Positions 1 to 64,000 of a stretch of DNA of 64,000 nt are shown piece after piece. A model generated the notes under the pieces. That model was not told the DNA's origin and did no database searches. It saw only the letters and a program-made list of their open reading frames with translations. Numbering within the stretch: the stretch's first letter is position 1; every line of letters starts with the position of its first letter. The translations under genes were made by a program, and so were the position numbers. Source of the DNA: a virus; IMG/VR virus record IMGVR_UViG_3300032213_001531, positions 1-64,000 of that record; one strand, given 5' to 3'.

Positions 1-147
1 ACACAAAGAGATTTAGCAGATATGACCTATGGAGTAGCAAATGCTGATCTGTTAATTAACGCTGATGAGAACCCTGCTATTCATAACTATTTAGTTAAGA
101 CAGAAGAATTTTTAAACGGCCTATGGGCAGAAGGGTACTTTGACTAA
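1..147 (+). CDS. hypothetical protein, 3' end only
   Basis: The reading frame is open from the first base to a TAA at 145-147, so the 5' end lies outside the window. The visible 48 residues end in GLWAEGYFD and match no family I recognise. The stop overlaps the next start as TAATG, which indicates translational coupling in a plus-strand operon of small genes. Confidence 0.6.
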   Translation, partial: TQRDLADMTYGVANADLLINADENPAIHNYLVKTEEFLNGLWAEGYFD

Positions 148-419
148 TGACATGGCTAGACGAACCTTGGCTTGAATGGTCTAACTCATGTTGGACTAAG
201 CATGAGTTTCTTTGTACTGAGTGTGATACTCTTATGGAGATTACTACTACTTGGAAAGATGAGTTTATTCCAATCCCCGCATGTCCGTGCCCTCACCAGG
301 CCATTGTTAAACTAAATGCACAGATACTACCAGGTTCTATCTATGCCTCATACCATAGCAATGTGACTGACATCACACCCACACCGCTTGTAAAAATCAA
401 CTCAAACCCCTATAATTAA
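147..419 (+). CDS. small hypothetical protein with zinc-ribbon-like cysteines
   Basis: A 90-residue protein begins at the ATG of a TAATG overlap with the preceding gene. A CTEC motif near residue 23 and a CPCPH motif near residue 46 could form one metal-binding site, a pattern of small phage zinc-ribbon proteins. The N-terminus is tryptophan-rich. I do not recognise a specific family. It is the first of many small cysteine-pair proteins in the plus-strand region. Confidence 0.65.
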   Translation: MTWLDEPWLEWSNSCWTKHEFLCTECDTLMEITTTWKDEFIPIPACPCPHQAIVKLNAQILPGSIYASYHSNVTDITPTPLVKINSNPYN

Positions 420-422
420 TAT

Positions 423-599
423 ATGGACCTAAAAACACTAACCGAATACATTCGTATTCATAAGATATCTTTACAACAAACTATGGAAGAAGCACAAGAG
501 GGTATTGAGATTCCCGATGATGAGTACTTTGAATCAGACTCTTTCTATATGGGAGCAATTGATACCTGTGATCATTTATTGAGGATTATCAATGAGTGA
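423..599 (+). CDS. small hypothetical protein (58 aa)
   Basis: This frame starts at ATG 423, four bases after the previous stop, and ends TGA 597-599, overlapping the next start by ATGAGTGA. The product is acidic and probably helical, with the pattern SLQQTMEEAQEG. It has no recognised domain. Tight spacing on both sides and a same-strand arrangement support it as a real gene. Confidence 0.6.
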   Translation: MDLKTLTEYIRIHKISLQQTMEEAQEGIEIPDDEYFESDSFYMGAIDTCDHLLRIINE

Positions 600-834
600 T
601 AAGTATCCCTTTATCCCCGAATATTTAACTACACAGTTAGAAGATCTATCTATGCCTTTAATTGATTTAATGCATGGCTGGCTTAAAGTAGAAATGCTGG
701 ATTGTCAAGAAGCTATGGAAGATAACGATGATAGATTTTTGCAGGGGTATATGGAGGCCTTGACAAATGCCTACTGTATGACCTATAATTTAAGTATAGA
801 CCGTGCTAACCTTGAAAGGACCCCACATGAATAA
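592..834 (+). CDS. small hypothetical protein (80 aa)
   Basis: An acidic 80-residue protein whose start overlaps the previous stop by 8 bases and whose stop overlaps the next start (ATGAATAA). I see no transmembrane segment, cysteine pair or recognised motif. It sits in the coupled plus-strand operon. Confidence 0.65.
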   Translation: MSDKYPFIPEYLTTQLEDLSMPLIDLMHGWLKVEMLDCQEAMEDNDDRFLQGYMEALTNAYCMTYNLSIDRANLERTPHE

Positions 835-1168
835 TTTTATTGAAATGGACTATGACAAATGGTTTGATACTTACAAACCAATCCCTAATCATATAGACAC
901 TAATGCTTCATTTAGCGATGGAGAGTATGGCTATATGTTTGAAACATATGGCGACGAACTCAAATTCATACAGGAGGCAGATGATTACATTGTTTGGACT
1001 TATGGTGATGGTGATGATGGAGGCACCTATATCTGGGCTGGCTATAGTTTTGTTAATCGTATTGGATATTTTATTACTGAACGGCCATGGGTAGAAGGTA
1101 CAGATGTTCAAGTTGAAGTTATCCAACGGTATGAGGATGAACTTGACGAGGATGAGGAAGAGGAGTAA
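827..1168 (+). CDS. acidic hypothetical protein (113 aa)
   Basis: I start this gene at ATG 827 rather than at an in-frame GTG at 803, because GAAAGGA lies five bases upstream of the ATG, a clear ribosome-binding site. The product ends in a strongly acidic tail of Asp and Glu (DELDEDEEEE). Such tails occur in phage inhibitors that mimic nucleic acid charge, but nothing here shows that function. No family is recognised. Confidence 0.65.
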   Translation: MNNFIEMDYDKWFDTYKPIPNHIDTNASFSDGEYGYMFETYGDELKFIQEADDYIVWTYGDGDDGGTYIWAGYSFVNRIGYFITERPWVEGTDVQVEVIQRYEDELDEDEEEE

Positions 1169-1177
1169 AATAGTAAT

Positions 1178-1477
1178 ATGAAACCCGAAGATAAAGATAA
1201 ACTAAACCAATGTCTAGATATTCTAGACTCAACCGACCTTGGCCTATCACTAGTGTGGCTATGGACATGGAGCACCATTAATAACATCTTAGATGACCCT
1301 GAGTGGAAAGCAACTGTTACACAGGATGACATGTGGCTATACCTCTGCGATGCCGTTAGCAATGGAGCAGGCTTCTCATTAGAGTATGGCGCTGAGCAAC
1401 ACCAAGAAGATGTTTTAGAATGGATGGCCAACCGTGGATACATATCAGACCCAAGCGATGATGATGACCAAGACTAA
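1178..1477 (+). CDS. hypothetical protein (99 aa) with acidic C-terminus
   Basis: The ATG is ten bases after the previous stop. The product is tryptophan-rich in the middle (SLVWLWTWS) and ends in SDDDDQD. No domain is recognised. Its 3' end overlaps the next gene, consistent with the operon. Confidence 0.65.
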   Translation: MKPEDKDKLNQCLDILDSTDLGLSLVWLWTWSTINNILDDPEWKATVTQDDMWLYLCDAVSNGAGFSLEYGAEQHQEDVLEWMANRGYISDPSDDDDQD

Positions 1478-1652
1478 TAGATTAGATAAGCGTTTATCTG
1501 AGTATACCTTTGATGAACTATGCGTTGCCATATGTGAATGGTGCAGGGACCCTGAGATGAATATGTCAGAGTACATGTGCCCTAACTGCTACAAAGATGA
1601 CGAACAGATCTGCGTTGAATGTTGCGGATGTTATGATGAGGAGAATGAGTAA
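1464..1652 (+). CDS. cysteine-rich zinc-binding-like small protein
   Basis: The open frame reaches back to a GTG at 1434, but ATG 1464 (MTKTNRLDK) overlaps only the last 14 bases of the preceding gene and fits the operon pattern better. The 62-residue product has CEWC, CPNC, CVEC and CGC groups, enough for one or two zinc sites. The stop overlaps the next start (TAATG). The function is unknown. Confidence 0.6.
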   Translation: MTKTNRLDKRLSEYTFDELCVAICEWCRDPEMNMSEYMCPNCYKDDEQICVECCGCYDEENE

Positions 1653-2026
1653 TGGGAGCAAGAATTAACTTTGTATTTAAAGATTCAGATCCTGCTGTAG
1701 GAGAGCCTGCAGCATATGTGGTCCTGTACTCACACTGGGGCCAAACAGATTGGCAACTTGATATTGCTGCAGCACTAACACATGCTCGTGTGCGTTGGTT
1801 TGACTCCTCATATGCTACCCGCATGATGATTAGTTATCTAATGCAACACAGTATATTAGAGGAGCACGGGTTTGGCATTTATGCTATAAATAACCAAGGC
1901 TCCATGGACTTAGGGGAACAGACAGTTGTTATTGACTTCACTAACAAAACTGTTACTGATAGTCACCCTGTTGAATTTAACGCATTTATTAATGCATATG
2001 CACCACATCTATCACTAACTAACTAA
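1652..2026 (+). CDS. hypothetical protein (124 aa)
   Basis: The ATG lies in a TAATG overlap with the previous stop. The product is a soluble mixed alpha/beta protein without cysteine pairs or membrane segments, and I do not recognise it. It precedes a gene that has its own strong Shine-Dalgarno site. Confidence 0.65.
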   Translation: MGARINFVFKDSDPAVGEPAAYVVLYSHWGQTDWQLDIAAALTHARVRWFDSSYATRMMISYLMQHSILEEHGFGIYAINNQGSMDLGEQTVVIDFTNKTVTDSHPVEFNAFINAYAPHLSLTN

Positions 2027-2036
2027 GGAGAAACAC

Positions 2037-2195
2037 ATGGCCAAGAAAGCAAAAGCAAAGACCGTCCCATACCTGGAAACATGGGATACCCGTTACGGTA
2101 AGTCTCAACGTATTGTACTTCGCAAGAATGGTAAGTTTGTTGACAATACCAGTCTTAGCGCTCTCAAGCAAGGGGAACGGGTCACCTCTCGCTAA
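2037..2195 (+). CDS. basic small hypothetical protein (52 aa)
   Basis: ATG 2037 is preceded by a strong Shine-Dalgarno sequence, AAGGAG, six bases upstream. The product begins with a lysine-rich stretch (MAKKAKAK) and continues with KSQRIVLRKNGKF, so it could bind nucleic acid. It is the last gene before a rho-independent terminator. No family is recognised. Confidence 0.65.
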   Translation: MAKKAKAKTVPYLETWDTRYGKSQRIVLRKNGKFVDNTSLSALKQGERVTSR

Positions 2196-2208
2196 TATAG
2201 GACAAGGG

Positions 2209-2242
2209 GGGCAGGCGTGGGGCTTGCCCTTCTTTCCTTTTT
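2209..2242 (+). terminator. rho-independent terminator
   Basis: GGGCAGGC (2209-2216) pairs over 8 bp with GCTTGCCC (2222-2229) around a GTGGG loop, followed by a T-rich run. It ends the first plus-strand operon. Its 3' arm also supplies the -35 element of the next promoter. Confidence 0.75.
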
Positions 2243-2252
2243 GCGGTACAAT
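2224..2252 (+). promoter_or_regulatory. sigma-70-like promoter overlapping a terminator
   Basis: TTGCCC (2224-2229), a 17-base spacer and TACAAT (2247-2252) lead into the gene at 2270. The -35 box is inside the 3' arm of the upstream terminator stem. Transcription would start near 2259 and give a short leader carrying GAGAGGGG. Confidence 0.55.
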
Positions 2253-2269
2253 AGAGAGAGAGGGGAAAC

Positions 2270-2527
2270 ATGACATTTTCTATACGCAAGTCAGGCGTAG
2301 GTACAAGTGAAGAGAAGATAGCACAAAAATTAAATATCATTGTCAGTGACCTCAATCTAAACTTAGAGCAGGTAGGAAAAATGATAGCACGAGTCTTACC
2401 TACTTTAACTTTTAATAGAGTTATGGTAGTATTAGAGAGTGCCCAAGCAGAACGAGAAAAAATAATTAACGAACCAAGAATAGACCACGATTACAGGGAC
2501 TGGAGAAATCATGATTGGGAAAACTAA
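2270..2527 (+). CDS. hypothetical protein (85 aa)
   Basis: It starts at ATG 2270 with GAGAGGGG four bases upstream, downstream of its own promoter. The product is charged and probably helical, and ends in a WRNHDWEN segment rich in Trp, Asp and His. No domain is recognised. It overlaps the next gene by 17 bases. Confidence 0.65.
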   Translation: MTFSIRKSGVGTSEEKIAQKLNIIVSDLNLNLEQVGKMIARVLPTLTFNRVMVVLESAQAEREKIINEPRIDHDYRDWRNHDWEN

Positions 2528-2798
2528 AAAAATAGGCAAGGTACAAGTCCTAGCCTTTTTATGGGAACACAACTTAGAGATTGACAGTGCTTACTTACCA
2601 CCTGAGTTCTTTCAGCAATATGAAGATGTTCTTGAACTATGTAAAATGATTGCTGTTGATTGGGCTAAGCCTACTAAAAACTCTCAAGAAATTATTGACT
2701 ATGTTTGGAATGTGTTCTGCGAAATGCGTGACCTTGACCCTAAAGATGAATATGAAAACATTGAGGCATTTTTCAAGGTACAGGAAGTAATTGAATGA
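2511..2798 (+). CDS. hypothetical protein (95 aa)
   Basis: An acidic, probably all-helical protein. Its stop overlaps the start of the next gene by ATGA. The pattern of aromatic and acidic residues loosely resembles that of the following gene, but the similarity is too weak to call them paralogues. The function is unknown. Confidence 0.65.
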   Translation: MIGKTKKIGKVQVLAFLWEHNLEIDSAYLPPEFFQQYEDVLELCKMIAVDWAKPTKNSQEIIDYVWNVFCEMRDLDPKDEYENIEAFFKVQEVIE

Positions 2799-3088
2799 AC
2801 ATAGAGTTTGAGAATCAGTGCGCTATCCTTGGCCAGCTTTGGATTGATTTCAGGGATGATGAAGAGATGAGCATGTTCATGGAGTATAACGACCTTGGTT
2901 TGCCTATGGCATATCTTATTGCTAATGAATTGGTTACTCCTACACCCTTGTCTGAAAAGTATATTGAGGAAACCTTTGACCTGTTCCTTGCCGCAATGAA
3001 TATAACAGATGAAGAGTTAGAAGGCGTTGACAATCTAACAGCCTTATTAGACATTGCCTATGAGAAAAAGATAGACGATCCCGAATAA
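2795..3088 (+). CDS. acidic hypothetical protein (97 aa)
   Basis: This ATGA-coupled protein is rich in Asp, Glu and Leu (EELEGVDNLTALLDIAY) and probably helical. It is the last gene before the long non-coding origin-like region. No family is recognised. Confidence 0.65.
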   Translation: MNIEFENQCAILGQLWIDFRDDEEMSMFMEYNDLGLPMAYLIANELVTPTPLSEKYIEETFDLFLAAMNITDEELEGVDNLTALLDIAYEKKIDDPE

Positions 3089-3546
3089 GGATTTTCGAAA
3101 TTTATTTTTAAAAACAATCTATTACGAACTCTTAAAAAATAGCCCAGCTTTTGGAGTAACATTTTCCAAACCAAGGTATTACGAACCTCTCTAAAAAATC
3201 GCCAGGATTCTAGCATATCAAACCTTATATGTCAAATGCTCTATCAAACCTTATATCAGATAAACAATTGTTTGTCAAGGATATAGGGGTTTGTTTATAT
3301 ATAGGGGTATTACGAACTCTCTTATAAGTCCCCCGCTTTTTACGATGTCTAATTATCCTGTCAGACGCCCCAGGCCAGGGGATAAAGAACATCATCTGAT
3401 ACCCAAACACCCCTATATAAAACACTATATATAAAACAATAACTTTCTTTTATTTTATTTAATTTTATAAAACCTTTATATATTTTTATTACGAATATCA
3501 CACAAATTTCACAGAAATTGTCATACTATTTTGGTACAAAATATAC

Positions 3547-3575
3547 TTGACAAACACTAATGTTTGGTATATAAT
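3547..3575 (+). promoter_or_regulatory. consensus promoter inside origin region
   Basis: TTGACA (3547-3552), a 17-base spacer and TATAAT (3570-3575) form a perfect sigma-70-type promoter. No long ORF follows, so it may drive an origin transcript or primer RNA. Confidence 0.6.
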
Positions 3576-3603
3576 GCGCTATCCAGCTATGGGGATATAA
3601 GGT

Positions 3604-3632
3604 TTGACAAAGGTTTGAATATGTGGTATAAG
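3604..3632 (+). promoter_or_regulatory. second promoter inside origin region
   Basis: TTGACA (3604-3609), a 17-base spacer and TATAAG (3627-3632) form another good promoter 57 bases downstream of the first. The only following frame is a 33-codon ORF without other support, so a non-coding transcript is more likely. Confidence 0.45.
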
Positions 3633-3757
3633 TGTTTGATATGGGGCTATGGGGTTTGGCACATTACGACGCCCCTCTTAAAAATGTTCTATACTCCACT
3701 ATCCTCCACTTCGCTCCACTTAAACCTTGTCTAATAATATAATCAGTAACATATTTC

Positions 3758-3832
3758 TGTGGATAAACATGTGGATAACTATCAAACCACCTATCAAATA
3801 TCTGTGGATAACTCTATAAAACCTGTGGATAA
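3758..3832 (-). promoter_or_regulatory. four DnaA boxes (TTATCCACA)
   Basis: Four exact copies of the consensus DnaA box TTATCCACA, read on the minus strand, lie at 3758-3766, 3770-3778, 3803-3811 and 3824-3832. Their start-to-start spacings of 12, 33 and 21 bases are close to multiples of a helical turn. They strongly suggest host DnaA binding, either for initiation or to titrate DnaA. Confidence 0.85.
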
Positions 3833-3852
3833 CTTTTTGCACGGAACCTATA

Positions 3853-3881
3853 TTGACAAACAATCCTATCTCCGCTATAAT
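3853..3881 (+). promoter_or_regulatory. leaderless-type promoter for gene at 3888
   Basis: TTGACA (3853-3858), a 17-base spacer and TATAAT (3876-3881) end exactly six bases before ATG 3888. Transcription would start at or next to the A of the start codon, leaving no room for a Shine-Dalgarno site. Confidence 0.75.
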
Positions 3882-3887
3882 TAGATT

Positions 3888-4031
3888 ATGAACATATATA
3901 AAATCTCGCTACTAGAATATGCCAGAGCATTTGATCTTGAGGTCTTTGCTGATAATGAAGAAGAAGCCAGAGCTATGGCATTAAGAGAAGAACCTGATAT
4001 GAACATTACTAAGGTTGTTTGTTTGACATGA
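3888..4031 (+). CDS. small hypothetical protein (47 aa)
   Basis: It has a perfect promoter whose -10 box ends six bases before the ATG, which makes a leaderless mRNA likely. The 47-residue product has an acidic, alanine-rich helix (DNEEEARAMALREEP). Its TGA overlaps the next ATG. No family is recognised. Confidence 0.65.
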   Translation: MNIYKISLLEYARAFDLEVFADNEEEARAMALREEPDMNITKVVCLT

Positions 4032-4147
4032 CACACGAGTGTAACTATGAATTAGACCTTGATGGTTCTATCACATGTACAGTCTGTGGGGCTATGGATG
4101 ATGATATGGACAATAGTATGTTTGAGACTCAAGTAGACTTTGAATAG
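4028..4147 (+). CDS. tiny zinc-motif protein (39 aa)
   Basis: This protein is translationally coupled to the previous gene by an ATGA overlap. Residue C5 and a CTVC motif provide three cysteines for a possible metal site, and the C-terminal half is acidic. It is part of a set of very small cysteine-pair proteins. The function is unknown. Confidence 0.6.
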   Translation: MTHECNYELDLDGSITCTVCGAMDDDMDNSMFETQVDFE

Positions 4148-4178
4148 GTATTTACTATAGGGGTAATGGGGCTTTTCT

Positions 4179-4970
4179 TTACTTACCCTGCAATTTTATG
4201 ATCATATTTATTGCCTCTATGAGTAGATGCCTATTCTCTTCAAGCATTAAAGTTCCACCCAGTCTTGGATTAGCTTCAAATAATATAGCTTTTCCATCAA
4301 ACATCTTATAATTAAAGGTAATAGGTCCGCTGTAGTTGGATATCTTGACTATTTGTTTGAATAAGGCTATGGTATCTTCATCAGGATGATATTCTTTACC
4401 CCCTGGCTCACCACCGCATTTAATGGTTGGACTGGTTATCTTTGACCATTGTAAGGATCTATGCCAAAAAACCTCTCCATCCTTACAGATCATCCATGTA
4501 GCAGGCTCAAACTCTGTAGGGATATACTTTTCAAGTATATAAGGTTGACCTTTAAACATTGATCTAGATAGGTATATGTTTAGTTTTTCTACTCCATTTA
4601 TCAAGTACACACCTTGGCCTTTTACCAAGTCAGTTCTCTTTAAGATTACAGGGAACTCAACATCTTCAACAGTGTAGTCTTTTGCATAGTTGTCTATTCC
4701 ATTTGATTTTAGAAAATCCTTAAACTGTCTTTTGTCCCTAAAAATCTTAATGGTTTCATTATCAGGCTTAAGACATTCAAATGGGCAGTTTGCTATATCG
4801 TCTTCCTGTAAAGGGATTACGATCTTATCTTCAATACAGCCAATTATATCGTTATCAAGGGTAACTAAAGCATATGGCGCTCCATCTATATTAGGCCAAA
4901 GGTTAGAGTCTTCCTTTAGAGCTTCTCTCCATTTTGTTACAGGGTTTCCATATAGAATTATAGTAGTCAT
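4179..4970 (-). CDS. ATP-grasp family ligase
   Basis: This 263-residue protein shows ATP-grasp landmarks in order: FPVILK near residue 108 (nucleotide-binding lysine), ILEKYIP near 146, and FEANPRLGGT near 235 (the magnesium/ATP-binding Asn and following loop). ATP-grasp enzymes join a carboxylate to an amine or thiol through an acyl phosphate; the substrate cannot be told here. An in-frame ATG at 4979 overlaps a TATAAT box (4978-4983). I therefore prefer the ATG at 4970, which sits seven bases after the box and fits the leaderless pattern. It is transcribed divergently from the 2OG oxygenase at 5088. Confidence 0.85.
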   Translation of the reverse strand: MTTIILYGNPVTKWREALKEDSNLWPNIDGAPYALVTLDNDIIGCIEDKIVIPLQEDDIANCPFECLKPDNETIKIFRDKRQFKDFLKSNGIDNYAKDYTVEDVEFPVILKRTDLVKGQGVYLINGVEKLNIYLSRSMFKGQPYILEKYIPTEFEPATWMICKDGEVFWHRSLQWSKITSPTIKCGGEPGGKEYHPDEDTIALFKQIVKISNYSGPITFNYKMFDGKAILFEANPRLGGTLMLEENRHLLIEAINMIIKLQGK

Positions 4971-5087
4971 GTGTTTCATTATATAATAGGTTTTTATCCC
5001 CTGGAATATTAACCGATATTGCCCGTGTCGGGCATGGGATGGTTTAAACGCCTCTATTTTCGCCGAACTTTAAGATATAATAGAGAT

Positions 5088-5837
5088 ATGAATATACAAA
5101 GACTGCCTGGCAATATGCTATACATTGAAGATGCTTTTCCTCAGCATAAAGAATTTTTAGCAGCAATTGAAGAACAAGACTCTAAAGGTGATCTTGAAGG
5201 TATAATTCCTCAATGGAAAAAATGGTTAGATGGATCCCCGATTAGGGCTGATATTGAATTTGGTTGGGATACTGTATTTATTGAAGATGATGACTACTGG
5301 CGTGGTCAGGTAAAAAATTTAGATTGGGATCTTACACTTAATTATATGAATAATAGGTGGCCAAGAATTGAAGTAGATTACGATGATGCTCATACACAAG
5401 CCTACAAGATTATTGAAATGATTGATAAGCCTTATTTAGCATCTTTAGACATTTGGTATAAAGAGTTTAATCAGAAACCACTTAAATATGTATCTAAAAA
5501 TTATTGCATTAAAAAGTATAGAATTGGTGGAGGGTTAGCCCCCCATGTAGATAGAAATTTAGATAACCCTAGTGATCAGATGGACTGGACAGCTTTAATT
5601 TATCTTAATGATGATTACGAGGGTGGTGAATTATTTTTTCCAGATCTTGATGTAACCCTGAAACCCTCTGCTGGAAGTATATTAATATTTCCATGTGAAA
5701 ACTCTCATATGGTGCATCATATTACTGCAGGAAATAAATATTTTATATTTATGTATATTCATACTAAGTATGGTATTTCTACTGCTTTAAATGAAAAATA
5801 CACGGAGCTATACAGACAAATTGATCTGCTACAATAG
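5088..5837 (+). CDS. 2-oxoglutarate/Fe(II)-dependent oxygenase (prolyl 4-hydroxylase-like)
   Basis: The 249-residue product carries the double-stranded beta-helix signature: H153-x-D155 (PHVD), the core strand TALIYLNDDYEGGELFF typical of prolyl 4-hydroxylase-like enzymes, distal H207 and K217 ten residues later for the 2-oxoglutarate carboxylate. All iron and cosubstrate residues appear intact, so it is probably active, and the likely reaction is hydroxylation of a protein or small molecule. TATAAT (5076-5081) ends six bases before ATG 5088, so I reject longer upstream starts. It faces the ATP-grasp gene divergently. Confidence 0.88.
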   Translation: MNIQRLPGNMLYIEDAFPQHKEFLAAIEEQDSKGDLEGIIPQWKKWLDGSPIRADIEFGWDTVFIEDDDYWRGQVKNLDWDLTLNYMNNRWPRIEVDYDDAHTQAYKIIEMIDKPYLASLDIWYKEFNQKPLKYVSKNYCIKKYRIGGGLAPHVDRNLDNPSDQMDWTALIYLNDDYEGGELFFPDLDVTLKPSAGSILIFPCENSHMVHHITAGNKYFIFMYIHTKYGISTALNEKYTELYRQIDLLQ

Positions 5838-5841
5838 ATAT

Positions 5842-5973
5842 ATGCCTACACTAAAAGAAAAATGCTTCTACTGCGATAAGCCAGCAGAGTACAATGACCT
5901 TGTCAAAGTAGGCTTAGTATACTCTATGTCAAGCGTATGTAAGGGTCATTTAAGAATGGGGCTATCATCTTAA
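5842..5973 (+). CDS. tiny zinc-motif protein (43 aa)
   Basis: ATG 5842 follows a TACAAT box (5830-5835) by six bases. The product has CFYC plus a later Cys and His (VCKGH), enough for one zinc site. The last 31 bases overlap a second frame (5943-6158) that lacks a start codon of its own, so this gene may be extended by frameshifting. Confidence 0.6.
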   Translation: MPTLKEKCFYCDKPAEYNDLVKVGLVYSMSSVCKGHLRMGLSS

Positions 5974-6158
5974 CTTTATTATCTATAGCTGTTACTTGGT
6001 ACATTACTAAGGTTTATTATTCTAAGTCCCCGTTTTTTAAAATAGATGAACTATCAGACTATGGGCTATCTCAATCTCAATGTGCAAAATGTTCTCAATA
6101 TATAATTATAGGTGATGAGCATATAAGAACTCCATTTTACTGTCTGGCATGTAGATGA
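5943..6158 (+). CDS. start-less ORF: membrane segment plus zinc ribbon
   Basis: After a stop at 5940-5942 this frame stays open for 71 codons and reads as a hydrophobic segment (AIILTLLSIAVTW) followed by CAKC and CLAC pairs, so it looks like a real membrane-anchored zinc ribbon. It contains no ATG, GTG or TTG. It ends ATGA-coupled to the next gene. It overlaps the end of the 43-residue zinc gene in the -1 frame, so expression by -1 frameshift at a TTTAAGA-like site near 5949 is possible. A non-canonical start or a sequence error are alternatives. Confidence 0.45.
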   Translation, partial: GSFKNGAIILTLLSIAVTWYITKVYYSKSPFFKIDELSDYGLSQSQCAKCSQYIIIGDEHIRTPFYCLACR

Positions 6159-6418
6159 AGAAACCTGATTGGTTTATATTAGCCGATGCTGACAAACCTT
6201 TAGATCCTGTATCATCTCATATACCATTTGGTGTTATATCCTTTATACTGGTTATAGCTATTGTTGCGGTATTTTTCTTTTACCCCGCAAATTCTCCAAC
6301 ACCTGCAAAGATTAAAGCTCCAGTTGAGACTATACAAACCCCTATCCTTCCTGAGTTTACAGAAGACATAACTCCAGTATTTGAAGATGAATATGAGGAT
6401 AAAGAAGATGACGACTGA
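6155..6418 (+). CDS. single-pass membrane protein, acidic tail
   Basis: ATG 6155 overlaps the preceding stop (ATGA). A transmembrane helix spans about residues 25-45 (ISFILVIAIVAVFFFY), followed by a proline-rich stretch and a very acidic C-terminus (EYEDKEDDD). No family is recognised. The topology suggests a short N-terminal and a longer C-terminal domain on opposite sides of the membrane. Confidence 0.65.
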   Translation: MKKPDWFILADADKPLDPVSSHIPFGVISFILVIAIVAVFFFYPANSPTPAKIKAPVETIQTPILPEFTEDITPVFEDEYEDKEDDD

Positions 6419-6551
6419 TTGTAGACCAACACGATTTGTTCTTTGTTGTGTATGCAGTAAGCCTCATGCTTCTCAAGCAAGAAGAGATGGCATGTACTGT
6501 GTAGATTGTTATAAGTCTATTGTCTTGACTTCCCCGCCACAAATAGGGTAG
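6408..6551 (+). CDS. tiny zinc-ribbon protein (47 aa)
   Basis: ATG 6408 overlaps the previous gene by 11 bases. The product has CCVC and CVDC pairs separated by about 16 residues, a classic two-knuckle zinc ribbon. The promoter of the next gene lies inside its 3' end. The function is unknown. Confidence 0.65.
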   Translation: MTTDCRPTRFVLCCVCSKPHASQARRDGMYCVDCYKSIVLTSPPQIG

Positions 6552-6554
6552 ACT
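6525..6554 (+). promoter_or_regulatory. leaderless-type promoter for gene at 6561
   Basis: TTGACT (6525-6530), an 18-base spacer and TAGACT (6549-6554) end six bases before ATG 6561. Confidence 0.65.
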
Positions 6555-6560
6555 TAGTAT

Positions 6561-6770
6561 ATGAACAACGTAAATTTTGATGTGCCTATTTCAATGTATA
6601 TATTTGAAAGTTGTATTTCTTGTGGTAAGTTTATAAGAACAAAAGATAAGCAAAGGCTTATCTTGTTTATGTATGACCACTATGGGCAAGATGGTATTAA
6701 GAATTGTAGTAAGAAATGGTATGGAGAATTTGTTTATACCCTATTAAATTGGAAGTATAGAAATTATTAA
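6561..6770 (+). CDS. small hypothetical protein (69 aa)
   Basis: It starts at ATG 6561, six bases after TAGACT, as a leaderless gene. The product has a single CISC pair near residue 14 and is rich in aromatic residues toward the end (WYGEFVYTLLNWKYRNY). No family is recognised. A second, start-less frame with cysteine pairs follows and overlaps its end. Confidence 0.65.
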   Translation: MNNVNFDVPISMYIFESCISCGKFIRTKDKQRLILFMYDHYGQDGIKNCSKKWYGEFVYTLLNWKYRNY

Positions 6771-6774
6771 AAAC

Positions 6775-6879
6775 GAGTGTCCAAAATGTGAGATGAGCAA
6801 TAAAGATCCTTTGTATTGGGAGCTTCATCAAACTATGACAGATGGCAGAATTTGGTGTGCTTATGGTAAAAGAGTGTAG
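6775..6879 (+). CDS. possible start-less zinc-motif ORF
   Basis: The frame reads ECPKCEM and later WCAYGKRV before TAG 6877-6879. It has no ATG, GTG or TTG before the CxxC; an internal ATG at 6802 would remove the motif. It follows and overlaps the 69-residue gene in the +1 frame. It may be a frameshift extension, a fragment, or chance. Confidence 0.3.
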   Translation, partial: ECPKCEMSNKDPLYWELHQTMTDGRIWCAYGKRV

Positions 6880-6958
6880 CCATACTTGGTATATGCGTGA
6901 AGATGGTATTCAATGTAATAAGTGCTTTATAATATGGTCAAAGGAGATGGACAATTGA
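6863..6958 (+). CDS. tiny zinc-finger-like protein (31 aa)
   Basis: ATG 6863 opens a 31-residue frame with C5-x2-H and CNKC, a compact C-x2-H...C-x2-C zinc site. It overlaps the next gene at ATTGA and contains that gene's AAGGAG site. Its very small size leaves some doubt. Confidence 0.5.
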   Translation: MVKECSHTWYMREDGIQCNKCFIIWSKEMDN

Positions 6959-7518
6959 TAACTCAAGATATGTTAAGTTCTCTCATAGAACACAAGAAGG
7001 CATCCAAGATAGTTGTATTAAAAGGGTTTTGTACAGAAGTACCATCTTGGCAAGAATTTATAGACTATATAGATGAAAGTTCAAGGGTAACAGATAGCAA
7101 AATGCCAGATGAACCTAATGAATATGATTTATCTTTAGGAGCCACTATTAAAGGCAATGTAATGGTTAAACAAGCTTTTTATTTTTATTTAGTTCAGCAT
7201 AAACAAATGGGTAAAACAGAAGAAATAGCAGATGCACTTATTAATATTCTTAATGCTCCTGGCGGATTAAGTTCTTTTTATGTTAATTTTTCTTCAAATA
7301 TAAATAACATACCAAGCCATAAAGATGCCTTAGACAATTTCTATTGGCAATGTATAGGTTCAACAGAGTGGATGTGTCAAGATAAGGTTTATAGTGTGGA
7401 TCCAGGAGATCTGGTATATATTCCTGCTAACTCCTATCATGCTGTTAATTTCTCTATGCCTAGAGCTGCTATAGGGTTTAGTTGTGATCTTTCTAAATCC
7501 CCGTTTTTTAACCAATAA
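6955..7518 (+). CDS. cupin/JmjC-like Fe(II) oxygenase
   Basis: I place the start at TTG 6955, because AAGGAG lies eight bases upstream and the codon overlaps the previous stop; ATG 6922 and 6934 lack such a site. The 188-residue product has a cupin core: HKD at about 122-124, FYWQCIGSTEW, GDLVYIP, and a distal His near 162. This is the H-x-D...H iron triad of cupin-8/JmjC-like 2-oxoglutarate enzymes. The substrate is unknown. The protein at 26814-27404 is a clear paralogue with the same FYWQ-x-xGx-x-x-W core. Confidence 0.75.
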   Translation: MITQDMLSSLIEHKKASKIVVLKGFCTEVPSWQEFIDYIDESSRVTDSKMPDEPNEYDLSLGATIKGNVMVKQAFYFYLVQHKQMGKTEEIADALINILNAPGGLSSFYVNFSSNINNIPSHKDALDNFYWQCIGSTEWMCQDKVYSVDPGDLVYIPANSYHAVNFSMPRAAIGFSCDLSKSPFFNQ

Positions 7519-7543
7519 ATTAAAAAGCAGGTATAATGTAGGT

Positions 7544-8320
7544 ATGAAACCAATTTATACTATTCCGCTTAACTCGGCTGAAGAAGCCCCTAATTTCTTA
7601 GATCAATTTAAAGGCAAGGTTGGTCTATTAGTAAACACTACAGTTGGTTGCGGTAACGCAAACCAAATGGAAGTCCTTCAAATGCTTCAAGATAAGTATG
7701 GCGGAGATGACTTTCAAGTTATTGCCATTCCTACTAACGACTACTGCGGTCCAGGAATTACTCATGGTAAGTGGTCACAGGGTATCACTTGTGGTTTAGA
7801 CTCACAGGAATATGGTAGAGATGTTTATGGAACTACTTTCCAATTTTCAGAGATGGTAGCATCAAACCCAAATATTTCTGTTAACGAACTTAATCCCCAT
7901 AACGGTGACGCTACTGTAAATGGTTTGGGTCAAGAACGAAAAGAAACTCATGACCTTTACAAGGAAGTTGCAGATCAAATGATTAAGATGGCAGCTAAAG
8001 AAAAAGATTTAGGAATTGTAAATAAAAAAGAATACTACTCATACTGGCTAAATATGGATACTGGTGGAGCTGAGCAAGGTGGAAACTTTGAAAAATATAT
8101 TATTGATAGAGATGGATATATTGCTAAGTGGTTCCAGTGCACAGTATTAAATTATGATTCAGAAAAAGGTGTTAAGGAAGCAGCAGAAAAAGAAGGAAAA
8201 AAGATTGATGTTGGTCCTGGTAGATCCCAAAAAATCTTTGAAGAAGAGTATGCTGTAATTTGCAACCTTATTGAAGAGCTAATTGCTGGTAAAAAGTCTA
8301 TTATTAATCCAAACGCATAA
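7544..8320 (+). CDS. glutathione-peroxidase-like thiol peroxidase
   Basis: TATAAT (7532-7537) ends six bases before ATG 7544, so I reject the upstream in-frame start at 7484. The 258-residue product has the thioredoxin fold of the GPx family: GKVGLLVNTTVGCGN with candidate peroxidatic C36, then FQVIAIPTNDYCGP in place of the usual PCNQF segment, and NFEKYIIDRDGYIAKWF near 182, a close match to the family's NFEKFLIDRDG strand. It would reduce peroxides with thiols. It is longer than usual GPx because of an insertion in the middle. Confidence 0.8.
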   Translation: MKPIYTIPLNSAEEAPNFLDQFKGKVGLLVNTTVGCGNANQMEVLQMLQDKYGGDDFQVIAIPTNDYCGPGITHGKWSQGITCGLDSQEYGRDVYGTTFQFSEMVASNPNISVNELNPHNGDATVNGLGQERKETHDLYKEVADQMIKMAAKEKDLGIVNKKEYYSYWLNMDTGGAEQGGNFEKYIIDRDGYIAKWFQCTVLNYDSEKGVKEAAEKEGKKIDVGPGRSQKIFEEEYAVICNLIEELIAGKKSIINPNA

Positions 8321-8327
8321 TTTGTAT

Positions 8328-8356
8328 TTGACTTAAACCTTATAAACTGCTACACT
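8328..8356 (+). promoter_or_regulatory. leaderless-type promoter for gene at 8363
   Basis: TTGACT (8328-8333), a 17-base spacer and TACACT (8351-8356) end six bases before ATG 8363. Confidence 0.65.
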
Positions 8357-8362
8357 TGTAGT

Positions 8363-8485
8363 ATGAAAGAATCAAGCATACTTCGCATGGACTGGAAATC
8401 TTTAGGCTATTGGCCTGTCTATAAAGACGGCAGATTGGTATGGGAAAAAGATGTTAAATCATATAACAAAACATCAAAAGACTAA
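8363..8485 (+). CDS. small hypothetical protein (40 aa)
   Basis: It starts six bases after a TACACT box and is probably leaderless. The 40-residue product is basic with several Trp and Tyr residues (YWPVYKDGRLVWEKD). The next gene starts inside its 3' end. No family is recognised. Confidence 0.6.
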   Translation: MKESSILRMDWKSLGYWPVYKDGRLVWEKDVKSYNKTSKD

Positions 8486-8780
8486 GATTTTTCCATTACG
8501 ATGGATAGGTAATTTTCTTGGTGGCTATGCGGGTACTCATCTTGTTAAAGCTATTGATTTAGATGAGGCTATAGATGCTAACCTAAGTTTAAGATATAAA
8601 TACCATGTAAAAATGTGGACAATTCTCAACTGGCCTTATAAAAAATGGGGAACATATTATGTTTTAGATACATGTTTTCTAAGAGAGAGCATGGAAAAAG
8701 ATAAAGAGCTTCTTGACAGGCTTGGCTCAGATTATGATGAAGATGGTATACCTTACTGGGAACAGGATAAAGGTGTATAA
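8451..8780 (+). CDS. hypothetical protein (109 aa)
   Basis: The frame begins at ATG 8451, overlapping the previous gene by 35 bases. The product is soluble with a Trp/Tyr-rich middle and an acidic C-terminus (DYDEDGIPYWEQD). I do not recognise it. The start is uncertain because no Shine-Dalgarno site is clear. Confidence 0.6.
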   Translation: MLNHITKHQKTKIFPLRWIGNFLGGYAGTHLVKAIDLDEAIDANLSLRYKYHVKMWTILNWPYKKWGTYYVLDTCFLRESMEKDKELLDRLGSDYDEDGIPYWEQDKGV

Positions 8781-8786
8781 TTAAGT

Positions 8787-8882
8787 ATGGACACTAAAAA
8801 AACAGAAAAAGAAGCAAAGATCCTTATCTTTATTTTTTTAACATGCGTACTTGTTGCAACAATTTCATCAATACTTGCATAA
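8787..8882 (+). CDS. tiny single-pass membrane protein (31 aa)
   Basis: TATAAT (8776-8781) ends five bases before ATG 8787. The product is a lysine-rich start followed by one transmembrane helix (ILIFIFLTCVLVATISS) up to the C-terminus, so it is a small tail-less membrane peptide. The next gene's -35 box lies in its last codons. Confidence 0.6.
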   Translation: MDTKKTEKEAKILIFIFLTCVLVATISSILA

Positions 8883-8903
8883 ACCATTAAGGTATGCTAT
8901 CCT
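8875..8903 (+). promoter_or_regulatory. leaderless-type promoter for gene at 8910
   Basis: TTGCAT (8875-8880), a 17-base spacer and TATCCT (8898-8903) end six bases before ATG 8910. Confidence 0.6.
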
Positions 8904-8909
8904 TAATAC

Positions 8910-9059
8910 ATGAAGAAATCAAATAAAAAGGTATCCCAGCATAAAGCTAAAAGAGCCTTAAAGAATAAGAAACGAATTCAAGCAAAGCCTTACAAAAGTA
9001 AGCACGAAACTCGTCTTGAAAAAATACGAGCAGAGATTATGATGGGGGTTTACCGATGA
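8910..9059 (+). CDS. very basic small protein (49 aa)
   Basis: Over a third of the 49 residues are Lys or Arg (KRALKNKKRIQAKPYKSK), which suggests nucleic-acid binding. It has a leaderless-type promoter and an ATGA overlap with the next gene. No family is recognised. Confidence 0.65.
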   Translation: MKKSNKKVSQHKAKRALKNKKRIQAKPYKSKHETRLEKIRAEIMMGVYR

Positions 9060-9178
9060 AAAGCATTTATAAATGTGAAGAATGTGCTACTGTCATAACA
9101 ATTGAAACAGAAGTGCATGATCTTCCAGAATCTATCGTTTGTCCTTGTGATCAAATTATGCCAAGCATAGGTGCTTAA
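9056..9178 (+). CDS. tiny zinc-ribbon protein (40 aa)
   Basis: It is coupled by ATGA to the basic protein upstream. CEEC near residue 7 and CPC near residue 29 make a small zinc ribbon (IYKCEECAT). Its TAA directly abuts the next ATG. Function unknown. Confidence 0.65.
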   Translation: MKSIYKCEECATVITIETEVHDLPESIVCPCDQIMPSIGA

Positions 9179-9385
9179 ATGTGGTCATGGATACTGGCTG
9201 TAATAGGCGTTACAGGCATCTTCCTAGTCGGTAGAAAGACTATATGGGGATGGCTTATACTTTGTGTTAATGAGTGCCTATGGATTGCCTACGCCCTTGC
9301 TACAGACCAGTATGGCTTTATTGCAATGGCTGTAGCCTATGCTGCAGTATATATTAAATCTTTTATGCATTGGAGAAAAGGTTGA
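9179..9385 (+). CDS. small multi-pass membrane protein (68 aa)
   Basis: Nearly the entire 68-residue chain is hydrophobic and fits three transmembrane helices (about 3-17, 23-42 and 46-62). The layout resembles the small PnuC-like membrane proteins of actinobacteriophages, with the end motif AVYIKSFMHW. This is a resemblance in pattern, not proof of transport function. Confidence 0.65.
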   Translation: MWSWILAVIGVTGIFLVGRKTIWGWLILCVNECLWIAYALATDQYGFIAMAVAYAAVYIKSFMHWRKG

Positions 9386-9753
9386 GCGTTATTGTAGATA
9401 TTGATGATACCCTGCTAAGAAATGGTACTCAACCAATTCAGCGTGTTATTGATTATGTAAATGCCCTGCCAGGAATAAAAATTATTGTAACTGGAAGAAA
9501 TAAATCTCAAAGATCTGAAACAGTTAGAGCCTTGCATGCTGCTGGTGTTAAGTATAGTAGGCTTATTATGAATCCTGGAAGCTATAAAGATTCGCATAAA
9601 TTTAAAGAAGAAGTTGGTGCCAAACTTGCTTCAAGAGTTACTCTTGCTATAGAAAATAATGCTGATGCTCGTGCTGCATACGCAAAGTCTGGCATTAAAA
9701 CTTTAGATCCCGCAGATATTCCAGATCAAAAAAAGTTTTGGAGTCTTTCTTAA
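9382..9753 (+). CDS. HAD-superfamily phosphatase
   Basis: I choose TTG 9382, which overlaps the previous stop and has GGAG six bases upstream, over an in-frame TTG at 9370. The 123-residue product opens with VIVDIDDTLL, the HAD nucleophile motif I, and has VTGRN for motif II and later KFKEEVG and IENNADA for motifs III/IV. It is short, lacking a cap, like phage polynucleotide 3'-phosphatase-type HAD enzymes. A nucleotide or nucleic-acid phosphatase role is likely but the substrate is not shown. Confidence 0.8.
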   Translation: MSVIVDIDDTLLRNGTQPIQRVIDYVNALPGIKIIVTGRNKSQRSETVRALHAAGVKYSRLIMNPGSYKDSHKFKEEVGAKLASRVTLAIENNADARAAYAKSGIKTLDPADIPDQKKFWSLS

Positions 9754-9754
9754 A

Positions 9755-9925
9755 GTGCGTAATAGTTTTGAGTTTGAAGAATTAGATGAAGATGTTATAT
9801 TAAAAGTACAAACACTTGCTCCAAGTAAATGGCTATTAGTTGATAGAGAAACTGGTCAGGTATATGTTGGAAGTAAGAATGGATATTGGGATAGGTTAGA
9901 ACCTATTATTAAAAAGGAAATTTAA
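9755..9925 (+). CDS. small hypothetical protein (56 aa)
   Basis: The frame runs from GTG 9755, two bases after the previous stop, to a TAATG overlap with the nuclease gene. It has an acidic N-terminus and a beta-like stretch WLLVDRETGQVYVGSKNG. No family is recognised, but its place in a coupled row of genes supports it. Confidence 0.6.
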   Translation: MRNSFEFEELDEDVILKVQTLAPSKWLLVDRETGQVYVGSKNGYWDRLEPIIKKEI

Positions 9926-10338
9926 TGAATTTTCAATCTGAATCAAAGAAGTCAGGAGATGCTTTTGAAGAACTTGTATATGAAGATCTGGTTAATAGGG
10001 GCTTTGATTATATCCAGCCAAATGTTTATATTGAAGGTGCTGGTTGCGAAGTAGATTTTATTGCTTATGATAGCAAGTATGATCTTGTTGAGTATGTAGA
10101 AGCAAAGGGTGGACTTGATGGTGAAGGTAAAAGGCCAGGGGCTAAGAGAACTGATAATGTTAAAAAAGCTATTGCTAATGGAGCATTAATACAAGCAGTA
10201 GATGTTCGTGCTTACTATGTAGTATATTTTTCATCGGAGCCTAGTGAAGGTTATTCTACTGAAATGATAAATACCGCTTTAAGAAATGACATAATTGATG
10301 AAGTAAGATATTTATTGCCAATTGAGATTGACTTTTAA
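9925..10338 (+). CDS. PD-(D/E)XK nuclease-like protein
   Basis: The 137-residue product has the restriction-endonuclease-like core in order: FEELVYEDL helix with an early Glu, GCEVDFIAYD with the Asp, then YVEAKGG giving the ExK pair. This is the layout of small resolvase-, Vsr- or UPF0102-type nucleases acting on DNA. The exact substrate cannot be assigned. Its stop region carries the -35 box for the next gene. Confidence 0.75.
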   Translation: MNFQSESKKSGDAFEELVYEDLVNRGFDYIQPNVYIEGAGCEVDFIAYDSKYDLVEYVEAKGGLDGEGKRPGAKRTDNVKKAIANGALIQAVDVRAYYVVYFSSEPSEGYSTEMINTALRNDIIDEVRYLLPIEIDF

Positions 10339-10356
10339 CCTTAGAAAGAGTATACT
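10328..10356 (+). promoter_or_regulatory. leaderless-type promoter for gene at 10363
   Basis: TTGACT (10328-10333), a 17-base spacer and TATACT (10351-10356) end six bases before ATG 10363. The -35 lies inside the nuclease gene. Confidence 0.7.
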
Positions 10357-10362
10357 TAGTAT

Positions 10363-10569
10363 ATGATTAACATGGAAATACCAGATCCGTTTCAAGACTT
10401 TTTAGAAAAGAAATATGCAAATTATAAAGGTGCTCGTTGGGATTTCTTTGCTCGTGAGTGGTCGTTTGCATGTGGATGTTGTAAAGAGCCTTTGTTTGCA
10501 CCAACTAAAAAAATTATGACTAAGATTAGATTGTTTCATACACGCAACGAATGTTTAGGAGGTTACTAA
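10363..10569 (+). CDS. small hypothetical protein with Cys cluster (68 aa)
   Basis: It is probably leaderless. A CGCC motif near residue 39 and a later RNECLG could bind metal. The rest is aromatic and basic. It overlaps the next gene's start by one base (TAATG). No family is recognised. Confidence 0.65.
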   Translation: MINMEIPDPFQDFLEKKYANYKGARWDFFAREWSFACGCCKEPLFAPTKKIMTKIRLFHTRNECLGGY

Positions 10570-10661
10570 TGAAAGTTTTATTTCCAATATTTATGTTTAT
10601 ATCTGGATGGGTAGTTTGTTATATTCAAATGACATATGGAGTTGATCAAGATGGTAGTTAG
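10569..10661 (+). CDS. tiny membrane protein (30 aa)
   Basis: A 30-residue frame in a TAATG overlap. One hydrophobic helix (LFPIFMFISGWVVCYI) is followed by a short polar tail. The small size lowers confidence, but its neighbours are coupled on both sides. Confidence 0.5.
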   Translation: MKVLFPIFMFISGWVVCYIQMTYGVDQDGS

Positions 10662-10761
10662 AATAATTATATGTCCAGTATGTAAAATAGAAATTCAATC
10701 CCGTTCAAGAATGGCAAGCGATACACTAACAAAACATATGAAGGAGCATAAAAATGGATGA
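10651..10761 (+). CDS. C2H2 zinc-finger-like small protein (36 aa)
   Basis: The 36-residue product is essentially one C2H2 finger: CPVC, about 17 residues, then H-x3-H (TKHMKEH). Such single-finger proteins occur in actinophages and archaeal viruses and may bind DNA. It overlaps its neighbours on both sides, and the AAGGAG for the next gene lies in its 3' end. Confidence 0.65.
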   Translation: MVVRIIICPVCKIEIQSRSRMASDTLTKHMKEHKNG

Positions 10762-10909
10762 AAAAACATTTGATAATGAGTTTTCTGTAACAGATAACGA
10801 AGTACTTGATGAACAATCTAAAGAAAGAGTTGAAAGATTAACTAAAATGATTGTTGAAGATGCTAAACTGTTTGTAGGTAATTCTAAAAAGAAAAGGCAT
10901 AAGCAGTAA
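10754..10909 (+). CDS. small hypothetical protein (51 aa)
   Basis: ATG 10754 has AAGGAG about seven bases upstream. The product is an acidic helix followed by a basic end (SKKKRHKQ). No family is recognised. It directly precedes the tRNA cluster. Confidence 0.6.
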   Translation: MDEKTFDNEFSVTDNEVLDEQSKERVERLTKMIVEDAKLFVGNSKKKRHKQ

Positions 10910-10915
10910 AAATAA

Positions 10916-10987
10916 ACCTCTGTAACTCAGTGGAAGAGTGACACCCTTCTAAGGTGTAGGTCGCAGGTTCGAGTCCTGCCAGGGGTA
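10916..10987 (+). tRNA. tRNA-Arg (TCT)
   Basis: A full cloverleaf is present: acceptor ACCTCTG with CAGGGGT, D-stem ACTC/GAGT, anticodon stem ACACC/GGTGT with loop CTTCTAA (anticodon TCT), T-arm GCAGG-TTCGAGT-CCTGC. It reads AGA, a codon used heavily in this AT-rich genome. Confidence 0.93.
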
Positions 10988-10992
10988 CTCTA

Positions 10993-11066
10993 GCACCAGT
11001 AGCCAAGTTGGTTAAGGCACCGAACTCATAATTCGGCTATCATAGGTTCAAGTCCTATCTGGTGTA
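10993..11066 (+). tRNA. tRNA-Met (CAT)
   Basis: The cloverleaf has acceptor GCACCAG with CTGGTGT, anticodon stem CCGAA/TTCGG around CTCATAA (anticodon CAT) and T-arm ATAGG-TTCAAGT-CCTAT. The CAT anticodon could also belong to an Ile tRNA with lysidine modification, which sequence alone does not settle. Confidence 0.9.
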
Positions 11067-11070
11067 CTAA

Positions 11071-11141
11071 GCGAGTGTTGCATAATGGTAGTGCACCATC
11101 CTTCCAAGTTGGTTGTGCCAGTTCGATTCTGGTCACTCGCT
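11071..11141 (+). tRNA. tRNA-Gly (TCC)
   Basis: Acceptor GCGAGTG pairs with CACTCGC; the anticodon stem CCATC/GTTGG has one mismatch and encloses CTTCCAA (anticodon TCC). The T-loop is TTCGATT. It reads GGA codons. It is the third of a tandem tRNA trio. Confidence 0.88.
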
Positions 11142-11160
11142 CTACGTTAAGCTAAGCAGC

Positions 11161-11189
11161 TTGACTTTTAACAATGAAAGGTATATAAT
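11161..11189 (+). promoter_or_regulatory. leaderless-type promoter for gene at 11196
   Basis: TTGACT (11161-11166), a 17-base spacer and TATAAT (11184-11189) end six bases before ATG 11196. This is one of the cleanest examples. Confidence 0.75.
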
Positions 11190-11195
11190 ATAACT

Positions 11196-11384
11196 ATGAC
11201 TAAAGAAGATGCACTAACAATTATGATGAACTCAATCAACGCTGATAACAAAGAATTCTGTATTCAGTCTGGAATGTCTGAAGCAGAAGCTGATAAGAAT
11301 ATAGAGCAAAGCCAAATGAGCCTTGGTCTAATGATGTCCAATATCTATGATAAGCTAGTAGAGGCTAATGTTATAGTGGTATAA
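11196..11384 (+). CDS. small helical hypothetical protein (62 aa)
   Basis: It has a near-perfect promoter with the -10 six bases before the ATG. The product is predicted helical, with an acidic middle (SEAEADKNIEQSQ). No family is recognised. Its end contains the -10 box of the next gene. Confidence 0.7.
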   Translation: MTKEDALTIMMNSINADNKEFCIQSGMSEAEADKNIEQSQMSLGLMMSNIYDKLVEANVIVV

Positions 11385-11391
11385 TAACTTT

Positions 11392-11559
11392 ATGGGACGT
11401 AATCATTTTTCTAAAACCTTTGCTTCACCTTACTTTCAGAGTAGCTATTATAAGAATGAGACTAGTGGTGGTAAAGCAGAACAAAAAATAGAACAATGGT
11501 TTAAAAATGTATTTAGACTAAAAAAATATAAGACTGAGAAAAAAGATTTAGATTCTTAG
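11392..11559 (+). CDS. small basic hypothetical protein (55 aa)
   Basis: TATAAT (11380-11385) ends six bases before ATG 11392. The product is basic in its second half (RLKKYKTEKK). It is the last plus-strand gene and converges on a minus-strand gene, overlapping it tail to tail by 4 bases. No family is recognised. Confidence 0.65.
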   Translation: MGRNHFSKTFASPYFQSSYYKNETSGGKAEQKIEQWFKNVFRLKKYKTEKKDLDS

Positions 11560-11693
11560 TCTTTATTTTTTTGTGGATGCTTTGGTTCATATGGAGCAAT
11601 CTTAGCTTTGATTCTTCCATCTTTATATAGTCTAACAATCCATCCATCTTTGATCTGGGTTGAATTAAATGATTGAGATTTCTTTTTTGCCAT
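11556..11693 (-). CDS. small basic hypothetical protein (45 aa)
   Basis: The 45-residue product begins MAKKKSQSF and has a beta-like stretch GWIVRLYKDGRIKAKI. Its ATG sits in a TAATG overlap with the stop of the larger upstream gene, so it is the last gene of the long minus-strand block. No family is recognised. Confidence 0.65.
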   Translation of the reverse strand: MAKKKSQSFNSTQIKDGWIVRLYKDGRIKAKIAPYEPKHPQKNKD

Positions 11694-12853
11694 TATCTAA
11701 ATAACCTATCTGTTCTAGTTTCTCTTGTAAAATCTTTTCCAAAATCAGAAAATAGTGCCTTATCCTTTTCACGATTAACAATTCCTCTTGACCAAGAGAA
11801 TCCAGCATCTCCGCCCCATGCTAACCACATAATATAACCATTAGATGGGTTTGCTGTATTGCCCCAGTCTTTACCCTTCTTATCTACTTCATGACGTGAG
11901 AAGTATGAGTACATTCTTTTAACAGTACTAAGAGATAAAGTTTCTCCTCTTGCTAACTGCCCTGCACGAGTCCAACCAACTGCTGTTCCTGCACCAGTAG
12001 CCTTTCCATCTTCTTTAAATTTAATTGCTCTACGAGCAGCAGATCTTGCCCCTGCGGGTGGCGAGTATCCATCAGCTTTAGATACTTTAATTTCATCTTC
12101 ATAATCTTCTAAACTAATATTTGGCATGTCAATTCTAGCAATATCAGACATGAGTGCTCCAATTGAATAAGGTGTGTAATAGTATACGCCGTCGTCTTCT
12201 TCTAACATTCTTACGGCAACTGCTGGATTTTCTGGTGTAGACTCAACTGCATATGGATTTCCTGGTTGACCATAAGTTCCACCTTCAAGCATTACATGTT
12301 CAACTTGACCAATAACAGGTCCTTCAGTTGTCATGGCAATAACAAAATCACCTTCTACAATTGGATTATCCATTTTGGCTACTGGAATACAGTTAGGAAC
12401 CATGCGACCATTATCTCCTGGCTTCATACCACGCTGAGTGTATCCATCCCAACATGGTGCTTGCTTTTCTATATCTGGACAACATTCTGATTTACCCATT
12501 TGTGAATCAAACATGGCCATTTGGGTTTCTGCATCTAAACCACTACATAGAGGACAACCCGCACAAGAAATTTGTTGTTCTTCACACATATCACATTCAC
12601 AGCCTTGGTAAGTATTTGTAGGCATTATAGGATTTTCTGGCAATGGCGCTTCTGCTTTTCCAAATGCTGAGCCAGCCCAAACATCTACGCCAGGCTTATT
12701 ATGTATTCCTGATCCAGTAGGTCTTCCTTGATTAACATTCATATACTGTGGTTTTTTCATCCCAACAGATGGATTAATATGAGGTGATGGATTAGCTGGT
12801 TCTGGATCTGTTACAACAGCATTATAAGCTACATCCATTGGAGTATCTGACAT
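11693..12853 (-). CDS. head-associated protein with XkdF/portal-linked C-terminal domain
   Basis: A 386-residue protein. Its C-terminal third has the pattern SAARRAIKFKEDG, GTAVGWTRAGQLARGE, MYSYFSRHEVDKKGKDW and WLAWGGDAGFSW, a domain that recurs in phage proteins near portal, protease or head genes. The N-terminal half is proline-rich and contains a Cys-rich stretch (CECDMC, CAGCPLC) that may bind metal. I infer a virion or head-morphogenesis role from family memory. No other head gene is near it, and its neighbour is dps. Confidence 0.6.
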   Translation of the reverse strand: MSDTPMDVAYNAVVTDPEPANPSPHINPSVGMKKPQYMNVNQGRPTGSGIHNKPGVDVWAGSAFGKAEAPLPENPIMPTNTYQGCECDMCEEQQISCAGCPLCSGLDAETQMAMFDSQMGKSECCPDIEKQAPCWDGYTQRGMKPGDNGRMVPNCIPVAKMDNPIVEGDFVIAMTTEGPVIGQVEHVMLEGGTYGQPGNPYAVESTPENPAVAVRMLEEDDGVYYYTPYSIGALMSDIARIDMPNISLEDYEDEIKVSKADGYSPPAGARSAARRAIKFKEDGKATGAGTAVGWTRAGQLARGETLSLSTVKRMYSYFSRHEVDKKGKDWGNTANPSNGYIMWLAWGGDAGFSWSRGIVNREKDKALFSDFGKDFTRETRTDRLFR

Positions 12854-13302
12854 TAGTCTTGCTCAACCTCTTTAAGAGATGCAGACAACATCCAATGCCA
12901 TCTTTGATGCATATCCATGCGCTCTGCAAAGAAGTTTGCAAGGGCATGCTGTCTACTTGCTGTAGCCATCTCAACTGCATCCATAAGCTTTGATAAAACC
13001 ATATCGTTTGCCATTAAAAGATCTGCTGCCATCATCATTGGATCAGAAGTAACTTCTGGCTCTCCAACTTCATTTAGTTCAATAAAGCGAGATAGTTTGA
13101 ATGGAGCATAAGCATCTAACTTACGAAGCCATTCTGCATAAGCATCTGTTGCTGACTCATAGTCTGCATAGATATCTCCAAAGAATGAGTGGAATTGAGG
13201 GAAATCGTCACCTTCTACATTCCAATGATATCCATGAGACTTTAGCTTAAGGGTAATATTATCTGCAAGCAGCACTTTTAATAGGTTAATTAGTTCAATC
13301 AC
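12853..13302 (-). CDS. dps: Dps/ferritin-like protein
   Basis: The 149-residue product carries Dps ferroxidase features: KSHGYHWNVEG with the conserved His and Trp, FHSFFGDIY with His and Asp, and the acidic helix SATDAYAEWLRKLD. Dps proteins oxidise and store iron and protect DNA in stressed cells. Translation starts at GTG 13302, and TATAAT (13309-13314, with an extended TG) ends six bases before it, so a leaderless mRNA is likely. It lies downstream of pstS, separated by a structured RNA region. Confidence 0.88.
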   Translation of the reverse strand: MIELINLLKVLLADNITLKLKSHGYHWNVEGDDFPQFHSFFGDIYADYESATDAYAEWLRKLDAYAPFKLSRFIELNEVGEPEVTSDPMMMAADLLMANDMVLSKLMDAVEMATASRQHALANFFAERMDMHQRWHWMLSASLKEVEQD

Positions 13303-13458
13303 CTTATTATTATAGCATAAGAAATGAGCAGTTTATAGACGACTGCTCAGGTCTATTAGCCACGAAGATTCAACTCCTGCCAACTCTCCCGTCAGGGGGA
13401 GCATCCGTTGCCAAAACTTTCTTAAGGTCTTATTAGCGGAATGTTAACCATTATACTA
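13303..13458 (-). ncRNA. structured intergenic RNA candidate between pstS and dps
   Basis: On the minus strand a CTCCC/GGGAG hairpin (13386-13401) is followed by ATAGAC and GTCTAT, which pair around a loop holding GAGCAGT. That loop can pair with ACTGCTC downstream (13326-13332), giving an H-type pseudoknot or two exclusive hairpins. A GCTAATA-GACCT element occurs twice. The pseudoknot shares ACCTGAGCA with the pstS-upstream region. Its class is unknown. It could act as the pstS 3' end or regulate dps. Confidence 0.4.
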
Positions 13459-14505
13459 CTATTTTGAACTTATTTCTGCTACCCTTGCCTTTGAAAACTT
13501 AAGCATAGCGCTTCTGATTGGAGAGTATCCAAGGTCTTCAGCCTTCTTGCCACAAGTATCAAGCATAAAGTTAAAGAACTTTTTTACTGAATCATTCTTA
13601 GAGTTCTTTTCTTTATATGCTATTCCATATGTAAAAGTAGATATGTTATAAGATAGTTTATTAGGATTTTTATAGTTTATTTTAACTGCCCCGCTTTTAT
13701 CTGGAATAAAGTCTCCAAGGAATACTGATGCTGCTGAAACAGTTGGCTGCATAAATCTACCAGCCTCATTTTCAACTGAAATTGTTTTAAGATCTCTTGC
13801 ATATGATATTTCATTGTATCCAATAGACCCATTTGTTGTTCCCTGAACCATTGCAACTCCATTAGAGCCAGAAGCAGAGTTCATATAGACACCCTTGCTT
13901 ATGTCTCCAGGAAATGCATTGGCAAAGTTTTTGTTTCCTGGCTTTGTCCAGATTGTTGGAGCAACAGCATTAAGGTATGACGTAAAAACTTCTGATGTTC
14001 CAGAGCCATCAATGCGATATACAACTCTGATCTTTGTTGCTGGTATCTTAGGTAGTCTTGTTCCTATTAAGTTTTCTTTTAATATTTGTGGATCATTCCA
14101 CATAGTTATTTGTCCCGCAAAAACTTTAGCAAGTGTATCTTTGCTCATCTTAATTGTTATTTTATAGCCATCAAGTTTATAAATAATACCTACTGGGCCT
14201 GCAACCAAAGGAACATAAACAAATTCTTTTTGTGGTTTAATTTCTGATGCTGAGTACGGAACATCTGACATAGCAAAGTCCATTACTCCATTTGTAAGCA
14301 TATTTTTCCCAGCACCAGAACCAATGGCATTATAGCCAACAGAGTCTGCTCCTGATTTAGTAAATTCGATTCTACATCTGTCTATAAAATTAGCAGCAAA
14401 TGAGGATCCAGCACCTTGAAGGTTATCAGCATGTGAAGTAGTAATAAAAAAAGCATTGGATATTATTGCCAATGCTATGGGTAAAACAATGAATTTAGAT
14501 TTCAT
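13459..14505 (-). CDS. pstS: phosphate ABC transporter substrate-binding protein PstS
   Basis: The 348-residue protein has a signal peptide (hydrophobic core about residues 6-22, ending near SHA). The PstS phosphate-binding loops follow: QGAGSSFAA, IGSGAGKNMLT, DFAMSDVPYS and RIDGSGTSEVF. PstS captures phosphate outside the membrane for uptake. Phages of phosphate-poor waters often carry it. TACAAT (14512-14517) ends six bases before ATG 14505, consistent with leaderless expression. No other pst gene is present, so it must work with the host permease. Confidence 0.93.
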   Translation of the reverse strand: MKSKFIVLPIALAIISNAFFITTSHADNLQGAGSSFAANFIDRCRIEFTKSGADSVGYNAIGSGAGKNMLTNGVMDFAMSDVPYSASEIKPQKEFVYVPLVAGPVGIIYKLDGYKITIKMSKDTLAKVFAGQITMWNDPQILKENLIGTRLPKIPATKIRVVYRIDGSGTSEVFTSYLNAVAPTIWTKPGNKNFANAFPGDISKGVYMNSASGSNGVAMVQGTTNGSIGYNEISYARDLKTISVENEAGRFMQPTVSAASVFLGDFIPDKSGAVKINYKNPNKLSYNISTFTYGIAYKEKNSKNDSVKKFFNFMLDTCGKKAEDLGYSPIRSAMLKFSKARVAEISSK

Positions 14506-14658
14506 AATTATATTGTATCGTGTTCAAGTCTATATTCTTAGTAAAATTGGTTAACGCAATCATAACTTTGAGTGAATAATGAGCCTTTTAAACACATGCT
14601 CAGGTGTATCTTGTGTGCTTCCTACACTTTCCCAAATGTCCACCGACACACAAGAATG
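14506..14658 (-). ncRNA. structured intergenic RNA candidate with pseudoknot between hsp20 and pstS
   Basis: On the minus strand CTTGTGTG (14647-14654) pairs perfectly with CACACAAG (14610-14617), enclosing an inner hairpin ACATTT-GGGA-AAGTGT with a purine-rich internal loop. Immediately after, ACAC and GTGT pair, and TGAGC in their loop pairs with GCTCA (14580-14584), leaving an A-rich 7-base loop: a well-formed H-type pseudoknot. The class is unknown. It follows the hsp20 stop and precedes the pstS promoter. Confidence 0.5.
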
Positions 14659-15072
14659 TTAGTTGATAGTAATAGTTTTAGGCTTCTTATCTTCAGGAAC
14701 AATACGATCTACGTTAATATGTAGCATACCATCCTTCATTTCAGCCCCAGTTACTTCCATATACTCTCCAAGAGCAAATGATCGTACAAACTTACGACCA
14801 GCAATGCCTTTGTGAACTACTTCAGCATCTGTTACTTCTAAAATCTCTCCCTTAATAATAAGAGTTCTATTGTCTACTGAAACATCAATGTCTTCCCTGG
14901 AAAATCCAGCAATAGCTAACGAAATCCTGTATGTATCTTCATCTAATCTAAGAAGATCATAAGGTGGATATGAGTGTGAATTTGTTTTATGTGCATTATT
15001 AAGACGGCCTAACTCTCTGTTAAAGCCAATAAAAAAAGGATCATTAAATAGATCCAGGGTTGTTGTTACCAT
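14659..15072 (-). CDS. small heat-shock protein, Hsp20/alpha-crystallin family
   Basis: The 137-residue product has the alpha-crystallin domain from about residue 38 (YPPYDLLRLDEDTYRISLA, AGFSREDIDVSVD) and ends with the KKPKTITIN strand. These ATP-independent chaperones hold unfolding proteins. Phage Hsp20 genes are common in aquatic phages. It has its own extended -10 promoter, a leader of about 50 bases and an AAGGGG site that can fold into a hairpin, which may make translation temperature-sensitive. Confidence 0.92.
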   Translation of the reverse strand: MVTTTLDLFNDPFFIGFNRELGRLNNAHKTNSHSYPPYDLLRLDEDTYRISLAIAGFSREDIDVSVDNRTLIIKGEILEVTDAEVVHKGIAGRKFVRSFALGEYMEVTGAEMKDGMLHINVDRIVPEDKKPKTITIN

Positions 15073-15076
15073 GTTA

Positions 15077-15093
15077 TTCCCCTTTCAAGCGAA
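15077..15093 (-). promoter_or_regulatory. possible RNA thermometer hairpin over the hsp20 ribosome-binding site
   Basis: Just before the hsp20 start, TTCGCTT can pair with AAGGGGAA around a GAAA loop with one bulge and G-U pairs. The entire AAGGGGA Shine-Dalgarno lies in the hairpin. Weak, U-rich masking of the site is typical of fourU or ROSE-like thermometers of hsp20 genes. Confidence 0.4.
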
Positions 15094-15127
15094 TAAATTA
15101 ATGTACCCCCGTAGGCAGTACAATAAT

Positions 15128-15136
15128 ATTATAGCA
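15128..15136 (-). promoter_or_regulatory. extended -10 promoter for hsp20
   Basis: TGC-TATAAT on the minus strand, directly after the T-run of the upstream terminator. The start would be near 15121, giving a leader of about 50 bases. Confidence 0.55.
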
Positions 15137-15138
15137 TA

Positions 15139-15170
15139 GAAAAACAGGCCAGTCAAATGCCCTGACCTGT
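15139..15170 (-). terminator. rho-independent terminator after holin-like gene
   Basis: ACAGGTCAG pairs with CTGGCCTGT over 9 bp (one G-U) and is followed by a run of T on the minus strand. It separates the membrane-protein operon from hsp20. Confidence 0.8.
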
Positions 15171-15182
15171 CAATCTAATTAA

Positions 15183-15449
15183 TTACTTCTTAGCTGCTGG
15201 CTTCTTCGCTGCAGCCTTTTTAACCACCTTGGCAGTCTTTAGTACAGAATCTACTTCTGCTACTGCAGGAAGGCGCCCAAAGGCCTTGTCATTAGGGTTG
15301 ATTGCTCTCAATGCAACGGGCGCAACTGCTGCCAGTAGTGAGTATGCAAGCGTCTTAGGATCCGTAACCCCAGACATGTATAGGGCAAGTCCTGCACCAA
15401 GTACAGATCTTCCGTATGATGCTAGTAGTGCTTTAATTTGTTCATTCAT
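15183..15449 (-). CDS. holin-like membrane protein
   Basis: The 88-residue protein has two hydrophobic helices (about 13-27 and 34-47), the NPNDKAFGR turn seen in actinophage holin-like proteins, and a Lys/Ala-rich C-terminal tail (KKAAAKKPAAKK). This matches small proteins often annotated as holins in actinobacteriophages. Holin function is inferred; several other small membrane proteins in the window are equally possible. Confidence 0.6.
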   Translation of the reverse strand: MNEQIKALLASYGRSVLGAGLALYMSGVTDPKTLAYSLLAAVAPVALRAINPNDKAFGRLPAVAEVDSVLKTAKVVKKAAAKKPAAKK

Positions 15450-15459
15450 TTTATTCCTC

Positions 15460-15618
15460 CTAGGATATGAATTTGGTTAGTACTGTAAAGCCAATCCATA
15501 AACCAATAATTCCTGCGACTCCCGCAAAAACTGGTGGTGCTGGTACTGGCAATTTGAATGCAGCAAATACTACGCCACATCCAAAACCTGTTAGTATTGA
15601 TAGAATAATATCTTTCAT
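15460..15618 (-). CDS. XapX-domain membrane protein
   Basis: The 52-residue product matches the XapX pattern: an N-terminal helix LSILTGFGCGVVFAAF, then LPVPAPPVFAGVAGIIGLW, the hallmark PxPAPPxxAGxxGIxG segment. XapX proteins are tiny two-helix membrane proteins of unknown role. The start has AAAGGAA upstream and the ATG overlaps the preceding stop (ATGA). Confidence 0.8.
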   Translation of the reverse strand: MKDIILSILTGFGCGVVFAAFKLPVPAPPVFAGVAGIIGLWIGFTVLTKFIS

Positions 15619-15779
15619 TGATATTCCTTTTCTGATAACTCTTTATAATGGTTTAAACATACATCAACAATCTTGGTAGATGCCCCGTATATCTTTTCTG
15701 CCTCAAGATCACAACCCAATACATGGCAAGAATAAAAAGCATCGTATGCCAAATCTTCGTATGACTTGAATCTTATCAT
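15615..15779 (-). CDS. small hypothetical protein (54 aa)
   Basis: A 54-residue frame in ATGA overlap with both neighbours. It has three spaced cysteines (FYSCHVLGC and VCLNH) and is probably helical. No family is recognised. Confidence 0.6.
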   Translation of the reverse strand: MIRFKSYEDLAYDAFYSCHVLGCDLEAEKIYGASTKIVDVCLNHYKELSEKEYQ

Positions 15780-16195
15780 GTATCTAGTTTACCATAGTCC
15801 TCTGGCAAAATAGACTTGATGCCTTTATACCCCTCAATTATGCATAATCTTTGCTCTTCAAGCAGGATTGGTGGTGAGTATTTTTCTAAATATTCAACAA
15901 TTGGACCAACATTATTGATAAAATTATCAACCTTCTCTTGGGTTGCCTCAATATAACTAAATGCCCAGTCACGAGATTGAGAAACAAATGTTAAAAAATC
16001 GTCATTTTGTTCTAATTTTAAATTTTCTTTTTCAATTAAAGCTAAGTTTAATTGCTCAGCAACAATATTTCGTTCAAGGTAGGCTTGCAGTGCATCATAG
16101 ACTAAAGACATATTCTTTGCTCTTAGTCTAACTACGCTTGACATTAAATAAATTATAGTGCTTACGATTAAAACATAAATTATAAAATCAAACAT
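15776..16195 (-). CDS. membrane-anchored coiled-coil protein
   Basis: The 139-residue protein has an N-terminal transmembrane helix (FIIYVLIVSTIIYLM) followed by a long, charged helical region with heptad-like leucine spacing. No family is recognised. It is coupled to both neighbours and could be a membrane-tethered accessory of the lysis or envelope genes. Confidence 0.65.
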   Translation of the reverse strand: MFDFIIYVLIVSTIIYLMSSVVRLRAKNMSLVYDALQAYLERNIVAEQLNLALIEKENLKLEQNDDFLTFVSQSRDWAFSYIEATQEKVDNFINNVGPIVEYLEKYSPPILLEEQRLCIIEGYKGIKSILPEDYGKLDT

Positions 16196-16431
16196 TATTC
16201 CTCTTTCCCTCCCTCACGAACTAACAATACTATTGCACCATTCATCTCTAATGCTTTTTTAACTCTAATCATATATTCAACAGCAATTCTTTTATCTTCT
16301 CCATTTAAAGAAAAGAAATCTTTTTCACTTGCCTTAACAGTAATAAAGTTATCATGATCAACTAAAGTGACTTTAAAGTTTTTGGGAGGTTGAATAGATC
16401 TAAAAGCTCTTTTCATATCATCAGTGTACAT
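16195..16431 (-). CDS. hypothetical protein (78 aa)
   Basis: A soluble alpha/beta protein (NFKVTLVDHDNFITVKAS, then an amphipathic helix). It overlaps the coiled-coil gene by one base and lies two bases after the WhiB gene. No family is recognised. Confidence 0.65.
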   Translation of the reverse strand: MYTDDMKRAFRSIQPPKNFKVTLVDHDNFITVKASEKDFFSLNGEDKRIAVEYMIRVKKALEMNGAIVLLVREGGKEE

Positions 16432-16433
16432 CG

Positions 16434-16715
16434 TTACCCCATTGTTAGTGACTGCCAGATACCTGCCCAGTCTTTTTTAGTCTTATGGCTATTAAATTCT
16501 TTAGATATGTTTCCATTTTCTATATAAATTCCGCCCCAAACTCCCCACTCTTTTTGAGAAACTCCAACAGCAAAGCATTGCTTTTTTACTGGACAAGAAG
16601 AACAAAGGTTATCAATAGCTAAGCGTAGATCAACCTCTTCTTCATATTTGTCAAAGAATAAGTTTGTGTCATACTCAAAACAAGCAGCATCTTCTTTCCA
16701 TTTATGCTTATTCAT
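16434..16715 (-). CDS. WhiB-family iron-sulfur transcription factor
   Basis: The 93-residue product has the WhiB cluster cysteines, AACFEYD then LCSSCPVKKQC, and the GVWGG turn that follows. WhiB proteins bind a 4Fe-4S cluster through four cysteines and, with the main sigma factor, control transcription; they are confined to Actinobacteria and their phages. I start at ATG 16715, which overlaps the upstream stop, rather than at TTG 16727. This is the best evidence for an actinobacterial host. Confidence 0.9.
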   Translation of the reverse strand: MNKHKWKEDAACFEYDTNLFFDKYEEEVDLRLAIDNLCSSCPVKKQCFAVGVSQKEWGVWGGIYIENGNISKEFNSHKTKKDWAGIWQSLTMG

Positions 16716-16926
16716 TATTTCTAACAAACTTATCGGGGATATTCCAACCAGACTCTGTTACTGGAAACTTTTTTTGCAAATACCATTTGCCTTTTACGAG
16801 TACACCATCTTTAGATGTTCTTCCAGATTCTGACATGTAGCGATTAATCACTGTCCATCCATCCCATATTAGAGATTTGTTGGATGCAACGATTGACTCC
16901 ATCTTTTCTAATGACTTGATATTCAT
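16708..16926 (-). CDS. hypothetical protein (72 aa)
   Basis: A soluble protein with GWTVINRYM, KGKWYLQKKFP and GWNIPDKFV, a pattern I associate with conserved small proteins of actinophages but cannot name. Its end overlaps the WhiB start by 8 bases, which suggests they are translated together. Confidence 0.65.
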   Translation of the reverse strand: MNIKSLEKMESIVASNKSLIWDGWTVINRYMSESGRTSKDGVLVKGKWYLQKKFPVTESGWNIPDKFVRNNE

Positions 16927-16935
16927 TTTATTCCT

Positions 16936-17286
16936 TTAGTGACGATATATACCAACATCAATATTTTTGAGTTGGGCTGCTTCTGCCAGCTTTGACACTG
17001 GATCTTTGGGATTGCTTAAAAAAGCAAAGTGATTAATTGAATCAAAGTTTTCTTCAATCCAACTTGGTGCTACATTGTGAAACTTAATTCTTTTACCTCT
17101 TGCCTTTAATCCTCTTTCAGATAAATTTGAAAACTCTGAAACCATTGCATTAATTTTAGATGGCCCAGCAGAATAAATATAAAAATAAGGATCTTCGGCA
17201 GGTAGACCAGACATAGCTACTGCCATTGCCCTTAAGAATACGTTATAGTCGTCAAAACTAACCGTTCCTTGAACCGCAATATTCAT
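16936..17286 (-). CDS. SLOG/DprA-like Rossmann protein (putative)
   Basis: From ATG 17286 (the ORF extends to 17298 but overlaps the upstream stop) the 116-residue product begins IAVQGTVSFDDYNVFLRA and continues with IYSAGPSKINAMV and FSNLSERGLKARGKRIKF. This is the layout of small nucleotide-binding SLOG/DUF2493-type proteins (beta strand, G-x-S/T, D-Y, then S-A-G-x). The similarity is partial, and no enzyme activity can be claimed. Confidence 0.55.
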   Translation of the reverse strand: MNIAVQGTVSFDDYNVFLRAMAVAMSGLPAEDPYFYIYSAGPSKINAMVSEFSNLSERGLKARGKRIKFHNVAPSWIEENFDSINHFAFLSNPKDPVSKLAEAAQLKNIDVGIYRH

Positions 17287-17287
17287 T

Positions 17288-17683
17288 TTACTTCCCATCT
17301 CTTAGTCTATCAACTATAAATAACATCTTATCTAATTGTATCTTATCCATACTCATTATGTCAAGTACCTTGGTGCTATCTATATCTATCTTATCATTAT
17401 CCAAAGAAGCCGAATAGAATAAATTATCTTTAATCCAATAAGCTGTATTGTCAAGAATGATAACCTTTACATTGGTTTTTTCTTCGTGTTTTGAAGATTG
17501 CCTATCTGGTTTCTTAATCATAAACTTCATAGGCGGAAGCAATGGTTTAATTATTTCATGTATATGGCTTTGACTATATCTAAATGTAGGCGCTTTACTC
17601 TTAGAAATTTCTTTGCTAAAAAATATTTTGGCAGAAAAATATAATACTATAAAAGTAGACAAAGATCCAACCAAATATTCCAT
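17288..17683 (-). CDS. membrane-anchored hypothetical protein (131 aa)
   Basis: ATG 17683 has AGAGG five bases upstream, better placed than GTG 17689. One N-terminal transmembrane helix (LVGSLSTFIVLYFSAKIFF) is followed by a soluble domain with NVKVIILDNTAYWIKDNLFY. No family is recognised. TATAAT shortly upstream hints at an internal promoter. Confidence 0.65.
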   Translation of the reverse strand: MEYLVGSLSTFIVLYFSAKIFFSKEISKSKAPTFRYSQSHIHEIIKPLLPPMKFMIKKPDRQSSKHEEKTNVKVIILDNTAYWIKDNLFYSASLDNDKIDIDSTKVLDIMSMDKIQLDKMLFIVDRLRDGK

Positions 17684-17699
17684 ATACACCTCTGATTAA

Positions 17700-18032
17700 T
17701 TATACCATCAAGAGTCTTATGATTTCTTTTAATGTATATTGATGGTTTTTATCTAACTTTTTTATTTCTTCCTCGTCAAAAGCTTTTGGCAGCAACTTTA
17801 TTAAAGGATTTTTCTCTGTTACATCCATAGAAATAAAACCATATTGCCATAAAGCCATTGCTTCTGTTGAAAGATATGTAGACATTTCATTATGTAGTTC
17901 TGGATTAATGTCAACTAGTTTTTCTGTAAAATTATACAGAGCTTCGCCCGTTTCCATGTCTATTCCAGCAATTTCTAATGCACCACTAAGAATTAAGTTA
18001 TTGATTATCTCATCTTCACTATCTTGCATCAT
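17700..18032 (-). CDS. hypothetical protein, paralogue of 31652-31903
   Basis: The 110-residue protein shares LILSGALEIAGID-x-x-TGEALYNFTEKL-x-x-INPELHNE with the protein at 31652-31903 (LILQNALEIDGFD, STGETIYSITENL, VNPELYEE). The pair clearly forms one family of unknown function. AAGGAG precedes the start. It sits after a glycosyltransferase gene. Confidence 0.75.
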   Translation of the reverse strand: MMQDSEDEIINNLILSGALEIAGIDMETGEALYNFTEKLVDINPELHNEMSTYLSTEAMALWQYGFISMDVTEKNPLIKLLPKAFDEEEIKKLDKNHQYTLKEIIRLLMV

Positions 18033-19104
18033 TCTCTCCTTTTTTAAATCCCATTATTTTTTTAGCTTCAGATAAAGATTTTTCATCTGGCGCTCCCCAA
18101 TAGCCTAAATAGTCTCCATTAATTATTTTTTTATAATTATCTGTTGATTGAGAAATACAATGCTGCATGTATTTCCCACTTGATGAACTTGGAGGCCTAA
18201 AGCTTCTCCAATTCCATTCTGGATCTAAAAGTTTTACTACTCTATCATTAGAATTATTAGGGCTTTCATATTTACTTAATGATAAAAACAATGGGTCTTG
18301 CATTGAAAAAATTCTATAACCTCTAGACAGAAGTCTTAAACTTTGATTAATTTGATCACCGTGAAAATGATCTGCTGGATCATGCATAACCTCTCTGATA
18401 ACAGAATATTTAAAGAAAACTATTGATGCATGTATACAATTTATTTCAGGATATTTTTCTTCACCAAATGACTGAGCGCCATAAGTAATTGGAAGACCAA
18501 CATTTATTTCATCAAAATTTGTTCCTTGCCATCCATCAAATACAACTTGTGGTTTTGTATTTTTATAATCATCAAACTCGTGATAATTATTATTATATAC
18601 ATCTATTTTATGTATGTTTTTTTCTTTAAAGATTTCATCGTATGACAAAATTGAATCTCTATCGTTAATATCATAGTAGAGATTTCCTCTTGGGATAGCG
18701 CTTAGTACTACTTTGTCTGTTTTTACAATTTTCTTTACGTTATTAAAATTTTCTATTAATTTCAAGTCCCAGTCTTTTGTAAAAACTGTATGAGAGTCTA
18801 TCTGTAAAACATAGTCATGTTCTCTATTTGTTAAAAGAGAGGCGTTCATTCTTCCAAAACCCGTACCCATTGGAGCAGGTGTAACAATCTCAGCATAAAA
18901 AATATTAGAGTTATTTGTAAAAAAATCATTATCTAAAAGAGATTTGTCTCTTTCTAAGATATTATTAAACACTCCAAAGAATATTCTTTCTTGATGATTG
19001 GCTTGTGACATTGCGCTTTTAATTGTATGTTCAATTAAATACTCATTACATGCTGCTATTGTAACAAAAATGGTTTGATCTATAGGCTCTTTATTGATCT
19101 CCAT
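18019..19104 (-). CDS. glycosyltransferase, GlcNAc-transferase-like (GT-A fold)
   Basis: A 361-residue protein with the fold of GlcNAc-type transferases (PF11397-like): IFVTIAACNEYLIEHTIKSA at the N-terminus, FFGVFNN, MGTGFGRMNASLL, then YVLQIDSHTVFTKDWD containing the metal-binding D-x-H/D-x-D-like motif. It probably transfers a sugar to a protein, virion component or host glycan. It overlaps the thioredoxin gene by 14 bases. Confidence 0.82.
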   Translation of the reverse strand: MEINKEPIDQTIFVTIAACNEYLIEHTIKSAMSQANHQERIFFGVFNNILERDKSLLDNDFFTNNSNIFYAEIVTPAPMGTGFGRMNASLLTNREHDYVLQIDSHTVFTKDWDLKLIENFNNVKKIVKTDKVVLSAIPRGNLYYDINDRDSILSYDEIFKEKNIHKIDVYNNNYHEFDDYKNTKPQVVFDGWQGTNFDEINVGLPITYGAQSFGEEKYPEINCIHASIVFFKYSVIREVMHDPADHFHGDQINQSLRLLSRGYRIFSMQDPLFLSLSKYESPNNSNDRVVKLLDPEWNWRSFRPPSSSSGKYMQHCISQSTDNYKKIINGDYLGYWGAPDEKSLSEAKKIMGFKKGENDAR

Positions 19105-19354
19105 AGCTAATTAGCTCCTCTAATTGAACCTTTGTTTTGGCTCCAGTAGTTCTATGAACCTCTGTATTGTCTTTCATTACAACAAATGTTGGTACAGATT
19201 TTATATTAAAGTCGCTTGCCATTTCCATCTCAATGTCAACATCAATGATATAAAACCTTGTTTCAGACTGATCTTGATTTAGTTCCTCTACAAGTGGTCT
19301 TGTCCTCTTACAAGGATTACACCATTCTGCTGTAAAATATAATACAGTATTCAA
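19091..19354 (-). CDS. thioredoxin-like protein
   Basis: The 87-residue product has the active site WCNPC near residue 11, the cis-proline motif SVPTFVV, and the usual thioredoxin length minus a few residues. It is a cytoplasmic dithiol reductase and could supply electrons to the GPx-like enzyme or to a host ribonucleotide reductase. Neighbours are a nuclease and a glycosyltransferase. Confidence 0.9.
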   Translation of the reverse strand: MNTVLYFTAEWCNPCKRTRPLVEELNQDQSETRFYIIDVDIEMEMASDFNIKSVPTFVVMKDNTEVHRTTGAKTKVQLEELISYGDQ

Positions 19355-19762
19355 TTACTTACCAGACTTTTTTCTTGCTTTAGCAAGTGCCTCAAAATCT
19401 TTTACCTTTGTGTCTCCAAGGTAACCCCAAGCATATCCATCATTAATCATCATGTCATTAAGGGATACTGTGTCTCCATTGATATATACCCAGCCCAAAA
19501 TGCGACCATACTTCTCAGATGAATCCATCTTTTCAGTCTTGATTACAACAGATTTGGCATCCTTTAGAGCTTTCTTTAGATACTCTTTAGCTTCAAGACC
19601 AAGAGCTTTTTCTTTTAGATCCTTTGTGCGAGATTCGGGTGTATCAATACCAGCTAATCTAACACGAGATGCAAATAGAATATCAAACCCTAAATCAATA
19701 AGAACATCGATGGTATCTCCATCTACTACGCCTTCTACTTTTCTTACATAATACTCATACAT
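19355..19762 (-). CDS. thermonuclease (SNase-like)
   Basis: The 135-residue product has VVDGDTIDVLID, RVRLAGIDTPESR and SSEKYGRILGWV, which hold the staphylococcal-nuclease Asp, Arg, Asp, Glu and Arg residues in order. It should cleave DNA or RNA with calcium. No signal peptide is seen, so action inside the infected cell is likely, for example on host DNA. Confidence 0.9.
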   Translation of the reverse strand: MYEYYVRKVEGVVDGDTIDVLIDLGFDILFASRVRLAGIDTPESRTKDLKEKALGLEAKEYLKKALKDAKSVVIKTEKMDSSEKYGRILGWVYINGDTVSLNDMMINDGYAWGYLGDTKVKDFEALAKARKKSGK

Positions 19763-20016
19763 TAGTAGTCCTTGCCTTTCGCTTTGTCTTCAACAAGTTT
19801 TTCTCGTTCATCTATAATAGTAATAGCAAAACTCATCATCTTCTTGTATCCTTTTCGATCATTCATAATTTTGTTATAGTGGTGCCCACAAAATAATAAT
19901 TCTCCAGTTAAGCCTGAAATTTTAGTTAGTGCTTCTGCTCCACATGAATCACAGCGGTCTAATGGTGATAGTACCCATTCAATTTTTTCGTCTAAGGCTT
20001 CTAACATCGTATTCAT
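19762..20016 (-). CDS. DUF7455-like zinc protein
   Basis: The 84-residue product has RCDSCGAEAL and FCGHHYNK, the paired CxxC and CGHH groups of actinobacterial DUF7455 proteins. It probably binds one zinc. Its role is unknown. The stop overlaps the nuclease start. Confidence 0.75.
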   Translation of the reverse strand: MNTMLEALDEKIEWVLSPLDRCDSCGAEALTKISGLTGELLFCGHHYNKIMNDRKGYKKMMSFAITIIDEREKLVEDKAKGKDY

Positions 20017-20022
20017 AGTATA

Positions 20023-20211
20023 CTACTTCTTTCTGTTATCAGTGGAATAAAATCCACTACCGTTGAAAACTGCTCCTACATTAGAGTATACACGTTCCAG
20101 TGGTAGATTGCAAGTTTCACAACCATAACCTGGATCGTCTTCTTTAATTGAACGAACTTTTAAAACTATATCTTCGCAAGATCCAGTACATTTATATTCA
20201 TACGCTGGCAT
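20023..20211 (-). CDS. FmdB-like zinc-ribbon protein
   Basis: The 62-residue product begins MPAYEYKCTGSC and has CETCNLPLERVYSNV, matching FmdB regulatory-type zinc ribbons, with a GSGFYSTD end typical of the family. Possible regulator; the target is unknown. Confidence 0.8.
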   Translation of the reverse strand: MPAYEYKCTGSCEDIVLKVRSIKEDDPGYGCETCNLPLERVYSNVGAVFNGSGFYSTDNRKK

Positions 20212-20429
20212 TAGTCTATCTTTTTTCCAAACTTAGCCCAAACTCTTTCATGTAGAAAATATCCAACCATTTCACATCCTGTATATATGATTGCAAATGT
20301 GCCAGCATATTCCCAATGAGCTTCACCAGTAATAGCTTTTTCAAAGAAATAAACCAATGTTCCAACAAATCCAATGTGGACTACTGGCCAAGTAATTGAC
20401 TTATAAAAACTTCTCTTGCTTGATTCCAT
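20211..20429 (-). CDS. DUF2061-like membrane protein
   Basis: The 72-residue protein has two hydrophobic helices, starts RSFYKSITWPVVH and ends FLHERVWAKFG, the K-S-x-T-W and HERxW marks of DUF2061 membrane proteins. Its role is unknown; it directly follows the endolysin gene on the minus strand and may belong to the lysis set. Confidence 0.78.
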   Translation of the reverse strand: MESSKRSFYKSITWPVVHIGFVGTLVYFFEKAITGEAHWEYAGTFAIIYTGCEMVGYFLHERVWAKFGKKID

Positions 20430-20431
20430 GA

Positions 20432-21241
20432 TTACCCCTTAAGTGCTTTGAAAGTTTTAGGACCAATTACACCATCTGCTGCGCCAAGTTGTGGATTCTT
20501 TTTTTGCCACGCAATTACAGCCTTTTTAGTTCCTTCACCAAACTCGCCATCAGCTGTGATTCCAAGAGCAGTTTGAACAATCTTGACATCTGAACCCTTA
20601 GATCCAATCTTTAGGGCTTTAAAGGCTGCTGGAGCCTTCTTGACAGCCTTCTTTGCTGCTGGTGCTGAAGTTGGAGCAGCAGGGGTATCTGTTGATGTAA
20701 CTTTAGATAGTAAAGGTGCATTTTCTTCTCCAGCATATACTGGACGACCCCAACCGACAACTGCGTTGACTAACTTTTTCTTGTTATTTTTTACATAGCC
20801 ACGAGTCTTCTCAACACACATTCCGCCATTGCGCTGATCTCCCTTTGCAGTTCCTGAAGTGTTTCCTTCAATAACTTGAATAGTACCATCGCCATTGTTC
20901 TTGATACAAAGACCAACATGTGAAATACGATTTACCCCATCATCTGGGAAGTCAAAGTAAATCCAATCTCCTGGAGTTGGATCATCGTTGCGAGCATCTG
21001 CCCAACGATTATTCTTCTTAAACCAATCTGATGCTGCAACAGTTGCTGCACTCTTTGGATACTTTTTAGCATCAAGTCCTGAAGTATACGCACACCAAGA
21101 AACAAATGACTGGCACCATGGAAGGAAGTTTGCACCTGTCCACTTACCGTACTTTGTTTCATTATCTTTTGGACCTTCAATAGTCCCAATTTCCGCTTTA
21201 GCAACCTCAATGATTGCTTCTAATGATCCTTTTGCTGCCAT
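20432..21241 (-). CDS. endolysin: CHAP amidase/peptidase plus peptidoglycan-binding domain
   Basis: The 269-residue protein has an N-terminal CHAP domain with catalytic Cys in FLPWCQSFVSWC (about 40) and His in ISHVGLC (about 112), then PGDWIYFDF. A Pro/Ala/Lys linker (about 185-205) joins a C-terminal PG_binding_1 domain (IGSKGSDVKIVQTALG, DGVIGPKTFKAL). It cleaves cell-wall peptides for host lysis. A consensus promoter and AAGGAG seven bases before ATG 21241 imply strong expression. No signal peptide, so a holin should release it. Confidence 0.9.
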   Translation of the reverse strand: MAAKGSLEAIIEVAKAEIGTIEGPKDNETKYGKWTGANFLPWCQSFVSWCAYTSGLDAKKYPKSAATVAASDWFKKNNRWADARNDDPTPGDWIYFDFPDDGVNRISHVGLCIKNNGDGTIQVIEGNTSGTAKGDQRNGGMCVEKTRGYVKNNKKKLVNAVVGWGRPVYAGEENAPLLSKVTSTDTPAAPTSAPAAKKAVKKAPAAFKALKIGSKGSDVKIVQTALGITADGEFGEGTKKAVIAWQKKNPQLGAADGVIGPKTFKALKG

Positions 21242-21278
21242 GTTAAATCTCCTTTGTATAGTCTTTAAGACTTAATCT

Positions 21279-21308
21279 ATTATATCAGAATCAGGCTTGG
21301 CCTGTCAA
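21279..21308 (-). promoter_or_regulatory. strong promoter for endolysin
   Basis: On the minus strand TTGACA (21303-21308), an 18-base spacer and TATAAT (21279-21284). The leader is about 30 bases with AAGGAG, so this one is not leaderless. The -35 box overlaps the end of the HNH gene. Confidence 0.75.
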
Positions 21309-21563
21309 CCTTATGTGCGTTCTCATCCTATGACAATTAGCACATACTACTTCACATTTTGCAATCTCTTTTTTGATTGCTGCCCAAGAAAATCCATCAT
21401 GAATCATTCTTGAAATATTATATTTTTTATCTCTAAGGTGATCAAAATCTAAGACTATATGATTTGTAATACCACAATCAACACACCCAGACAGTTCTTT
21501 AATCTCCATCAGTCTTTTTTTAAACTGTTGTTTATTATAAACTACCAACTCTTTGTCAGTCAT
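21291..21563 (-). CDS. HNH endonuclease
   Basis: The 90-residue product has CVDC, LDFDHLRDKKYNIS and CANCHRMRT, the zinc pairs and D-H...N/H residues of small HNH endonucleases. It may be a free-standing homing nuclease or help with DNA packaging. TATAAT (21571-21576) ends seven bases before ATG 21563. A long-range hairpin lies just upstream. Confidence 0.88.
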   Translation of the reverse strand: MTDKELVVYNKQQFKKRLMEIKELSGCVDCGITNHIVLDFDHLRDKKYNISRMIHDGFSWAAIKKEIAKCEVVCANCHRMRTHIRLTGQA

Positions 21564-21592
21564 TAAAATTATTATACCGCTAAATGTTAAAG

Positions 21593-21671
21593 CCCTATAC
21601 AGGTAATTCAGGCACGAAGGCCAGGTCGTATAAATGGGTAACTAAATCCATCTCTAAGGTCCTGTATAGGG
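21593..21671. ncRNA. 79-base structured RNA candidate closed by an 11-bp stem
   Basis: CCCTATACAGG (21593-21603) pairs perfectly with CCTGTATAGGG (21661-21671). Inside are ATGG/CCAT and ACG/CGT or GGC/GCC mini-hairpins, which would give a multi-branched fold. It lies between the HNH start and tRNA-Asn. The strand is undecided. It is too long-looped for a simple terminator. Confidence 0.4.
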
Positions 21672-21701
21672 TATTTTAATCATATCACTTTATTTAATTT
21701 G

Positions 21702-21774
21702 CTGCCTCACCTGGCCTCGATCCAGGGACATCCGAATTAACAGTTCGGCGCTCTACCAACTGAGCTATGAGGCA
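21702..21774 (-). tRNA. tRNA-Asn (GTT)
   Basis: On the minus strand the acceptor TGCCTCA/TGAGGCA, D-arm GCTC/GAGC, anticodon stem CCGAA/TTCGG with loop CTGTTAA and T-arm CCTGG-ATCGAGG-CCAGG make a full cloverleaf. It is away from the main tRNA trio. Confidence 0.92.
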
Positions 21775-21780
21775 AATCCT

Positions 21781-22548
21781 TTATGAGTAGATTTCAACTA
21801 ATCCATTAGACAAGTTGCTAAGGCTTACCCAACGTGCTGCAACTGCTGAAGTAGCAGATGAAGTGGTTAGGGGAATAAGACCAAAAACATTAGATACAAA
21901 GTTTGATCCATTAGTTTTTTGAAGATCTACAGAAAAATCAGTGTTTAAATCAAACACATTTCCAGGACTTGTAACTGAATTTGTATCAGTAATACATGCT
22001 GGATAATCTACATTTTTCTTAGGAGCATTTCCAGTTGAAATAAATACTGGAATACCCTTAGACTTAAGTACAGAAATCAAATTTCTAATTTCTTTATCTG
22101 CTAAATCTACTGTATATGGTGCTGAGGCACTTGGCATACAGGGTTTAGATGGATGGTTAAAAAATCTTGAAAATGATACAGCAGCAATTTGAGAAGAATT
22201 GGTATTTACCCAACGCAAAGCATCAATAAAAGTTGCTGGAGTTACATCTGATTGTGGGCTTGGTGAAGATCTTAAAGCAATAATCTTTAAGCTTGTATTT
22301 TGCTTTTTAGCAACTTCAACCATGGCATTTCCGTGATTTAAATTATCTGATAAAGAGCTTGGAAACTTTTTGACAACGTCTGTACAAGGTGCTTTGGTTG
22401 CAACTACTACACATAAAACATTTGAAGATGCTACTCTTGAATCAAAGTATGAGTCAATAATAACTAAAGACTTAGTTTCTGTTGCTTGTGATTGAATTGG
22501 TGTTACGATTGAAAACAATAATACAAATGCTGCTAATACTTTTTTCAT
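21781..22548 (-). CDS. secreted subtilase-like (S8) protein
   Basis: The 255-residue protein has a signal peptide (VLAAFVLLFSIVTPIQSQA). It then shows S8 landmarks: VIIDSYFD for the Asp, NHGNAMVEVA for the His, IPVFISTGNA for the oxyanion Asn, and TTSSATSAVAARW where the catalytic Ser should be. The Ser motif departs from the usual GTSxA, so activity is uncertain. An exported protease could act on the host surface or on other phage or cell-surface proteins. Ends just after tRNA-Asn. Confidence 0.72.
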   Translation of the reverse strand: MKKVLAAFVLLFSIVTPIQSQATETKSLVIIDSYFDSRVASSNVLCVVVATKAPCTDVVKKFPSSLSDNLNHGNAMVEVAKKQNTSLKIIALRSSPSPQSDVTPATFIDALRWVNTNSSQIAAVSFSRFFNHPSKPCMPSASAPYTVDLADKEIRNLISVLKSKGIPVFISTGNAPKKNVDYPACITDTNSVTSPGNVFDLNTDFSVDLQKTNGSNFVSNVFGLIPLTTSSATSAVAARWVSLSNLSNGLVEIYS

Positions 22549-22549
22549 T

Positions 22550-22732
22550 TTAATCCTTTATCCTAATTACTACTTGACATGGGTCGCCACCTTGGTCCCA
22601 CTCTTCTATTTCTTCTTCACTCATGTATGGATCGCCATCATGAGTATTACAGAACGGTTCTGTTATCCATCCCCGCTCAATTCCATTAGTTAGCCAGATG
22701 TTAAATTCATCATAGTCTTGATCAATAGTCAT
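22550..22732 (-). CDS. small conserved actinophage-type hypothetical protein (60 aa)
   Basis: An acidic protein with GIERGWITEPFCNTHDGDP and GGDPCQVVIRI, a pattern I recall from actinobacterial and actinophage small proteins. TATACT ends exactly six bases before ATG 22732, with TTGACA 17 bases further, so this is a clean leaderless gene. Function unknown. Confidence 0.75.
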   Translation of the reverse strand: MTIDQDYDEFNIWLTNGIERGWITEPFCNTHDGDPYMSEEEIEEWDQGGDPCQVVIRIKD

Positions 22733-22738
22733 ACTTTA

Positions 22739-22767
22739 AGTATAGTCCTAAACACTGACAATGTCAA
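22739..22767 (-). promoter_or_regulatory. leaderless-type promoter for gene ending at 22550
   Basis: On the minus strand TTGACA (22762-22767), a 17-base spacer and TATACT (22739-22744) end six bases before ATG 22732. The -35 overlaps the 3' end of the Ntn hydrolase gene. Confidence 0.75.
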
Positions 22768-23272
22768 CTGGACCAGCACAAGATGGTGAAAACTTAATTG
22801 CTGCTCCAACTGCTAATTGTAAACGTCTGCGTGGGTCTCTAGATTTTTCAGTTGCGTGAAGAGCACCGTAAGCATACTCAGCACCAGAACCCATTGCTAA
22901 ATAATCTAAATCATATTTTGATAAAGACATATCTGCGGAGCTGTGTTCATAAATTTGTCCTTTAATTGCAATAATTAAACCAAAGTCTGAATCTTTTCCT
23001 GTGTCAACCCACCAGTCTGTATAAAACTTTTTGAGTTGTTTGATAAACTTGGTTTGCATAAACTTATCTGTGTCACGAATATCTGGTATGTCTGGATTAA
23101 AATTATAACGAAGTCTTTCGCCATCCATAGAACCTGCATAGCCAATTAAATATGGACCAAGCTTCCAAACTTTTGGTGCAGTAAGTGATAGAATCGTTCC
23201 ATCATCTGAAGCACCACGATCACCAGCTAAATAAATTTTATTTTCATGTCTTACTACAGCGATACAAGTCAT
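22748..23272 (-). CDS. HslV/proteasome-beta-like Ntn hydrolase
   Basis: I start at ATG 23272, which has GGAGAGGG eight bases upstream, not at 23314. The mature N-terminus would then be TCIAVV. With Thr as residue 1, the Asp of AGDRG is residue 17 and the Lys of APKVWKL is residue 33, exactly the T1-D17-K33 catalytic set of HslV and proteasome beta subunits. GSGAEYAYGAL later matches the GSGG-x-YA-x-A helix. It probably forms a peptidase ring. No HslU or other unfoldase is seen in the window. Confidence 0.82.
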   Translation of the reverse strand: MTCIAVVRHENKIYLAGDRGASDDGTILSLTAPKVWKLGPYLIGYAGSMDGERLRYNFNPDIPDIRDTDKFMQTKFIKQLKKFYTDWWVDTGKDSDFGLIIAIKGQIYEHSSADMSLSKYDLDYLAMGSGAEYAYGALHATEKSRDPRRRLQLAVGAAIKFSPSCAGPVDIVSV

Positions 23273-23304
23273 GGCTAAAGCCCTCTCCAGATAGGTTATA
23301 TTTA

Positions 23305-23333
23305 AGTATACCATCCCTGGAAAGGGCTGTCAA
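23305..23333 (-). promoter_or_regulatory. consensus promoter for the Ntn hydrolase gene
   Basis: On the minus strand TTGACA (23328-23333), a 17-base spacer and TATACT (23305-23310). The leader is about 26 bases with a Shine-Dalgarno site, so this gene is translated conventionally. Confidence 0.75.
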
Positions 23334-23349
23334 ACATGCTTAATTATGA

Positions 23350-23637
23350 CTAATTAGCCTTTTTGTCTACTGATTTAAAAGCATCATTAATCTCTGCTAA
23401 TGTTAGCTTTCCATCGTCCAAAAAAGCTCTTGCCAGTCTTTCAATAACTGTGGCTACGCCTAATAGTCCTGCTAAGAATACAGCCTGCATAGTATCAATT
23501 CCTACTACTGCTCCTGCTCCTAAGACTGATAGTCCTGATGCTGCGAATACCGCTAAAATTCTCATAAGAATATTTGTTATTGCTTTTTGTGGGTGCTCTT
23601 TTTTAGGGGCTTCTACTACTATTTTTTTAGTTGCCAT
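23350..23637 (-). CDS. holin-like membrane protein (95 aa)
   Basis: The protein has a Lys-rich start, two hydrophobic helices (about 23-40 and 48-62) and the end pattern IERLARAFLDDGKLTLAEIN, common in actinophage membrane proteins annotated as holins. It is in an ATGA-style operon with two further small membrane proteins below the PA14 adhesin gene. Confidence 0.6.
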   Translation of the reverse strand: MATKKIVVEAPKKEHPQKAITNILMRILAVFAASGLSVLGAGAVVGIDTMQAVFLAGLLGVATVIERLARAFLDDGKLTLAEINDAFKSVDKKAN

Positions 23638-23849
23638 TATTTATCTCCTTTTCCTGCAAAGTATCCACCAATAATTCCTATTAGTCCTACTAATGCATTT
23701 TGTACTAATGCTATTGCATCTGAGTTTGTTCCAAATTTTTCACCTGATGTTGCCTGCTGCATTAACATTGAAGAGTATTCTCCAATTACGACAAGGCCAA
23801 TAAAACCTAATATTCCTAGGGTAATTACCCACATTAATTTATCTTTCAT
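23637..23849 (-). CDS. two-helix membrane protein (70 aa), holin-like
   Basis: Two hydrophobic segments (MWVITLGILGFIGLVVI and ALVGLIGIIGGYFAG) with a polar loop. It overlaps neighbours on both sides. It may work with the adjacent membrane proteins in lysis, but this is by position only. Confidence 0.6.
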   Translation of the reverse strand: MKDKLMWVITLGILGFIGLVVIGEYSSMLMQQATSGEKFGTNSDAIALVQNALVGLIGIIGGYFAGKGDK

Positions 23850-24019
23850 TCGTCATCATCTCTATTTCTAATTGGATAGGTAATTGCCCATGCAATCAAT
23901 GTACCTATAATTGCATAACCCACTATCGTCTTTGCCGAACCATCAAGGACAACCCAGGCAATAAACATACCTAGAAGTGTCCAAAGCTGATCTATCATAT
24001 CTTTTATTACTCTCATCAT
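23846..24019 (-). CDS. two-helix membrane protein (57 aa)
   Basis: ATG 24019 has GGAG six bases upstream and lies at the end of the PA14 gene. The 57-residue product has two helices (LLGMFIAWVVL and VGYAIIGTLIAWAI) and an acidic end (RNRDDDE). No family is recognised; holin or antiholin is possible. Confidence 0.6.
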   Translation of the reverse strand: MMRVIKDMIDQLWTLLGMFIAWVVLDGSAKTIVGYAIIGTLIAWAITYPIRNRDDDE

Positions 24020-26727
24020 GGTCTTCTCCTTACTCCCTTGGAATTGCCAGAGGCTCCTCCTCCACCTGATCCCCCACCAGAATTACCTCCTGATGATGAT
24101 CCTCCAGTGGATGTTGCAGCGCCAACAGCATTCATTGCTGCTCCTGCTGCCACTACTGTTGCAACAACCATGTTGGTTGCTTCTTCTCTTTCTCCTGGAG
24201 TCATATCTGCTCCAATACTTCCAAGTGCTGCTAATGCTGCTCCTGGGTCTGTAAATGCTGCTTCTAATAATGCACCTGCATCAGTAACTAACTCAACATT
24301 TGCAGCAACTTCAGCAGTAATAACAAGTGCCTCTCCGCTTTCAGATGTACGAACTTCAACTGGAGTTTCTTTTGGAAGGTCTTTATATTCAATTCCAGCA
24401 TCCTGAATTTGTGCTGCTGTTACATTTTCTCCAGATGAAACTGCTGCTGCGATAACAACTGTTGCAATTAAATCTTTTTGCTCAACAGTTAATGGGGCAT
24501 CTGATTGTTTAATTGCTTCTACAATACTTTTAACTTCTGCTTGTGTAACCTTACCATCAGAATTAATATTATCTAAAACCTTTTTAGTATCTTCTGCTGT
24601 AATCTTTCCGTCAGTCAAAGCCTTTTGCTCAGCAATCTTTCTATCTTCTTCTGCTTTTAATCTTGCAGCCTCAGCCTCTTTAGCCTTTTGCTCTGCTAAT
24701 ATTCTTGCATCTTCTGCTGCCTTATCTTTAGCAATTTGTGCAAGTCTATCTGCTTCAGCCTTAGCCTTTGCTTCTTCTTGTGCCTTTTTTATTGCCTCAA
24801 GTCGTGCATCTTCTTCTGCCTTTGCTTTGGCTTCAGCCTCTGCCTTTAATCTGTCTGCTTCTGCTTTGGCTGCAGCCTCTGCTGCTAGTCTATCTTTTTC
24901 TGCCTGAATTCTTGCTTCTTCTTCTGCTTTCTTTCTTTGCTCTTCAGCAATTCTGGCATCCTCTTCTGCTTTAGCCTTGGCTATTTCTGCAGCAATTCTT
25001 TCTTCTTCTGCTTTCTTTTCAGCAGCCTCTGCTGCTAAACGATCAGCCTCTGCTTTTGCTTCTGCCTCTGCTTTAATTCTTGCTGCTTCAACCTCTGCTG
25101 CAATGCGATCTGCTTCTTGCTTGGCCTCTATCTCTGCCTTAATTCTTGCAGCCTCAATTTCAGAGGCTATACGAGCAGCCTCAACCTGCGCTGCTATTCT
25201 TTCTGCTTCAATTCTTTCTGCTTCTGCTAGTCTTGCTACTTCTGCTAGTCTTGCTACTTCTGCTAACCTAGCAACCTCTGCTAACCTAGCAATTTCTGCA
25301 AGCCTAGCAACCTCTGTAAGTCGTGCTTCTTCAGCAAGCCTAGCAACTTCAGCCAATCTTGCAACCTCTGCTAATCTTGCTAATTCTGCAGTAACGGCTG
25401 CTATTCTTTCTGCTTCAAGCCTAGCAACCTCTGCTAACCTAGCAACCTCTGCTAGTCTTGCTACTTCTGCTAACCTAGCAATTTCTGCAAGCCTAGCAAC
25501 CTCTGCTAACCTAGCAATCTCTGTAAGTCTTGCTACTTCTGCTAACCTTGCTACTTCAGCAAGTCTTGCTACCTCAGCAAGTCTAGCGACCTCAGCAGTT
25601 GCTGCTGCAATTCTTGCCTCTTCTTGCTGTGCTGCTAACAACGCTGCTGCTTCTGCTTCAAGCCTAGCAACCTCTGCTAATCTAGCAACTTCCGCCAACC
25701 TAGCTACCTCTGCAAGTCTTGCTACCTCAGCCAATCTTGCTACCTCAGCCAATCTTGCTACCTCTGCAAGCCTTGCTTCTTCTGCTAATCGTGCAACTTC
25801 TGCGGTAGCCGCTGCGATTGCAGCTTCAGCAGCTGCCTGCTCTGCTGCAATTTCTTCTGCAGTCTTTCCAATTTTTAATGTAACAACATTTGAGTTTTCA
25901 GAGTATAGGGCTAATGTATCATTGTCTGATCTAATATGAAATGACCATACAGTCCCGCTTGGTCTTAGTGACTCAAGCAATGAGTGATCAATTGTTATTG
26001 TTGTATTAAGTGAATTCGGCCCACCAACATTTCCAGTTGCAATTCCCCATCCGTTACAGCCAGAACAATTAAAACTTATTGCATATCTTTCTGGTTGAGT
26101 ATTACCAGTATCTGGAGCATCCCAATCTAAAACCGTTGTAGTTGCACCATCTACTACTGTTAAATTTCTTGGTGGCCCTATTGTTTTAACTACTGGGGCT
26201 GCTTGTGAAGTAAAGGCTGATGCTGGAATGATCTGCATTGATCCAGATTGATCCCAGTTTAAAAATACGTTTGCTCCACCACCATTTTCATAGTACATTA
26301 ATTCTATTGTTTTAGGGACTCCTGCTGTAAAAGATACTGGGGCACTTGTAGTTCCTCCCCCACCCTTGTCTCTCCAGTCATCTGCCACTAAGACTCCATC
26401 AATATATAGCCTTGTACCATCGTCTGCTGTTGCTAAAAATGATATGTTTTGAGTAGAATCGCTTCTAACTGAACCAGTAAACCGTACGATAACATCCTCT
26501 GAAGGGCCACCTAATACACTACCAGAACCCCACTGGAAGTCAATGTTAGGTACATTTGTAGTTACTACTGGAGAGGCTCCCTGGGGTATATAAGGGGCAT
26601 TGTTCTGTCCTAGTACATTGTAAACCTGGGCAGTTAAGCCTTCTGCAGCATGGGCTTTATCAATACCTACAATTAGGGGAAATAATGCTAGGGATAACAC
26701 AAGAAATATGCGTAAAAACTTTTTCAT
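24016..26727 (-). CDS. secreted PA14-domain adhesin with long helical repeats
   Basis: A 903-residue protein: signal peptide (FLRIFLVLSLALFPLIVG, ending near HA), a PA14 domain about 28-180 (FLATADDGTRLYIDGVLV, ELMYYENGGGANVFLNW), a fibronectin-like segment about 180-290, then some 190 residues built of the six-residue unit ARLAEV, an Ala/Glu/Lys/Arg helix to about 700, a small EF-hand-like DGKVTQAEVK segment, and a Gly/Ser tail. PA14 binds carbohydrates. A surface fibre or cell-surface adhesin is likely. It has its own extended -10 promoter (TATAAT 26763-26768). Confidence 0.75.
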   Translation of the reverse strand: MKKFLRIFLVLSLALFPLIVGIDKAHAAEGLTAQVYNVLGQNNAPYIPQGASPVVTTNVPNIDFQWGSGSVLGGPSEDVIVRFTGSVRSDSTQNISFLATADDGTRLYIDGVLVADDWRDKGGGGTTSAPVSFTAGVPKTIELMYYENGGGANVFLNWDQSGSMQIIPASAFTSQAAPVVKTIGPPRNLTVVDGATTTVLDWDAPDTGNTQPERYAISFNCSGCNGWGIATGNVGGPNSLNTTITIDHSLLESLRPSGTVWSFHIRSDNDTLALYSENSNVVTLKIGKTAEEIAAEQAAAEAAIAAATAEVARLAEEARLAEVARLAEVARLAEVARLAEVARLAEVARLAEVARLEAEAAALLAAQQEEARIAAATAEVARLAEVARLAEVARLAEVARLTEIARLAEVARLAEIARLAEVARLAEVARLAEVARLEAERIAAVTAELARLAEVARLAEVARLAEEARLTEVARLAEIARLAEVARLAEVARLAEVARLAEAERIEAERIAAQVEAARIASEIEAARIKAEIEAKQEADRIAAEVEAARIKAEAEAKAEADRLAAEAAEKKAEEERIAAEIAKAKAEEDARIAEEQRKKAEEEARIQAEKDRLAAEAAAKAEADRLKAEAEAKAKAEEDARLEAIKKAQEEAKAKAEADRLAQIAKDKAAEDARILAEQKAKEAEAARLKAEEDRKIAEQKALTDGKITAEDTKKVLDNINSDGKVTQAEVKSIVEAIKQSDAPLTVEQKDLIATVVIAAAVSSGENVTAAQIQDAGIEYKDLPKETPVEVRTSESGEALVITAEVAANVELVTDAGALLEAAFTDPGAALAALGSIGADMTPGEREEATNMVVATVVAAGAAMNAVGAATSTGGSSSGGNSGGGSGGGGASGNSKGVRRRP
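25225..25810 (-). repeat. 18-bp coding tandem repeats (ARLAEV units)
   Basis: Three blocks of an 18-base unit encode ARLAEV with minor variants (ARLAEI, ARLTEV, ARLAEE). Codons vary between units while residues are kept, so the repeat is selected at the protein level. The region can expand or shrink by recombination. Confidence 0.85.
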
Positions 26728-26795
26728 ATCTTTATCCCCCTAACACAATGTCTAATAGGGTTATTATATCATTTTATTATAAAAAAGAAGGGTTA

Positions 26796-26809
26796 ACACT
26801 CAAAAGTGT
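26796..26809 (-). terminator. possible terminator after cupin gene
   Basis: On the minus strand ACACT-TTTG-AGTGT is followed after six bases by a T-rich run. The stem is only 5 bp, so this is a weak call. Confidence 0.4.
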
Positions 26810-26813
26810 ATGT

Positions 26814-27404
26814 TTATTTTATTTCTTTGCTATTTAGATTATCTATTAAAAGTCCTGCTCTAGGACCTTCGCACCAAACCTCATGCGAGTTTTCAAGAGG
26901 AAGATATAGCATATCTCCTGAATTTAACGTATATGTAATTCCTTCGTCTATCTTCCAAAATGATGTACCAACTATCTGCCAATAAAAAATATCATGTGGG
27001 TCATGATGATCTGAAACAAGTCTATCAGATAATGACATTCTTATTCCTTGAGGGTGCCAATCGCTATCGCAATCATGCTGTTGTTTTTTATAATAAGCAC
27101 ATTTTCTATTATCTTTAGAATTATTTAATTTATATAGTAGATCTGCTACTCCTGCAAATTCATCAAACAGGTTGCTATTTTGTGGTGCCAGCCAAAATTT
27201 ATTCTGTATTTGTATGTTGCCTATGTTATCTAATGCGTCAGGGTTATTAACCCTTTTGACTCTTTCAGCTAAGTCAGGGTTTGACATCGTCGATTCTTTA
27301 TATATATATTTGATCATATCTTCCCATGTAATTTCTGGGATTTGATATTTTTCAAACACTAATCCGTGTTTATTTTTTTTTGCTTCTTTAATTAAATCTA
27401 ACAT
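26814..27404 (-). CDS. cupin/JmjC-like protein, paralogue of 6955-7518
   Basis: The 196-residue protein shares with the earlier cupin the core DIFYWQIVGTSFWKI, GDMLYLPLENSHEV and the N-terminal ITWEDMIKYIYKES. A DHHDPHD stretch supplies the metal His and Asp, and the NSHEV His the distal ligand. It is probably an Fe(II)-dependent oxygenase of unknown substrate. TATAAT (27411-27416) ends six bases before ATG 27404, directly after the terminator of the upstream gene. Confidence 0.72.
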   Translation of the reverse strand: MLDLIKEAKKNKHGLVFEKYQIPEITWEDMIKYIYKESTMSNPDLAERVKRVNNPDALDNIGNIQIQNKFWLAPQNSNLFDEFAGVADLLYKLNNSKDNRKCAYYKKQQHDCDSDWHPQGIRMSLSDRLVSDHHDPHDIFYWQIVGTSFWKIDEGITYTLNSGDMLYLPLENSHEVWCEGPRAGLLIDNLNSKEIK

Positions 27405-27424
27405 ATTTACATTATATCATCACA

Positions 27425-27459
27425 TAAAAGAAGAGGGGCTGGCATATAGCCAACCCCTC
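27425..27459 (-). terminator. rho-independent terminator after surface-protein gene
   Basis: On the minus strand GAGGGGTTGGC pairs with GCCAGCCCCTC around TATAT, followed by TTCTTTT. It is the strongest terminator in the window and ends the S-layer-like gene. Confidence 0.88.
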
Positions 27460-27475
27460 AACTTATTAAGTTAAA

Positions 27476-28849
27476 TTACTTCTTTAGTGCAATCTTGCTC
27501 TTTGGATGAGCCTTATTCCACTTTGTAGCAAGAGCGTTATACTCTGCCTTATACTTTGCTGCTGCTGTTGCAGTCGCAACATCGGTTGCTGCCTTTGCTG
27601 CTGCAGAATCAATTGCAGCCTTAGCAAGAGCATCGGAAAGAGCCTTATCTGAAGCAACCTTAGCAGTAACGGCATCTGCCTTTAGCTTAACAATATCTGC
27701 ATCCTTAGAAGCAAGTGCTGTATCTGAAGATAGTTTTGCTGATGCTGCTGCATCTGCAAGAGCCTTATCTGAAGCAACCTTAGCGTCTGCAAGTGCCTTG
27801 TCTGAAGCAACCTTAGCGTCTGCAAGTGCCTTGTCTGAGGCAGCCTTAGCATCTGCAAGTGCCTTAACAGATGAAGCCTTTGAATCAGCAAGAGCTTTAT
27901 CTGCTTCAGCCTTTGCTACTGCGGTTGCAGCATCTGCTGATGCCTTTGCATCCGAAAGAGCCTTTGCAGCAACTGCAGCATCTGCTGCTCGTGCTGCGTT
28001 TGATGAAGCAAGCGCTGCTTGTGTTGATGCAAGATCTGACTTCAGTCCTGCAATAATTCCTGAAAGATCAGAAACTGTGAACTTAGCAATAACAGACTTT
28101 ACTGGTGCAGCAAGGCCAGTTACGGCTGTTACTGTTGAAAGACCTGTAGCAACTACAGTAACTTCTCCAGCAACTCCTGTTGCTAGTGCTGCTGTTACAG
28201 TTCCAAGAACTGCTCCAGTAGATGTGTTTGTTGCTGTTGCTGTAGTTAGTGACTTAGTAACAGAACCATCAGCAAATGTTGAGCCAATTAAAGTTACTGT
28301 TGCTGTATCTGAAACTGAGTTTCCAAATACATCTGTTGTTGTTAGGGCAATTGTTGGAACTGTGCCAACTGCTGTTGCAGATGGAACTGTTAGTCCTAGG
28401 TTGTATGCTGCTCCAGCAGTACCAGAGATGTAAACAATTGTTGAATATGAACCATTTGTAATGGTTACAGAGCCAACTGCTGTTGTAGTTGTATAAGCAT
28501 AAACCGTTACTGCTGATCCAGTAGAAGCAATTGTTAGTGTTGAAACACCTGATGCAACTGTCTTTGGTGCATCTGTTGTGTTAAGTGCTGATACCAACTT
28601 TACAGTTGATGAAGCAGTAAAGGTTACGTTTGTACCTGTGTCTGCTGTTGCTGCAAGAGCAATGGTGTTTCCAGAAGTAATAACATTACTTGATGGAACT
28701 GCTACCGTTGCAGGTGCTGCAGAAGTTGTTGCGTTAGCTACTGTGGCAACCGTAACGGCTAGTGGTGCTGCCGAAGATGGTGCTACAGAAAGTCCAACGA
28801 TTGCTAGGGCTGCAGCAGTAGCAATTGAGATTTTCTTAAATGAATTCAT
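27476..28849 (-). CDS. secreted S-layer-like, Ala/Thr-rich surface protein
   Basis: The 457-residue protein has a signal peptide (ISIATAAALAIVGLSVAPSSA), about 230 residues rich in Thr, Val and Ala with Ig-like beta repeats, then a coiled-coil part with repeats of the form ASDKALADAK, and a basic end (KSKIALKK). The head resembles host-type envelope proteins of freshwater actinobacteria. It might coat the host, alter adsorption or be part of the virion. A strong terminator follows. AAAAGGAA precedes the ATG. Confidence 0.65.
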   Translation of the reverse strand: MNSFKKISIATAAALAIVGLSVAPSSAAPLAVTVATVANATTSAAPATVAVPSSNVITSGNTIALAATADTGTNVTFTASSTVKLVSALNTTDAPKTVASGVSTLTIASTGSAVTVYAYTTTTAVGSVTITNGSYSTIVYISGTAGAAYNLGLTVPSATAVGTVPTIALTTTDVFGNSVSDTATVTLIGSTFADGSVTKSLTTATATNTSTGAVLGTVTAALATGVAGEVTVVATGLSTVTAVTGLAAPVKSVIAKFTVSDLSGIIAGLKSDLASTQAALASSNAARAADAAVAAKALSDAKASADAATAVAKAEADKALADSKASSVKALADAKAASDKALADAKVASDKALADAKVASDKALADAAASAKLSSDTALASKDADIVKLKADAVTAKVASDKALSDALAKAAIDSAAAKAATDVATATAAAKYKAEYNALATKWNKAHPKSKIALKK

Positions 28850-28861
28850 TGTATTCCTTTT

Positions 28862-30637
28862 CTATAGTAAGTTGAATCTATCCAAATAGTCTTTTACATC
28901 ATTTGGCATAGGTTTATATTCTATCACATTGGCAAAGGGGTTGTCAACTTTTGGTCTATCCCTGAACGTGTGTATCTCTATTTCTTGATCTAAATCCTTT
29001 GGAGTATGAGAGATAGCCCCAAAGATTGCTCCACAAACGGCATCTGCTAAGTCCTTAGAAGATTTTCGTGGGTGGTCAACTCTGTTATTTTTCATAATTT
29101 TTAGCTCAGTTAATTCTTCAAATAAAAGTTCAATTGATGGCATAGCAAGTCTTTCCTCATAAATAAGCATAGCCATATCTTCATAGTGCTTTTTAGCAAC
29201 AGAAACAGTCTCAGTTCTTATGCCAACCTGCTTTAGCTCATTTTGAATATCAAATGATTGCCAACGGTCAAAAGAAACCATGCCAATATCAAAACCTTGT
29301 CTTCTCAAATTCTGAATCCATAATTTTACTTCAGATAAATTAACAGGGCCTTCAACCTTTGGTTCCCAATATACTACAGCATCTACTACAACTACTGGTG
29401 CTACTTGTTGATAATCTTTAATTACCTGAATATTTACCCACTTGTCAACATGTGCAATTGCAATAGCACACTTATCGTGCTTTTGTGCTAAGTCAGCATG
29501 GACATAATATTTTTTAGTTGGATCTGGCTTAAAGGTTTCATCAAATCTTTTATATGAATCAATAGGGTTTCTAATTGTCATACAGGATCTAACTTTTTCT
29601 ACCTGCTTAAAAAATGAATCACTAGAGTATGTTGGAACACAAGCAAAACGTTGCATAGCGTCACCAAGGTCTGTCATAAACGCAATCTTAAAATCATCAA
29701 TCTTTCTTGTTGGGTTTACTTCCCATGTTGGTCTTTTTAATGCAAAGACTCCTGGATATTTGTATGAAATAATTTGATCCTCATCCCATTCAATTTCCAA
29801 ATAATTACCAACCATATCTTCTGGAAGTTCATCATTAATAATAAACTTATGAGTTTTATGAATAGCTTCTTTTTCTAAAATTACAGCATCATATCTTTGT
29901 GAAATAAAGTCTCCTGGATAGCGGGGAAACGATAGTAACGCAACCTTTCCAAGGTCAGGGAAACGAGAGTCTACAGAGGCACGGAAAGCCTTATATATAT
30001 TATCTGCAGTCTTACCTTGATCATTTCCAGTTCCTACTTCATTAGCAAAGCCAGAGATCTCATCAAGTACAGCAAGAATAAGGTTTAAACCTTCGTGTGA
30101 TTCTCTTTCTGAGTGACCAGAATAAACAGTAATAGCATGATCAAACTCAATGCTTTCTGCTTTTGGATTATACTTACCTTGAAACCAAGGAGACTTCTCA
30201 ATCTTTGTTTTAAAACCTTTAAAGAAAACGTTCTTAGCCTGCTGAGCATTAATAGCAACGTTAATGATATCAATAGCATCTCCAGAAGGCTTGCCAAAGT
30301 ATCTTGCTGGTTCTTTTAGACACAATAGTTTATATACTATATAGGCACACGCTACGGTTGACGTAAAGTCTTTACCAGATCCCTTGCCAAGTTGCAGAAT
30401 TACTTCGTTCTTTGTATATTTTTTATAATATCTTGCACCTTCTTCAGCACCCATCAAATCAATTAGATCTTCTTTTCTATAGATTTGACTCATAGCTTCA
30501 ATAATGTCATACTGTGTTTGGGATAACGGAGGCTGGCCTAAATAATCTTCACCCTCAACAAATGTTTTAGCATTTACTGGAGTCTCAGCAAAGTTATTAT
30601 TCTTTAAGGCCTCAAGAAAATCACCAAAGTCAGCCAT
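28862..30637 (-). CDS. terL: terminase large subunit
   Basis: The 591-residue protein has the packaging ATPase Walker A-type motif VILQLGKGSGKDF near residue 83 and Walker B LILAVLDEISG near 188. The C-terminal nuclease half (from about 370) includes YYVHADLAQKHDKCAIA and DAVCGAIFGA with the metal Asp residues. It drives DNA into the capsid and cuts concatemers. It follows a small-subunit candidate with an 8-base overlap. Confidence 0.9.
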   Translation of the reverse strand: MADFGDFLEALKNNNFAETPVNAKTFVEGEDYLGQPPLSQTQYDIIEAMSQIYRKEDLIDLMGAEEGARYYKKYTKNEVILQLGKGSGKDFTSTVACAYIVYKLLCLKEPARYFGKPSGDAIDIINVAINAQQAKNVFFKGFKTKIEKSPWFQGKYNPKAESIEFDHAITVYSGHSERESHEGLNLILAVLDEISGFANEVGTGNDQGKTADNIYKAFRASVDSRFPDLGKVALLSFPRYPGDFISQRYDAVILEKEAIHKTHKFIINDELPEDMVGNYLEIEWDEDQIISYKYPGVFALKRPTWEVNPTRKIDDFKIAFMTDLGDAMQRFACVPTYSSDSFFKQVEKVRSCMTIRNPIDSYKRFDETFKPDPTKKYYVHADLAQKHDKCAIAIAHVDKWVNIQVIKDYQQVAPVVVVDAVVYWEPKVEGPVNLSEVKLWIQNLRRQGFDIGMVSFDRWQSFDIQNELKQVGIRTETVSVAKKHYEDMAMLIYEERLAMPSIELLFEELTELKIMKNNRVDHPRKSSKDLADAVCGAIFGAISHTPKDLDQEIEIHTFRDRPKVDNPFANVIEYKPMPNDVKDYLDRFNLL

Positions 30638-31163
30638 CGTGGACTACCGTAATAACTTCATCTTTTTTAGCAATAGAAGATAGCCTCTTCATAATTTCAT
30701 CACGAATCTCTGGATGTTCTGAAGCAATGTCTTTAAGTATTGACATTAAAACCATCTGCCTATTTTCAATCTCAACCATTTCTTCTGCAAGCTCTTTGTT
30801 TTCAAGTAGTCCAGCTTTTTGTAGCATATCAATACGCTTAGACTCAATGTCCATAACTAACTTAATTCCTGCAGTTTTTGCACTAAGGTTATTAGTCATA
30901 GATGCTTCATCGATTACCTCGTAAGATTTTGAGATTAACTTTCCATAGTGTGCATCGGCAGCAGCAAGTGCTTCTTTAGCACGGGCACGGATAGCATCAT
31001 TTGCCGATGCCATAACCTTCCACTCATTAATAAGTTGAACTACACGAGTGCGTGGGATTGCAAGATCTTTAGATATTTTAGTTGGATCATTACCTTTTAG
31101 GTATTCTTCAACTACATCATTGACTTGATCAAGATGTTTAACTAAATCATCTTCAGTTGACAT
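30630..31163 (-). CDS. terminase small subunit candidate
   Basis: The 177-residue protein has an N-terminal helix-turn-helix (DPTKISKDLAIPRTRVVQLINEW) followed by long helices. This is the layout of small terminase subunits, and it sits directly before terL with overlapping genes. The function is inferred mainly from position and the HTH. It would recognise the phage DNA for packaging. Confidence 0.72.
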   Translation of the reverse strand: MSTEDDLVKHLDQVNDVVEEYLKGNDPTKISKDLAIPRTRVVQLINEWKVMASANDAIRARAKEALAAADAHYGKLISKSYEVIDEASMTNNLSAKTAGIKLVMDIESKRIDMLQKAGLLENKELAEEMVEIENRQMVLMSILKDIASEHPEIRDEIMKRLSSIAKKDEVITVVHDG

Positions 31164-31395
31164 ATTTGCCTTCTAATCTATTGATTTCATCTTTAATATA
31201 AAAGATTGCCTTTTCTAAATCTTGAATAGTTTTGGACTCATCTTTAATTCCTGCTCTCCAAAGATATTTAAAAGCATTTCCAATATTAAAATTGCGGTGC
31301 CTTGTTATTTCAATACACTCAACCCCAGATGGGTCTGTCGTATAGTGTTGAGGATGATTTACTTGATCAACCGTAATCGTTAAATTTTCACTCAT
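31153..31395 (-). CDS. DUF3310 protein
   Basis: From ATG 31395, six bases after GGGAGG, the 80-residue product reads VNHPQHYTT, ECIEITRHRNFNIGNAFKYLWRAG and DLEKAIFYIKDEI, the full DUF3310 signature of many phages, sometimes annotated as nucleotide kinase without strong proof. It overlaps both neighbours. Confidence 0.85.
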   Translation of the reverse strand: MSENLTITVDQVNHPQHYTTDPSGVECIEITRHRNFNIGNAFKYLWRAGIKDESKTIQDLEKAIFYIKDEINRLEGKYVN

Positions 31396-31510
31396 CATCA
31401 TCCTCCCAGTCAAAAGCATCTGGCATATCCTTAACAACTGATGCTGCGTAGGTTAAACCAACAGAACAGGCTATAACCAATCCAATAAAAACTTTTTGTG
31501 CTTTATTCAT
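31388..31510 (-). CDS. tiny membrane protein (40 aa)
   Basis: One transmembrane helix (VFIGLVIACSVGLTYAA) followed by an acidic end (DWEDDDE). It overlaps the HTH gene by ATGA and the DUF3310 gene by 8 bases. A signal peptide without lipobox is another reading. Confidence 0.6.
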   Translation of the reverse strand: MNKAQKVFIGLVIACSVGLTYAASVVKDMPDAFDWEDDDE

Positions 31511-31659
31511 CGCTTTGACTTCCTCAATCCAAACTTAGCAAGGTAAACATAAATTGTTTCAACACTTGTTCCACACTCTATAGCAATCTCTTCAGGAGTT
31601 TTTTTATCAATGATGTAGCGTTTACGCAACCATATATTACTTGTATATAGCTTAGCCAT
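31507..31659 (-). CDS. small helix-turn-helix protein (50 aa)
   Basis: The 50-residue product is essentially one HTH: TPEEIAIECGTSVETIYVYLAKFGL, flanked by basic residues. It likely binds DNA as a regulator, similar to HTH domains in homing endonucleases. It is coupled to both neighbours. Confidence 0.7.
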   Translation of the reverse strand: MAKLYTSNIWLRKRYIIDKKTPEEIAIECGTSVETIYVYLAKFGLRKSKR

Positions 31660-31903
31660 TTAAAAATCTCCCATCAATTTTCCACTTCATAGTTATAGGA
31701 CCCTGCTTAACCATTTCAAACATGTGATAGTTAAAGTCTTGTCTTAACTCCTCATAAAGCTCTGGATTAACAAACTCTAAGTTCTCTGTAATAGAGTATA
31801 TCGTTTCTCCAGTACTATTGTCAAATCCATCTATCTCAAGAGCATTCTGAAGAATTAAATGCTCAATTAGGGCTGCAGCCTTGAGTTGGTTAGGTGTTTG
31901 CAT
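31652..31903 (-). CDS. hypothetical protein, paralogue of 17700-18032
   Basis: I start at ATG 31903 with AAAAGG five bases upstream (the ORF reaches 31927). The 83-residue product shares LILQNALEIDGFD, STGETIYSITENL and VNPELYEELR with the 17700-18032 protein but lacks its C-terminal 25 residues. Function unknown. Confidence 0.72.
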   Translation of the reverse strand: MQTPNQLKAAALIEHLILQNALEIDGFDNSTGETIYSITENLEFVNPELYEELRQDFNYHMFEMVKQGPITMKWKIDGRFLNG

Positions 31904-32540
31904 TTTTACCTTTTTCAAAAATGTCATAGTCGTAGGCGTTAGAGTCTTCTAACATCCACTTGTCATAGCTTTCAACATCCCATTTATTTTTATTTACAAG
32001 TCTATGGATTAACAATTGTTCTTTGGTAACAAATGATGGCTCGTATAGTTTAACTCTATTATTAGGCTGAATAGCAAAGTTTCCGTCATCTCTTTGAATC
32101 ACATGCCCACACTTATGTTGCCCTGGATTTTCTGAATAGCCATCATCTAAGATATTTGACTCTGGGTTATGCCAATCAAGTGTAAATAGATACTTTCCAG
32201 CCACTGTTTCTTTTTCTCTATTAAGGTAAGACATTCTCATATTAGTTAAATTTTGAAACTTAGTTACAGCAATGTGTGGAGAAAAAGAATTCCATAAAAC
32301 AAGATTATAGATTGGCTCTTCTGGTACTCCTGGCTTTGTGCAGAAAGCATTTATTGGCATTCTCCACCACATGCCACCATCTTCCATTAAGAAGTGAAAC
32401 ATTGGGCTTCTACCCTTTACGCTTGCAACTCCAAATATGACACATGGGAAATATTTATCGTGACTGTCTTCTTGATCTCTTAAAAAGTTTCCACGAACAT
32501 AGCACTCTATTGGTGGAATGTTTGCATTTAACTCTGGCAT
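31890..32540 (-). CDS. conserved hypothetical phage protein (216 aa)
   Basis: The protein has strongly patterned segments such as CYVRGNFLRDQEDSHDKYF, GRSPMFHFLMEDGGMWWRM and LVLWNSFSPHIAV. I associate these with conserved proteins of environmental phages, without a known function. It lies next to the resolvase and is probably part of the DNA module. Confidence 0.7.
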   Translation of the reverse strand: MPELNANIPPIECYVRGNFLRDQEDSHDKYFPCVIFGVASVKGRSPMFHFLMEDGGMWWRMPINAFCTKPGVPEEPIYNLVLWNSFSPHIAVTKFQNLTNMRMSYLNREKETVAGKYLFTLDWHNPESNILDDGYSENPGQHKCGHVIQRDDGNFAIQPNNRVKLYEPSFVTKEQLLIHRLVNKNKWDVESYDKWMLEDSNAYDYDIFEKGKNANT

Positions 32541-33130
32541 TATTGATCAGCTCCTATTGCTTTGCCCCAATTTTTTACTGCCCAATGCCCAATACCACAA
32601 GCATCGGCTACGTCATTATCAGTAATAGATTTATCATAGATAGTATTAATCATTGTAATAGTTCTTTCTTTTCTAAGATTTCTTTCATATGTTTTGTACC
32701 AAGAAACAGACTTTCCTGGATTAGCAGATCTAATTAAAGCCTGCTCTTCTTTTGACATTTTCTTGTTTCCTAAATAATTTTGCCAAGTGATTGGAGAAAC
32801 TTTTCCAATAATACGAATCCCAGATTGTCCTGCAGCACCAAGTAAGGCACCTTGAACTAATGCCAGATCCGCAGCAGTCTTAGGGCTATTCATAAAAACA
32901 GTATGCTCAATAACAATAGCATCTACATTTACAATATGATCAAACAGTCCGATTGACTTTCTGCCAGCATCAATAACTTTTTCATAGATATCTTTGCCTT
33001 GAAAATTAATTTTTCCAAACTCTCTAAGATATCCTCCATGAAAAGTAGCATAAGCAAGGCTATTAGTACTTGCGTCAATAGCACAGACACGCTCTGGTGC
33101 TTTTGAACCTATAGCTTCTGCTAATTTCAT
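32540..33130 (-). CDS. RuvC-like Holliday junction resolvase
   Basis: The 196-residue protein has an RNase H fold signature: CAIDASTNSLAYA with the first Asp, AIVIEHTVF with the Glu, and the C-terminal DNDVADACGIG with the last Asp residues, as in RuvC. It would cut recombination branches before packaging. It overlaps the zinc protein gene by 4 bases. Confidence 0.82.
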   Translation of the reverse strand: MKLAEAIGSKAPERVCAIDASTNSLAYATFHGGYLREFGKINFQGKDIYEKVIDAGRKSIGLFDHIVNVDAIVIEHTVFMNSPKTAADLALVQGALLGAAGQSGIRIIGKVSPITWQNYLGNKKMSKEEQALIRSANPGKSVSWYKTYERNLRKERTITMINTIYDKSITDNDVADACGIGHWAVKNWGKAIGADQ

Positions 33131-33402
33131 CTTAACTGATCCTTAATATCTTTTAATGCTTTTAATACATCCTTGGGATTTACATTACATTTAATGCACA
33201 ACTGCTCATCATTATAAATAGACAAAGGCTCTTTACAGCTTTTGCATCTTCTGTCTTTACCTATTCGTGTTTGTCGTCGCTCAAGTACATATCGTGCTGC
33301 TATTTTTTCTTTTGTAGATTCAGTTCTACATTCCACAGAACAATATATCTGGTACTTTATTTGTGTGTTAAAGGTTTTATCACACCATTGACAATGCTTC
33401 AT
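33127..33402 (-). CDS. double zinc-ribbon protein (91 aa)
   Basis: Two zinc sites are visible: CQWC with YCSVEC near the N-terminus and CKSC with CIKC in the second half, joined by a basic helix (RYVLERRQTRIGKDRR). It is likely a nucleic-acid-binding accessory of the replication module. No named family. Confidence 0.7.
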   Translation of the reverse strand: MKHCQWCDKTFNTQIKYQIYCSVECRTESTKEKIAARYVLERRQTRIGKDRRCKSCKEPLSIYNDEQLCIKCNVNPKDVLKALKDIKDQLR

Positions 33403-34180
33403 CTATAGGCTCCAAGGACTTTAGTTTAAAGTCTCCTTTACCAGCCTCTGCACATGCCTTTTTAATTGGACATGATTTGCAGATCTTTGAATTGGATCGG
33501 TAATTCTTTTCAGGTAGGGTTCTATCGACCCAAGCCTTACGAACTGATCTCATCCATTCAAACGTCTGGTCTACCCACCGACGATAATAATCATTTACTT
33601 CTACAGGAAGAATAAGCAACTCGTGGTTATTTTTATTTTCATAAATAAGAACTGCCTTTGCCTTCTTGAGAATCTTCATATAAATAAGAAGCTGAACTAA
33701 GTGTCCAGTCTTTGGCTTCATGTGAGCTTTGCGGTACTCAAAGCCCTCGTTCATCATAGTTTTAATTTCACCAAGGAGTTCTTCTCCCTGCCAATTTATA
33801 ATAACATCGCCATAGCCAAAAATTGGCGGGTCATTATTTACAATTTTAAATTCTGAATCAACAAGAAAGTCTGGAACGTTGCCCATTGCTTCTTGGATTC
33901 TTTCGTGAGACTTAGTTCCTGCAGTCATGTTGGCTGCACTATATGGTGTTGCATCATCTTCAAACATTTGTCCGTCAAAAGCTAAGTACCAATATCTTGG
34001 GCACTCACCATGGCCATAGGCAATTGTTGATGGAGCAAAAGTCTTTTTCTGTGTTTGCTTGTCAATACGATTTACAGTATAACCAGACTGAATCTTTTCA
34101 GTAATTCCCGCAACATCGATAGGATGAGTTGGTGGCTTGTCTTGCTTAACCATAACCTGCTGTAATAAACTTTTTGTCAT
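33380..34180 (-). CDS. Cas4/RecB-like PD-(D/E)XK exonuclease
   Basis: The 266-residue protein has HGECPRYWYLAF with the first iron-sulfur Cys, GYGDVIINWQGEELLGEIKTM with the D...E-x-K nuclease residues, the GHLVQLLIYMKIL helix with motif Q-x-x-x-Y, and CKSCPIKKAC with the last three Cys. This is the Cas4-like exonuclease pattern used by many phages for recombination. There is no CRISPR array nearby. Confidence 0.87.
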   Translation of the reverse strand: MTKSLLQQVMVKQDKPPTHPIDVAGITEKIQSGYTVNRIDKQTQKKTFAPSTIAYGHGECPRYWYLAFDGQMFEDDATPYSAANMTAGTKSHERIQEAMGNVPDFLVDSEFKIVNNDPPIFGYGDVIINWQGEELLGEIKTMMNEGFEYRKAHMKPKTGHLVQLLIYMKILKKAKAVLIYENKNNHELLILPVEVNDYYRRWVDQTFEWMRSVRKAWVDRTLPEKNYRSNSKICKSCPIKKACAEAGKGDFKLKSLEPIDEALSMV

Positions 34181-34217
34181 TTTTTATGCTCGTTTCTATT
34201 AGTATAAGTATAGCAGA

Positions 34218-34523
34218 TTATCGTGTTATGTATTTTAAAGCGGAGACTAAATTATTAATTGCTTCTGCTGCAGTATAATATAAATTCTTTTTGCCTCGGT
34301 CTGACTTATCTACATTAGCCATCCATGTTGCTTTCAACGCCATCTTTGCTGCGATAGCTTGAAGCCTTACAATTTCTATATGAGCAACATTGATTGGAAT
34401 GTCTGGCTTTATAATTAATTTAGCAATCATTGTTAAAGCTGTTGTTAATTCTTCATCTTCCATATAGTCAGCAATTTCTACCAAACCATTTACCATGTCT
34501 ATTGTTGTTACTTGTTGTTCCAT
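34218..34523 (-). CDS. conserved helical hypothetical protein (101 aa)
   Basis: An all-helical protein (GLVEIADYMEDEELTTALT, AKMALKATWMANVDKSDR) coded between the exonuclease and a nuclease-like gene. I recall similar proteins in phage replication clusters but no function. Confidence 0.65.
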   Translation of the reverse strand: MEQQVTTIDMVNGLVEIADYMEDEELTTALTMIAKLIIKPDIPINVAHIEIVRLQAIAAKMALKATWMANVDKSDRGKKNLYYTAAEAINNLVSALKYITR

Positions 34524-34828
34524 TATTCCTCCACTAGATCTTCTAATATGCTCATCTCAATTATAGCAAGTCTGACTTTAGAGTTACCCTCGCCTATTAC
34601 GACTACAATAGCTGGGTCTTTTCCATTCTTCATGGCATCAGTTGTGGCCTTAGCCCAAACATCTTTATTCAAGGTAAAGGACTTGCCCACTTCTTTAAAA
34701 TCTACAACAAAGTTTTTCCAAGAAGCATCTCCCTTTTGTGTATTACGACCAGAGTTCTTATGCTGTTTAGCACCTATTCTCTTGGACTCACTTTTCTCCG
34801 TCAAAGTCGCTCTTCTTTCTTTTACCAA
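34523..34828 (-). CDS. putative PD-(D/E)XK nuclease/resolvase-like protein
   Basis: The 101-residue product has SKRIGAKQHKNSGRNTQKGD, NFVVDFKEVGKSF, and a C-terminal PAIVVVIGEG strand, matching small phage Hjc-like nucleases (G-S-G, K-G-D, D-F-K). The start is uncertain: TTG 34828 overlaps the zinc protein gene by 41 bases, and TTG 34804 is an alternative. Confidence 0.6.
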   Translation of the reverse strand: MVKERRATLTEKSESKRIGAKQHKNSGRNTQKGDASWKNFVVDFKEVGKSFTLNKDVWAKATTDAMKNGKDPAIVVVIGEGNSKVRLAIIEMSILEDLVEE

Positions 34829-34964
34829 GGTTAACCTTACTCAAATGTTTTTCTTTACACATCCAAGTTATTTCTTTTGTAATTGGATATAATCTTAATG
34901 TTGCAACCTCTGCCTTGCAAGTATGACAAAGAAATTTGCCATTATAAACTGTATAGTTAGGCAT
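34788..34964 (-). CDS. small zinc-ribbon protein (58 aa)
   Basis: The 58-residue product has FLCHTCKAEV and WMCKEKHL, a CxxC...C-x3-H metal site, then a basic tail (VNLGKRKKSDF). Its ATG overlaps the recA stop by 8 bases. Function unknown; likely accessory in the replication module. Confidence 0.65.
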   Translation of the reverse strand: MPNYTVYNGKFLCHTCKAEVATLRLYPITKEITWMCKEKHLSKVNLGKRKKSDFDGEK

Positions 34965-35967
34965 TTAACTTATCCTTGATTGATTGTTGCAAATCAAGAT
35001 CCTCTCTTACACGATTAACAAACGCTTCTTTTCCTTGTACTTTTGATCCGTCAGGAAGAATGTACCAAGCACCTGTGCGCTCTACAATTCCATTTAATTC
35101 TGCCGTACTAACCAAATCACCAATGGTATCAAGACCAATATCATTGCCTCTAAAATAAAAATCATACTCACCATTCTGAAACCCTGGAGAGGTTTTAGAG
35201 AATTGCAATTCCCATCTAATAGTTCTACCAATTTTTTCTTCAATTAGTTTATCTCCTACTTTAATCTTTCCCTTAATTGCTTGATTGTCTGACTCTGAAG
35301 AAAAGAGCTTAATAATACATGAGGAATAAAACTTAGTAGCCTGACCACCAGAAGGCTGCTGGCTAGTATACATAGCGTTGATATTGTTACGAGACTGAGA
35401 AATAAGAACAAGCAAAGTTGGCTTAACCTTATTGTTTGCGTAATTAAGCATTTTCCATGCGTTACTAAAGTCACGAGATTCAGCTCCAATCTGTTTAGTA
35501 TTTTCCAAAGCTTTCATTTCATCAGTATCTTTTTCAAAGTAAATTGCAGGAAGCATTGACGTAATAGAATCTACTACGATTAAGTCAACACCAGCATTCA
35601 TTAATGCCACACCTACATCTACCATATCACTGATAGTTCTTGCTTGTGAATAAATAAGTTTTTCTGGGTCTACACCTAATGACCTTGCCCAATCTTCTGA
35701 GTATGACATTTCTGAATCAATCCAAGCACACAGCTTTCCTTCTGCTTGTGCTAAAGCGATCATTTGAAGGCACATAGAGGACTTTGCAGAGGACTTTGAC
35801 CCCCAGATAAGAACTTGTCTACCATAAGGAAGTCCGCCACCCAGAGCACGATTTAAGCCATAACTGGGGGTTGGTTGATATTCATAGTTAACCCCAACAC
35901 CTGTTCCAAGTTTCTTTCTTAGTTTTGGATCAAGTTGTGCCATTGCTTCTTCTATTGTTACTGTCAT
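34957..35967 (-). CDS. recA: RecA-like recombinase
   Basis: The 336-residue protein has Walker A GSKSSAKSS (about 56-64), Walker B LIVVDSITSM (about 130), a Gln-bearing switch strand (LLVLISQSRNN) and the L2 segment QQPSGGQATKFYSS. It catalyses strand pairing for phage recombination and repair. It is between MazG-like and a zinc protein, all overlapping. Confidence 0.94.
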   Translation of the reverse strand: MTVTIEEAMAQLDPKLRKKLGTGVGVNYEYQPTPSYGLNRALGGGLPYGRQVLIWGSKSSAKSSMCLQMIALAQAEGKLCAWIDSEMSYSEDWARSLGVDPEKLIYSQARTISDMVDVGVALMNAGVDLIVVDSITSMLPAIYFEKDTDEMKALENTKQIGAESRDFSNAWKMLNYANNKVKPTLLVLISQSRNNINAMYTSQQPSGGQATKFYSSCIIKLFSSESDNQAIKGKIKVGDKLIEEKIGRTIRWELQFSKTSPGFQNGEYDFYFRGNDIGLDTIGDLVSTAELNGIVERTGAWYILPDGSKVQGKEAFVNRVREDLDLQQSIKDKLNA

Positions 35968-36302
35968 TAGAATCTTACTCCATGTTTCTCTGGTCTAGTT
36001 TTATTAAAATCTACTTTTTCTCTTAATGCTTGATCAAGCGAAAGCTTGGTATACCCTGCGTCAACAACTCCAGCATATAGGTCAAGTGTACGAATTAAGA
36101 TATCGGCAAACTCTTTTGTAATTTCTTCTTCACCTTTATCTTTGCGAATTGCTTCCATTACTTCTGTTACCTCAGAAACAATCATCATGAGTTGCTTTGC
36201 AATAAAGATATCATCAACATCTTCTGGCTCAGGCCAAAATCCTTTTTCAACTGCAGCTTTATGCAAATTAATTGCTAGGTTGTCAAACACATTGTCATAC
36301 AT
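35967..36302 (-). CDS. MazG-like nucleotide pyrophosphohydrolase
   Basis: The 111-residue product has SEVTEVMEAIRKDKG and EFADILIRTLDLYAG, the E-x-x-E...E-x-x-D metal set of MazG/dUTPase-superfamily enzymes, and ends with FNKTRPEKHG. It would hydrolyse NTPs or ppGpp-like nucleotides. It overlaps the polymerase start. Confidence 0.88.
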   Translation of the reverse strand: MYDNVFDNLAINLHKAAVEKGFWPEPEDVDDIFIAKQLMMIVSEVTEVMEAIRKDKGEEEITKEFADILIRTLDLYAGVVDAGYTKLSLDQALREKVDFNKTRPEKHGVRF

Positions 36303-39300
36303 TTATATCCTCCAAGATAACTGTTCCATCCTTAGTCTTACCAAAACTAAACTTATATACATTGCCCTCTTCAAGTTTCATGTAAGCTTTTGCAAATGTT
36401 GTAGGAAAAACAGTTACAGAGTGTAAATCTCTTGAAGAGTCTGCAAGTGTAAGCGAAGCCATTTTCTTTCCCGTTTTTGTAATCCTTGGTTTAAAAGATA
36501 CCACAAACATATCATCATCTTTATATGGAAGCATCTTGTAGTTTAAAAACTTTACAAGAGCACTGTCAGAACCTTTTATTTGGTCGACAGGGATAGCAGA
36601 AAGAATCCTATTATCATTAGCCAAAATGAGATACGATATGCCAGCTTCAATAGTGGTGTTTTCATCATCAAATATTCCTACGCTTCCTGTTTTATCTAAT
36701 AGTTCTACTCTTGACCAACCCTTTGATCTCTTAATACTTTTAATCATTCCCATCAAAATAAACGAACCCTTTTCTTCATAATCTTCAGTCTGCGTAATCC
36801 AAGCATGATAATGAGATGGCACTGAAATATTAAACTCTGGTAAGTTTAAATATTCATAAAGATTTTCTTTTATCTCGTTTTCATTTCTTGGTTGATCATT
36901 AAACGTTGCAGCACCAATAACTCGTAACGCTTGCAATGCTCTAGAATTAACTCCATTTCCTTTCGTAAACGTAAATTCTTCCAGTTGAGCATACGAATTA
37001 AAAGGCCTTGCGGAGATATACTTTTCGGCGATTTTATCAGATATAAATTTAATCCCCGACAAACCAAAACGAATACCCTTTCCTTCAATTTTAAAATCAA
37101 TATCCGAATCATTAATGTGAGGCAGCTTAATGCTAATCCCCATTCTTTTTGCTTCAATAAGGTATTCAGTGCGAGCATCTTTGTCCTTTTCATTCTTTAG
37201 TAGTGAGTACATAAACTCTAATGGATAATGATATTTTAACCACGCCGTCCAATACGAGAGCGTAGAGTAAGCAACCGCATGAGACTTGTTGAACGAGTAT
37301 CCCGCATGCGCTTCAAAGTCATGCCATAGATCACGAGCCGTATTGGGACTAACATAGGCAGAAGCACCATTGACAAACTTGTCCTTGAATACGTCAAACT
37401 CTTTAGCATCTTTTTTCTTTCCAATGATCTTTCTAACTTTATCTGCTTCCGACATGGACATACCGCCAAGCGATACGCATGCTTGCATAACTTGTTCCTG
37501 GTAAAGAATACAACCATAGGTTTCCTCCGTAAATTCTTTTAGTACTTGATGAGTATACCCAATATTTTGACGACCATGTTTGCGTTCAATATAGTCTTTT
37601 CCAATTGTATTCATTGCGCCTGGACGAACTAAAGCATTTGAAGCTGCTAGTTCTGCTAGATTCTTTACACCCATCTTAACAAGAAGATTTGTATAGGGTG
37701 CTGCTTCACACTGAAATACTCCTTTTGTATACCCGTCAGAAAGCATTTGATAAACATTAGCATCATCCATAGGAATATCTAATGGAGTAATCGTTTTACC
37801 ATCACGTTCTTTAATAATTTGAATAGCATCTTGAAGCACAGACAAAGTCTTTAATCCAAGTGCATCAATCTTAATTAAACCAATTCTCTCAGCTTCTTCC
37901 ATGTCAACCGCAACAACAGGAATGCGCTCATCACTACCAGTAGAAGACCTTGTCTCCATTGGTGCGAACCTAAAAATAGGATCTTTACTAGTGACAACGC
38001 CAGCAGCGTGAATGCCAGTACCTCTAATACGACCACGAAGTTGTTCCCCATATATTTCTACCTCTGGATATTTCTCACGGAATTCCCGTGTTGTTTTTGA
38101 AGTGCAGTATTCATCCCACGTATCTACCATCTTTAAAACTTTATTAACATCTGTTAATGGAATGTTTAATACTCGTGCAACATCTCGTACTACACCCTTA
38201 TCTTTAAATGAAAGAAATGTAGCGATAGAAGCAACATGCTTATACTGTCTAACAAGATAGTCTTTTACTTCTTCACGACGGTTGTCTTGAATATCAGTAT
38301 CAATATCTGGAAAGTCATTACGGTCTGGATTAATAAAACGGAAGAATAAAAGTCCGTGCTTAATTGGATCAATATCTGTAATGCCTAGTGTATAGCAAAG
38401 CAATGAACCTGCTGCAGAACCACGACCAGGCCCCACCATAATGCCTTCCTTTTTTGCCCAAGCAATCATACTACGAACAACCAAAAAGTAAGGTCCAAAC
38501 TTTTTATCTTTAATAATTTTTAGTTCTTCATCTAAACGATCTAAATATTCTTGGTTATCTTGTAATCCACGTTCTGCTAAACCTTCTAACGCAAGTGTCT
38601 TTAGTTCTTTGTCTGGGTTTTTATATTGTACTGGAAGAAGATCCATACCTTCTTGAATTCCATAGTCCCCAACTTTTTCAGCAATAGAAAGTGTATTAGC
38701 ATAAATATCTGGTCTGTCAATACCTTGAGCTTCCATGGCAGACTTCATTTCTTCATAAGAAAGGAGATGAATATCAAACTTGTTAAAAGTAATTTGACGA
38801 TCATGTCCGTATAGATAATCAAGTCTTTCCATCATATCTGTATGCTTTTTAGATTTTTCAAATGTATGTTCTTTGTCAATCTTTACATGTGTATTAAGCA
38901 ATAGCTTAAACTCTTGAATTTCTTTTTGATCTGTAGAACTATGATGGCAGTCTGGAGTTACGACTACTTGAACACCAAACTCATCAGCTAATGCAATTAG
39001 TTGTTTGTTAATTTCAGACTCATTGTGTGGCATTACTTCAATATAGTAATCTTCTTTAAACACACGCTTAAACCATTTAATATAATCTTTTGCTATTGCA
39101 AATTCATTATTTTCAAGTGCCTTTACAAGGACACTACTTGGGCATGCAGAGGTAACAATAATTCCTTCAGAGTACTTTTCAAGAACTTCAAAGTCAAACC
39201 TTGGCTTCTTAAAATATCCTTCTGTCCATGCAATCTCATTAATTTTATTTAAATTCTCTAAACCAATTTGGTTCTTAGCGAGAAGGACTATATGGTTGTA

Positions 39301-39570
39301 GACTAGATCAAGTTCGCCGTCTCTTTCCGACTTATCTCTTGTATCAAATCTATCAGCACACATATAGCCTTCTACACCAAGTATAGGCTTAATACCCTTC
39401 GCTTTTGCAATACGATGCAGTTCCCTATGCCCAGATAAAGTACCATGATCAGTGATGGCAATTGCTGTCATCCCTAAATCAACTGCACGGTCAACATATT
39501 CTTCTGGAGTAGCGATCCCGTCAAACAACGAGTAATGGGTATGTACGTGTAAGCCTACGTAAGACATCAA
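36295..39570 (-). CDS. dnaE: DNA polymerase III alpha subunit (DnaE type)
   Basis: The 1091-residue protein has an N-terminal PHP domain (GLHVHTHYSLFDG, AITDHGTLSG, ILGVEGYM), polymerase motifs VGPGRGSAAGSLLCY and FPDIDTDIQD with the catalytic Asp pair (about 420), a HhH region, and a C-terminal OB-fold (about 950-1090). It is the replicative polymerase of the phage. Bacterial DnaE is slightly longer. The PHP metal residues look intact, so it may proofread. Confidence 0.95.
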   Translation of the reverse strand: MMSYVGLHVHTHYSLFDGIATPEEYVDRAVDLGMTAIAITDHGTLSGHRELHRIAKAKGIKPILGVEGYMCADRFDTRDKSERDGELDLVYNHIVLLAKNQIGLENLNKINEIAWTEGYFKKPRFDFEVLEKYSEGIIVTSACPSSVLVKALENNEFAIAKDYIKWFKRVFKEDYYIEVMPHNESEINKQLIALADEFGVQVVVTPDCHHSSTDQKEIQEFKLLLNTHVKIDKEHTFEKSKKHTDMMERLDYLYGHDRQITFNKFDIHLLSYEEMKSAMEAQGIDRPDIYANTLSIAEKVGDYGIQEGMDLLPVQYKNPDKELKTLALEGLAERGLQDNQEYLDRLDEELKIIKDKKFGPYFLVVRSMIAWAKKEGIMVGPGRGSAAGSLLCYTLGITDIDPIKHGLLFFRFINPDRNDFPDIDTDIQDNRREEVKDYLVRQYKHVASIATFLSFKDKGVVRDVARVLNIPLTDVNKVLKMVDTWDEYCTSKTTREFREKYPEVEIYGEQLRGRIRGTGIHAAGVVTSKDPIFRFAPMETRSSTGSDERIPVVAVDMEEAERIGLIKIDALGLKTLSVLQDAIQIIKERDGKTITPLDIPMDDANVYQMLSDGYTKGVFQCEAAPYTNLLVKMGVKNLAELAASNALVRPGAMNTIGKDYIERKHGRQNIGYTHQVLKEFTEETYGCILYQEQVMQACVSLGGMSMSEADKVRKIIGKKKDAKEFDVFKDKFVNGASAYVSPNTARDLWHDFEAHAGYSFNKSHAVAYSTLSYWTAWLKYHYPLEFMYSLLKNEKDKDARTEYLIEAKRMGISIKLPHINDSDIDFKIEGKGIRFGLSGIKFISDKIAEKYISARPFNSYAQLEEFTFTKGNGVNSRALQALRVIGAATFNDQPRNENEIKENLYEYLNLPEFNISVPSHYHAWITQTEDYEEKGSFILMGMIKSIKRSKGWSRVELLDKTGSVGIFDDENTTIEAGISYLILANDNRILSAIPVDQIKGSDSALVKFLNYKMLPYKDDDMFVVSFKPRITKTGKKMASLTLADSSRDLHSVTVFPTTFAKAYMKLEEGNVYKFSFGKTKDGTVILEDINV

Positions 39571-40224
39571 TTACCAGTCAATATTTGTGCTGGTAACAGA
39601 TGGAGTGTCAAACCCAAAGTAGAATGCTTCTTGCTCTGGATATGGAACTTCACGAACAACCTTTTCTAGGTTGAAGAACTCATGGTTTTCCCAATTAAAT
39701 GGCTCTGAGTCTGGCTTTGATGGAAGTAGTGTGTAATTGGTTTCAGTTCCCTGACCATTACGCTTTAGCTTCCACTCAAGATTGGAAACGCTACCTGTGT
39801 CAAGTGCGTATTCACGAATGTTGTTGAATGCCGATTGCTTTGAAATACCCTGTGACCAAACAGCAACGTATGGATCTTCTGTACCATCATTAATTAGTAC
39901 ATTGCAATAAAAACGAAGTCGTGCTCTCCAGCCTGACTTTGGTTCTTTGCGAGCCATCTCACAACCAAAGCAACGACCTTCTGCTTCTTGTGTACATGCT
40001 GCCTTGCGCTTATAATCTTTTGGATTTGTATGTTCTGCAACTACTACAGATAAGCCACGTGCTTCTGCATAGTGTGCTGAGTCCTGATCCAGTTCTTCAA
40101 CAAAACGAACCTTTGCAGATTGTCCGTCAGCTAACTTGACCCAACGAACTTTTTGTCCTGTACCTTCATATTTTGGCTTTTCGAGTAGGGCGTTGATATC
40201 TTTTAATCCCTTAATTACACTCAT
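39571..40224 (-). CDS. single-stranded DNA-binding protein, gp32-like
   Basis: The 217-residue protein has a CTQEAEGRCFGC zinc knuckle, then RFYCNVLINDG and PYVAVWSQGI strands of an OB-fold, and an acidic region near the C-terminus. It resembles T4 gp32-type phage SSBs rather than the bacterial form. AAGGAG precedes ATG 40224. It is directly upstream of dnaE. Confidence 0.8.
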   Translation of the reverse strand: MSVIKGLKDINALLEKPKYEGTGQKVRWVKLADGQSAKVRFVEELDQDSAHYAEARGLSVVVAEHTNPKDYKRKAACTQEAEGRCFGCEMARKEPKSGWRARLRFYCNVLINDGTEDPYVAVWSQGISKQSAFNNIREYALDTGSVSNLEWKLKRNGQGTETNYTLLPSKPDSEPFNWENHEFFNLEKVVREVPYPEQEAFYFGFDTPSVTSTNIDW

Positions 40225-40250
40225 ATGTTTCTCCTTTTATGTTGTTTATA

Positions 40251-41195
40251 TTAGTTTAGCATAGACTGTATGGTTTTGTCAAACGAAGACTCTAAAGTCT
40301 TTATTTCATCATCTGCCATATCGCCAATGTCTTTATATTGTTTATCTAGTTTAATAACGGAAACACGAGATCCAAGTTTTTCAATTATCTTATCTTTCAT
40401 GTTTCCTCCCGCCTCATCATTATCAGCAATAACAATAATGTTATTAAAGTATTTTTGAAGCAATTCTATTTGTATGTTGGATACATTAGATCCAAGTGTT
40501 GCAACTGCTGGAAATCCAACTTGATCAAGTCTTATGGCATCAAATGATGATTCAACTACATAAACTTTATCTGCTGTTTTTATTCTATGTAAATTAAATA
40601 ATGTTTTTGCTTTAGGCAATCCTGGAGTATTCTTAAAGTCTTTTCCTTCAACAGATCTTCCAACAAAACCAACTGGCATTCCATCTGGACTATGAACTGG
40701 AACTGTTACCATATCTTGTTTGTCTGAGTAACCTAAAGAAAATTTTGACCAAGACCCAAGTTCAATTTTACGATACTTAAAATAATCTTTTGCTCTATCT
40801 GACACCAATAGATTGTTGTAAAGTCTTTTTAATATTAACTCATCAAATGGAACAAACTCTGGCTTAGCATAAAGCTGTCTATTAATTTCTTGCTCTAAGT
40901 CCATCTGAGTTTCTTTATTCTTAATAAACCTAATAGACTCAAAGTATGTTCTACCAGTAGTATGCATTACTAATTCAATAAGGTCTGCAATTTTGTGACA
41001 TGAAAAACAAAAGAAGGTTCCGTTATTTTTATCTACTTCTCCTGCAGGAGTCCGATTGTTATTATGAAATGGACAGAAAAGAATATAGTCTGAGTCAACC
41101 TCTGACTCAATGTCTAGACCTGAGCCTGTGATGACTCTTTTGATTTGTTCTTTTGTATATGTATTGCCTTGGTTCCGTCTATTCCTGATATCCAT
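40251..41195 (-). CDS. DNA primase (CHC2 zinc finger plus Toprim)
   Basis: The 314-residue protein has CPFHNNNRTP...FFCFSCHKIADL for the CHC2 zinc finger (about 41-70), then a Toprim domain: YVVESSFDAIRL with the Glu and IIVIADNDEAG with the D-x-D. It makes primers for the phage polymerase. It is about half the length of bacterial DnaG and lacks its helicase-binding C-terminus. Confidence 0.92.
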   Translation of the reverse strand: MDIRNRRNQGNTYTKEQIKRVITGSGLDIESEVDSDYILFCPFHNNNRTPAGEVDKNNGTFFCFSCHKIADLIELVMHTTGRTYFESIRFIKNKETQMDLEQEINRQLYAKPEFVPFDELILKRLYNNLLVSDRAKDYFKYRKIELGSWSKFSLGYSDKQDMVTVPVHSPDGMPVGFVGRSVEGKDFKNTPGLPKAKTLFNLHRIKTADKVYVVESSFDAIRLDQVGFPAVATLGSNVSNIQIELLQKYFNNIIVIADNDEAGGNMKDKIIEKLGSRVSVIKLDKQYKDIGDMADDEIKTLESSFDKTIQSMLN

Positions 41196-41440
41196 TCGCT
41201 TTGTCTCTTCCCTACGTATATTCCGTGTACTGTTAGTGCAAAATAAAAACTGTTCTTCTTCTCATTATAGTCTATCGTAAAATCTGGCTCAATGTCAAAC
41301 CTTGGGACATATCCACTCATTCTCATTTCTGAGACAACAAGTCTAATATATTCAATCTTAAGTCTGCCAATAGACGATTCATCGTGGATTAATCCATCCA
41401 GATAAAACTTCTTAATAGGTTTATGGTGATAGTTTGCCAT
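41114..41440 (-). CDS. hypothetical protein (108 aa) overlapping primase
   Basis: The protein is beta-rich (FDIEPDFTIDYNEKKNSFYFALTVHG) and overlaps the primase start by 82 bases. A shorter primase start would remove most of the overlap. No family is recognised. It sits between helicase and primase genes. Confidence 0.65.
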   Translation of the reverse strand: MANYHHKPIKKFYLDGLIHDESSIGRLKIEYIRLVVSEMRMSGYVPRFDIEPDFTIDYNEKKNSFYFALTVHGIYVGKRQSEWISGIDGTKAIHIQKNKSKESSQAQV

Positions 41441-41461
41441 ATCCTATTATAACTGCCAATC

Positions 41462-42685
41462 TTAGTTTTTATCTTCAAAATCCTTATATCTGTAGTATCC
41501 CTTGTCAAAATCAACTTGAACAAGGAAGTCTCCCATAAAACCATTACGGTTTTTTCTAAAAGCACACTCGATGATATCGCTGTTAGTTGCACGACCTAAA
41601 GCAATAACCCAGTCAGCATCGTAGGCAATCTGTCTTGACCAAGCAGTCTGTCCCAATGTAGGAACTCCACTAAGATCATTAACATCATCTGGTGTTGCAG
41701 ATGAGATAGCAATAATAGGAACCTCTTCGCCAATAGCCATTAGCTTTAGTTCTCGTGATAGGTTTTTCATTCGTACCGTTTCATTATCTGACTTCTGATT
41801 AGGAGCCATTAGTTGAAGGTAGTCAACAATAACAAAGTCTGGTTTGTATTGATCAATCTTTCCACGAAGAACTGAAGGATTTATTTCTCCACCTTGATCA
41901 TTAGAAATAATATGGAACTCTGGCTTGCCTTGTAAATGTTTGGCATGCCACATCTTTAACATGTCCATTTCAACTTCACCGTTGCTAAGTTTTCTATGAG
42001 ACCAAAGACCCTCACCCATAATTGTAAATACACGGTTACGGACTTCTGTTTCAGACATCTCAAGTGATATTACAAGGGGTGTCTTACCCTGTTTCCAAGC
42101 CTGTACAGCAAAGTATAGAGCCATCCATGACTTTCCTATACCTGGGTATGCTAAGAAGACTCCTAGCTGCCCTGGCATAATTCCAGAAGGAAGGTAGTTA
42201 TCAAATCCTGGCAAGTTAGTCTTAATCCCAACGTGGCCTGCTGCTTGTTGAGCTTTCAAGTTTTCAAAGTATGCAACTGCTGACTCAAGATCAGTTACAT
42301 CAATATCACGAATTGCTGATGTGTTTTTCTTTAACTCAGATGTTTTAGTAATTAGTTGGTCAAGTGCTTCACCACCATTACCTGTTTGAATTTCTGAGGC
42401 TGCTGTGCGAATGATATCTTTTAGGCTATCAGTTAGATACTCTGACTGCAATTCTTCAAGGTGATGCTTAGTAGCACCAATGCCAGAGATAGGTTGAAAA
42501 TCTCTAAACTTTTCTACAACTAACTCTACTGGTGGAACAGAACTGTTATGCTCAAAATAATTTCTAATGAAATTCCAAACATCATTATGGGTTCTAAGCA
42601 GGTTATCAACATTTGCCTGTAAGAGAACGTGCACCTGCTTATCGCTTAAAACTGCAGAGATTAGTTTTGCTTCTGTATTATTCAC
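41462..42685 (-). CDS. replicative DnaB-like helicase
   Basis: The 407-residue protein has a DnaB-N-like helical domain, then the RecA-type motor: AYPGIGKSW Walker A (about 178), VISLEMSE, FVIVDYLQLM Walker B (about 290), and arginine-bearing SRQIAYDADWVIAL. It unwinds the fork for the phage polymerase. The start overlaps the preceding small protein by 8 bases. Confidence 0.93.
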   Translation of the reverse strand: MNNTEAKLISAVLSDKQVHVLLQANVDNLLRTHNDVWNFIRNYFEHNSSVPPVELVVEKFRDFQPISGIGATKHHLEELQSEYLTDSLKDIIRTAASEIQTGNGGEALDQLITKTSELKKNTSAIRDIDVTDLESAVAYFENLKAQQAAGHVGIKTNLPGFDNYLPSGIMPGQLGVFLAYPGIGKSWMALYFAVQAWKQGKTPLVISLEMSETEVRNRVFTIMGEGLWSHRKLSNGEVEMDMLKMWHAKHLQGKPEFHIISNDQGGEINPSVLRGKIDQYKPDFVIVDYLQLMAPNQKSDNETVRMKNLSRELKLMAIGEEVPIIAISSATPDDVNDLSGVPTLGQTAWSRQIAYDADWVIALGRATNSDIIECAFRKNRNGFMGDFLVQVDFDKGYYRYKDFEDKN

Positions 42686-42986
42686 TTAGCCACTCCCTTG
42701 CCATTCGTCTGCGCTCTGCTCTCTCTTTGTCATCTCGACCTTTATCTTTTTGTGCCTGTAAAATTTTTTCTGCGTTGTACGCAAAATAATTCCATGAAGG
42801 ATTTTCTGCAACCTTAAAATAGTACTCAAGTATATCGTAGCACCCAGAAACTCCGTATGACTCTACAAGAGCATCTGCTGCCCATTGCTCTACGTTTAAG
42901 TTTAGTGATGGCTTTTGCTCATACCTTGCAGTATGGTATTTACTGTAGCGTGAAAGCAAAGCCATTCGGTCTTTGCGCTCTGCCAC
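42678..42986 (-). CDS. possible helicase loader (102 aa)
   Basis: A helical, basic protein placed directly before the helicase and overlapping it. YDILEYYFKVAENPSWNYFAYNAEKIL and a long Arg/Lys/Glu helix near the end (KDDKERAERRRMAREW-like). The position and helical character suggest a loader or helicase partner, but no motif proves it. Confidence 0.55.
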   Translation of the reverse strand: MAERKDRMALLSRYSKYHTARYEQKPSLNLNVEQWAADALVESYGVSGCYDILEYYFKVAENPSWNYFAYNAEKILQAQKDKGRDDKERAERRRMAREWLSE

Positions 42987-43192
42987 TATTCGTTAATTTC
43001 AGCTTTTGCTTCGTTAATTTTTTCAGCAAGCTTGTCTTCAACAAATTTATAGACACGCTCAAAAGCTTGATCTGGCGTTTCTCCGTTACGTCTTGAATCA
43101 ATAATGCCAAGATCAAGTCTTAGTGATTGAAAATTTCCAAGGTTAAGCGTATATCCTAATGTAACAGATACTTTTGTGTCTTCGTTTTCCAT
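42986..43192 (-). CDS. conserved phage protein (68 aa)
   Basis: I start at ATG 43192 with GAAGGG six bases upstream instead of 43246. The 68-residue product reads VSVTLGYTLNLGNFQSLRLDLGI and FERVYKFVEDKLAEK, a conserved phage pattern I recognise without a function. It overlaps the next gene by one base. Confidence 0.68.
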   Translation of the reverse strand: MENEDTKVSVTLGYTLNLGNFQSLRLDLGIIDSRRNGETPDQAFERVYKFVEDKLAEKINEAKAEINE

Positions 43193-43205
43193 TTTATACC
43201 CTTCG

Positions 43206-43748
43206 TTAAATAGACTCATTCCAAATTGGAATAAACCTTCCATCATCAGTTCTCGTATATGTAAGTATACCTTCTCCCATACGCCTTGTCAACTCTTGCT
43301 TGGTGGGAGTAATATCATTTGTTATTAAATTATCTTTTCTTGGTCTTCCAATATGGTTCATTGCAAGTATATCACGTATCTCTTTTACTTGCGATTCTGA
43401 GTAATATGATCTGACTTGCCATCCTCTTGCCCCGCCTTTTTGTGAGCCAGTTGGAAAGGGAATCAATCCTTTTTTCATTAATCTTGGCATATATTTTTTA
43501 TGACGATTAACTAAATCAGCAGTCTCCCCAACGGTGTATGCCTTCTCTCTTTTCTTTTTAAACTCACTAATTAAACAACTTTCAATCTGATCTTTTGTAA
43601 TATTATAAACAGACATAATACCATTAGACTTATTAAAGTGATGTACTCTTACTAAATCCCCATTTAAAAACCAAACTTTTTTATTGCCAGGGATTATAGG
43701 GAGGAGATTGTAGCCTTCGCTCTCTGTTGTTCCTTTTTTAGTAGCCAT
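43206..43748 (-). CDS. MerR-like helix-turn-helix DNA-binding protein
   Basis: The 180-residue protein has a winged-HTH in the middle: YTVGETADLVNRHKKYMPRLM and RSYYSESQVKEIRDI. This is the MerR/Xis-type pattern. A WFLNGDLVRVHHFNKSNGI stretch precedes it. It may regulate phage genes. It is the first gene below the tail module, so it may control the switch. Confidence 0.72.
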   Translation of the reverse strand: MATKKGTTESEGYNLLPIIPGNKKVWFLNGDLVRVHHFNKSNGIMSVYNITKDQIESCLISEFKKKREKAYTVGETADLVNRHKKYMPRLMKKGLIPFPTGSQKGGARGWQVRSYYSESQVKEIRDILAMNHIGRPRKDNLITNDITPTKQELTRRMGEGILTYTRTDDGRFIPIWNESI

Positions 43749-43885
43749 AAACCCTCTGATGTTTTTTCTGGAGGCGTAAAGAATACTCTGTTACCACAAA
43801 GCAGGCAATAGGTTTCAAGGTGTGTTGGAGTGCTGTAAATTCTATCAACTAGCATCCTGCCTTTGCATTTTTTGCATTTTAACAT
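43694..43885 (-). CDS. zinc-ribbon protein (63 aa)
   Basis: MLKCKKCKGRML and YCLLCGNRVFF form a clear CxxC-CxxC zinc ribbon, a pattern common in small phage proteins near regulators. It overlaps the HTH gene by 55 bases, and its ATG overlaps the stop of the tail protein above. Confidence 0.75.
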   Translation of the reverse strand: MLKCKKCKGRMLVDRIYSTPTHLETYCLLCGNRVFFTPPEKTSEGLWLLKKEQQRAKATISSL

Positions 43886-44328
43886 TAATTAGTAATGCCA
43901 ATGATAATAAGGTTTACTCCAACAATAACATTACCAGTAGAGTCAAATTTTACAATACCATCAACTTTTGAGGTAGAAGCTGGATAGAGAATAACAGAAG
44001 TATCTTTTCCAGCTACTGTATTTCCTTTATTAACCACCGTAGCAGTTACAATTGGTGGATACTTAAATTCTGCTTGTGAAAATCCATAAGTAAATGGAAT
44101 ACCTTCTCCGCCCGTTACTGTTCCAGGCTTAATCTCTACATACCCGCCAATAAAACGTGAATTTTTCCCCATTGCTGTTTGAGTGCCAGACTGAGAAGTA
44201 TCTATTGTTACATACTTAGACTGATTTGGACTAACTAAACTTTGAAGATCATTTACAGCACTTGCCATTTCAGAAATATAGGAAACATCCAGAGGTTGGC
44301 CAGCTTGAGGGATTTGTATTTTTGCCAT
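43885..44328 (-). CDS. virion-type protein (147 aa)
   Basis: The product is beta-rich with GGYVEIKPGTVTGG, KYPPIVTATVVNKG and GIVKFDSTGNVIVGVN, resembling the tip or receptor-binding parts of phage tails. It is the last gene of the tail module. The precise role is unknown. Confidence 0.6.
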   Translation of the reverse strand: MAKIQIPQAGQPLDVSYISEMASAVNDLQSLVSPNQSKYVTIDTSQSGTQTAMGKNSRFIGGYVEIKPGTVTGGEGIPFTYGFSQAEFKYPPIVTATVVNKGNTVAGKDTSVILYPASTSKVDGIVKFDSTGNVIVGVNLIIIGITN

Positions 44329-44338
44329 AGTAATTCTA

Positions 44339-44761
44339 TTATACCAGAGACTGGCTTCCTGAATTATAGATTTTTAGCGCATCGTTTACAGTTCGATTGA
44401 TTCCCTCTACTTGAATTTGAACCTCAACTGAAACTGTTCCTGTTTTTAAAAATGAATAGGAGTTAACAGATGAAGTTGCTCTCCAGGTAAGTGGTTGCCC
44501 ATCAAATCCAACAAAAATATCGTAAGCTGTTGTGTTGGTTGGTGTTGCCCAAACTACGGTTACAGCATTTTCAAGTACCTGCACAGCTCCTGCTATTTGT
44601 GTAATCTCAGTTGCAGGAATAGCATAAGTTGGTGACCAATGAGATGTTCGGTTTTTATCTTCTGAAATTATCCTATACCTTAGAATATACTCATTAGAGT
44701 TTCCTACTTTTCCTAAATCTTTTTTATATATTGTTGTTTTTTTAATTCCTAAGTCAGCCAT
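44339..44761 (-). CDS. tail protein with fibronectin-III-like fold
   Basis: The 140-residue protein has YILRYRIISEDKNRTSHWSP and VTVVWATPTNTTAYDIFVGF, a fibronectin type III pattern common in phage tail decoration proteins. Its start is one base into the stop of the next tail gene. Confidence 0.62.
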   Translation of the reverse strand: MADLGIKKTTIYKKDLGKVGNSNEYILRYRIISEDKNRTSHWSPTYAIPATEITQIAGAVQVLENAVTVVWATPTNTTAYDIFVGFDGQPLTWRATSSVNSYSFLKTGTVSVEVQIQVEGINRTVNDALKIYNSGSQSLV

Positions 44762-45972
44762 TATAAAACATCAACTCCAAACCTAAATTCAATATAATTT
44801 TTTGTATTTGATAGTTTTGTTATTGTTTCAGCGCTTTCTGTTTTAACAACTGTGTATCCAGTTAATCCATAAACAGAATTTGACGAACTTACATTTTCTA
44901 GGCGTAGTGCATCAAGTGCTACATAGTAATCTGAAGAGCCAACAAGAACTGGCGCTGAAATATTTTCAACTACTGTAACATAAACTTTTACAACGTTTAC
45001 AGAAGTCCAAGTAAAAGAAGTACTTTTTTCTAATTGTTGTAATTGTTTACTTGAAACAAAATATCTGTTTGTTGAAAAATCATAATCTGCATCAGATAAA
45101 ACTGTTGAGAATTTAGCCCAAACACCAGTATCGGAAATATCTGTTGAAGCAAATTCAAATAAAACTCTAACCTGATCTGGAGTTCCATTTCCGCTAACGT
45201 TAATTAAAGAAAATGCAAGGCGTAATTCATCTAGTGCTGAGTTTTGATCAAAATTTAAACTAACTCCAGTTAAGTGAATATGATTAGAGTCTACTGATGG
45301 ATTTAAATTTCCATCAACATCTAGCTCAAGCTTTGCAGTATCACCACGCATCATAATCATATTATTTAAAAATCTAGAATTCTCATATCTTTCAGATCTG
45401 TTTGCAGTACTAAAAATTCTGTTATCGGAATTAGTTTGAAAAACTGGGGTTTCAGTTAACACACCATCAATAGAATATTCTCCAGTAATAATGTTGTCAT
45501 TATTTGAATCTAATGGTTGTGGAATAAAAGGAATTTCTATTGCAAGTGCTGGACTTACAGTATGATATTCCCATAGCTCTGTATCTCTAAATGAATTAAT
45601 AACTTTACTATCTCTTGCTCCAGCTGCTGGATTTGATCCTGCAGAATAAATCCCAATTTCTGAAATATCATATCTTTCTTCTGTTGGAAGCTCTGCTGTT
45701 AATACAATCTTAGAAACTTGTACAATTTGACCTTCTACCAAAACATCTTCTACGGCATAGCCACGAGAAGAAATTGGAACACGAAACATTTCAAAATCTA
45801 AAGATTCTTTATTTTGCATAGCTGCTACTTCTTCAGCATTGGCTGGATCGTTAAAATCGTAGGTGCTATCTAATGGTTTTGGGCCACAGCCAACAGCAAT
45901 ATAAGAAGCATAGGCGGGAGCCTGCCCAACCAAATACTTTGCTAAAATGCCTTTGCCTTTATTAGTTATCAT
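44761..45972 (-). CDS. minor tail / tail-fibre-like protein (403 aa)
   Basis: A beta-rich protein beginning with MITNKGKGILAKYLVGQAPA, a start seen in distal tail and fibre proteins, including APAYASYIAVGCGP. It has no cysteine-rich or enzymatic motif. Position after the large baseplate-like gene supports a tail role. Confidence 0.68.
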   Translation of the reverse strand: MITNKGKGILAKYLVGQAPAYASYIAVGCGPKPLDSTYDFNDPANAEEVAAMQNKESLDFEMFRVPISSRGYAVEDVLVEGQIVQVSKIVLTAELPTEERYDISEIGIYSAGSNPAAGARDSKVINSFRDTELWEYHTVSPALAIEIPFIPQPLDSNNDNIITGEYSIDGVLTETPVFQTNSDNRIFSTANRSERYENSRFLNNMIMMRGDTAKLELDVDGNLNPSVDSNHIHLTGVSLNFDQNSALDELRLAFSLINVSGNGTPDQVRVLFEFASTDISDTGVWAKFSTVLSDADYDFSTNRYFVSSKQLQQLEKSTSFTWTSVNVVKVYVTVVENISAPVLVGSSDYYVALDALRLENVSSSNSVYGLTGYTVVKTESAETITKLSNTKNYIEFRFGVDVL

Positions 45973-45974
45973 AA

Positions 45975-46502
45975 TTACACCGCCTCATATATTGTATCAC
46001 TTAATACTATTCCAGAACTTAAAATTTGAACTTCAACCTGCTCATCTTGTTGCAAGTTTATGACATTAATAATTATATTGCCAGTTTCAGGTTCAAGATA
46101 AACAATTTTGCAGTTAGGAACCTGCTCTATGTTTGGGGCTGTTCCAATTAGTGTATAGCCAGTTCCACAATCTGGAACCTTGTTCTCAAAAGATATTGGA
46201 AAGTTTTTAAAATAGGCTAAATCCGCATCCTGCAACGCAAGGATGTTTTGAGGATTATACTGAAAGTTAATAGCAGCTAAATTTTTAATTGCTTGATATA
46301 CAACATCTTGCCCATTGACTAAGTCGTGTCTGGCAATATTAATCATCTCTTGCCCACCTATGTCTTCAAAGGTAAGGTAGAATTGTATTTCTTGTGGTGG
46401 TAGAGAATCTTCTAGAATAATTAACTCTGGGATTGCCACCTTTACCGCCACAGAAGGCTTAGAAGGGGTATTAGACGCTAGATTAGCCGTTGCTTCAGTC
46501 AT
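45975..46502 (-). CDS. minor tail protein candidate (175 aa)
   Basis: A proline-rich N-terminus, then beta strands (QEIQFYLTFEDIGGQEMIN, GNIIINVINLQQDEQVEVQI). It overlaps the 1526-residue tail gene by one base. The tail role rests on position. Confidence 0.6.
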   Translation of the reverse strand: MTEATANLASNTPSKPSVAVKVAIPELIILEDSLPPQEIQFYLTFEDIGGQEMINIARHDLVNGQDVVYQAIKNLAAINFQYNPQNILALQDADLAYFKNFPISFENKVPDCGTGYTLIGTAPNIEQVPNCKIVYLEPETGNIIINVINLQQDEQVEVQILSSGIVLSDTIYEAV

Positions 46503-49500
46503 TATGCCACCTCACTTAAAAACACTGTCATATCAGGACCATCTGGGCTTTTGCTGTATTGAATATTGTATACTACGTATCGCTTAGATATGTCTCCTAG
46601 TTTATTTATAGATTTTTCATTATAGTCTATATTAACAATATCTCCTAATTGTAATGTTGGGTTAGCAAAAAGCTTTATACCTACAGACTTTCTAGGCTTC
46701 ATAATTTTTGAAATAATCCACTTCATTAATGAATTTGCAGAATCTTGTGTTTGAATGTATTCTGCCTCAAGAGAAAAATCTTTTTTCCCATATGTCATCC
46801 TACTCATTTTGATATCTTCATAGTCTTTTGTTAGCTTTAAGGGTGATGAGACAACACTGTCTCCATTAAACTCAAGGCCAGAAAAGCTACTATTCTTAGA
46901 AAAATACTGATCAACAGTCAAGGTATTTTTTGTTTCTTGTGTGAATGTAACTCCCTGAATCTTTAGATAGTTTCCAGAAGTTTCATCTAAAAATAATATA
47001 GAGTCCGTTGTATTAAAGATTAAAAACTCTGCACCGTATGCCCCTGCTCTAAAACCAGAAACAGTATATCCCCTAAGTCTATTAAAGGTTGGAGATAATT
47101 TAGCAAAAAGTGCTGGGAACGCTTTATCATATTTAATATTAAAAGATGCAACCTCTCTCATAATTGTTCCAAACTCATCAAAGAATATATTATAGCGTAA
47201 AGGGTCTGAAGAACTGATGCCAGACAAATAGCTATTTTGAACTATTCCACTAATCGCATATTTTCTAAATGATTCACTTGCATTAATCTCTTTATTTGCA
47301 AATGCAGAGCTTACTGGGGTGTCTAAAGCAAAGCCAGAATTTTGGCTATAGTTTTGTGTTAGCGCATAAACATGCTCAAACATGACTCTTGAAGATCCAC
47401 GAACAAACATTGCCATATTATTATACTCTGGCAAAGGGTCATTATCAACTATTCTGGCTACAATATTTTCATTAATAAACAGATAGAAAACTTTCTTAGA
47501 TCCTAAATTTTCATACTCAACAGATAGATCATAGACAGTTGTTGGGGAGTCCCCAATAAGTCTACCTTGACCAGTAAACAAGCCGTCATCTACGGTAACA
47601 CCAAGGAGTCCTTGCCATAGTGTTTCTGGAATAGCTTCGCCAGTTACTGAATCCTTTTTAATTTTATAAAAGATAACATCATTAAGATTTGCATCTAAGT
47701 TTTTACTACGACTGTTTGTACCAAGTGCAATCAACTCAAAGTAGTATCCATTGTTTGTTGTTGGATTTAGCAATACTCCAAGCCCACCAGATCCACCAGA
47801 AATGTTGATTGGTTCATTAGGCGTTGTTCCATCAACAGTATAATTGATTGTACTTCCAACGGCAGTCTGAACAACATTAGTATCATTTTCAATTCTTCCA
47901 ACAATTCTCATTCTTGTTCCAAAGTGTTTAAATTTATTGTCTAATGGCCTATGAACATATGAAATAAAATCTAAAGGTTTTTCTGTTGTATTAAAAGATG
48001 GGCCATTCATCACTAATGCAGAAGACTGAACTGTTCCTCTTATCGGAGTAGTCTTCTTATTATTTTCTGATTCTGCAGTTTTAAATGAAGAAGCATAATT
48101 TTTTATTATTCCATTTCTTGTTGTTTTAACTGCTAAAGCATTGTTAACTCCTGCTGCGCCTATTCCTGTAGTTGGTAATTTTTGTAACTCTAAGTCTGCA
48201 TTAACCAAAGCCGTTTGTGGAGGTAGAGTTATTTTAAATTTAGTTTCGTCAACAATTTCTGTAACTTTATTAACTACAGATAAGTCTAAAAGCCCAGTAG
48301 ACAAAGCTGAAGTAAGGTTTACCCTTTGCCCCACCTTAACTAATGTTGTGCTACTTGCAGTAATAACATTTCCAACTGAGGTAACTCCAGTAAGGGTAAC
48401 AACATCCTGATTTCCAAATAAATATTCAGAACGCATTGTGCAGCCCTTAACATTTTTATTATCTGACCAGTATGGATTTAATCCTGCAGTATGTGCTGTT
48501 GCAAAAGTTCCAAACTGTCTTCTTCCATGTTTAGCCACTGGACCATTTTTTAGTTTTGTTACACCATTTACTTCTTCATAATTTGGTTCAGAATAGATTC
48601 TCAACCTGCCAGTTTTATACATTTTTCCATTAAATGGTAGTTGTGAAAAATATCTTTGATACTCTTCAGTGTTTTGAACCCAAACATTTCCAAGACTGTT
48701 TAGTGATACGCTAATGGTATAAAGGTCTTGTCCATTTGCTGTCACTGTTTCAAGTAGTCGTTCTGCTCCAGGTATGTTATATTCAACAGCATCGTACTTA
48801 ATGATTTCTCCGTTAGCGTATAGGTATCCATTATTTCTTGACAATAAGCTAATGCCCTCGCCTAAATCAATTATATTATTTACAACCTGATTGTTTACAA
48901 CATAGGGGATAGAGTTAGCAAGATCAGAGTTTAGTGGAATTGCCGATAACGCATAAGATGATTGAGTTCCTGCTGTCTCATTTTGAGCCTGAGTATTTTC
49001 GCTTGCTCCAACCTCCCACAAAAGTGCTGGCTTGTATCTCCAAGTTTTTGCATTATCTTCACCCTGACTAGTTTGATCTATAGAAGACAAAGTTCTTTGA
49101 ATATATCTAGAAGTATAATTAATTAAACCATCATTATAAACATTGCTGTCTTGTGAAGATATTTCAATAATGTTAGCAATCTTATCTTTATTAGTTTTAT
49201 TTTTTATTGCACCATCCTTAACCTGATCTGAAGACCCATAAAGAGTCATACTTGTTTCTCTTTGTGTTGCGGTTGGCATCATGTACTCTTTACTCATTAA
49301 AATAAAATTATTGTATTCATCAAAAAACATTGCGGTTTGTGTAGAGATAGCCAATTGCTGCAAGACTTCTGCAACACTGATGTCTGGTTGTACAAAGAAA
49401 TAAGGGATTATAGACTCTGATTCTCCAGAAATTCTTTTAAAGGTATAGTTTGAAACACCTATAGCATCCATTAAAATAGAAACTGCTGAAGAAAAAGATA

Positions 49501-51082
49501 TATCTTTAAGTAAAAGTTCTGGGGCTTTAATTGATTCTAAATAAAAATATAAATCTCTAAGCTCTAGACTAACTGTTTTGCTGGAGTTGTTGCTAACTAA
49601 AAAGCCATCAGAGTATAAAGTTTTTAGTGGTACGAAGTAGTCCCACCCATTAACCTCTTCAATAACTTCATAGAATTTAACCTGAATATACCTTGAGTTA
49701 TATTTACTAATAATGCTTGTAGAATTGTTTTCATTAAAAGCATCATCATAATCAAAGAATTCAACTGAGCCATTAGACGCCAAGAGTTGTCCAACTGGCA
49801 AACCACTAGACCCTAAATCTGAAGCAATCTTGTTTACCGAGTAGTTCAAAGTTTTTTCTGTAAGGTCCACAGATAGTCTAGGAGATAACTCAATTAGATC
49901 AAAGGTTGATTGATTTGTATTCATTGATTCAACTACAACTCTTAAACCTTTAACATACTCAAACTCTCTGTATCTTGTTAGGCTGTCTGTTGGATTTAAA
50001 AATGATAGTGGGCTTGTTACGTCAGTTACAAAATTTGTTAGTCTTGTAACAGTCTCTTCGTGAATTTGCCAAGCATATTCTGGAGTAAACGTATCATATC
50101 TTAAGTTAGGTTGATTCCAAATATAAAATGTTCCAATGTCTGTTTCATTTGCTGTAATTAAATAAGCATAACCATTAACAGACTTTGCAGGTAAAAGATT
50201 AGCAGAAGAATACTTTTCAGCAAATACAAAAATATCTTTATATTGATTTGGAACCTTAAGTCCATACTCAATTTCTAAATATCCATCTGATTTAATGATT
50301 GGAGATCCATCTGATCTTAAATCTTGTGGCTTAAAAGATATAGCATCTACCCAGCTATTGTTTTTTAAATACTGAATTTTCCATTTTTTTGGAGTGGTTT
50401 TATTTACATCTCCGTAGTATGGGTCAGCAAATGAGCTACCTCTGTTTGTAAATGGGCCAAGATTTATGTCTCCAACATTTGTTTGCATTTTTACAACAAT
50501 TCTGTTTGTCGGAACAGCATCCTTATAAACTATAAAAGGAACACTGTCTGAAATTTTATACTCGTTATTGTGTAAACTAGAAACGCCATAAGAGTAACCA
50601 TTTTCAGTTCTATAAGAAGTCCAGTATTTAAATGCATCTGTTTTATCTGGCATGTAATATCTTGGGCGTTGAGCCATAAATATATTTGGATTATGTATAA
50701 AAAATTTACCAGGGAAGAAAGATGATTTATTTATTCCAGATCTTGGTCTAAATGGTTTAAAGCAATCCTCTAATGAATATAAAAATTTATTTTTTTCTTT
50801 TGTTTGGACTAGGGTAAACGGAGTTTCTGTCTCGTCAACTCCTCCATCAATCAAGATATCTGCATCGGTTGCTCCAGTATAAAAATTTCCAGAATCTCCT
50901 GCATCAAATGTGTTTGGCAACGTTGAATAAGTTGTTCCAGTTTCTGCAGGTCTATATCTGTAATTACCAATAAGGCTAATGTTACTAGCAATATTCATAT
51001 TCCACTCACCAATAATCGATGATCTGCTTTTAATAACAGATGATGTTTCTAGGTGGTTTTTTAATTCATCACTCTTAAACAT
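46502..51082 (-). CDS. large minor tail / baseplate protein (1526 aa)
   Basis: I start at ATG 51082, which overlaps the upstream stop by TAATG, not at 51103. The protein is beta-rich throughout. Its second third includes tail-hub-like IVYNIQ and VLLAVSSDG-style repeats, and its end has IVNIDYNEKSINKLGDISKRYVVYNIQYSK, as in tail hub/endopeptidase-type proteins of siphoviruses. Domain limits are not clear. Its size and place after the tape measure point to baseplate or tail tip. Confidence 0.72.
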   Translation of the reverse strand: MFKSDELKNHLETSSVIKSRSSIIGEWNMNIASNISLIGNYRYRPAETGTTYSTLPNTFDAGDSGNFYTGATDADILIDGGVDETETPFTLVQTKEKNKFLYSLEDCFKPFRPRSGINKSSFFPGKFFIHNPNIFMAQRPRYYMPDKTDAFKYWTSYRTENGYSYGVSSLHNNEYKISDSVPFIVYKDAVPTNRIVVKMQTNVGDINLGPFTNRGSSFADPYYGDVNKTTPKKWKIQYLKNNSWVDAISFKPQDLRSDGSPIIKSDGYLEIEYGLKVPNQYKDIFVFAEKYSSANLLPAKSVNGYAYLITANETDIGTFYIWNQPNLRYDTFTPEYAWQIHEETVTRLTNFVTDVTSPLSFLNPTDSLTRYREFEYVKGLRVVVESMNTNQSTFDLIELSPRLSVDLTEKTLNYSVNKIASDLGSSGLPVGQLLASNGSVEFFDYDDAFNENNSTSIISKYNSRYIQVKFYEVIEEVNGWDYFVPLKTLYSDGFLVSNNSSKTVSLELRDLYFYLESIKAPELLLKDISFSSAVSILMDAIGVSNYTFKRISGESESIIPYFFVQPDISVAEVLQQLAISTQTAMFFDEYNNFILMSKEYMMPTATQRETSMTLYGSSDQVKDGAIKNKTNKDKIANIIEISSQDSNVYNDGLINYTSRYIQRTLSSIDQTSQGEDNAKTWRYKPALLWEVGASENTQAQNETAGTQSSYALSAIPLNSDLANSIPYVVNNQVVNNIIDLGEGISLLSRNNGYLYANGEIIKYDAVEYNIPGAERLLETVTANGQDLYTISVSLNSLGNVWVQNTEEYQRYFSQLPFNGKMYKTGRLRIYSEPNYEEVNGVTKLKNGPVAKHGRRQFGTFATAHTAGLNPYWSDNKNVKGCTMRSEYLFGNQDVVTLTGVTSVGNVITASSTTLVKVGQRVNLTSALSTGLLDLSVVNKVTEIVDETKFKITLPPQTALVNADLELQKLPTTGIGAAGVNNALAVKTTRNGIIKNYASSFKTAESENNKKTTPIRGTVQSSALVMNGPSFNTTEKPLDFISYVHRPLDNKFKHFGTRMRIVGRIENDTNVVQTAVGSTINYTVDGTTPNEPINISGGSGGLGVLLNPTTNNGYYFELIALGTNSRSKNLDANLNDVIFYKIKKDSVTGEAIPETLWQGLLGVTVDDGLFTGQGRLIGDSPTTVYDLSVEYENLGSKKVFYLFINENIVARIVDNDPLPEYNNMAMFVRGSSRVMFEHVYALTQNYSQNSGFALDTPVSSAFANKEINASESFRKYAISGIVQNSYLSGISSSDPLRYNIFFDEFGTIMREVASFNIKYDKAFPALFAKLSPTFNRLRGYTVSGFRAGAYGAEFLIFNTTDSILFLDETSGNYLKIQGVTFTQETKNTLTVDQYFSKNSSFSGLEFNGDSVVSSPLKLTKDYEDIKMSRMTYGKKDFSLEAEYIQTQDSANSLMKWIISKIMKPRKSVGIKLFANPTLQLGDIVNIDYNEKSINKLGDISKRYVVYNIQYSKSPDGPDMTVFLSEVA

Positions 51083-51777
51083 TACACTTCTTCCAATGTA
51101 CAAGAAACATTCCAGAAGTCATAGTTACTTCCACCACGCTTAACGACAGTATAACTAAAATCTGAAATAAACATTTCTATTAATTCATTATATTGTCCAA
51201 GGTGTGCGTAAGCTAAATTGTCTTTACCAAAATTAGAATACTTATCATAAGCAAGGTATACCCAAAAAGAACCTTTATGGCTATCATACCAATCTACAAG
51301 ATCTACTCCCCCTGCTCCACCATCAGTGGTGTATTCTTGATTTTGTATTGTAACATTTGGAAGTTGTGAGAATGACGCATCTGTTCCTGGCTCTCTTAAA
51401 CCTTCATCAATTAAAGATGTTTTTCCAGATGAGTTAAATGATGGATTTAAACCATGAGATCTAGATGGAAGCATGTTCCAAGATGTACCAATAGTTAGTT
51501 TGTCAGCAATATGATATGAGCGCATACGACCATTAATCATTCTTTCACGCTTTTCAATTCTGTTGTTATTAAAATTAATCTCTCCTCTATTATCATCAGA
51601 TAATATTAAGAATTGATCTAGCAAAGATTGATCTGATATACCAGTAGTATCAGCTTTTACTTCATAGCCGTTGGGAACATAAAGACCATTAGTAAGGGTT
51701 CCTGAGTTATTAGCCCAAAGCATTGCTTGTGGTCTAGCATACTTTCTTCTACCATTGATATATGTTTCTGTTGCCAT
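51082..51777 (-). CDS. distal tail protein candidate (231 aa)
   Basis: It lies directly after the tape measure gene, where siphoviruses encode the distal tail protein. The product has a beta-rich core (YHIADKLTIGTSWNMLPSR, VDWYDSHKGSFWVYLAYDK) and a WNVSCTLEEV end like tail-hub proteins. The role is inferred from order and pattern. Confidence 0.68.
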   Translation of the reverse strand: MATETYINGRRKYARPQAMLWANNSGTLTNGLYVPNGYEVKADTTGISDQSLLDQFLILSDDNRGEINFNNNRIEKRERMINGRMRSYHIADKLTIGTSWNMLPSRSHGLNPSFNSSGKTSLIDEGLREPGTDASFSQLPNVTIQNQEYTTDGGAGGVDLVDWYDSHKGSFWVYLAYDKYSNFGKDNLAYAHLGQYNELIEMFISDFSYTVVKRGGSNYDFWNVSCTLEEV

Positions 51778-54700
51778 TAAAATCTACTCCCTCGAATTTT
51801 TTGTGAATCTATCTGTTTAATTTGAGCCATAACTGATCTAGCAATTTCATCAGGATTCGCATCTGACTTAACGTTTACGCTAATACTATAATTATACACT
51901 GCGTCGCCTACTGAATCTCCATTATTGATTGCTTTCATCTTGTCCGCACCATGAGTGTTAACAGCATACTTACTCATTACAAATTCTCCTGGAGTAAGCA
52001 TTGCTGGTACTGTATCTGTTCCCATAGCATAACCGCCTGAAGCAAAGAACTGAGGAATTAATCCACCTGAAGATTTAGCAGCAAAACCAGTACTAAAGTT
52101 AAACGGAGTAGGCTGGCCATCTTTATAATTAATTCCGTCTTTGTTACCAGTAAAAGGCTCCCAGCTATCAGTTTTTCTTCTATAGATAAGCGCTCCAACT
52201 CCTGTGTCTGTATAAACATCACCATTCTTATAATCATTTCCCCATACTGTATAGCTAGTCTGATTTGGTGATCCAATTAGTGGTTCAGAAAATGTTAACA
52301 TTGTTGCTGGATCATTTGCATTAGATGTTGTACTTGATGTTGTTGAAGAAGATGAAGATGTTGTTGAAGAAGATGAAGATGTTGTTGAAGAAGATGAAGA
52401 TGTTGTTGAAGAAGATGTTGTTGAAGAAGGGGAGGCTGTTGAAGTATTTCCAGATGTTGAATTTTTAGAGGCTATGGCTTTAGCTAATAAAGCATTTGCT
52501 TTTGCTAACCTATCAGAGTTCTTGGCTAAGAGTGCTGCATTTTGTTCTATCAAAGCATTTAAATTTTCTGCAATAGAATTTGATATTGACATGCCTGATT
52601 CAATAAGCTTTAAATTATTTTCTGCTTTAGTAATTGCATCTTGAGCAGTTTGCAATTCTGCAAGCCTTCCCTTATTCATATAATCACCAAAACGATCTGA
52701 CATGTCAGCATAAACTTGTTTTGCGTTATTGACAGCTGCAACTCCTTCATCATAACCTACAGGCTTAGTGTTTGCATTATTATTTAAAGCTGCATCTGCT
52801 GCTGCAAGAGCTGCGTCTAAAGCTGCTGTTGCCTGAGCGTCTATTGCATCTGCTGCATCTTGTGCTGCTTGTGCCATTGCTACTGCTGCTGCAGCTGCTG
52901 CGATGGCAGCGTTAGCTGCATCTTCCGCAATTTTAAGTGCTGCGTTAGCTGCTGCTGTATCTGCGTCTGCTGCTGCTTGTGCTTCTGCAAGAGCTTTTTC
53001 GGCTGCAGCTTTTTCTGCTGCAGTTACTGCCTCTGCTTTAATCTTGAGTGCTGCTGCAACAAGGGCGTCTGCCTCTGCCTTAGATTTTTCTGCTGCAGCT
53101 TTGGCATCAGCAATAATTTTGTCAGCAGCGGCTTTTGCATCCGCAGTAATTTTATCTGATGCAGCTTTAGCATCTGCTTCTGATTTAGCTACATTTGCTG
53201 TGCTTCCAGAATTAGTAACAATGGTTTGTGCAGTAGTCATTATCTTGGAGTCTTTTGCAGGTGTTGCTGCATAGGCACCAATTTTTGTCATAATTGATTC
53301 CCATTGTGCATTGATTGCTGTTGATGCTGCTAATAATGCAGCAAAGGCAGTATCTAAATCTTTTTTAGATAGATCATATGCTTTTACCTTAGCTTCAATT
53401 GCAGCCCAAGCATCTTTATTTTTTCCAAGGACAGTAGTTTCTTCAACTAATTTATCAAGTCTTGCTTGAATAGTTTCATTCTCGGTGTTTAAGGCAGCAA
53501 TCATTCTTTCTCTATCTACAACACTATCTTTAGTAATTTTAGCAATTTCATTTTCATAAGTCCGAATCTGCTTTAAGTTATTTTCTCTTAGCTGTTCTAA
53601 CTCATATATAGTTTTAGTTTTAGATTTAATACTATCTTGAATTGCTATTTTTCTAGGATCTGTTTCTAAAGCGTAAATGTCTTGAGAAATTTGATACTGC
53701 TTTTCTTTAATTTGATCTTGAGTAAGGCCCTGAGTTGCTACAAGCCTATCTAGTTCATTTTTTCTGGCTAGTTCAAAAGATTTTTGTGCTGCATTAGAGT
53801 ATAAATCTGCGCTTGCTTTTCGCATATCCTGCATTGCTTTTCCTGCTGCAGAAATATCTCCGCTAGTTAAAGCATCTGCTAAGCTAATCTGTTTTTCTTG
53901 TTGTGATAAAATTGCATCATTAATCTCTTTAACTGTTGTTAGGGATTCTGCTTGCTGATCGTAACGTTTATTAATTTCTTCTGCAGCATGATTAATAAGA
54001 TCTAAATCATGAGATAAGGCACTAGATTGATCTTGCAATGCTTGAATAGGCTCATTAAACTGAACATCAATTTGATGCTGTAGATCATTAATCTCTTTCT
54101 GATAATCATCAATCTTTTGACTAATATTAAGAGAAACTGCTGCTTGAATATCATTAATCTTATACTGAAGTTGCTCTATCTGTGCTTCATATGGGCGGAG
54201 TTGGCTTTGTAATTCTTTAATCTTTGTCTCATTAGCAGAAAGTTGTGCTACATCTTTAGTGCTTCTAGAATCTACACCAGTCTTAATTAGATCTTCCTGT
54301 ACCGCAAACATTTGGTTAACCATATCAAGACCAGAAGAAGCAACTTGAGCATAGTCTCCCTTGTTAAAGTTGATTTGAATATCAATTAGTTTCTTAGCTT
54401 CGATGTCTTTCAAGAACTCAGAAATTGCTCCTGTTGAACCTTCAATAGCTGCTATGTCAATTTTGCCATCTTTAATGTTTTGGGTGAACTGTTTTAGCAT
54501 TGCAGGGTTTCCAAGTACTGCGTCAATTTGCTCTACAGAATACCCCATAGACTTCATTGCACCTACTACTTCTGGAGTTTTTGCAAATACATCAAACTCT
54601 GCATTCTTTGTAAGGGTGTCAGTTATAACCTGCATCTTTTCCATTGCACTATTGGCTTCAGCAATATCTTTAATAAACTTCTTCATTTCATCTGAACCTG

Positions 54701-57700
54701 CAGCACCAAGGGTTCCAGCAGCAATAGCTGAAGCAAGAGATTGATCTTCAATTACTTTAAGTGCATCGGTAACAGACATTCCTGCACCTCTTAAAATCTC
54801 AAATGCTTCTCTTTGTTTTTTAATGTTGTCTATACTTTGGGCTGCACCAAATTGAGCCATACCAACAACTACTGAATTAAAGGCTTCGGACAACCCTAGT
54901 AAGTCTTCAGTTATTCCAATGACGTTTCCTTTATCGTCTAGCTTGAATGGTTTTTGTTTATCCTTTTTACTTGGGTTTACATCTGAGTTTTTAAAAGCTT
55001 CAAACTCTTCTGCTGACATTCCAGATATTGCATCCATGAGTCCTGAAGATACTCCACCCTCTAGCATTATTTGCTGTAGGCCCTTAAACTTTGCAAACAT
55101 TCTGCTAAGACCGCCTTCAGCACCTTTACTATTTTCAAAAATAGCCATGATAGATTTTAATGGGGTAAGAGCATTAAAAGCTGAATCTCTAAATAGTTTT
55201 AGCTTCATTCCTAAATCCTCTAGAAAAGAATATGCTCCCTTTAATGTATCTGCAGCTTCTTGTGCAGCTAGCTTTTTTAGATCAGCAGTCTTTGGACCAT
55301 AGATAGAATCCAGTCTTTCTTTTAGTAACTTATCCAAAGTGCTTTTAGCAATACCTGGGTTTGCTTTACTTAACTGATCTATTTGTGCTTGTATGAGAGC
55401 TGCTGAGTTTGCTAATGGAAGAGGAATATCTTTCCAAAGTCCTTTTTTCTTAAACGCATTAATTAATTCTGCATTCAACTCTTGTTGGATGTTATCTGAT
55501 ATCAACAACTGATTTAAAGTAACTGATGCTTCTAGCTGTAGTGTTGGATCATAACTACTTAATAGATCCCAATTTTTTACTGCAGCATCAAGTGCTTCAT
55601 TTGGGCTTTTCCCTTTTAACTTTAATTCAGCTTGATACGCAATTAGCGCTGGTTTAGTAAGCTTTCCTCCTGGGAAATGTTTTCTAAGGGCATCAATTTC
55701 TTTTCCAAGTTTTTTGAGTACGGGAATGTCATCTGGATCTGATTCTATATTTAAATCTATTCTAAACTCTGGAGGGAATTGAATAAAGTCTTCTAACATT
55801 GAGTAGAATTCTCTAGCTTGTTGAGGGCCTTCTTTGCCATTAAAAGTACCAGCAACATTGACTACAGTATTAATGTTTTCTTGATCTGATAAATTTTGAA
55901 GAATCCAGCCAAGAGAATCCATCTCTTTAGCTCCTTGGCCTCCTAACATTAATTTCCAAGTTGTTTCAACATTTTTTCCAGTTGCTATAAAGTTCTCAAT
56001 TAAAGCTTTTGCAGATCCAGCAGAAATGTCACCAGCTACGACTGATGCTTGAACCATAACTCCAATTTTTGTTACATCTTGAGTTGTTTTTGCTTTTAAT
56101 CCTTGAATAATCCTTACTTGATTCTGCATTTCAGCAATATATTCTGCTTGCGCTGCAGTAAATTCACCACTATTACTATCGTAGGAATCTCTTCTTGCTT
56201 GAATTTCTGCTACTCTTTTTTCTGACTCTGCTAGTTGTTTCTTTAATTCTTTTCTTTCTTCTGAAGAAATTCCAGCTTCTTTTGGAATCAGTTTTGAATC
56301 TGGATTTAGCAATGCACTAAGTTCTGTTGCTGCAAGCTTTTCTGGACCTACGGCATCTTTATATTTATCATCAAAGGCTGTCTTGTATGCTTCTGCATAT
56401 TTAACCTTTGCATCTTTGCCACTAATGTTGTCCAAGAATCCAGTAGCTCGATCTACAACGTCTACCCCTTGATTTCTTAACTCTTGTTGATCTTGAAGGT
56501 TTTGATCATTAAGATCTTTAATCTTCTTTTCAATTTCAAGTCTTTTTTCTGCAGTCTTAACGGCCTCTTTTTCTTTAGTAAGTTTTTCAATTTGAGCATC
56601 AGTTTGCATTTGTAGTAGATCCATAGATTGTTGAACTTGTGCTAGTGACTGAATTGAATTACCTGCTACTGCTCCAGCAACTGCTCCTACAGCTTTCTTC
56701 TCTCTACCTTGTTGATACTTTCTAAGAGCTAGATCTGCAGCAAGTGTTGTTGCTAATATAATTGCTCCAGGAAGTACTCCTGCGCCAGTTGCAGAAGCAC
56801 CTGTTCCTAATGCTGCTGCTCCTCTTATAACTCCTGCGCCAAATCTTGCCTTTCCTAAAGTTCCTGCTATTTGTGACTCTTTTGCAAAAGTTGCTGCAGC
56901 AGGTAGCGATCTAGCCCCAGCTATAACCCCTGTTTTATCAAGTTGACTAGCAATACGGGCGCCAAGAAGAGCGCCACCGACTGTGCTTCCTGCAAGCTCA
57001 AACCCCTCACGTTTATTGATTCCAGTCCTTAGTCCAACAGCCCCTGCTCCAGGCACATTCTGCATGAGGTTAGCAAACCATCCGCCCATTTCTTTTTCAA
57101 CAACATCACTAAAAATATTCTGCATTTGAGTAGTAAGTTGTTTTTGATTTTTTAATATCTTTAATTGAACCCCAATAGGGTTATCTTTTAGATTTTTTCC
57201 ATCGGGGCCGATGATTTCTCTTAAAATTCCTCTAGCTTCAATCTCTAAAGATTGATCTCCCATATCTCTTGCAAGATTTACAATGATTGATTCTGCCTGA
57301 TCTGCAGACAATACTCCTTGGCTTACTGCTGAAGCAAGTTTTGTTCCTAGTTGTTTAGCTGCACCTCTACCGTTTGATTTTGCGTAAGTGTTAAACTCAG
57401 CAATAAATTGTTTTCCAAATTCGCTACCTGAAAAATCTTTACCAAATGTTTGATCAATTGGAGTTATCTCAAGTCTATTTGCTTCTCTCTTCTTGTCCAT
57501 AATTTGTGTTGCAGACATTGTTCCAAGGATAGATCCAAAACCTTCCAAAGACTCAATGGTATTTCCAATAGATTGTCCTTGTTTAACTCCATCAGCAATA
57601 GATTTTCTAATTGCCATGCTCTGCATTTTAAATGAAACGCCTAATGCTACTACTGTGGCAATCAATTTCTTTAGCGGTGAATTAAGAAGTGGCAATATCA

Positions 57701-60700
57701 TTGGAAGCATAGATGCTCCCATAATTGCTGTCATGTGATTAGAAGCAAATTTTCCTGCTGTTGAATCAGGTGATCCTTGTGCAATTCCTTGAGCAAGCAT
57801 AGGAATCATCATGGCTGCCATTCCTACACCCATCATTGTTTGAGATGATTTCATTCTTTGATCTTGTCTTGCATTAATTCTTTGTTCTTTATTTAATGCA
57901 TTACCATCTTGATCGTGGGTTGCAACTTTTCCATACCCTGTCCAATAACCACCATGTGGCTTAGGACCGCTAGGTCCACCAGGACCAGCAGGGCCACCCA
58001 TAGATGACAGGCGAGCATCAATCTTTCTAACTCTATCCATTGCTTTTGCGCTTGCTGATTGAACCCTAGCATTATTTGCAACTGCCTTAGTTCCAGTTAC
58101 TACCGCCGTTCCAAACTTGCTAACTTGAGCTGTAGCTTTTCCAAGTACATCTGCTCCCTTTGAAGGTGGTGGTGTATTTGCTACTGGAGTTGCTCCCCAA
58201 CCATCACCCTTATCAACCATGGTGTATCCAGGAAGAGGTCTTGGAACTCCACCCTTACCGCCTCTACCACTACCATGTTCAGGAATTGTTCCATTAATCA
58301 TTCCTGAAACTAATGAAGAATATTTGGCTGCAGCCTTGGCTGGAATGACTGCTTCTCCAGGAGATAGCATTGCTGGTTGAATATCTCCCGCACCCTTTGG
58401 CCCTGGAACTGAAAAAATTCCTTTTGCTAATGCAAGAGTATCCGCTGGCATATAGTCTGAGTCTTTAAATTTCTGATTCTTGTAATATCCATCATGAATT
58501 CTTTTCCTTAATAAATGTTCAGTAATTATATCTGTAGTTGTCCAAGTGTCTGCTTTATTTTTTGCACCCCAACCTTTATATTGATGTCTTTTACTTTCTA
58601 ATTTACTAAGTGCTATCAATGCTTCTTTTTCAGTTGTTACGTGAATTGCGCCCATCCTTTTTGAAAGTGCATTCATTCCAGAGTTTATAACTGTCTGATC
58701 TCTCACAACATTGTCTGCTGGCCAAAACTCTAAATCTCTATTTTTACCAGTAGCTTTTATATGGCTTGCTGCGATTCCACCTTCGCCAGATCTGACTCTC
58801 TCTATTGCAGTTTGAAAGTCTGGTGCTTTTAATACAGCAAGTGCATCTGCTTCTGAAATTTTTCCAGTATTAACAAGATTCTTCTTTACAGAAGCAAGCT
58901 CTTCTGCATAATAATTTAATAGCTTTTGTGCTGGTTTATTTTTACTAGGGTCAGCAAGAACTTTTTGCCATCTACTATTTACCTCTGGTGGAGTGGCTCT
59001 AGTTCTTGATCCTGACCAAGGATTTACATTTGCAAACAAACCTTTACCAGAAGCTGTTCCTATGTCTAATGGTTTACCGCTTTCTTTATACTTTAAAATT
59101 CTTGCTTCTAAAGCTTTTACTTTTTGTGCATAAATTGTTTTATCTGGATATGCTGCTTCAAACTCTTTCCATCTTCCTTCAAACTTAGCAGCCTCTGATG
59201 CTTTTACGGTCATAGATTGACCACCTATTTGAATTTGTGACATTCCAGACCCAAGGCTACTAATCTTAAATGAGGTGCCAGGAGGTAATGGGGTGAGTGG
59301 TAATCTTGTTCTAGATTCTAGACTAGCAACTGTTGCTGCTTCTTTTGCCCCTGAAACTTTTACTGCTGAAGCTGCGCCGTACATGCCCAGTCTTCCAGCC
59401 ATGTATCCTGGAACTACTCCACCCTTAGCGAAACCATTTCCTTGTGCCCATTTAGAAAAACCTTCCATAAAGTCTTTATCAGATAAGGATGAGGCGTGTC
59501 CCTTTTGTCTTGCTCTTAATGTAATTTCATCTTCTATTTTTTTTATTGCTGCAGGAGTTAATGCTTTCTTTGGATTAGCAATTACTGATGAATGAATCCC
59601 GTGAAGTTCTCTCCAGTTCGCACCCCTAGAATCCTCTAAGCGTCTAACCATGTCTTGATAAATACCCTGCTCTTCTTTATTTAACTTAAATCCTGCTATT
59701 GTTGCTTTAAGTCTTGGAAGAGTTTCATCGATCTCTCGTATCATTCTTGTATGGTATTCTTCTGCAGTCATTCCCTTTGGAATATTAGATGTTGCTTCAG
59801 CAAAGAATCTTTTTGCATTTGATCCCTTTACGCCAAGTAAATTTATACGAACCTGATCTTCAACGGATGGCATGCCTTTTGAATATGTTCTAAAACCAGA
59901 TGCTGTATCAAAGACTCCAGCATTTCCAGCATCAACCATATTTCTACCAGACACATTTGCCATTTGGAGATCTTTGTCTCCTCTTACTCCAGAAGCTAAA
60001 AGTTGTGCAAAGTATTCATCTTCACTAAACTTGCCCGTTGGTTTTGCAAACTCAGGGTTGTAAGGGGCTTCAGATACAATAATTTTTCTTTTCTTTTGTG
60101 GATCCGTTGGATCAATCATTGTACGAATTGTGTGCTCTGGTGCTTTTAGTGGAAAGGCTTTGTTTGTAATAGTAGCCATTCTTTCCTCTGCTAAAGCAGC
60201 AGTCTCATCAACATATGGCTTAACAAATACCTTAGTTCCATCTGGCTTTTGATACAATCCGCCAATTCCTTTAACAGGAAATGAGTGCCCTGTGGTTGCT
60301 TCAAGTTGAACGCCAAAATCTGTTGGATCCATGTTAGCAAATCGACTTGCTTCAGTTCCTTTTCCAATTGACTCCATTGATAGTCTTGCTTTACGTTGTA
60401 TATTAACTGCTTTAATGCTTTTTGGCATACCCAAAAATAGTGGCATTCTTCCAAGTATATGACCTGGCAAAGTTCCGTCAATCATCTGTCCAATAAATGG
60501 TGCATACTTCTTAGCCATGTCAGCAGGAATAACGGCTTCTCCAGGGGTTAGAAGGGCTGGGGTAGTATCTTTATTACCTGTTCCAGGAACACTTGTCACA
60601 CCCTTGGCAAAACGTCTTGGAGGGGTAACTCTGCCCCTGCTTGGCATAAACATTCCAGGGTTTGTACTAGCAAAACTAGACATTGCAACTTTTGCTTCTC

Positions 60701-62618
60701 TGTAAGCATTAGTTAAGGCAACAAGGCTTGCTGACTCAAGGACATATGCGGAAGACAAAGATTTATGGGCTGTTGCAAGACTATTTGATACAGCAATATT
60801 TTCTAGCTCTTCATTGCTGAGGTACTGTGTTCCAAGGGCTGCATCTTTTGATCCATAAGCTAAACCTTGAAAACCTTTACGAATAAGATTAAACATCTTC
60901 ATTAAGTTAGCTAAACCGTTAGCAACAAGACCAACGGTCATAAGTAGAATTGGACCAATACCAGCAACTGCTGCTACAATAATTGCTACTGCTTTTTTAA
61001 TTCCTTCAGGAGCATTGTTAAATTTATCAAACAGCTTAACAAAGAAATTAATAACTGGAGTCAATACCTTTGCAAACAATTCACCAATTGGAGCAATAGA
61101 TGCTTTAAGTTTTTCAATTGCTGCTTGCATTTTATACATAGGAGATGATTCCTGTGTTTTTAATTCTCTCTCAGATAACAGCGCCAACTCTTCTGCAGAT
61201 GCAGATGCCAATTTTAAAACTCTGCTTGCTTGGTTTCCTTCTTTTGTTACGTTATTTAAAAGTGCTGAGATTCTTGAAAACTGATACTTGCCAAAAACTT
61301 TTTCAATTGTTTGTGCTCTTTGTAGGTCTGTTAGTGGTTGTAATGCTTGAGCAAAAGAAACAACAGTATTTTTTAAGTTACCCTGATTGCTTTCAATAAT
61401 TCCCTTAAGGTTAATGCCTAGCTTTGAAGTTGCTTCAGTTGCTGCTTTTGATGGATTAATTAAAGATGCAAGACCAGACTTAAGTGCGTTAGCTCCTTGC
61501 TCTGCACTAATACCACCTTCTTTCATTGCTGTAAGGAAGAATGCTAAATCTTTTACATCTCCGCCAAGCTGTTTAATAACTGGAGCAACTCTTGGAATGG
61601 CATTAGATAAATCTTCAAGGCTTAAAACAGTTTGGTTTTCAACAGAGTTAAGAAAGTCCATTGTTTTAGATAGTTCGCCACTACCAATAGCAAAAGCATT
61701 TTGTAATGCAATTGTTGTTTCTAAAGCTTTGTCTTGTGCAACTCCACCAAGGACTGCTAATTTGTTTGCTTGTCTTACTACCGTATCAAGTTGCTGCCCT
61801 GAGTTACCTGCTGCTGCTGCATCTGCAGCCATCTTGATTGTTTCAGAAACTTTAAGTCCATACTTTGTATACTCTTTAGCAATATCTTTCATGTTTTTAA
61901 GGGCTTTGTCAGTATCATCTTGTGTTGTAAAGATGTCTCCATAAACCTTTTTAAATCTAATTGCTTGAGTTTCAATTTCTTTAAATGCTTTTATTGCTGA
62001 TCCTGCGAACATAGCTAAAGGAATTGTAAAACCAACCATAAGCTGGCGACCAGCCCACTGTGTATTCTTACCAAAGTTTAGAAGTTTTGTAGCACCATCG
62101 TCAAGCAGCTTATTCATTATCTGTTGACGTTGAATAGTCATTGACATTCTTGTTAATGCGTCGTTATAATTAAGTGCTTTTGGTGTAATTCGCATTGAGC
62201 GGATTGCACCCTGTGCGTCTTTACCTAGTTGGACATACTGGCTTTGAAGAGCCTTAACTCTTTTTTCAGCAAGGTTGCTAATTGTTTGAAATTCTCTAGC
62301 GTAATTCTTTCCAAATGTTTTAGTGGAAGCCATGCCATATCGATAGTATTCACGAAGTGATAGCTTGCCAGCTTCCAGACGTTTTGAAAACTGATCTGTA
62401 GAAGTTGCCATCTTGCCCATTGAGGCATTAAACATGCCTGTGGCATTAATGTTATGTAAAAGTGATTTTGAAAAATCGGCTTGAGCTAGTGATGCAGCTT
62501 TTGTGCCGACGATCATGGAACGGTTAAGTGCAGATATCTGCTTGTCTAGCCCACGTAGTGCGGACATAGCTTGTGTTGTATCAATATTAATTAAAATATT
62601 GCTGTTTACATCTGTCAT
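51777..62618 (-). CDS. tail tape measure protein (3613 aa)
   Basis: An exceptionally long tape measure protein. The N-terminal part (to about 480) has the TP901-type pattern, including GGVAQDKALETTIALQNAF and KEGGISAEQGANALKSGL. A hydrophobic segment follows at about 520-590. A GT-x-PA-x-LTPGEAVIP-like motif occurs three times (about 690, 1400 and 3537). A kinase-like domain seems embedded at about 735-960. The rest is helical, with Ala-rich coiled coil (about 3100-3270) and a Ser/Thr repeat (about 3395-3430). By the usual 1.5 angstrom per residue it could span over 500 nm, less the embedded domains. Confidence 0.92.
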   Translation of the reverse strand: MTDVNSNILINIDTTQAMSALRGLDKQISALNRSMIVGTKAASLAQADFSKSLLHNINATGMFNASMGKMATSTDQFSKRLEAGKLSLREYYRYGMASTKTFGKNYAREFQTISNLAEKRVKALQSQYVQLGKDAQGAIRSMRITPKALNYNDALTRMSMTIQRQQIMNKLLDDGATKLLNFGKNTQWAGRQLMVGFTIPLAMFAGSAIKAFKEIETQAIRFKKVYGDIFTTQDDTDKALKNMKDIAKEYTKYGLKVSETIKMAADAAAAGNSGQQLDTVVRQANKLAVLGGVAQDKALETTIALQNAFAIGSGELSKTMDFLNSVENQTVLSLEDLSNAIPRVAPVIKQLGGDVKDLAFFLTAMKEGGISAEQGANALKSGLASLINPSKAATEATSKLGINLKGIIESNQGNLKNTVVSFAQALQPLTDLQRAQTIEKVFGKYQFSRISALLNNVTKEGNQASRVLKLASASAEELALLSERELKTQESSPMYKMQAAIEKLKASIAPIGELFAKVLTPVINFFVKLFDKFNNAPEGIKKAVAIIVAAVAGIGPILLMTVGLVANGLANLMKMFNLIRKGFQGLAYGSKDAALGTQYLSNEELENIAVSNSLATAHKSLSSAYVLESASLVALTNAYREAKVAMSSFASTNPGMFMPSRGRVTPPRRFAKGVTSVPGTGNKDTTPALLTPGEAVIPADMAKKYAPFIGQMIDGTLPGHILGRMPLFLGMPKSIKAVNIQRKARLSMESIGKGTEASRFANMDPTDFGVQLEATTGHSFPVKGIGGLYQKPDGTKVFVKPYVDETAALAEERMATITNKAFPLKAPEHTIRTMIDPTDPQKKRKIIVSEAPYNPEFAKPTGKFSEDEYFAQLLASGVRGDKDLQMANVSGRNMVDAGNAGVFDTASGFRTYSKGMPSVEDQVRINLLGVKGSNAKRFFAEATSNIPKGMTAEEYHTRMIREIDETLPRLKATIAGFKLNKEEQGIYQDMVRRLEDSRGANWRELHGIHSSVIANPKKALTPAAIKKIEDEITLRARQKGHASSLSDKDFMEGFSKWAQGNGFAKGGVVPGYMAGRLGMYGAASAVKVSGAKEAATVASLESRTRLPLTPLPPGTSFKISSLGSGMSQIQIGGQSMTVKASEAAKFEGRWKEFEAAYPDKTIYAQKVKALEARILKYKESGKPLDIGTASGKGLFANVNPWSGSRTRATPPEVNSRWQKVLADPSKNKPAQKLLNYYAEELASVKKNLVNTGKISEADALAVLKAPDFQTAIERVRSGEGGIAASHIKATGKNRDLEFWPADNVVRDQTVINSGMNALSKRMGAIHVTTEKEALIALSKLESKRHQYKGWGAKNKADTWTTTDIITEHLLRKRIHDGYYKNQKFKDSDYMPADTLALAKGIFSVPGPKGAGDIQPAMLSPGEAVIPAKAAAKYSSLVSGMINGTIPEHGSGRGGKGGVPRPLPGYTMVDKGDGWGATPVANTPPPSKGADVLGKATAQVSKFGTAVVTGTKAVANNARVQSASAKAMDRVRKIDARLSSMGGPAGPGGPSGPKPHGGYWTGYGKVATHDQDGNALNKEQRINARQDQRMKSSQTMMGVGMAAMMIPMLAQGIAQGSPDSTAGKFASNHMTAIMGASMLPMILPLLNSPLKKLIATVVALGVSFKMQSMAIRKSIADGVKQGQSIGNTIESLEGFGSILGTMSATQIMDKKREANRLEITPIDQTFGKDFSGSEFGKQFIAEFNTYAKSNGRGAAKQLGTKLASAVSQGVLSADQAESIIVNLARDMGDQSLEIEARGILREIIGPDGKNLKDNPIGVQLKILKNQKQLTTQMQNIFSDVVEKEMGGWFANLMQNVPGAGAVGLRTGINKREGFELAGSTVGGALLGARIASQLDKTGVIAGARSLPAAATFAKESQIAGTLGKARFGAGVIRGAAALGTGASATGAGVLPGAIILATTLAADLALRKYQQGREKKAVGAVAGAVAGNSIQSLAQVQQSMDLLQMQTDAQIEKLTKEKEAVKTAEKRLEIEKKIKDLNDQNLQDQQELRNQGVDVVDRATGFLDNISGKDAKVKYAEAYKTAFDDKYKDAVGPEKLAATELSALLNPDSKLIPKEAGISSEERKELKKQLAESEKRVAEIQARRDSYDSNSGEFTAAQAEYIAEMQNQVRIIQGLKAKTTQDVTKIGVMVQASVVAGDISAGSAKALIENFIATGKNVETTWKLMLGGQGAKEMDSLGWILQNLSDQENINTVVNVAGTFNGKEGPQQAREFYSMLEDFIQFPPEFRIDLNIESDPDDIPVLKKLGKEIDALRKHFPGGKLTKPALIAYQAELKLKGKSPNEALDAAVKNWDLLSSYDPTLQLEASVTLNQLLISDNIQQELNAELINAFKKKGLWKDIPLPLANSAALIQAQIDQLSKANPGIAKSTLDKLLKERLDSIYGPKTADLKKLAAQEAADTLKGAYSFLEDLGMKLKLFRDSAFNALTPLKSIMAIFENSKGAEGGLSRMFAKFKGLQQIMLEGGVSSGLMDAISGMSAEEFEAFKNSDVNPSKKDKQKPFKLDDKGNVIGITEDLLGLSEAFNSVVVGMAQFGAAQSIDNIKKQREAFEILRGAGMSVTDALKVIEDQSLASAIAAGTLGAAGSDEMKKFIKDIAEANSAMEKMQVITDTLTKNAEFDVFAKTPEVVGAMKSMGYSVEQIDAVLGNPAMLKQFTQNIKDGKIDIAAIEGSTGAISEFLKDIEAKKLIDIQINFNKGDYAQVASSGLDMVNQMFAVQEDLIKTGVDSRSTKDVAQLSANETKIKELQSQLRPYEAQIEQLQYKINDIQAAVSLNISQKIDDYQKEINDLQHQIDVQFNEPIQALQDQSSALSHDLDLINHAAEEINKRYDQQAESLTTVKEINDAILSQQEKQISLADALTSGDISAAGKAMQDMRKASADLYSNAAQKSFELARKNELDRLVATQGLTQDQIKEKQYQISQDIYALETDPRKIAIQDSIKSKTKTIYELEQLRENNLKQIRTYENEIAKITKDSVVDRERMIAALNTENETIQARLDKLVEETTVLGKNKDAWAAIEAKVKAYDLSKKDLDTAFAALLAASTAINAQWESIMTKIGAYAATPAKDSKIMTTAQTIVTNSGSTANVAKSEADAKAASDKITADAKAAADKIIADAKAAAEKSKAEADALVAAALKIKAEAVTAAEKAAAEKALAEAQAAADADTAAANAALKIAEDAANAAIAAAAAAVAMAQAAQDAADAIDAQATAALDAALAAADAALNNNANTKPVGYDEGVAAVNNAKQVYADMSDRFGDYMNKGRLAELQTAQDAITKAENNLKLIESGMSISNSIAENLNALIEQNAALLAKNSDRLAKANALLAKAIASKNSTSGNTSTASPSSTTSSSTTSSSSSTTSSSSSTTSSSSSTTSSTTSNANDPATMLTFSEPLIGSPNQTSYTVWGNDYKNGDVYTDTGVGALIYRRKTDSWEPFTGNKDGINYKDGQPTPFNFSTGFAAKSSGGLIPQFFASGGYAMGTDTVPAMLTPGEFVMSKYAVNTHGADKMKAINNGDSVGDAVYNYSISVNVKSDANPDEIARSVMAQIKQIDSQKIRGSRF

Positions 62619-62648
62619 TTAACCGCCATGACCCCCTATTTTATTTTT

Positions 62649-62975
62649 TTATTCTTGTGAAGCAAGTGCAAGTAATGCTGAATCATTTAGATTGATACCT
62701 GATGCTGCTTCAATGATCTTGTATACTGTTGGCAGATCAACTAAATCTTCCAAATCAGCAACAGAGTAGTCTGCGTCTGCTTTATATTGTTTCATTGCAA
62801 TGTGGACACATTCAATTAGGATGTCCATTGATTTTTCGTTATCTGTTGCTACTGCTGTTAGTCCTTCAAAAGATTTCATAAACGGTCTAAGTAAAGAAAT
62901 CTTAAGTGGCTGTGCGTCAATTTTTGTTCCGTCGATAAAGACGATCTCATTCTTTTCAATTGGCTTAGTTGCCAT
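62649..62975 (-). CDS. tail assembly chaperone paralogue, short form
   Basis: ATG 62975 has AGGAGG six bases upstream, so I reject ATG 63002. The 108-residue product aligns over its length with the N-terminal half of the next gene (IDGTKIDAQPLKI, FMKSFEGL, LIECVHIAMKQY, LEDLVDLPTVYKIIEAASGI). It lies directly before the tape measure gene where tail chaperones sit. Confidence 0.75.
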   Translation of the reverse strand: MATKPIEKNEIVFIDGTKIDAQPLKISLLRPFMKSFEGLTAVATDNEKSMDILIECVHIAMKQYKADADYSVADLEDLVDLPTVYKIIEAASGINLNDSALLALASQE

Positions 62976-63026
62976 GTATAACCTCCTGTGGTTGTAAATC
63001 AATTATACCATAGGCAGGCTTATTTT

Positions 63027-63713
63027 TTAGTCTATTTTTTCGTAAGACAATCCCATACCAATACCAAAACCAGCCTTTTGTGCATTTACTCCTTGCAATG
63101 CTAAAACGTCTTTTGAGTTAGCTGCTGTGCCACCGCTGTAAACTCTAGCTTTTAGCTCTTCCCAGGCATTTCCAGTACTCTTATTACTTGCCTTATCTAG
63201 GTCAACACCTTGCATTGCTGCTAAAAATTTCTGTTCATCGTATCTTGATTCTCTTTTACTTTCAAGAGTTGCTATTAGTTCTGGCATTGATAAAGACTCT
63301 TCTAATTGATTGTAGTCTTTCCAGATGCCCAGCAAAAATAACTCAGACTCTAGCTTTGCTAAATCTAATGTTTCCCAAGAAGATCCACTTTCTACTGCTT
63401 GCTCTTTAACGCTTTGCTCTGAATCTTTATCTACTTTAATACCTGCTGCAATATCTATTAGTTTATATATTGTAGGAAGGTCAAAGTTATCTTCTAGATC
63501 CTCTACCGTCTTTATTTCTGGCATATATTGTTGCATGGCAATTCTGGCACACTCTACTAGATTTTCAATAGTGTCTTGATCCCCTTGAGATTTTCTAACA
63601 ATTTCAAAAGCAACCATAAATTGTCTTAAATATTTTATTTTTAATGGAGTGATATAAAGTGGCGTTCCATCAACTAAATAAAGGACTTCACTATTGTATA
63701 TTCTCGTAGCCAT
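63027..63713 (-). CDS. tail assembly chaperone, long (G-T-like) form
   Basis: The 228-residue protein has the same N-terminal half as its neighbour plus the chaperone T-like part WKDYNQLEESLSMPELIATL, ESRYDEQKFLAAMQGVDL. In many siphoviruses the long form is made by frameshifting; here it is one frame, and a separate short paralogue follows. TATACT ends six bases before ATG 63713. Confidence 0.78.
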   Translation of the reverse strand: MATRIYNSEVLYLVDGTPLYITPLKIKYLRQFMVAFEIVRKSQGDQDTIENLVECARIAMQQYMPEIKTVEDLEDNFDLPTIYKLIDIAAGIKVDKDSEQSVKEQAVESGSSWETLDLAKLESELFLLGIWKDYNQLEESLSMPELIATLESKRESRYDEQKFLAAMQGVDLDKASNKSTGNAWEELKARVYSGGTAANSKDVLALQGVNAQKAGFGIGMGLSYEKID

Positions 63714-63733
63714 TAATATAGTATACCAAAAAC

Positions 63734-63768
63734 AAAATTGCCCCGCATCCTAAGATGAAGGGCAACTC
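63734..63768 (-). terminator. terminator after major tail protein gene
   Basis: On the minus strand TTGCCC...CATC pairs with GATG...GGGCAA (imperfect 12-bp stem), followed by TTTTGTTTTT. It separates the abundant major tail protein from the chaperone genes. Confidence 0.75.
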
Positions 63769-63785
63769 TGTATTATTAAGTTGTA

Positions 63786-64000
63786 TTATGATGCTGCTGG
63801 GATAGTGCGATCTACGATCTTGCCGTATGATGCATTATCATTTGGAAGTAGACGGAATGAAACCTCAAACATTGTTGCTTCATCACGCTTTGCTGATACT
63901 GAAACATTCTCAATTGAGAGTGCACGGTATGCAACATAGATTCTTTCCAAGCTTGAGCCAATTGCACAGTCACCTGTACCTGGACCTACTGCAACCAAAC
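63786..64000 (-). CDS. probable major tail protein, C-terminal end
   Basis: The frame is open to the right edge, so only the last 71 residues are visible. It ends with VSVSAKRDEATMFEVSFRLLPND and IVDRTIPAAS, consistent with a tail tube protein. The place just upstream of the chaperones and tape measure is the usual one for the major tail gene. Confidence 0.68.
   Translation of the reverse strand, partial: LVAVGPGTGDCAIGSSLERIYVAYRALSIENVSVSAKRDEATMFEVSFRLLPNDNASYGKIVDRTIPAAS

What the first reader, a model, noticed from the sequence alone, without database searches (positions are those of the whole stretch)
22748..23272. Phage-encoded HslV/proteasome-like Ntn hydrolase with exact catalytic spacing
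After Met removal Thr is residue 1, with Asp17 and Lys33 at the HslV/proteasome positions and GSGAEYA downstream. It has its own consensus promoter. HslV-like peptidases in phages are unusual, and no unfoldase partner is seen, so it may use a host ATPase or act alone, for example in prohead processing or host protein removal.
Basis: partly seen in the sequence, partly recalled or inferred. Interest (0 to 1): 0.7.

Follow-up and report, generated by a model that had tools for sequence, protein, structure and literature searches.

The report
Proteasome-like peptidase in freshwater actinophages
This virus of (probably) freshwater actinobacteria carries a gene for a small relative of the proteasome's cutting subunit; such genes are already known in many bacterial viruses, but this one belongs to a separate branch whose activity and purpose nobody has tested.

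Summary
The gene is on the minus strand (22748-23272); Thr1, Asp17, Lys33, GSG and a TTGACA-17-TATACT promoter are all there, and the promoter is conserved in 130 of 136 relatives. AlphaFold2 (pLDDT 92.6) gives a proteasome-like Ntn fold, closest to BPH (TM 0.77), then HslV. It is not HslV proper: TIGR03692 25.6 bits versus a 157.75 cut-off, no AAA+ gene in the 105-kb record.

'Unusual in phages' is wrong: PHROG 1040 covers it, 160 phage records and at least 404 IMG/VR stretches hold relatives, and Fuchs et al. 2021 (PMC8665760) described phage subfamilies PPH and AAH. Prohead processing is unlikely: the genome has its own S78 protease between portal and capsid genes.

What is new: the protein lies in a well-supported freshwater-phage clade (98/98) outside, and sister to, AAH. 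Its sister lineage carries Glu17 instead of Asp17 in 60 of 63 loci. It is an accessory gene (14 of 21 terminase-anchored loci) under purifying selection (dN/dS 0.05). Its last codons double as the -35 box of a leaderless promoter for a 60-residue downstream gene. Most likely an ATPase-independent, ring-forming threonine peptidase; substrate and oligomer are inference.

The parts
22748..23272 (-). CDS of a 174-aa proteasome-like Ntn hydrolase (Met + Thr1; Asp17, Lys33, AGS oxyanion loop, GSG; Ser and Cys at the Asp166 and Ser169 positions)
23281..23288 (-). Shine-Dalgarno GGAGAGGG, 8 nt before ATG 23272
   Evidence: sequence
23305..23333 (-). Consensus promoter TTGACA-N17-TATACT of the Ntn gene, conserved in 130/136 relatives
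22739..22767 (-). Promoter of the downstream 60-aa gene; -35 TTGACA (22767-22762) lies inside the Ntn GP(V/I)D codons, -10 TATACT ends 6 nt before ATG 22732 (predicted leaderless mRNA)
22550..22732 (-). Conserved 60-aa acidic protein of unknown fold (CNTHDG...GGDPC), directly downstream of Ntn in most relatives; also present where Ntn is absent
21781..22548 (-). Secreted subtilase-like protein (D/HG/GN/S motifs; the window copy has no Pfam hit, relatives hit PF00082)
23350..23637 (-). Holin-like transmembrane protein upstream of the Ntn gene
14659..15072 (-). Hsp20/IbpA-type small heat-shock protein; in most relatives 1-3 kb downstream of Ntn

Best explanation
A phage-encoded threonine peptidase of the proteasome-like family, from a freshwater-actinophage clade that is sister to AAH within the BPH/HslV-like 'group I'. 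Host methionine aminopeptidase exposes Thr1; Lys33 and Asp17 activate Thr1; the Gly of AGS forms the oxyanion hole. The subunits probably stack into a small double ring like BPH and HslV and cut short or unfolded polypeptides without a dedicated ATPase. Transcription comes from its own housekeeping-type promoter, so it probably does not depend on a phage late operon. Likely role: an accessory, dispensable aid to infection that clears or trims unfolded or specific host proteins, perhaps alongside the phage Hsp20. Shown: fold prediction, residue conservation, promoter, purifying selection, accessory status. Inferred: activity, ring, substrate, timing, Hsp20 link.
For: PHROG 1040 E 1.7e-21. AF2 pLDDT 92.6; Foldseek best PDB hits are BPH 5ovt/5ovs (E 9.5e-13, TM 0.77), then HslV. 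Thr1/Asp17/Lys33 conserved in the window lineage. dN/dS median 0.054. Tree: window lineage plus sister lineage 98/98, next to the AAH clade; hhalign to AAH 2.9e-15, BPH 1.9e-5, HslV 8e-4. No AAA+ in the record. BPH, the nearest solved homolog, is a tetradecameric double ring with no known unfoldase and has Met removed to expose Thr1 (PMC5777263). Promoter conserved. Host phylum: WhiB gene, nearest polymerase and terminase in Streptomyces phages.
Against: No activity or oligomer data exist for this protein, and even for purified BPH the activity is in question (PMC5777263). The Asp166 and Ser169 positions are Ser and Cys. The sister lineage keeps Glu17, which may lower or change activity. The gene is missing from 7 of 21 terminase-anchored relatives. 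The Hsp20 link is only loose synteny, and in this genome the two genes are 8 kb apart.
Confidence: 0.5

Rival explanations
1. True HslV-type peptidase that borrows a host AAA+ unfoldase (HslU, ClpX-like or Mpa-like).
For: Fold and Thr1 geometry match HslV; no phage unfoldase.
Against: 25.6 bits against the 157.75 HslV cut-off; Table 1 of PMC8665760 marks no HslV in Actinobacteria; the related BPH lost its HslU-contact residues (PMC5777263).
Confidence: 0.13
2. Specific processing enzyme or takeover protease: it cuts one or a few host or phage proteins (a regulator or defence factor), or joins peptides as connectase does.
For: The slot upstream of the 60-aa gene is variable; in two Ntn-less relatives it holds an IrrE-like M78 metallopeptidase instead, a type of domain known to cleave regulators (general knowledge). 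Connectase shows that this fold can be a ligase (PMC8665760). Own promoter.
Against: No target known; only 2 of 7 Ntn-less loci have the metallopeptidase, the others have unrelated genes or none.
Confidence: 0.22
3. Catalytically weak or non-proteolytic scaffold; the active site is eroding, as Glu17 in the sister lineage and the changed Asp166/Ser169 positions suggest.
For: Glu17 in 60/63 sister loci; Ser and Cys at the 166 and 169 positions.
Against: Thr1 and Lys33 are invariant in both lineages; Asp17 invariant in the window lineage; strong purifying selection.
Confidence: 0.1
4. Prohead (capsid maturation) protease.
Against: The genome has a Peptidase_S78 gene directly between the portal and capsid genes; the Ntn gene lies far away beside the holin-like gene and is absent from some relatives.
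Confidence: 0.03
5. Lysis-stage factor, because it sits between a holin-like gene and the endolysin in this genome.
For: Gene order.
Against: No signal peptide or membrane segment is apparent in the sequence; the endolysin lies on either side of it in relatives; the gene has its own housekeeping-type promoter.
Confidence: 0.07

Closest known systems
PHROG 1040 'peptidase HslV family'
   Same: Full-length profile match, E 1.7e-21; members are phage Ntn hydrolases
   Different: Covers very diverged phage members; the window clade is about 26-33% identical to those compared
[quoted passage not shown] Fuchs, Alva, Lupas 2021)
   Same: Best profile relative (hhalign 2.9e-15), similar length, Ser at the 166 position, phages implicated in its spread
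   Different: Window clade lies outside AAH in the tree; lacks the SFRMGQ motif, keeps AGS and GSG where the AAH sequences compared have TTS/TSS and (nearly all) GCG
BPH (betaproteobacterial proteasome homolog)
   Same: Closest solved fold (5ovt/5ovs/5ovu), same Thr1/Asp17/Lys set, similar C-terminal P(V/I)D
   Different: 19-25% identity; BPH has a long acidic pore loop and Asp166/Ser169
HslV
   Same: Fold, Thr1/Asp17/Lys33, GSG
   Different: Far below the equivalog score cut-off; no HslU in the record
[quoted passage not shown]
   Same: Phage-borne member of the same superfamily
   Different: PPH is about 140 aa and lacks helix H2; the window protein is 174 aa with both helices predicted; hhalign to a PPH-like protein is not significant

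Membership tests
Proteasome-like Ntn hydrolases | S1-S11 sandwich fold with flanking helices | tested here: met
   AF2 pLDDT 92.6, Foldseek TM 0.77 to BPH
Proteasome-like Ntn hydrolases | Thr1, Asp17, Lys33 and oxyanion Gly, conserved in relatives | tested here: met
   Met for the window lineage; sister lineage has Glu17 in 60/63
Proteasome-like Ntn hydrolases | Asp166 and Ser169 supporting residues | tested here: not met
   Ser and Cys aligned with BPH Asp and Ser; AAH also lacks Asp166. Not a required feature in the definition of Fuchs et al.
PHROG 1040 | Profile match over the full length | tested here: met
   E 1.7e-21, residues 1-173
HslV | TIGR03692 score at or above 157.75 bits | tested here: not met
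   25.6 bits
HslV | HslU partner encoded alongside | tested here: not met
   No PF07724 or PF00004 in the 105-kb record, which may be incomplete
HslV | ATPase-activated dodecamer | not testable with these tools
   -
AAH | Falls inside the AAH clade | tested here: not met
   Sister clade, not inside; support 98/98 for the window clade, 90/76 for the joint group. AAH references were picked here by homology, not taken from the authors' alignment
PPH | About 140 aa, no H2 | tested here: not met
   174 aa, helices 50-57 and 68-86; hhalign E 0.18
BPH | Long acidic pore loop; heptameric double ring | tested here: inconclusive
   Loop between H2 and the next strand is only about 11 residues; oligomer not testable
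Peptidase_S78 prohead protease | S78 fold, located in the capsid module | tested here: not met
   A separate S78 gene is there
Active peptidase | Thr1-dependent cleavage | not testable with these tools
   -

The most novel reading that the evidence does not exclude
Abundant freshwater actinophages carry their own minimal, ATPase-independent proteasome-like chamber, in a subfamily distinct from AAH, BPH and HslV, with a naturally occurring Asp17-to-Glu active-site lineage that may have a different chemistry (slower hydrolysis or peptide ligation), used together with a phage Hsp20 to remove host proteins.
Probability: 0.2. Interest if true: 0.65.

Novelty: new variant of a known kind. Interest (0 to 1): 0.42.

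Why it matters
Fuchs et al. found no actinobacteria-specific phage with AAH and no function for any phage proteasome homolog. This clade gives a near case (a sister of AAH in a phage lineage with WhiB and Streptomyces-phage-like core genes), with hundreds of natural variants, a built-in active-site contrast (Asp17 versus Glu17), and natural knock-outs (related phages lacking the gene). That makes the function testable. The embedded leaderless promoter is a clean example of regulatory DNA shaping the C-terminal codons of an enzyme.

Tried and rejected
1) An obligate partnership with the downstream 60-aa gene looked strong when anchored on close relatives (74/74 and 117/124) but failed the terminase-anchored control: the 60-aa gene is in 21/21 loci, Ntn in 14/21. 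2) Prohead protease: rejected, S78 present. 3) HslV proper: rejected. 4) PPH: rejected on length, helices and hhalign. 5) The 60-aa protein's fold: AF2 pLDDT 64, uninformative. 6) A mixed 14-sequence alignment was too divergent for a collection scan; a scan of genome contigs with the window clade found no cellular relative, and of 396 Actinomycetota genomes only the one known Streptomyces AAH carrier matched. 8) Papers: no experimental study of a phage HslV/AAH protein found in the held library.

Full report
WHAT IS THERE. The finding's interval holds an ORF on the minus strand (22748-23272, 174 aa); the plus strand there is closed. The start is ATG 23272, with a Shine-Dalgarno GGAGAGGG. The promoter TTGACA-N17-TATACT lies at 23333-23305.

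FAMILY. PHROG 1040 'peptidase HslV family' matches at 1.7e-21 over the full length. Pfam Proteasome is just under its cut-off (19.4 against 22.4 bits) and HslV TIGR03692 far under (25.6 against 157.75). The best PDB sequence hits are BPH and HslV. AlphaFold2 on a 34-sequence alignment gives pLDDT 92.6, and Foldseek ranks BPH first (E 9.5e-13, TM 0.77), then HslV, then proteasome beta; viral models include many phage Ntn proteins, among them one of Gordonia phage Daredevil.

HOW COMMON. tblastn finds relatives in 160 INPHARED records, and one IMG/VR scan confirmed 404 stretches. Fuchs, Alva and Lupas 2021 (PMC8665760) already described phage proteasome homologs (PPH, AAH) and stated that no actinobacteria-specific phage with AAH could be found and that no context hinted at function. 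So 'unusual in phages' is wrong, but the function is truly open.

HOST. The nearest DNA polymerase and terminase are in large Streptomyces phages (53-57% identity); the window has a WhiB gene (PF02467, 6.5e-12), a family typical of Actinobacteria and their phages (general knowledge); several genes have leaderless-type promoters, common in Actinobacteria (PMC3160421). G+C is 36.7%. An AT-rich freshwater actinobacterium is the likely host; inferred, not shown.

PLACE IN THE FAMILY. Two abundant viral lineages are close: the window lineage (lin1, 80 loci) and a sister about 51% identical (lin2, 63 loci analysed). They form one clade (98/98) beside a clade of cellular and viral AAH proteins (90/76). 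hhalign: AAH 2.9e-15, BPH 1.9e-5, HslV 8e-4, PPH-like 0.18. The clade keeps AGS and GSG (AGT or SGT in lin2), where the AAH sequences have TTS/TSS and nearly always GCG, and lacks the AAH SFRMGQ motif. Both have Ser where proteasome and BPH have Asp166. The tree has long branches at BPH and HslV, and AAH references were chosen here by homology, so 'sister of AAH' is supported but not final.

ACTIVE SITE. T1 and K33 are invariant in both lineages. Position 17 is Asp in all lin1 loci checked (79/79) but Glu in 60/63 lin2 loci. dN/dS medians are 0.054 (lin1) and 0.12 (lin2), so both are maintained. What Glu17 does is unknown.

PROMOTERS. The Ntn promoter is retained in 72/75 and 58/61 loci with diverging spacers; same-size in-gene windows gave none. 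Downstream, a 60-aa gene (22550-22732) has a promoter whose -35 TTGACA is built from the codons of the Ntn GP(V/I)D motif and whose -10 TATACT ends 6 nt before the ATG, so its mRNA should be leaderless. Among 110 loci with the two genes adjacent, 95 have both the TTGAC in the codons and the -10 at the right place, 15 have neither, none is mixed. TTGAC occurs there in 113/139, against roughly 0.18 expected from the same genes' codon usage (own arithmetic). The loci are related, so this is not 110 independent events.

CONTEXT. Upstream lie holin-like and other small membrane proteins; downstream the 60-aa gene, a secreted subtilase-like protein (relatives PF00082 3.5e-17), tRNA-Asn, HNH-like and CHAP endolysin genes. 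An Hsp20 gene (PF00011) follows Ntn within a few kb in most relatives. The terminase-anchored control shows Ntn is accessory: 14 of 21 loci, while the 60-aa gene is in all 21. Without Ntn the slot holds an IrrE-like M78 metallopeptidase (2 loci), an HNH gene, what reads as a ribonucleotide reductase small subunit (not tested), an unassigned gene, or nothing. Capsid processing has its own S78 protease; no AAA+ unfoldase is found.

MECHANISM. Shown: fold (by prediction), catalytic residues, conservation, promoter, accessory status. Inferred: Met removal, ring, ATP-independent cleavage of unfolded or specific proteins, possible help from Hsp20. BPH is the model: a tetradecamer with no known ATPase, Thr1 labelled by epoxomicin (PMC5777263).

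VERDICT. A real, correctly spotted enzyme of a known kind, in a distinct branch. Interest 0.42: the family is known, but the branch, the Glu17 lineage and the natural presence/absence pattern make the open question of phage proteasome homologs testable.

Noticed in passing
22739-22767 and 22550-22732 (minus): A leaderless promoter for a conserved 60-aa gene is embedded in the last codons of the Ntn gene; presence of TTGAC in the codons and of the -10 box go together in 110 of 110 adjacent loci.
   Followed up: yes
L120-L184 (sister lineage): Natural Asp17-to-Glu replacement at the catalytic triad in 60 of 63 loci, with Thr1 and Lys33 kept.
   Followed up: partly
L296, L308, L310, L318, L320, L338, L348: Slot between the holin-like region and the 60-aa gene is variable; two relatives carry an IrrE-like M78 metallopeptidase instead of Ntn.
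   Followed up: partly
21781-22548 (minus): Secreted subtilase-like protein next door; the window copy has drifted below Pfam detection but relatives match PF00082.
   Followed up: partly
14659-15072 (minus): Phage-encoded Hsp20 (PF00011). A Rhizobium etli plasmid also has an Hsp20 gene about 2 kb from its AAH gene (L099).
   Followed up: partly
16434-16727 (minus): WhiB transcription factor gene, pointing to an actinobacterial host.
   Followed up: partly
13459-14505 (minus): PstS-like phosphate-binding protein (PBP superfamily domain), a known kind of phage auxiliary gene.
   Followed up: no
L085, L088, L089, L266, L270, L273, L274: In unrelated phages the homolog sits near nucleotide-metabolism genes (thyA/thyX, dfr, RNR, MazG, thymidylate kinase) and often PhoH; Fuchs et al. 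reported no context pattern. Not tested against a null.
   Followed up: partly
L085 5001-5984; L087 near its end; L273 4001-4867: Some Vibrio phage homologs carry long C-terminal extensions, and Aeromonas phage 2L372X has a second, PPH-like Ntn gene directly after the first.
   Followed up: no
L107-L114: AAH-type genes in viral contigs of up to 73% G+C, close to Streptomyces and Actinomadura AAH: candidates for the actinobacterial AAH phages that Fuchs et al. did not find.
   Followed up: partly
24016-26727 (minus): Secreted PA14-like protein with a long run of RLAEVA repeats (PA14 by eye, not tested).
   Followed up: no
23350-23637 (minus): Matches phrog_26427 labelled 'nuclease' although the sequence looks like a holin-type membrane protein; the PHROG label is probably wrong.
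   Followed up: no
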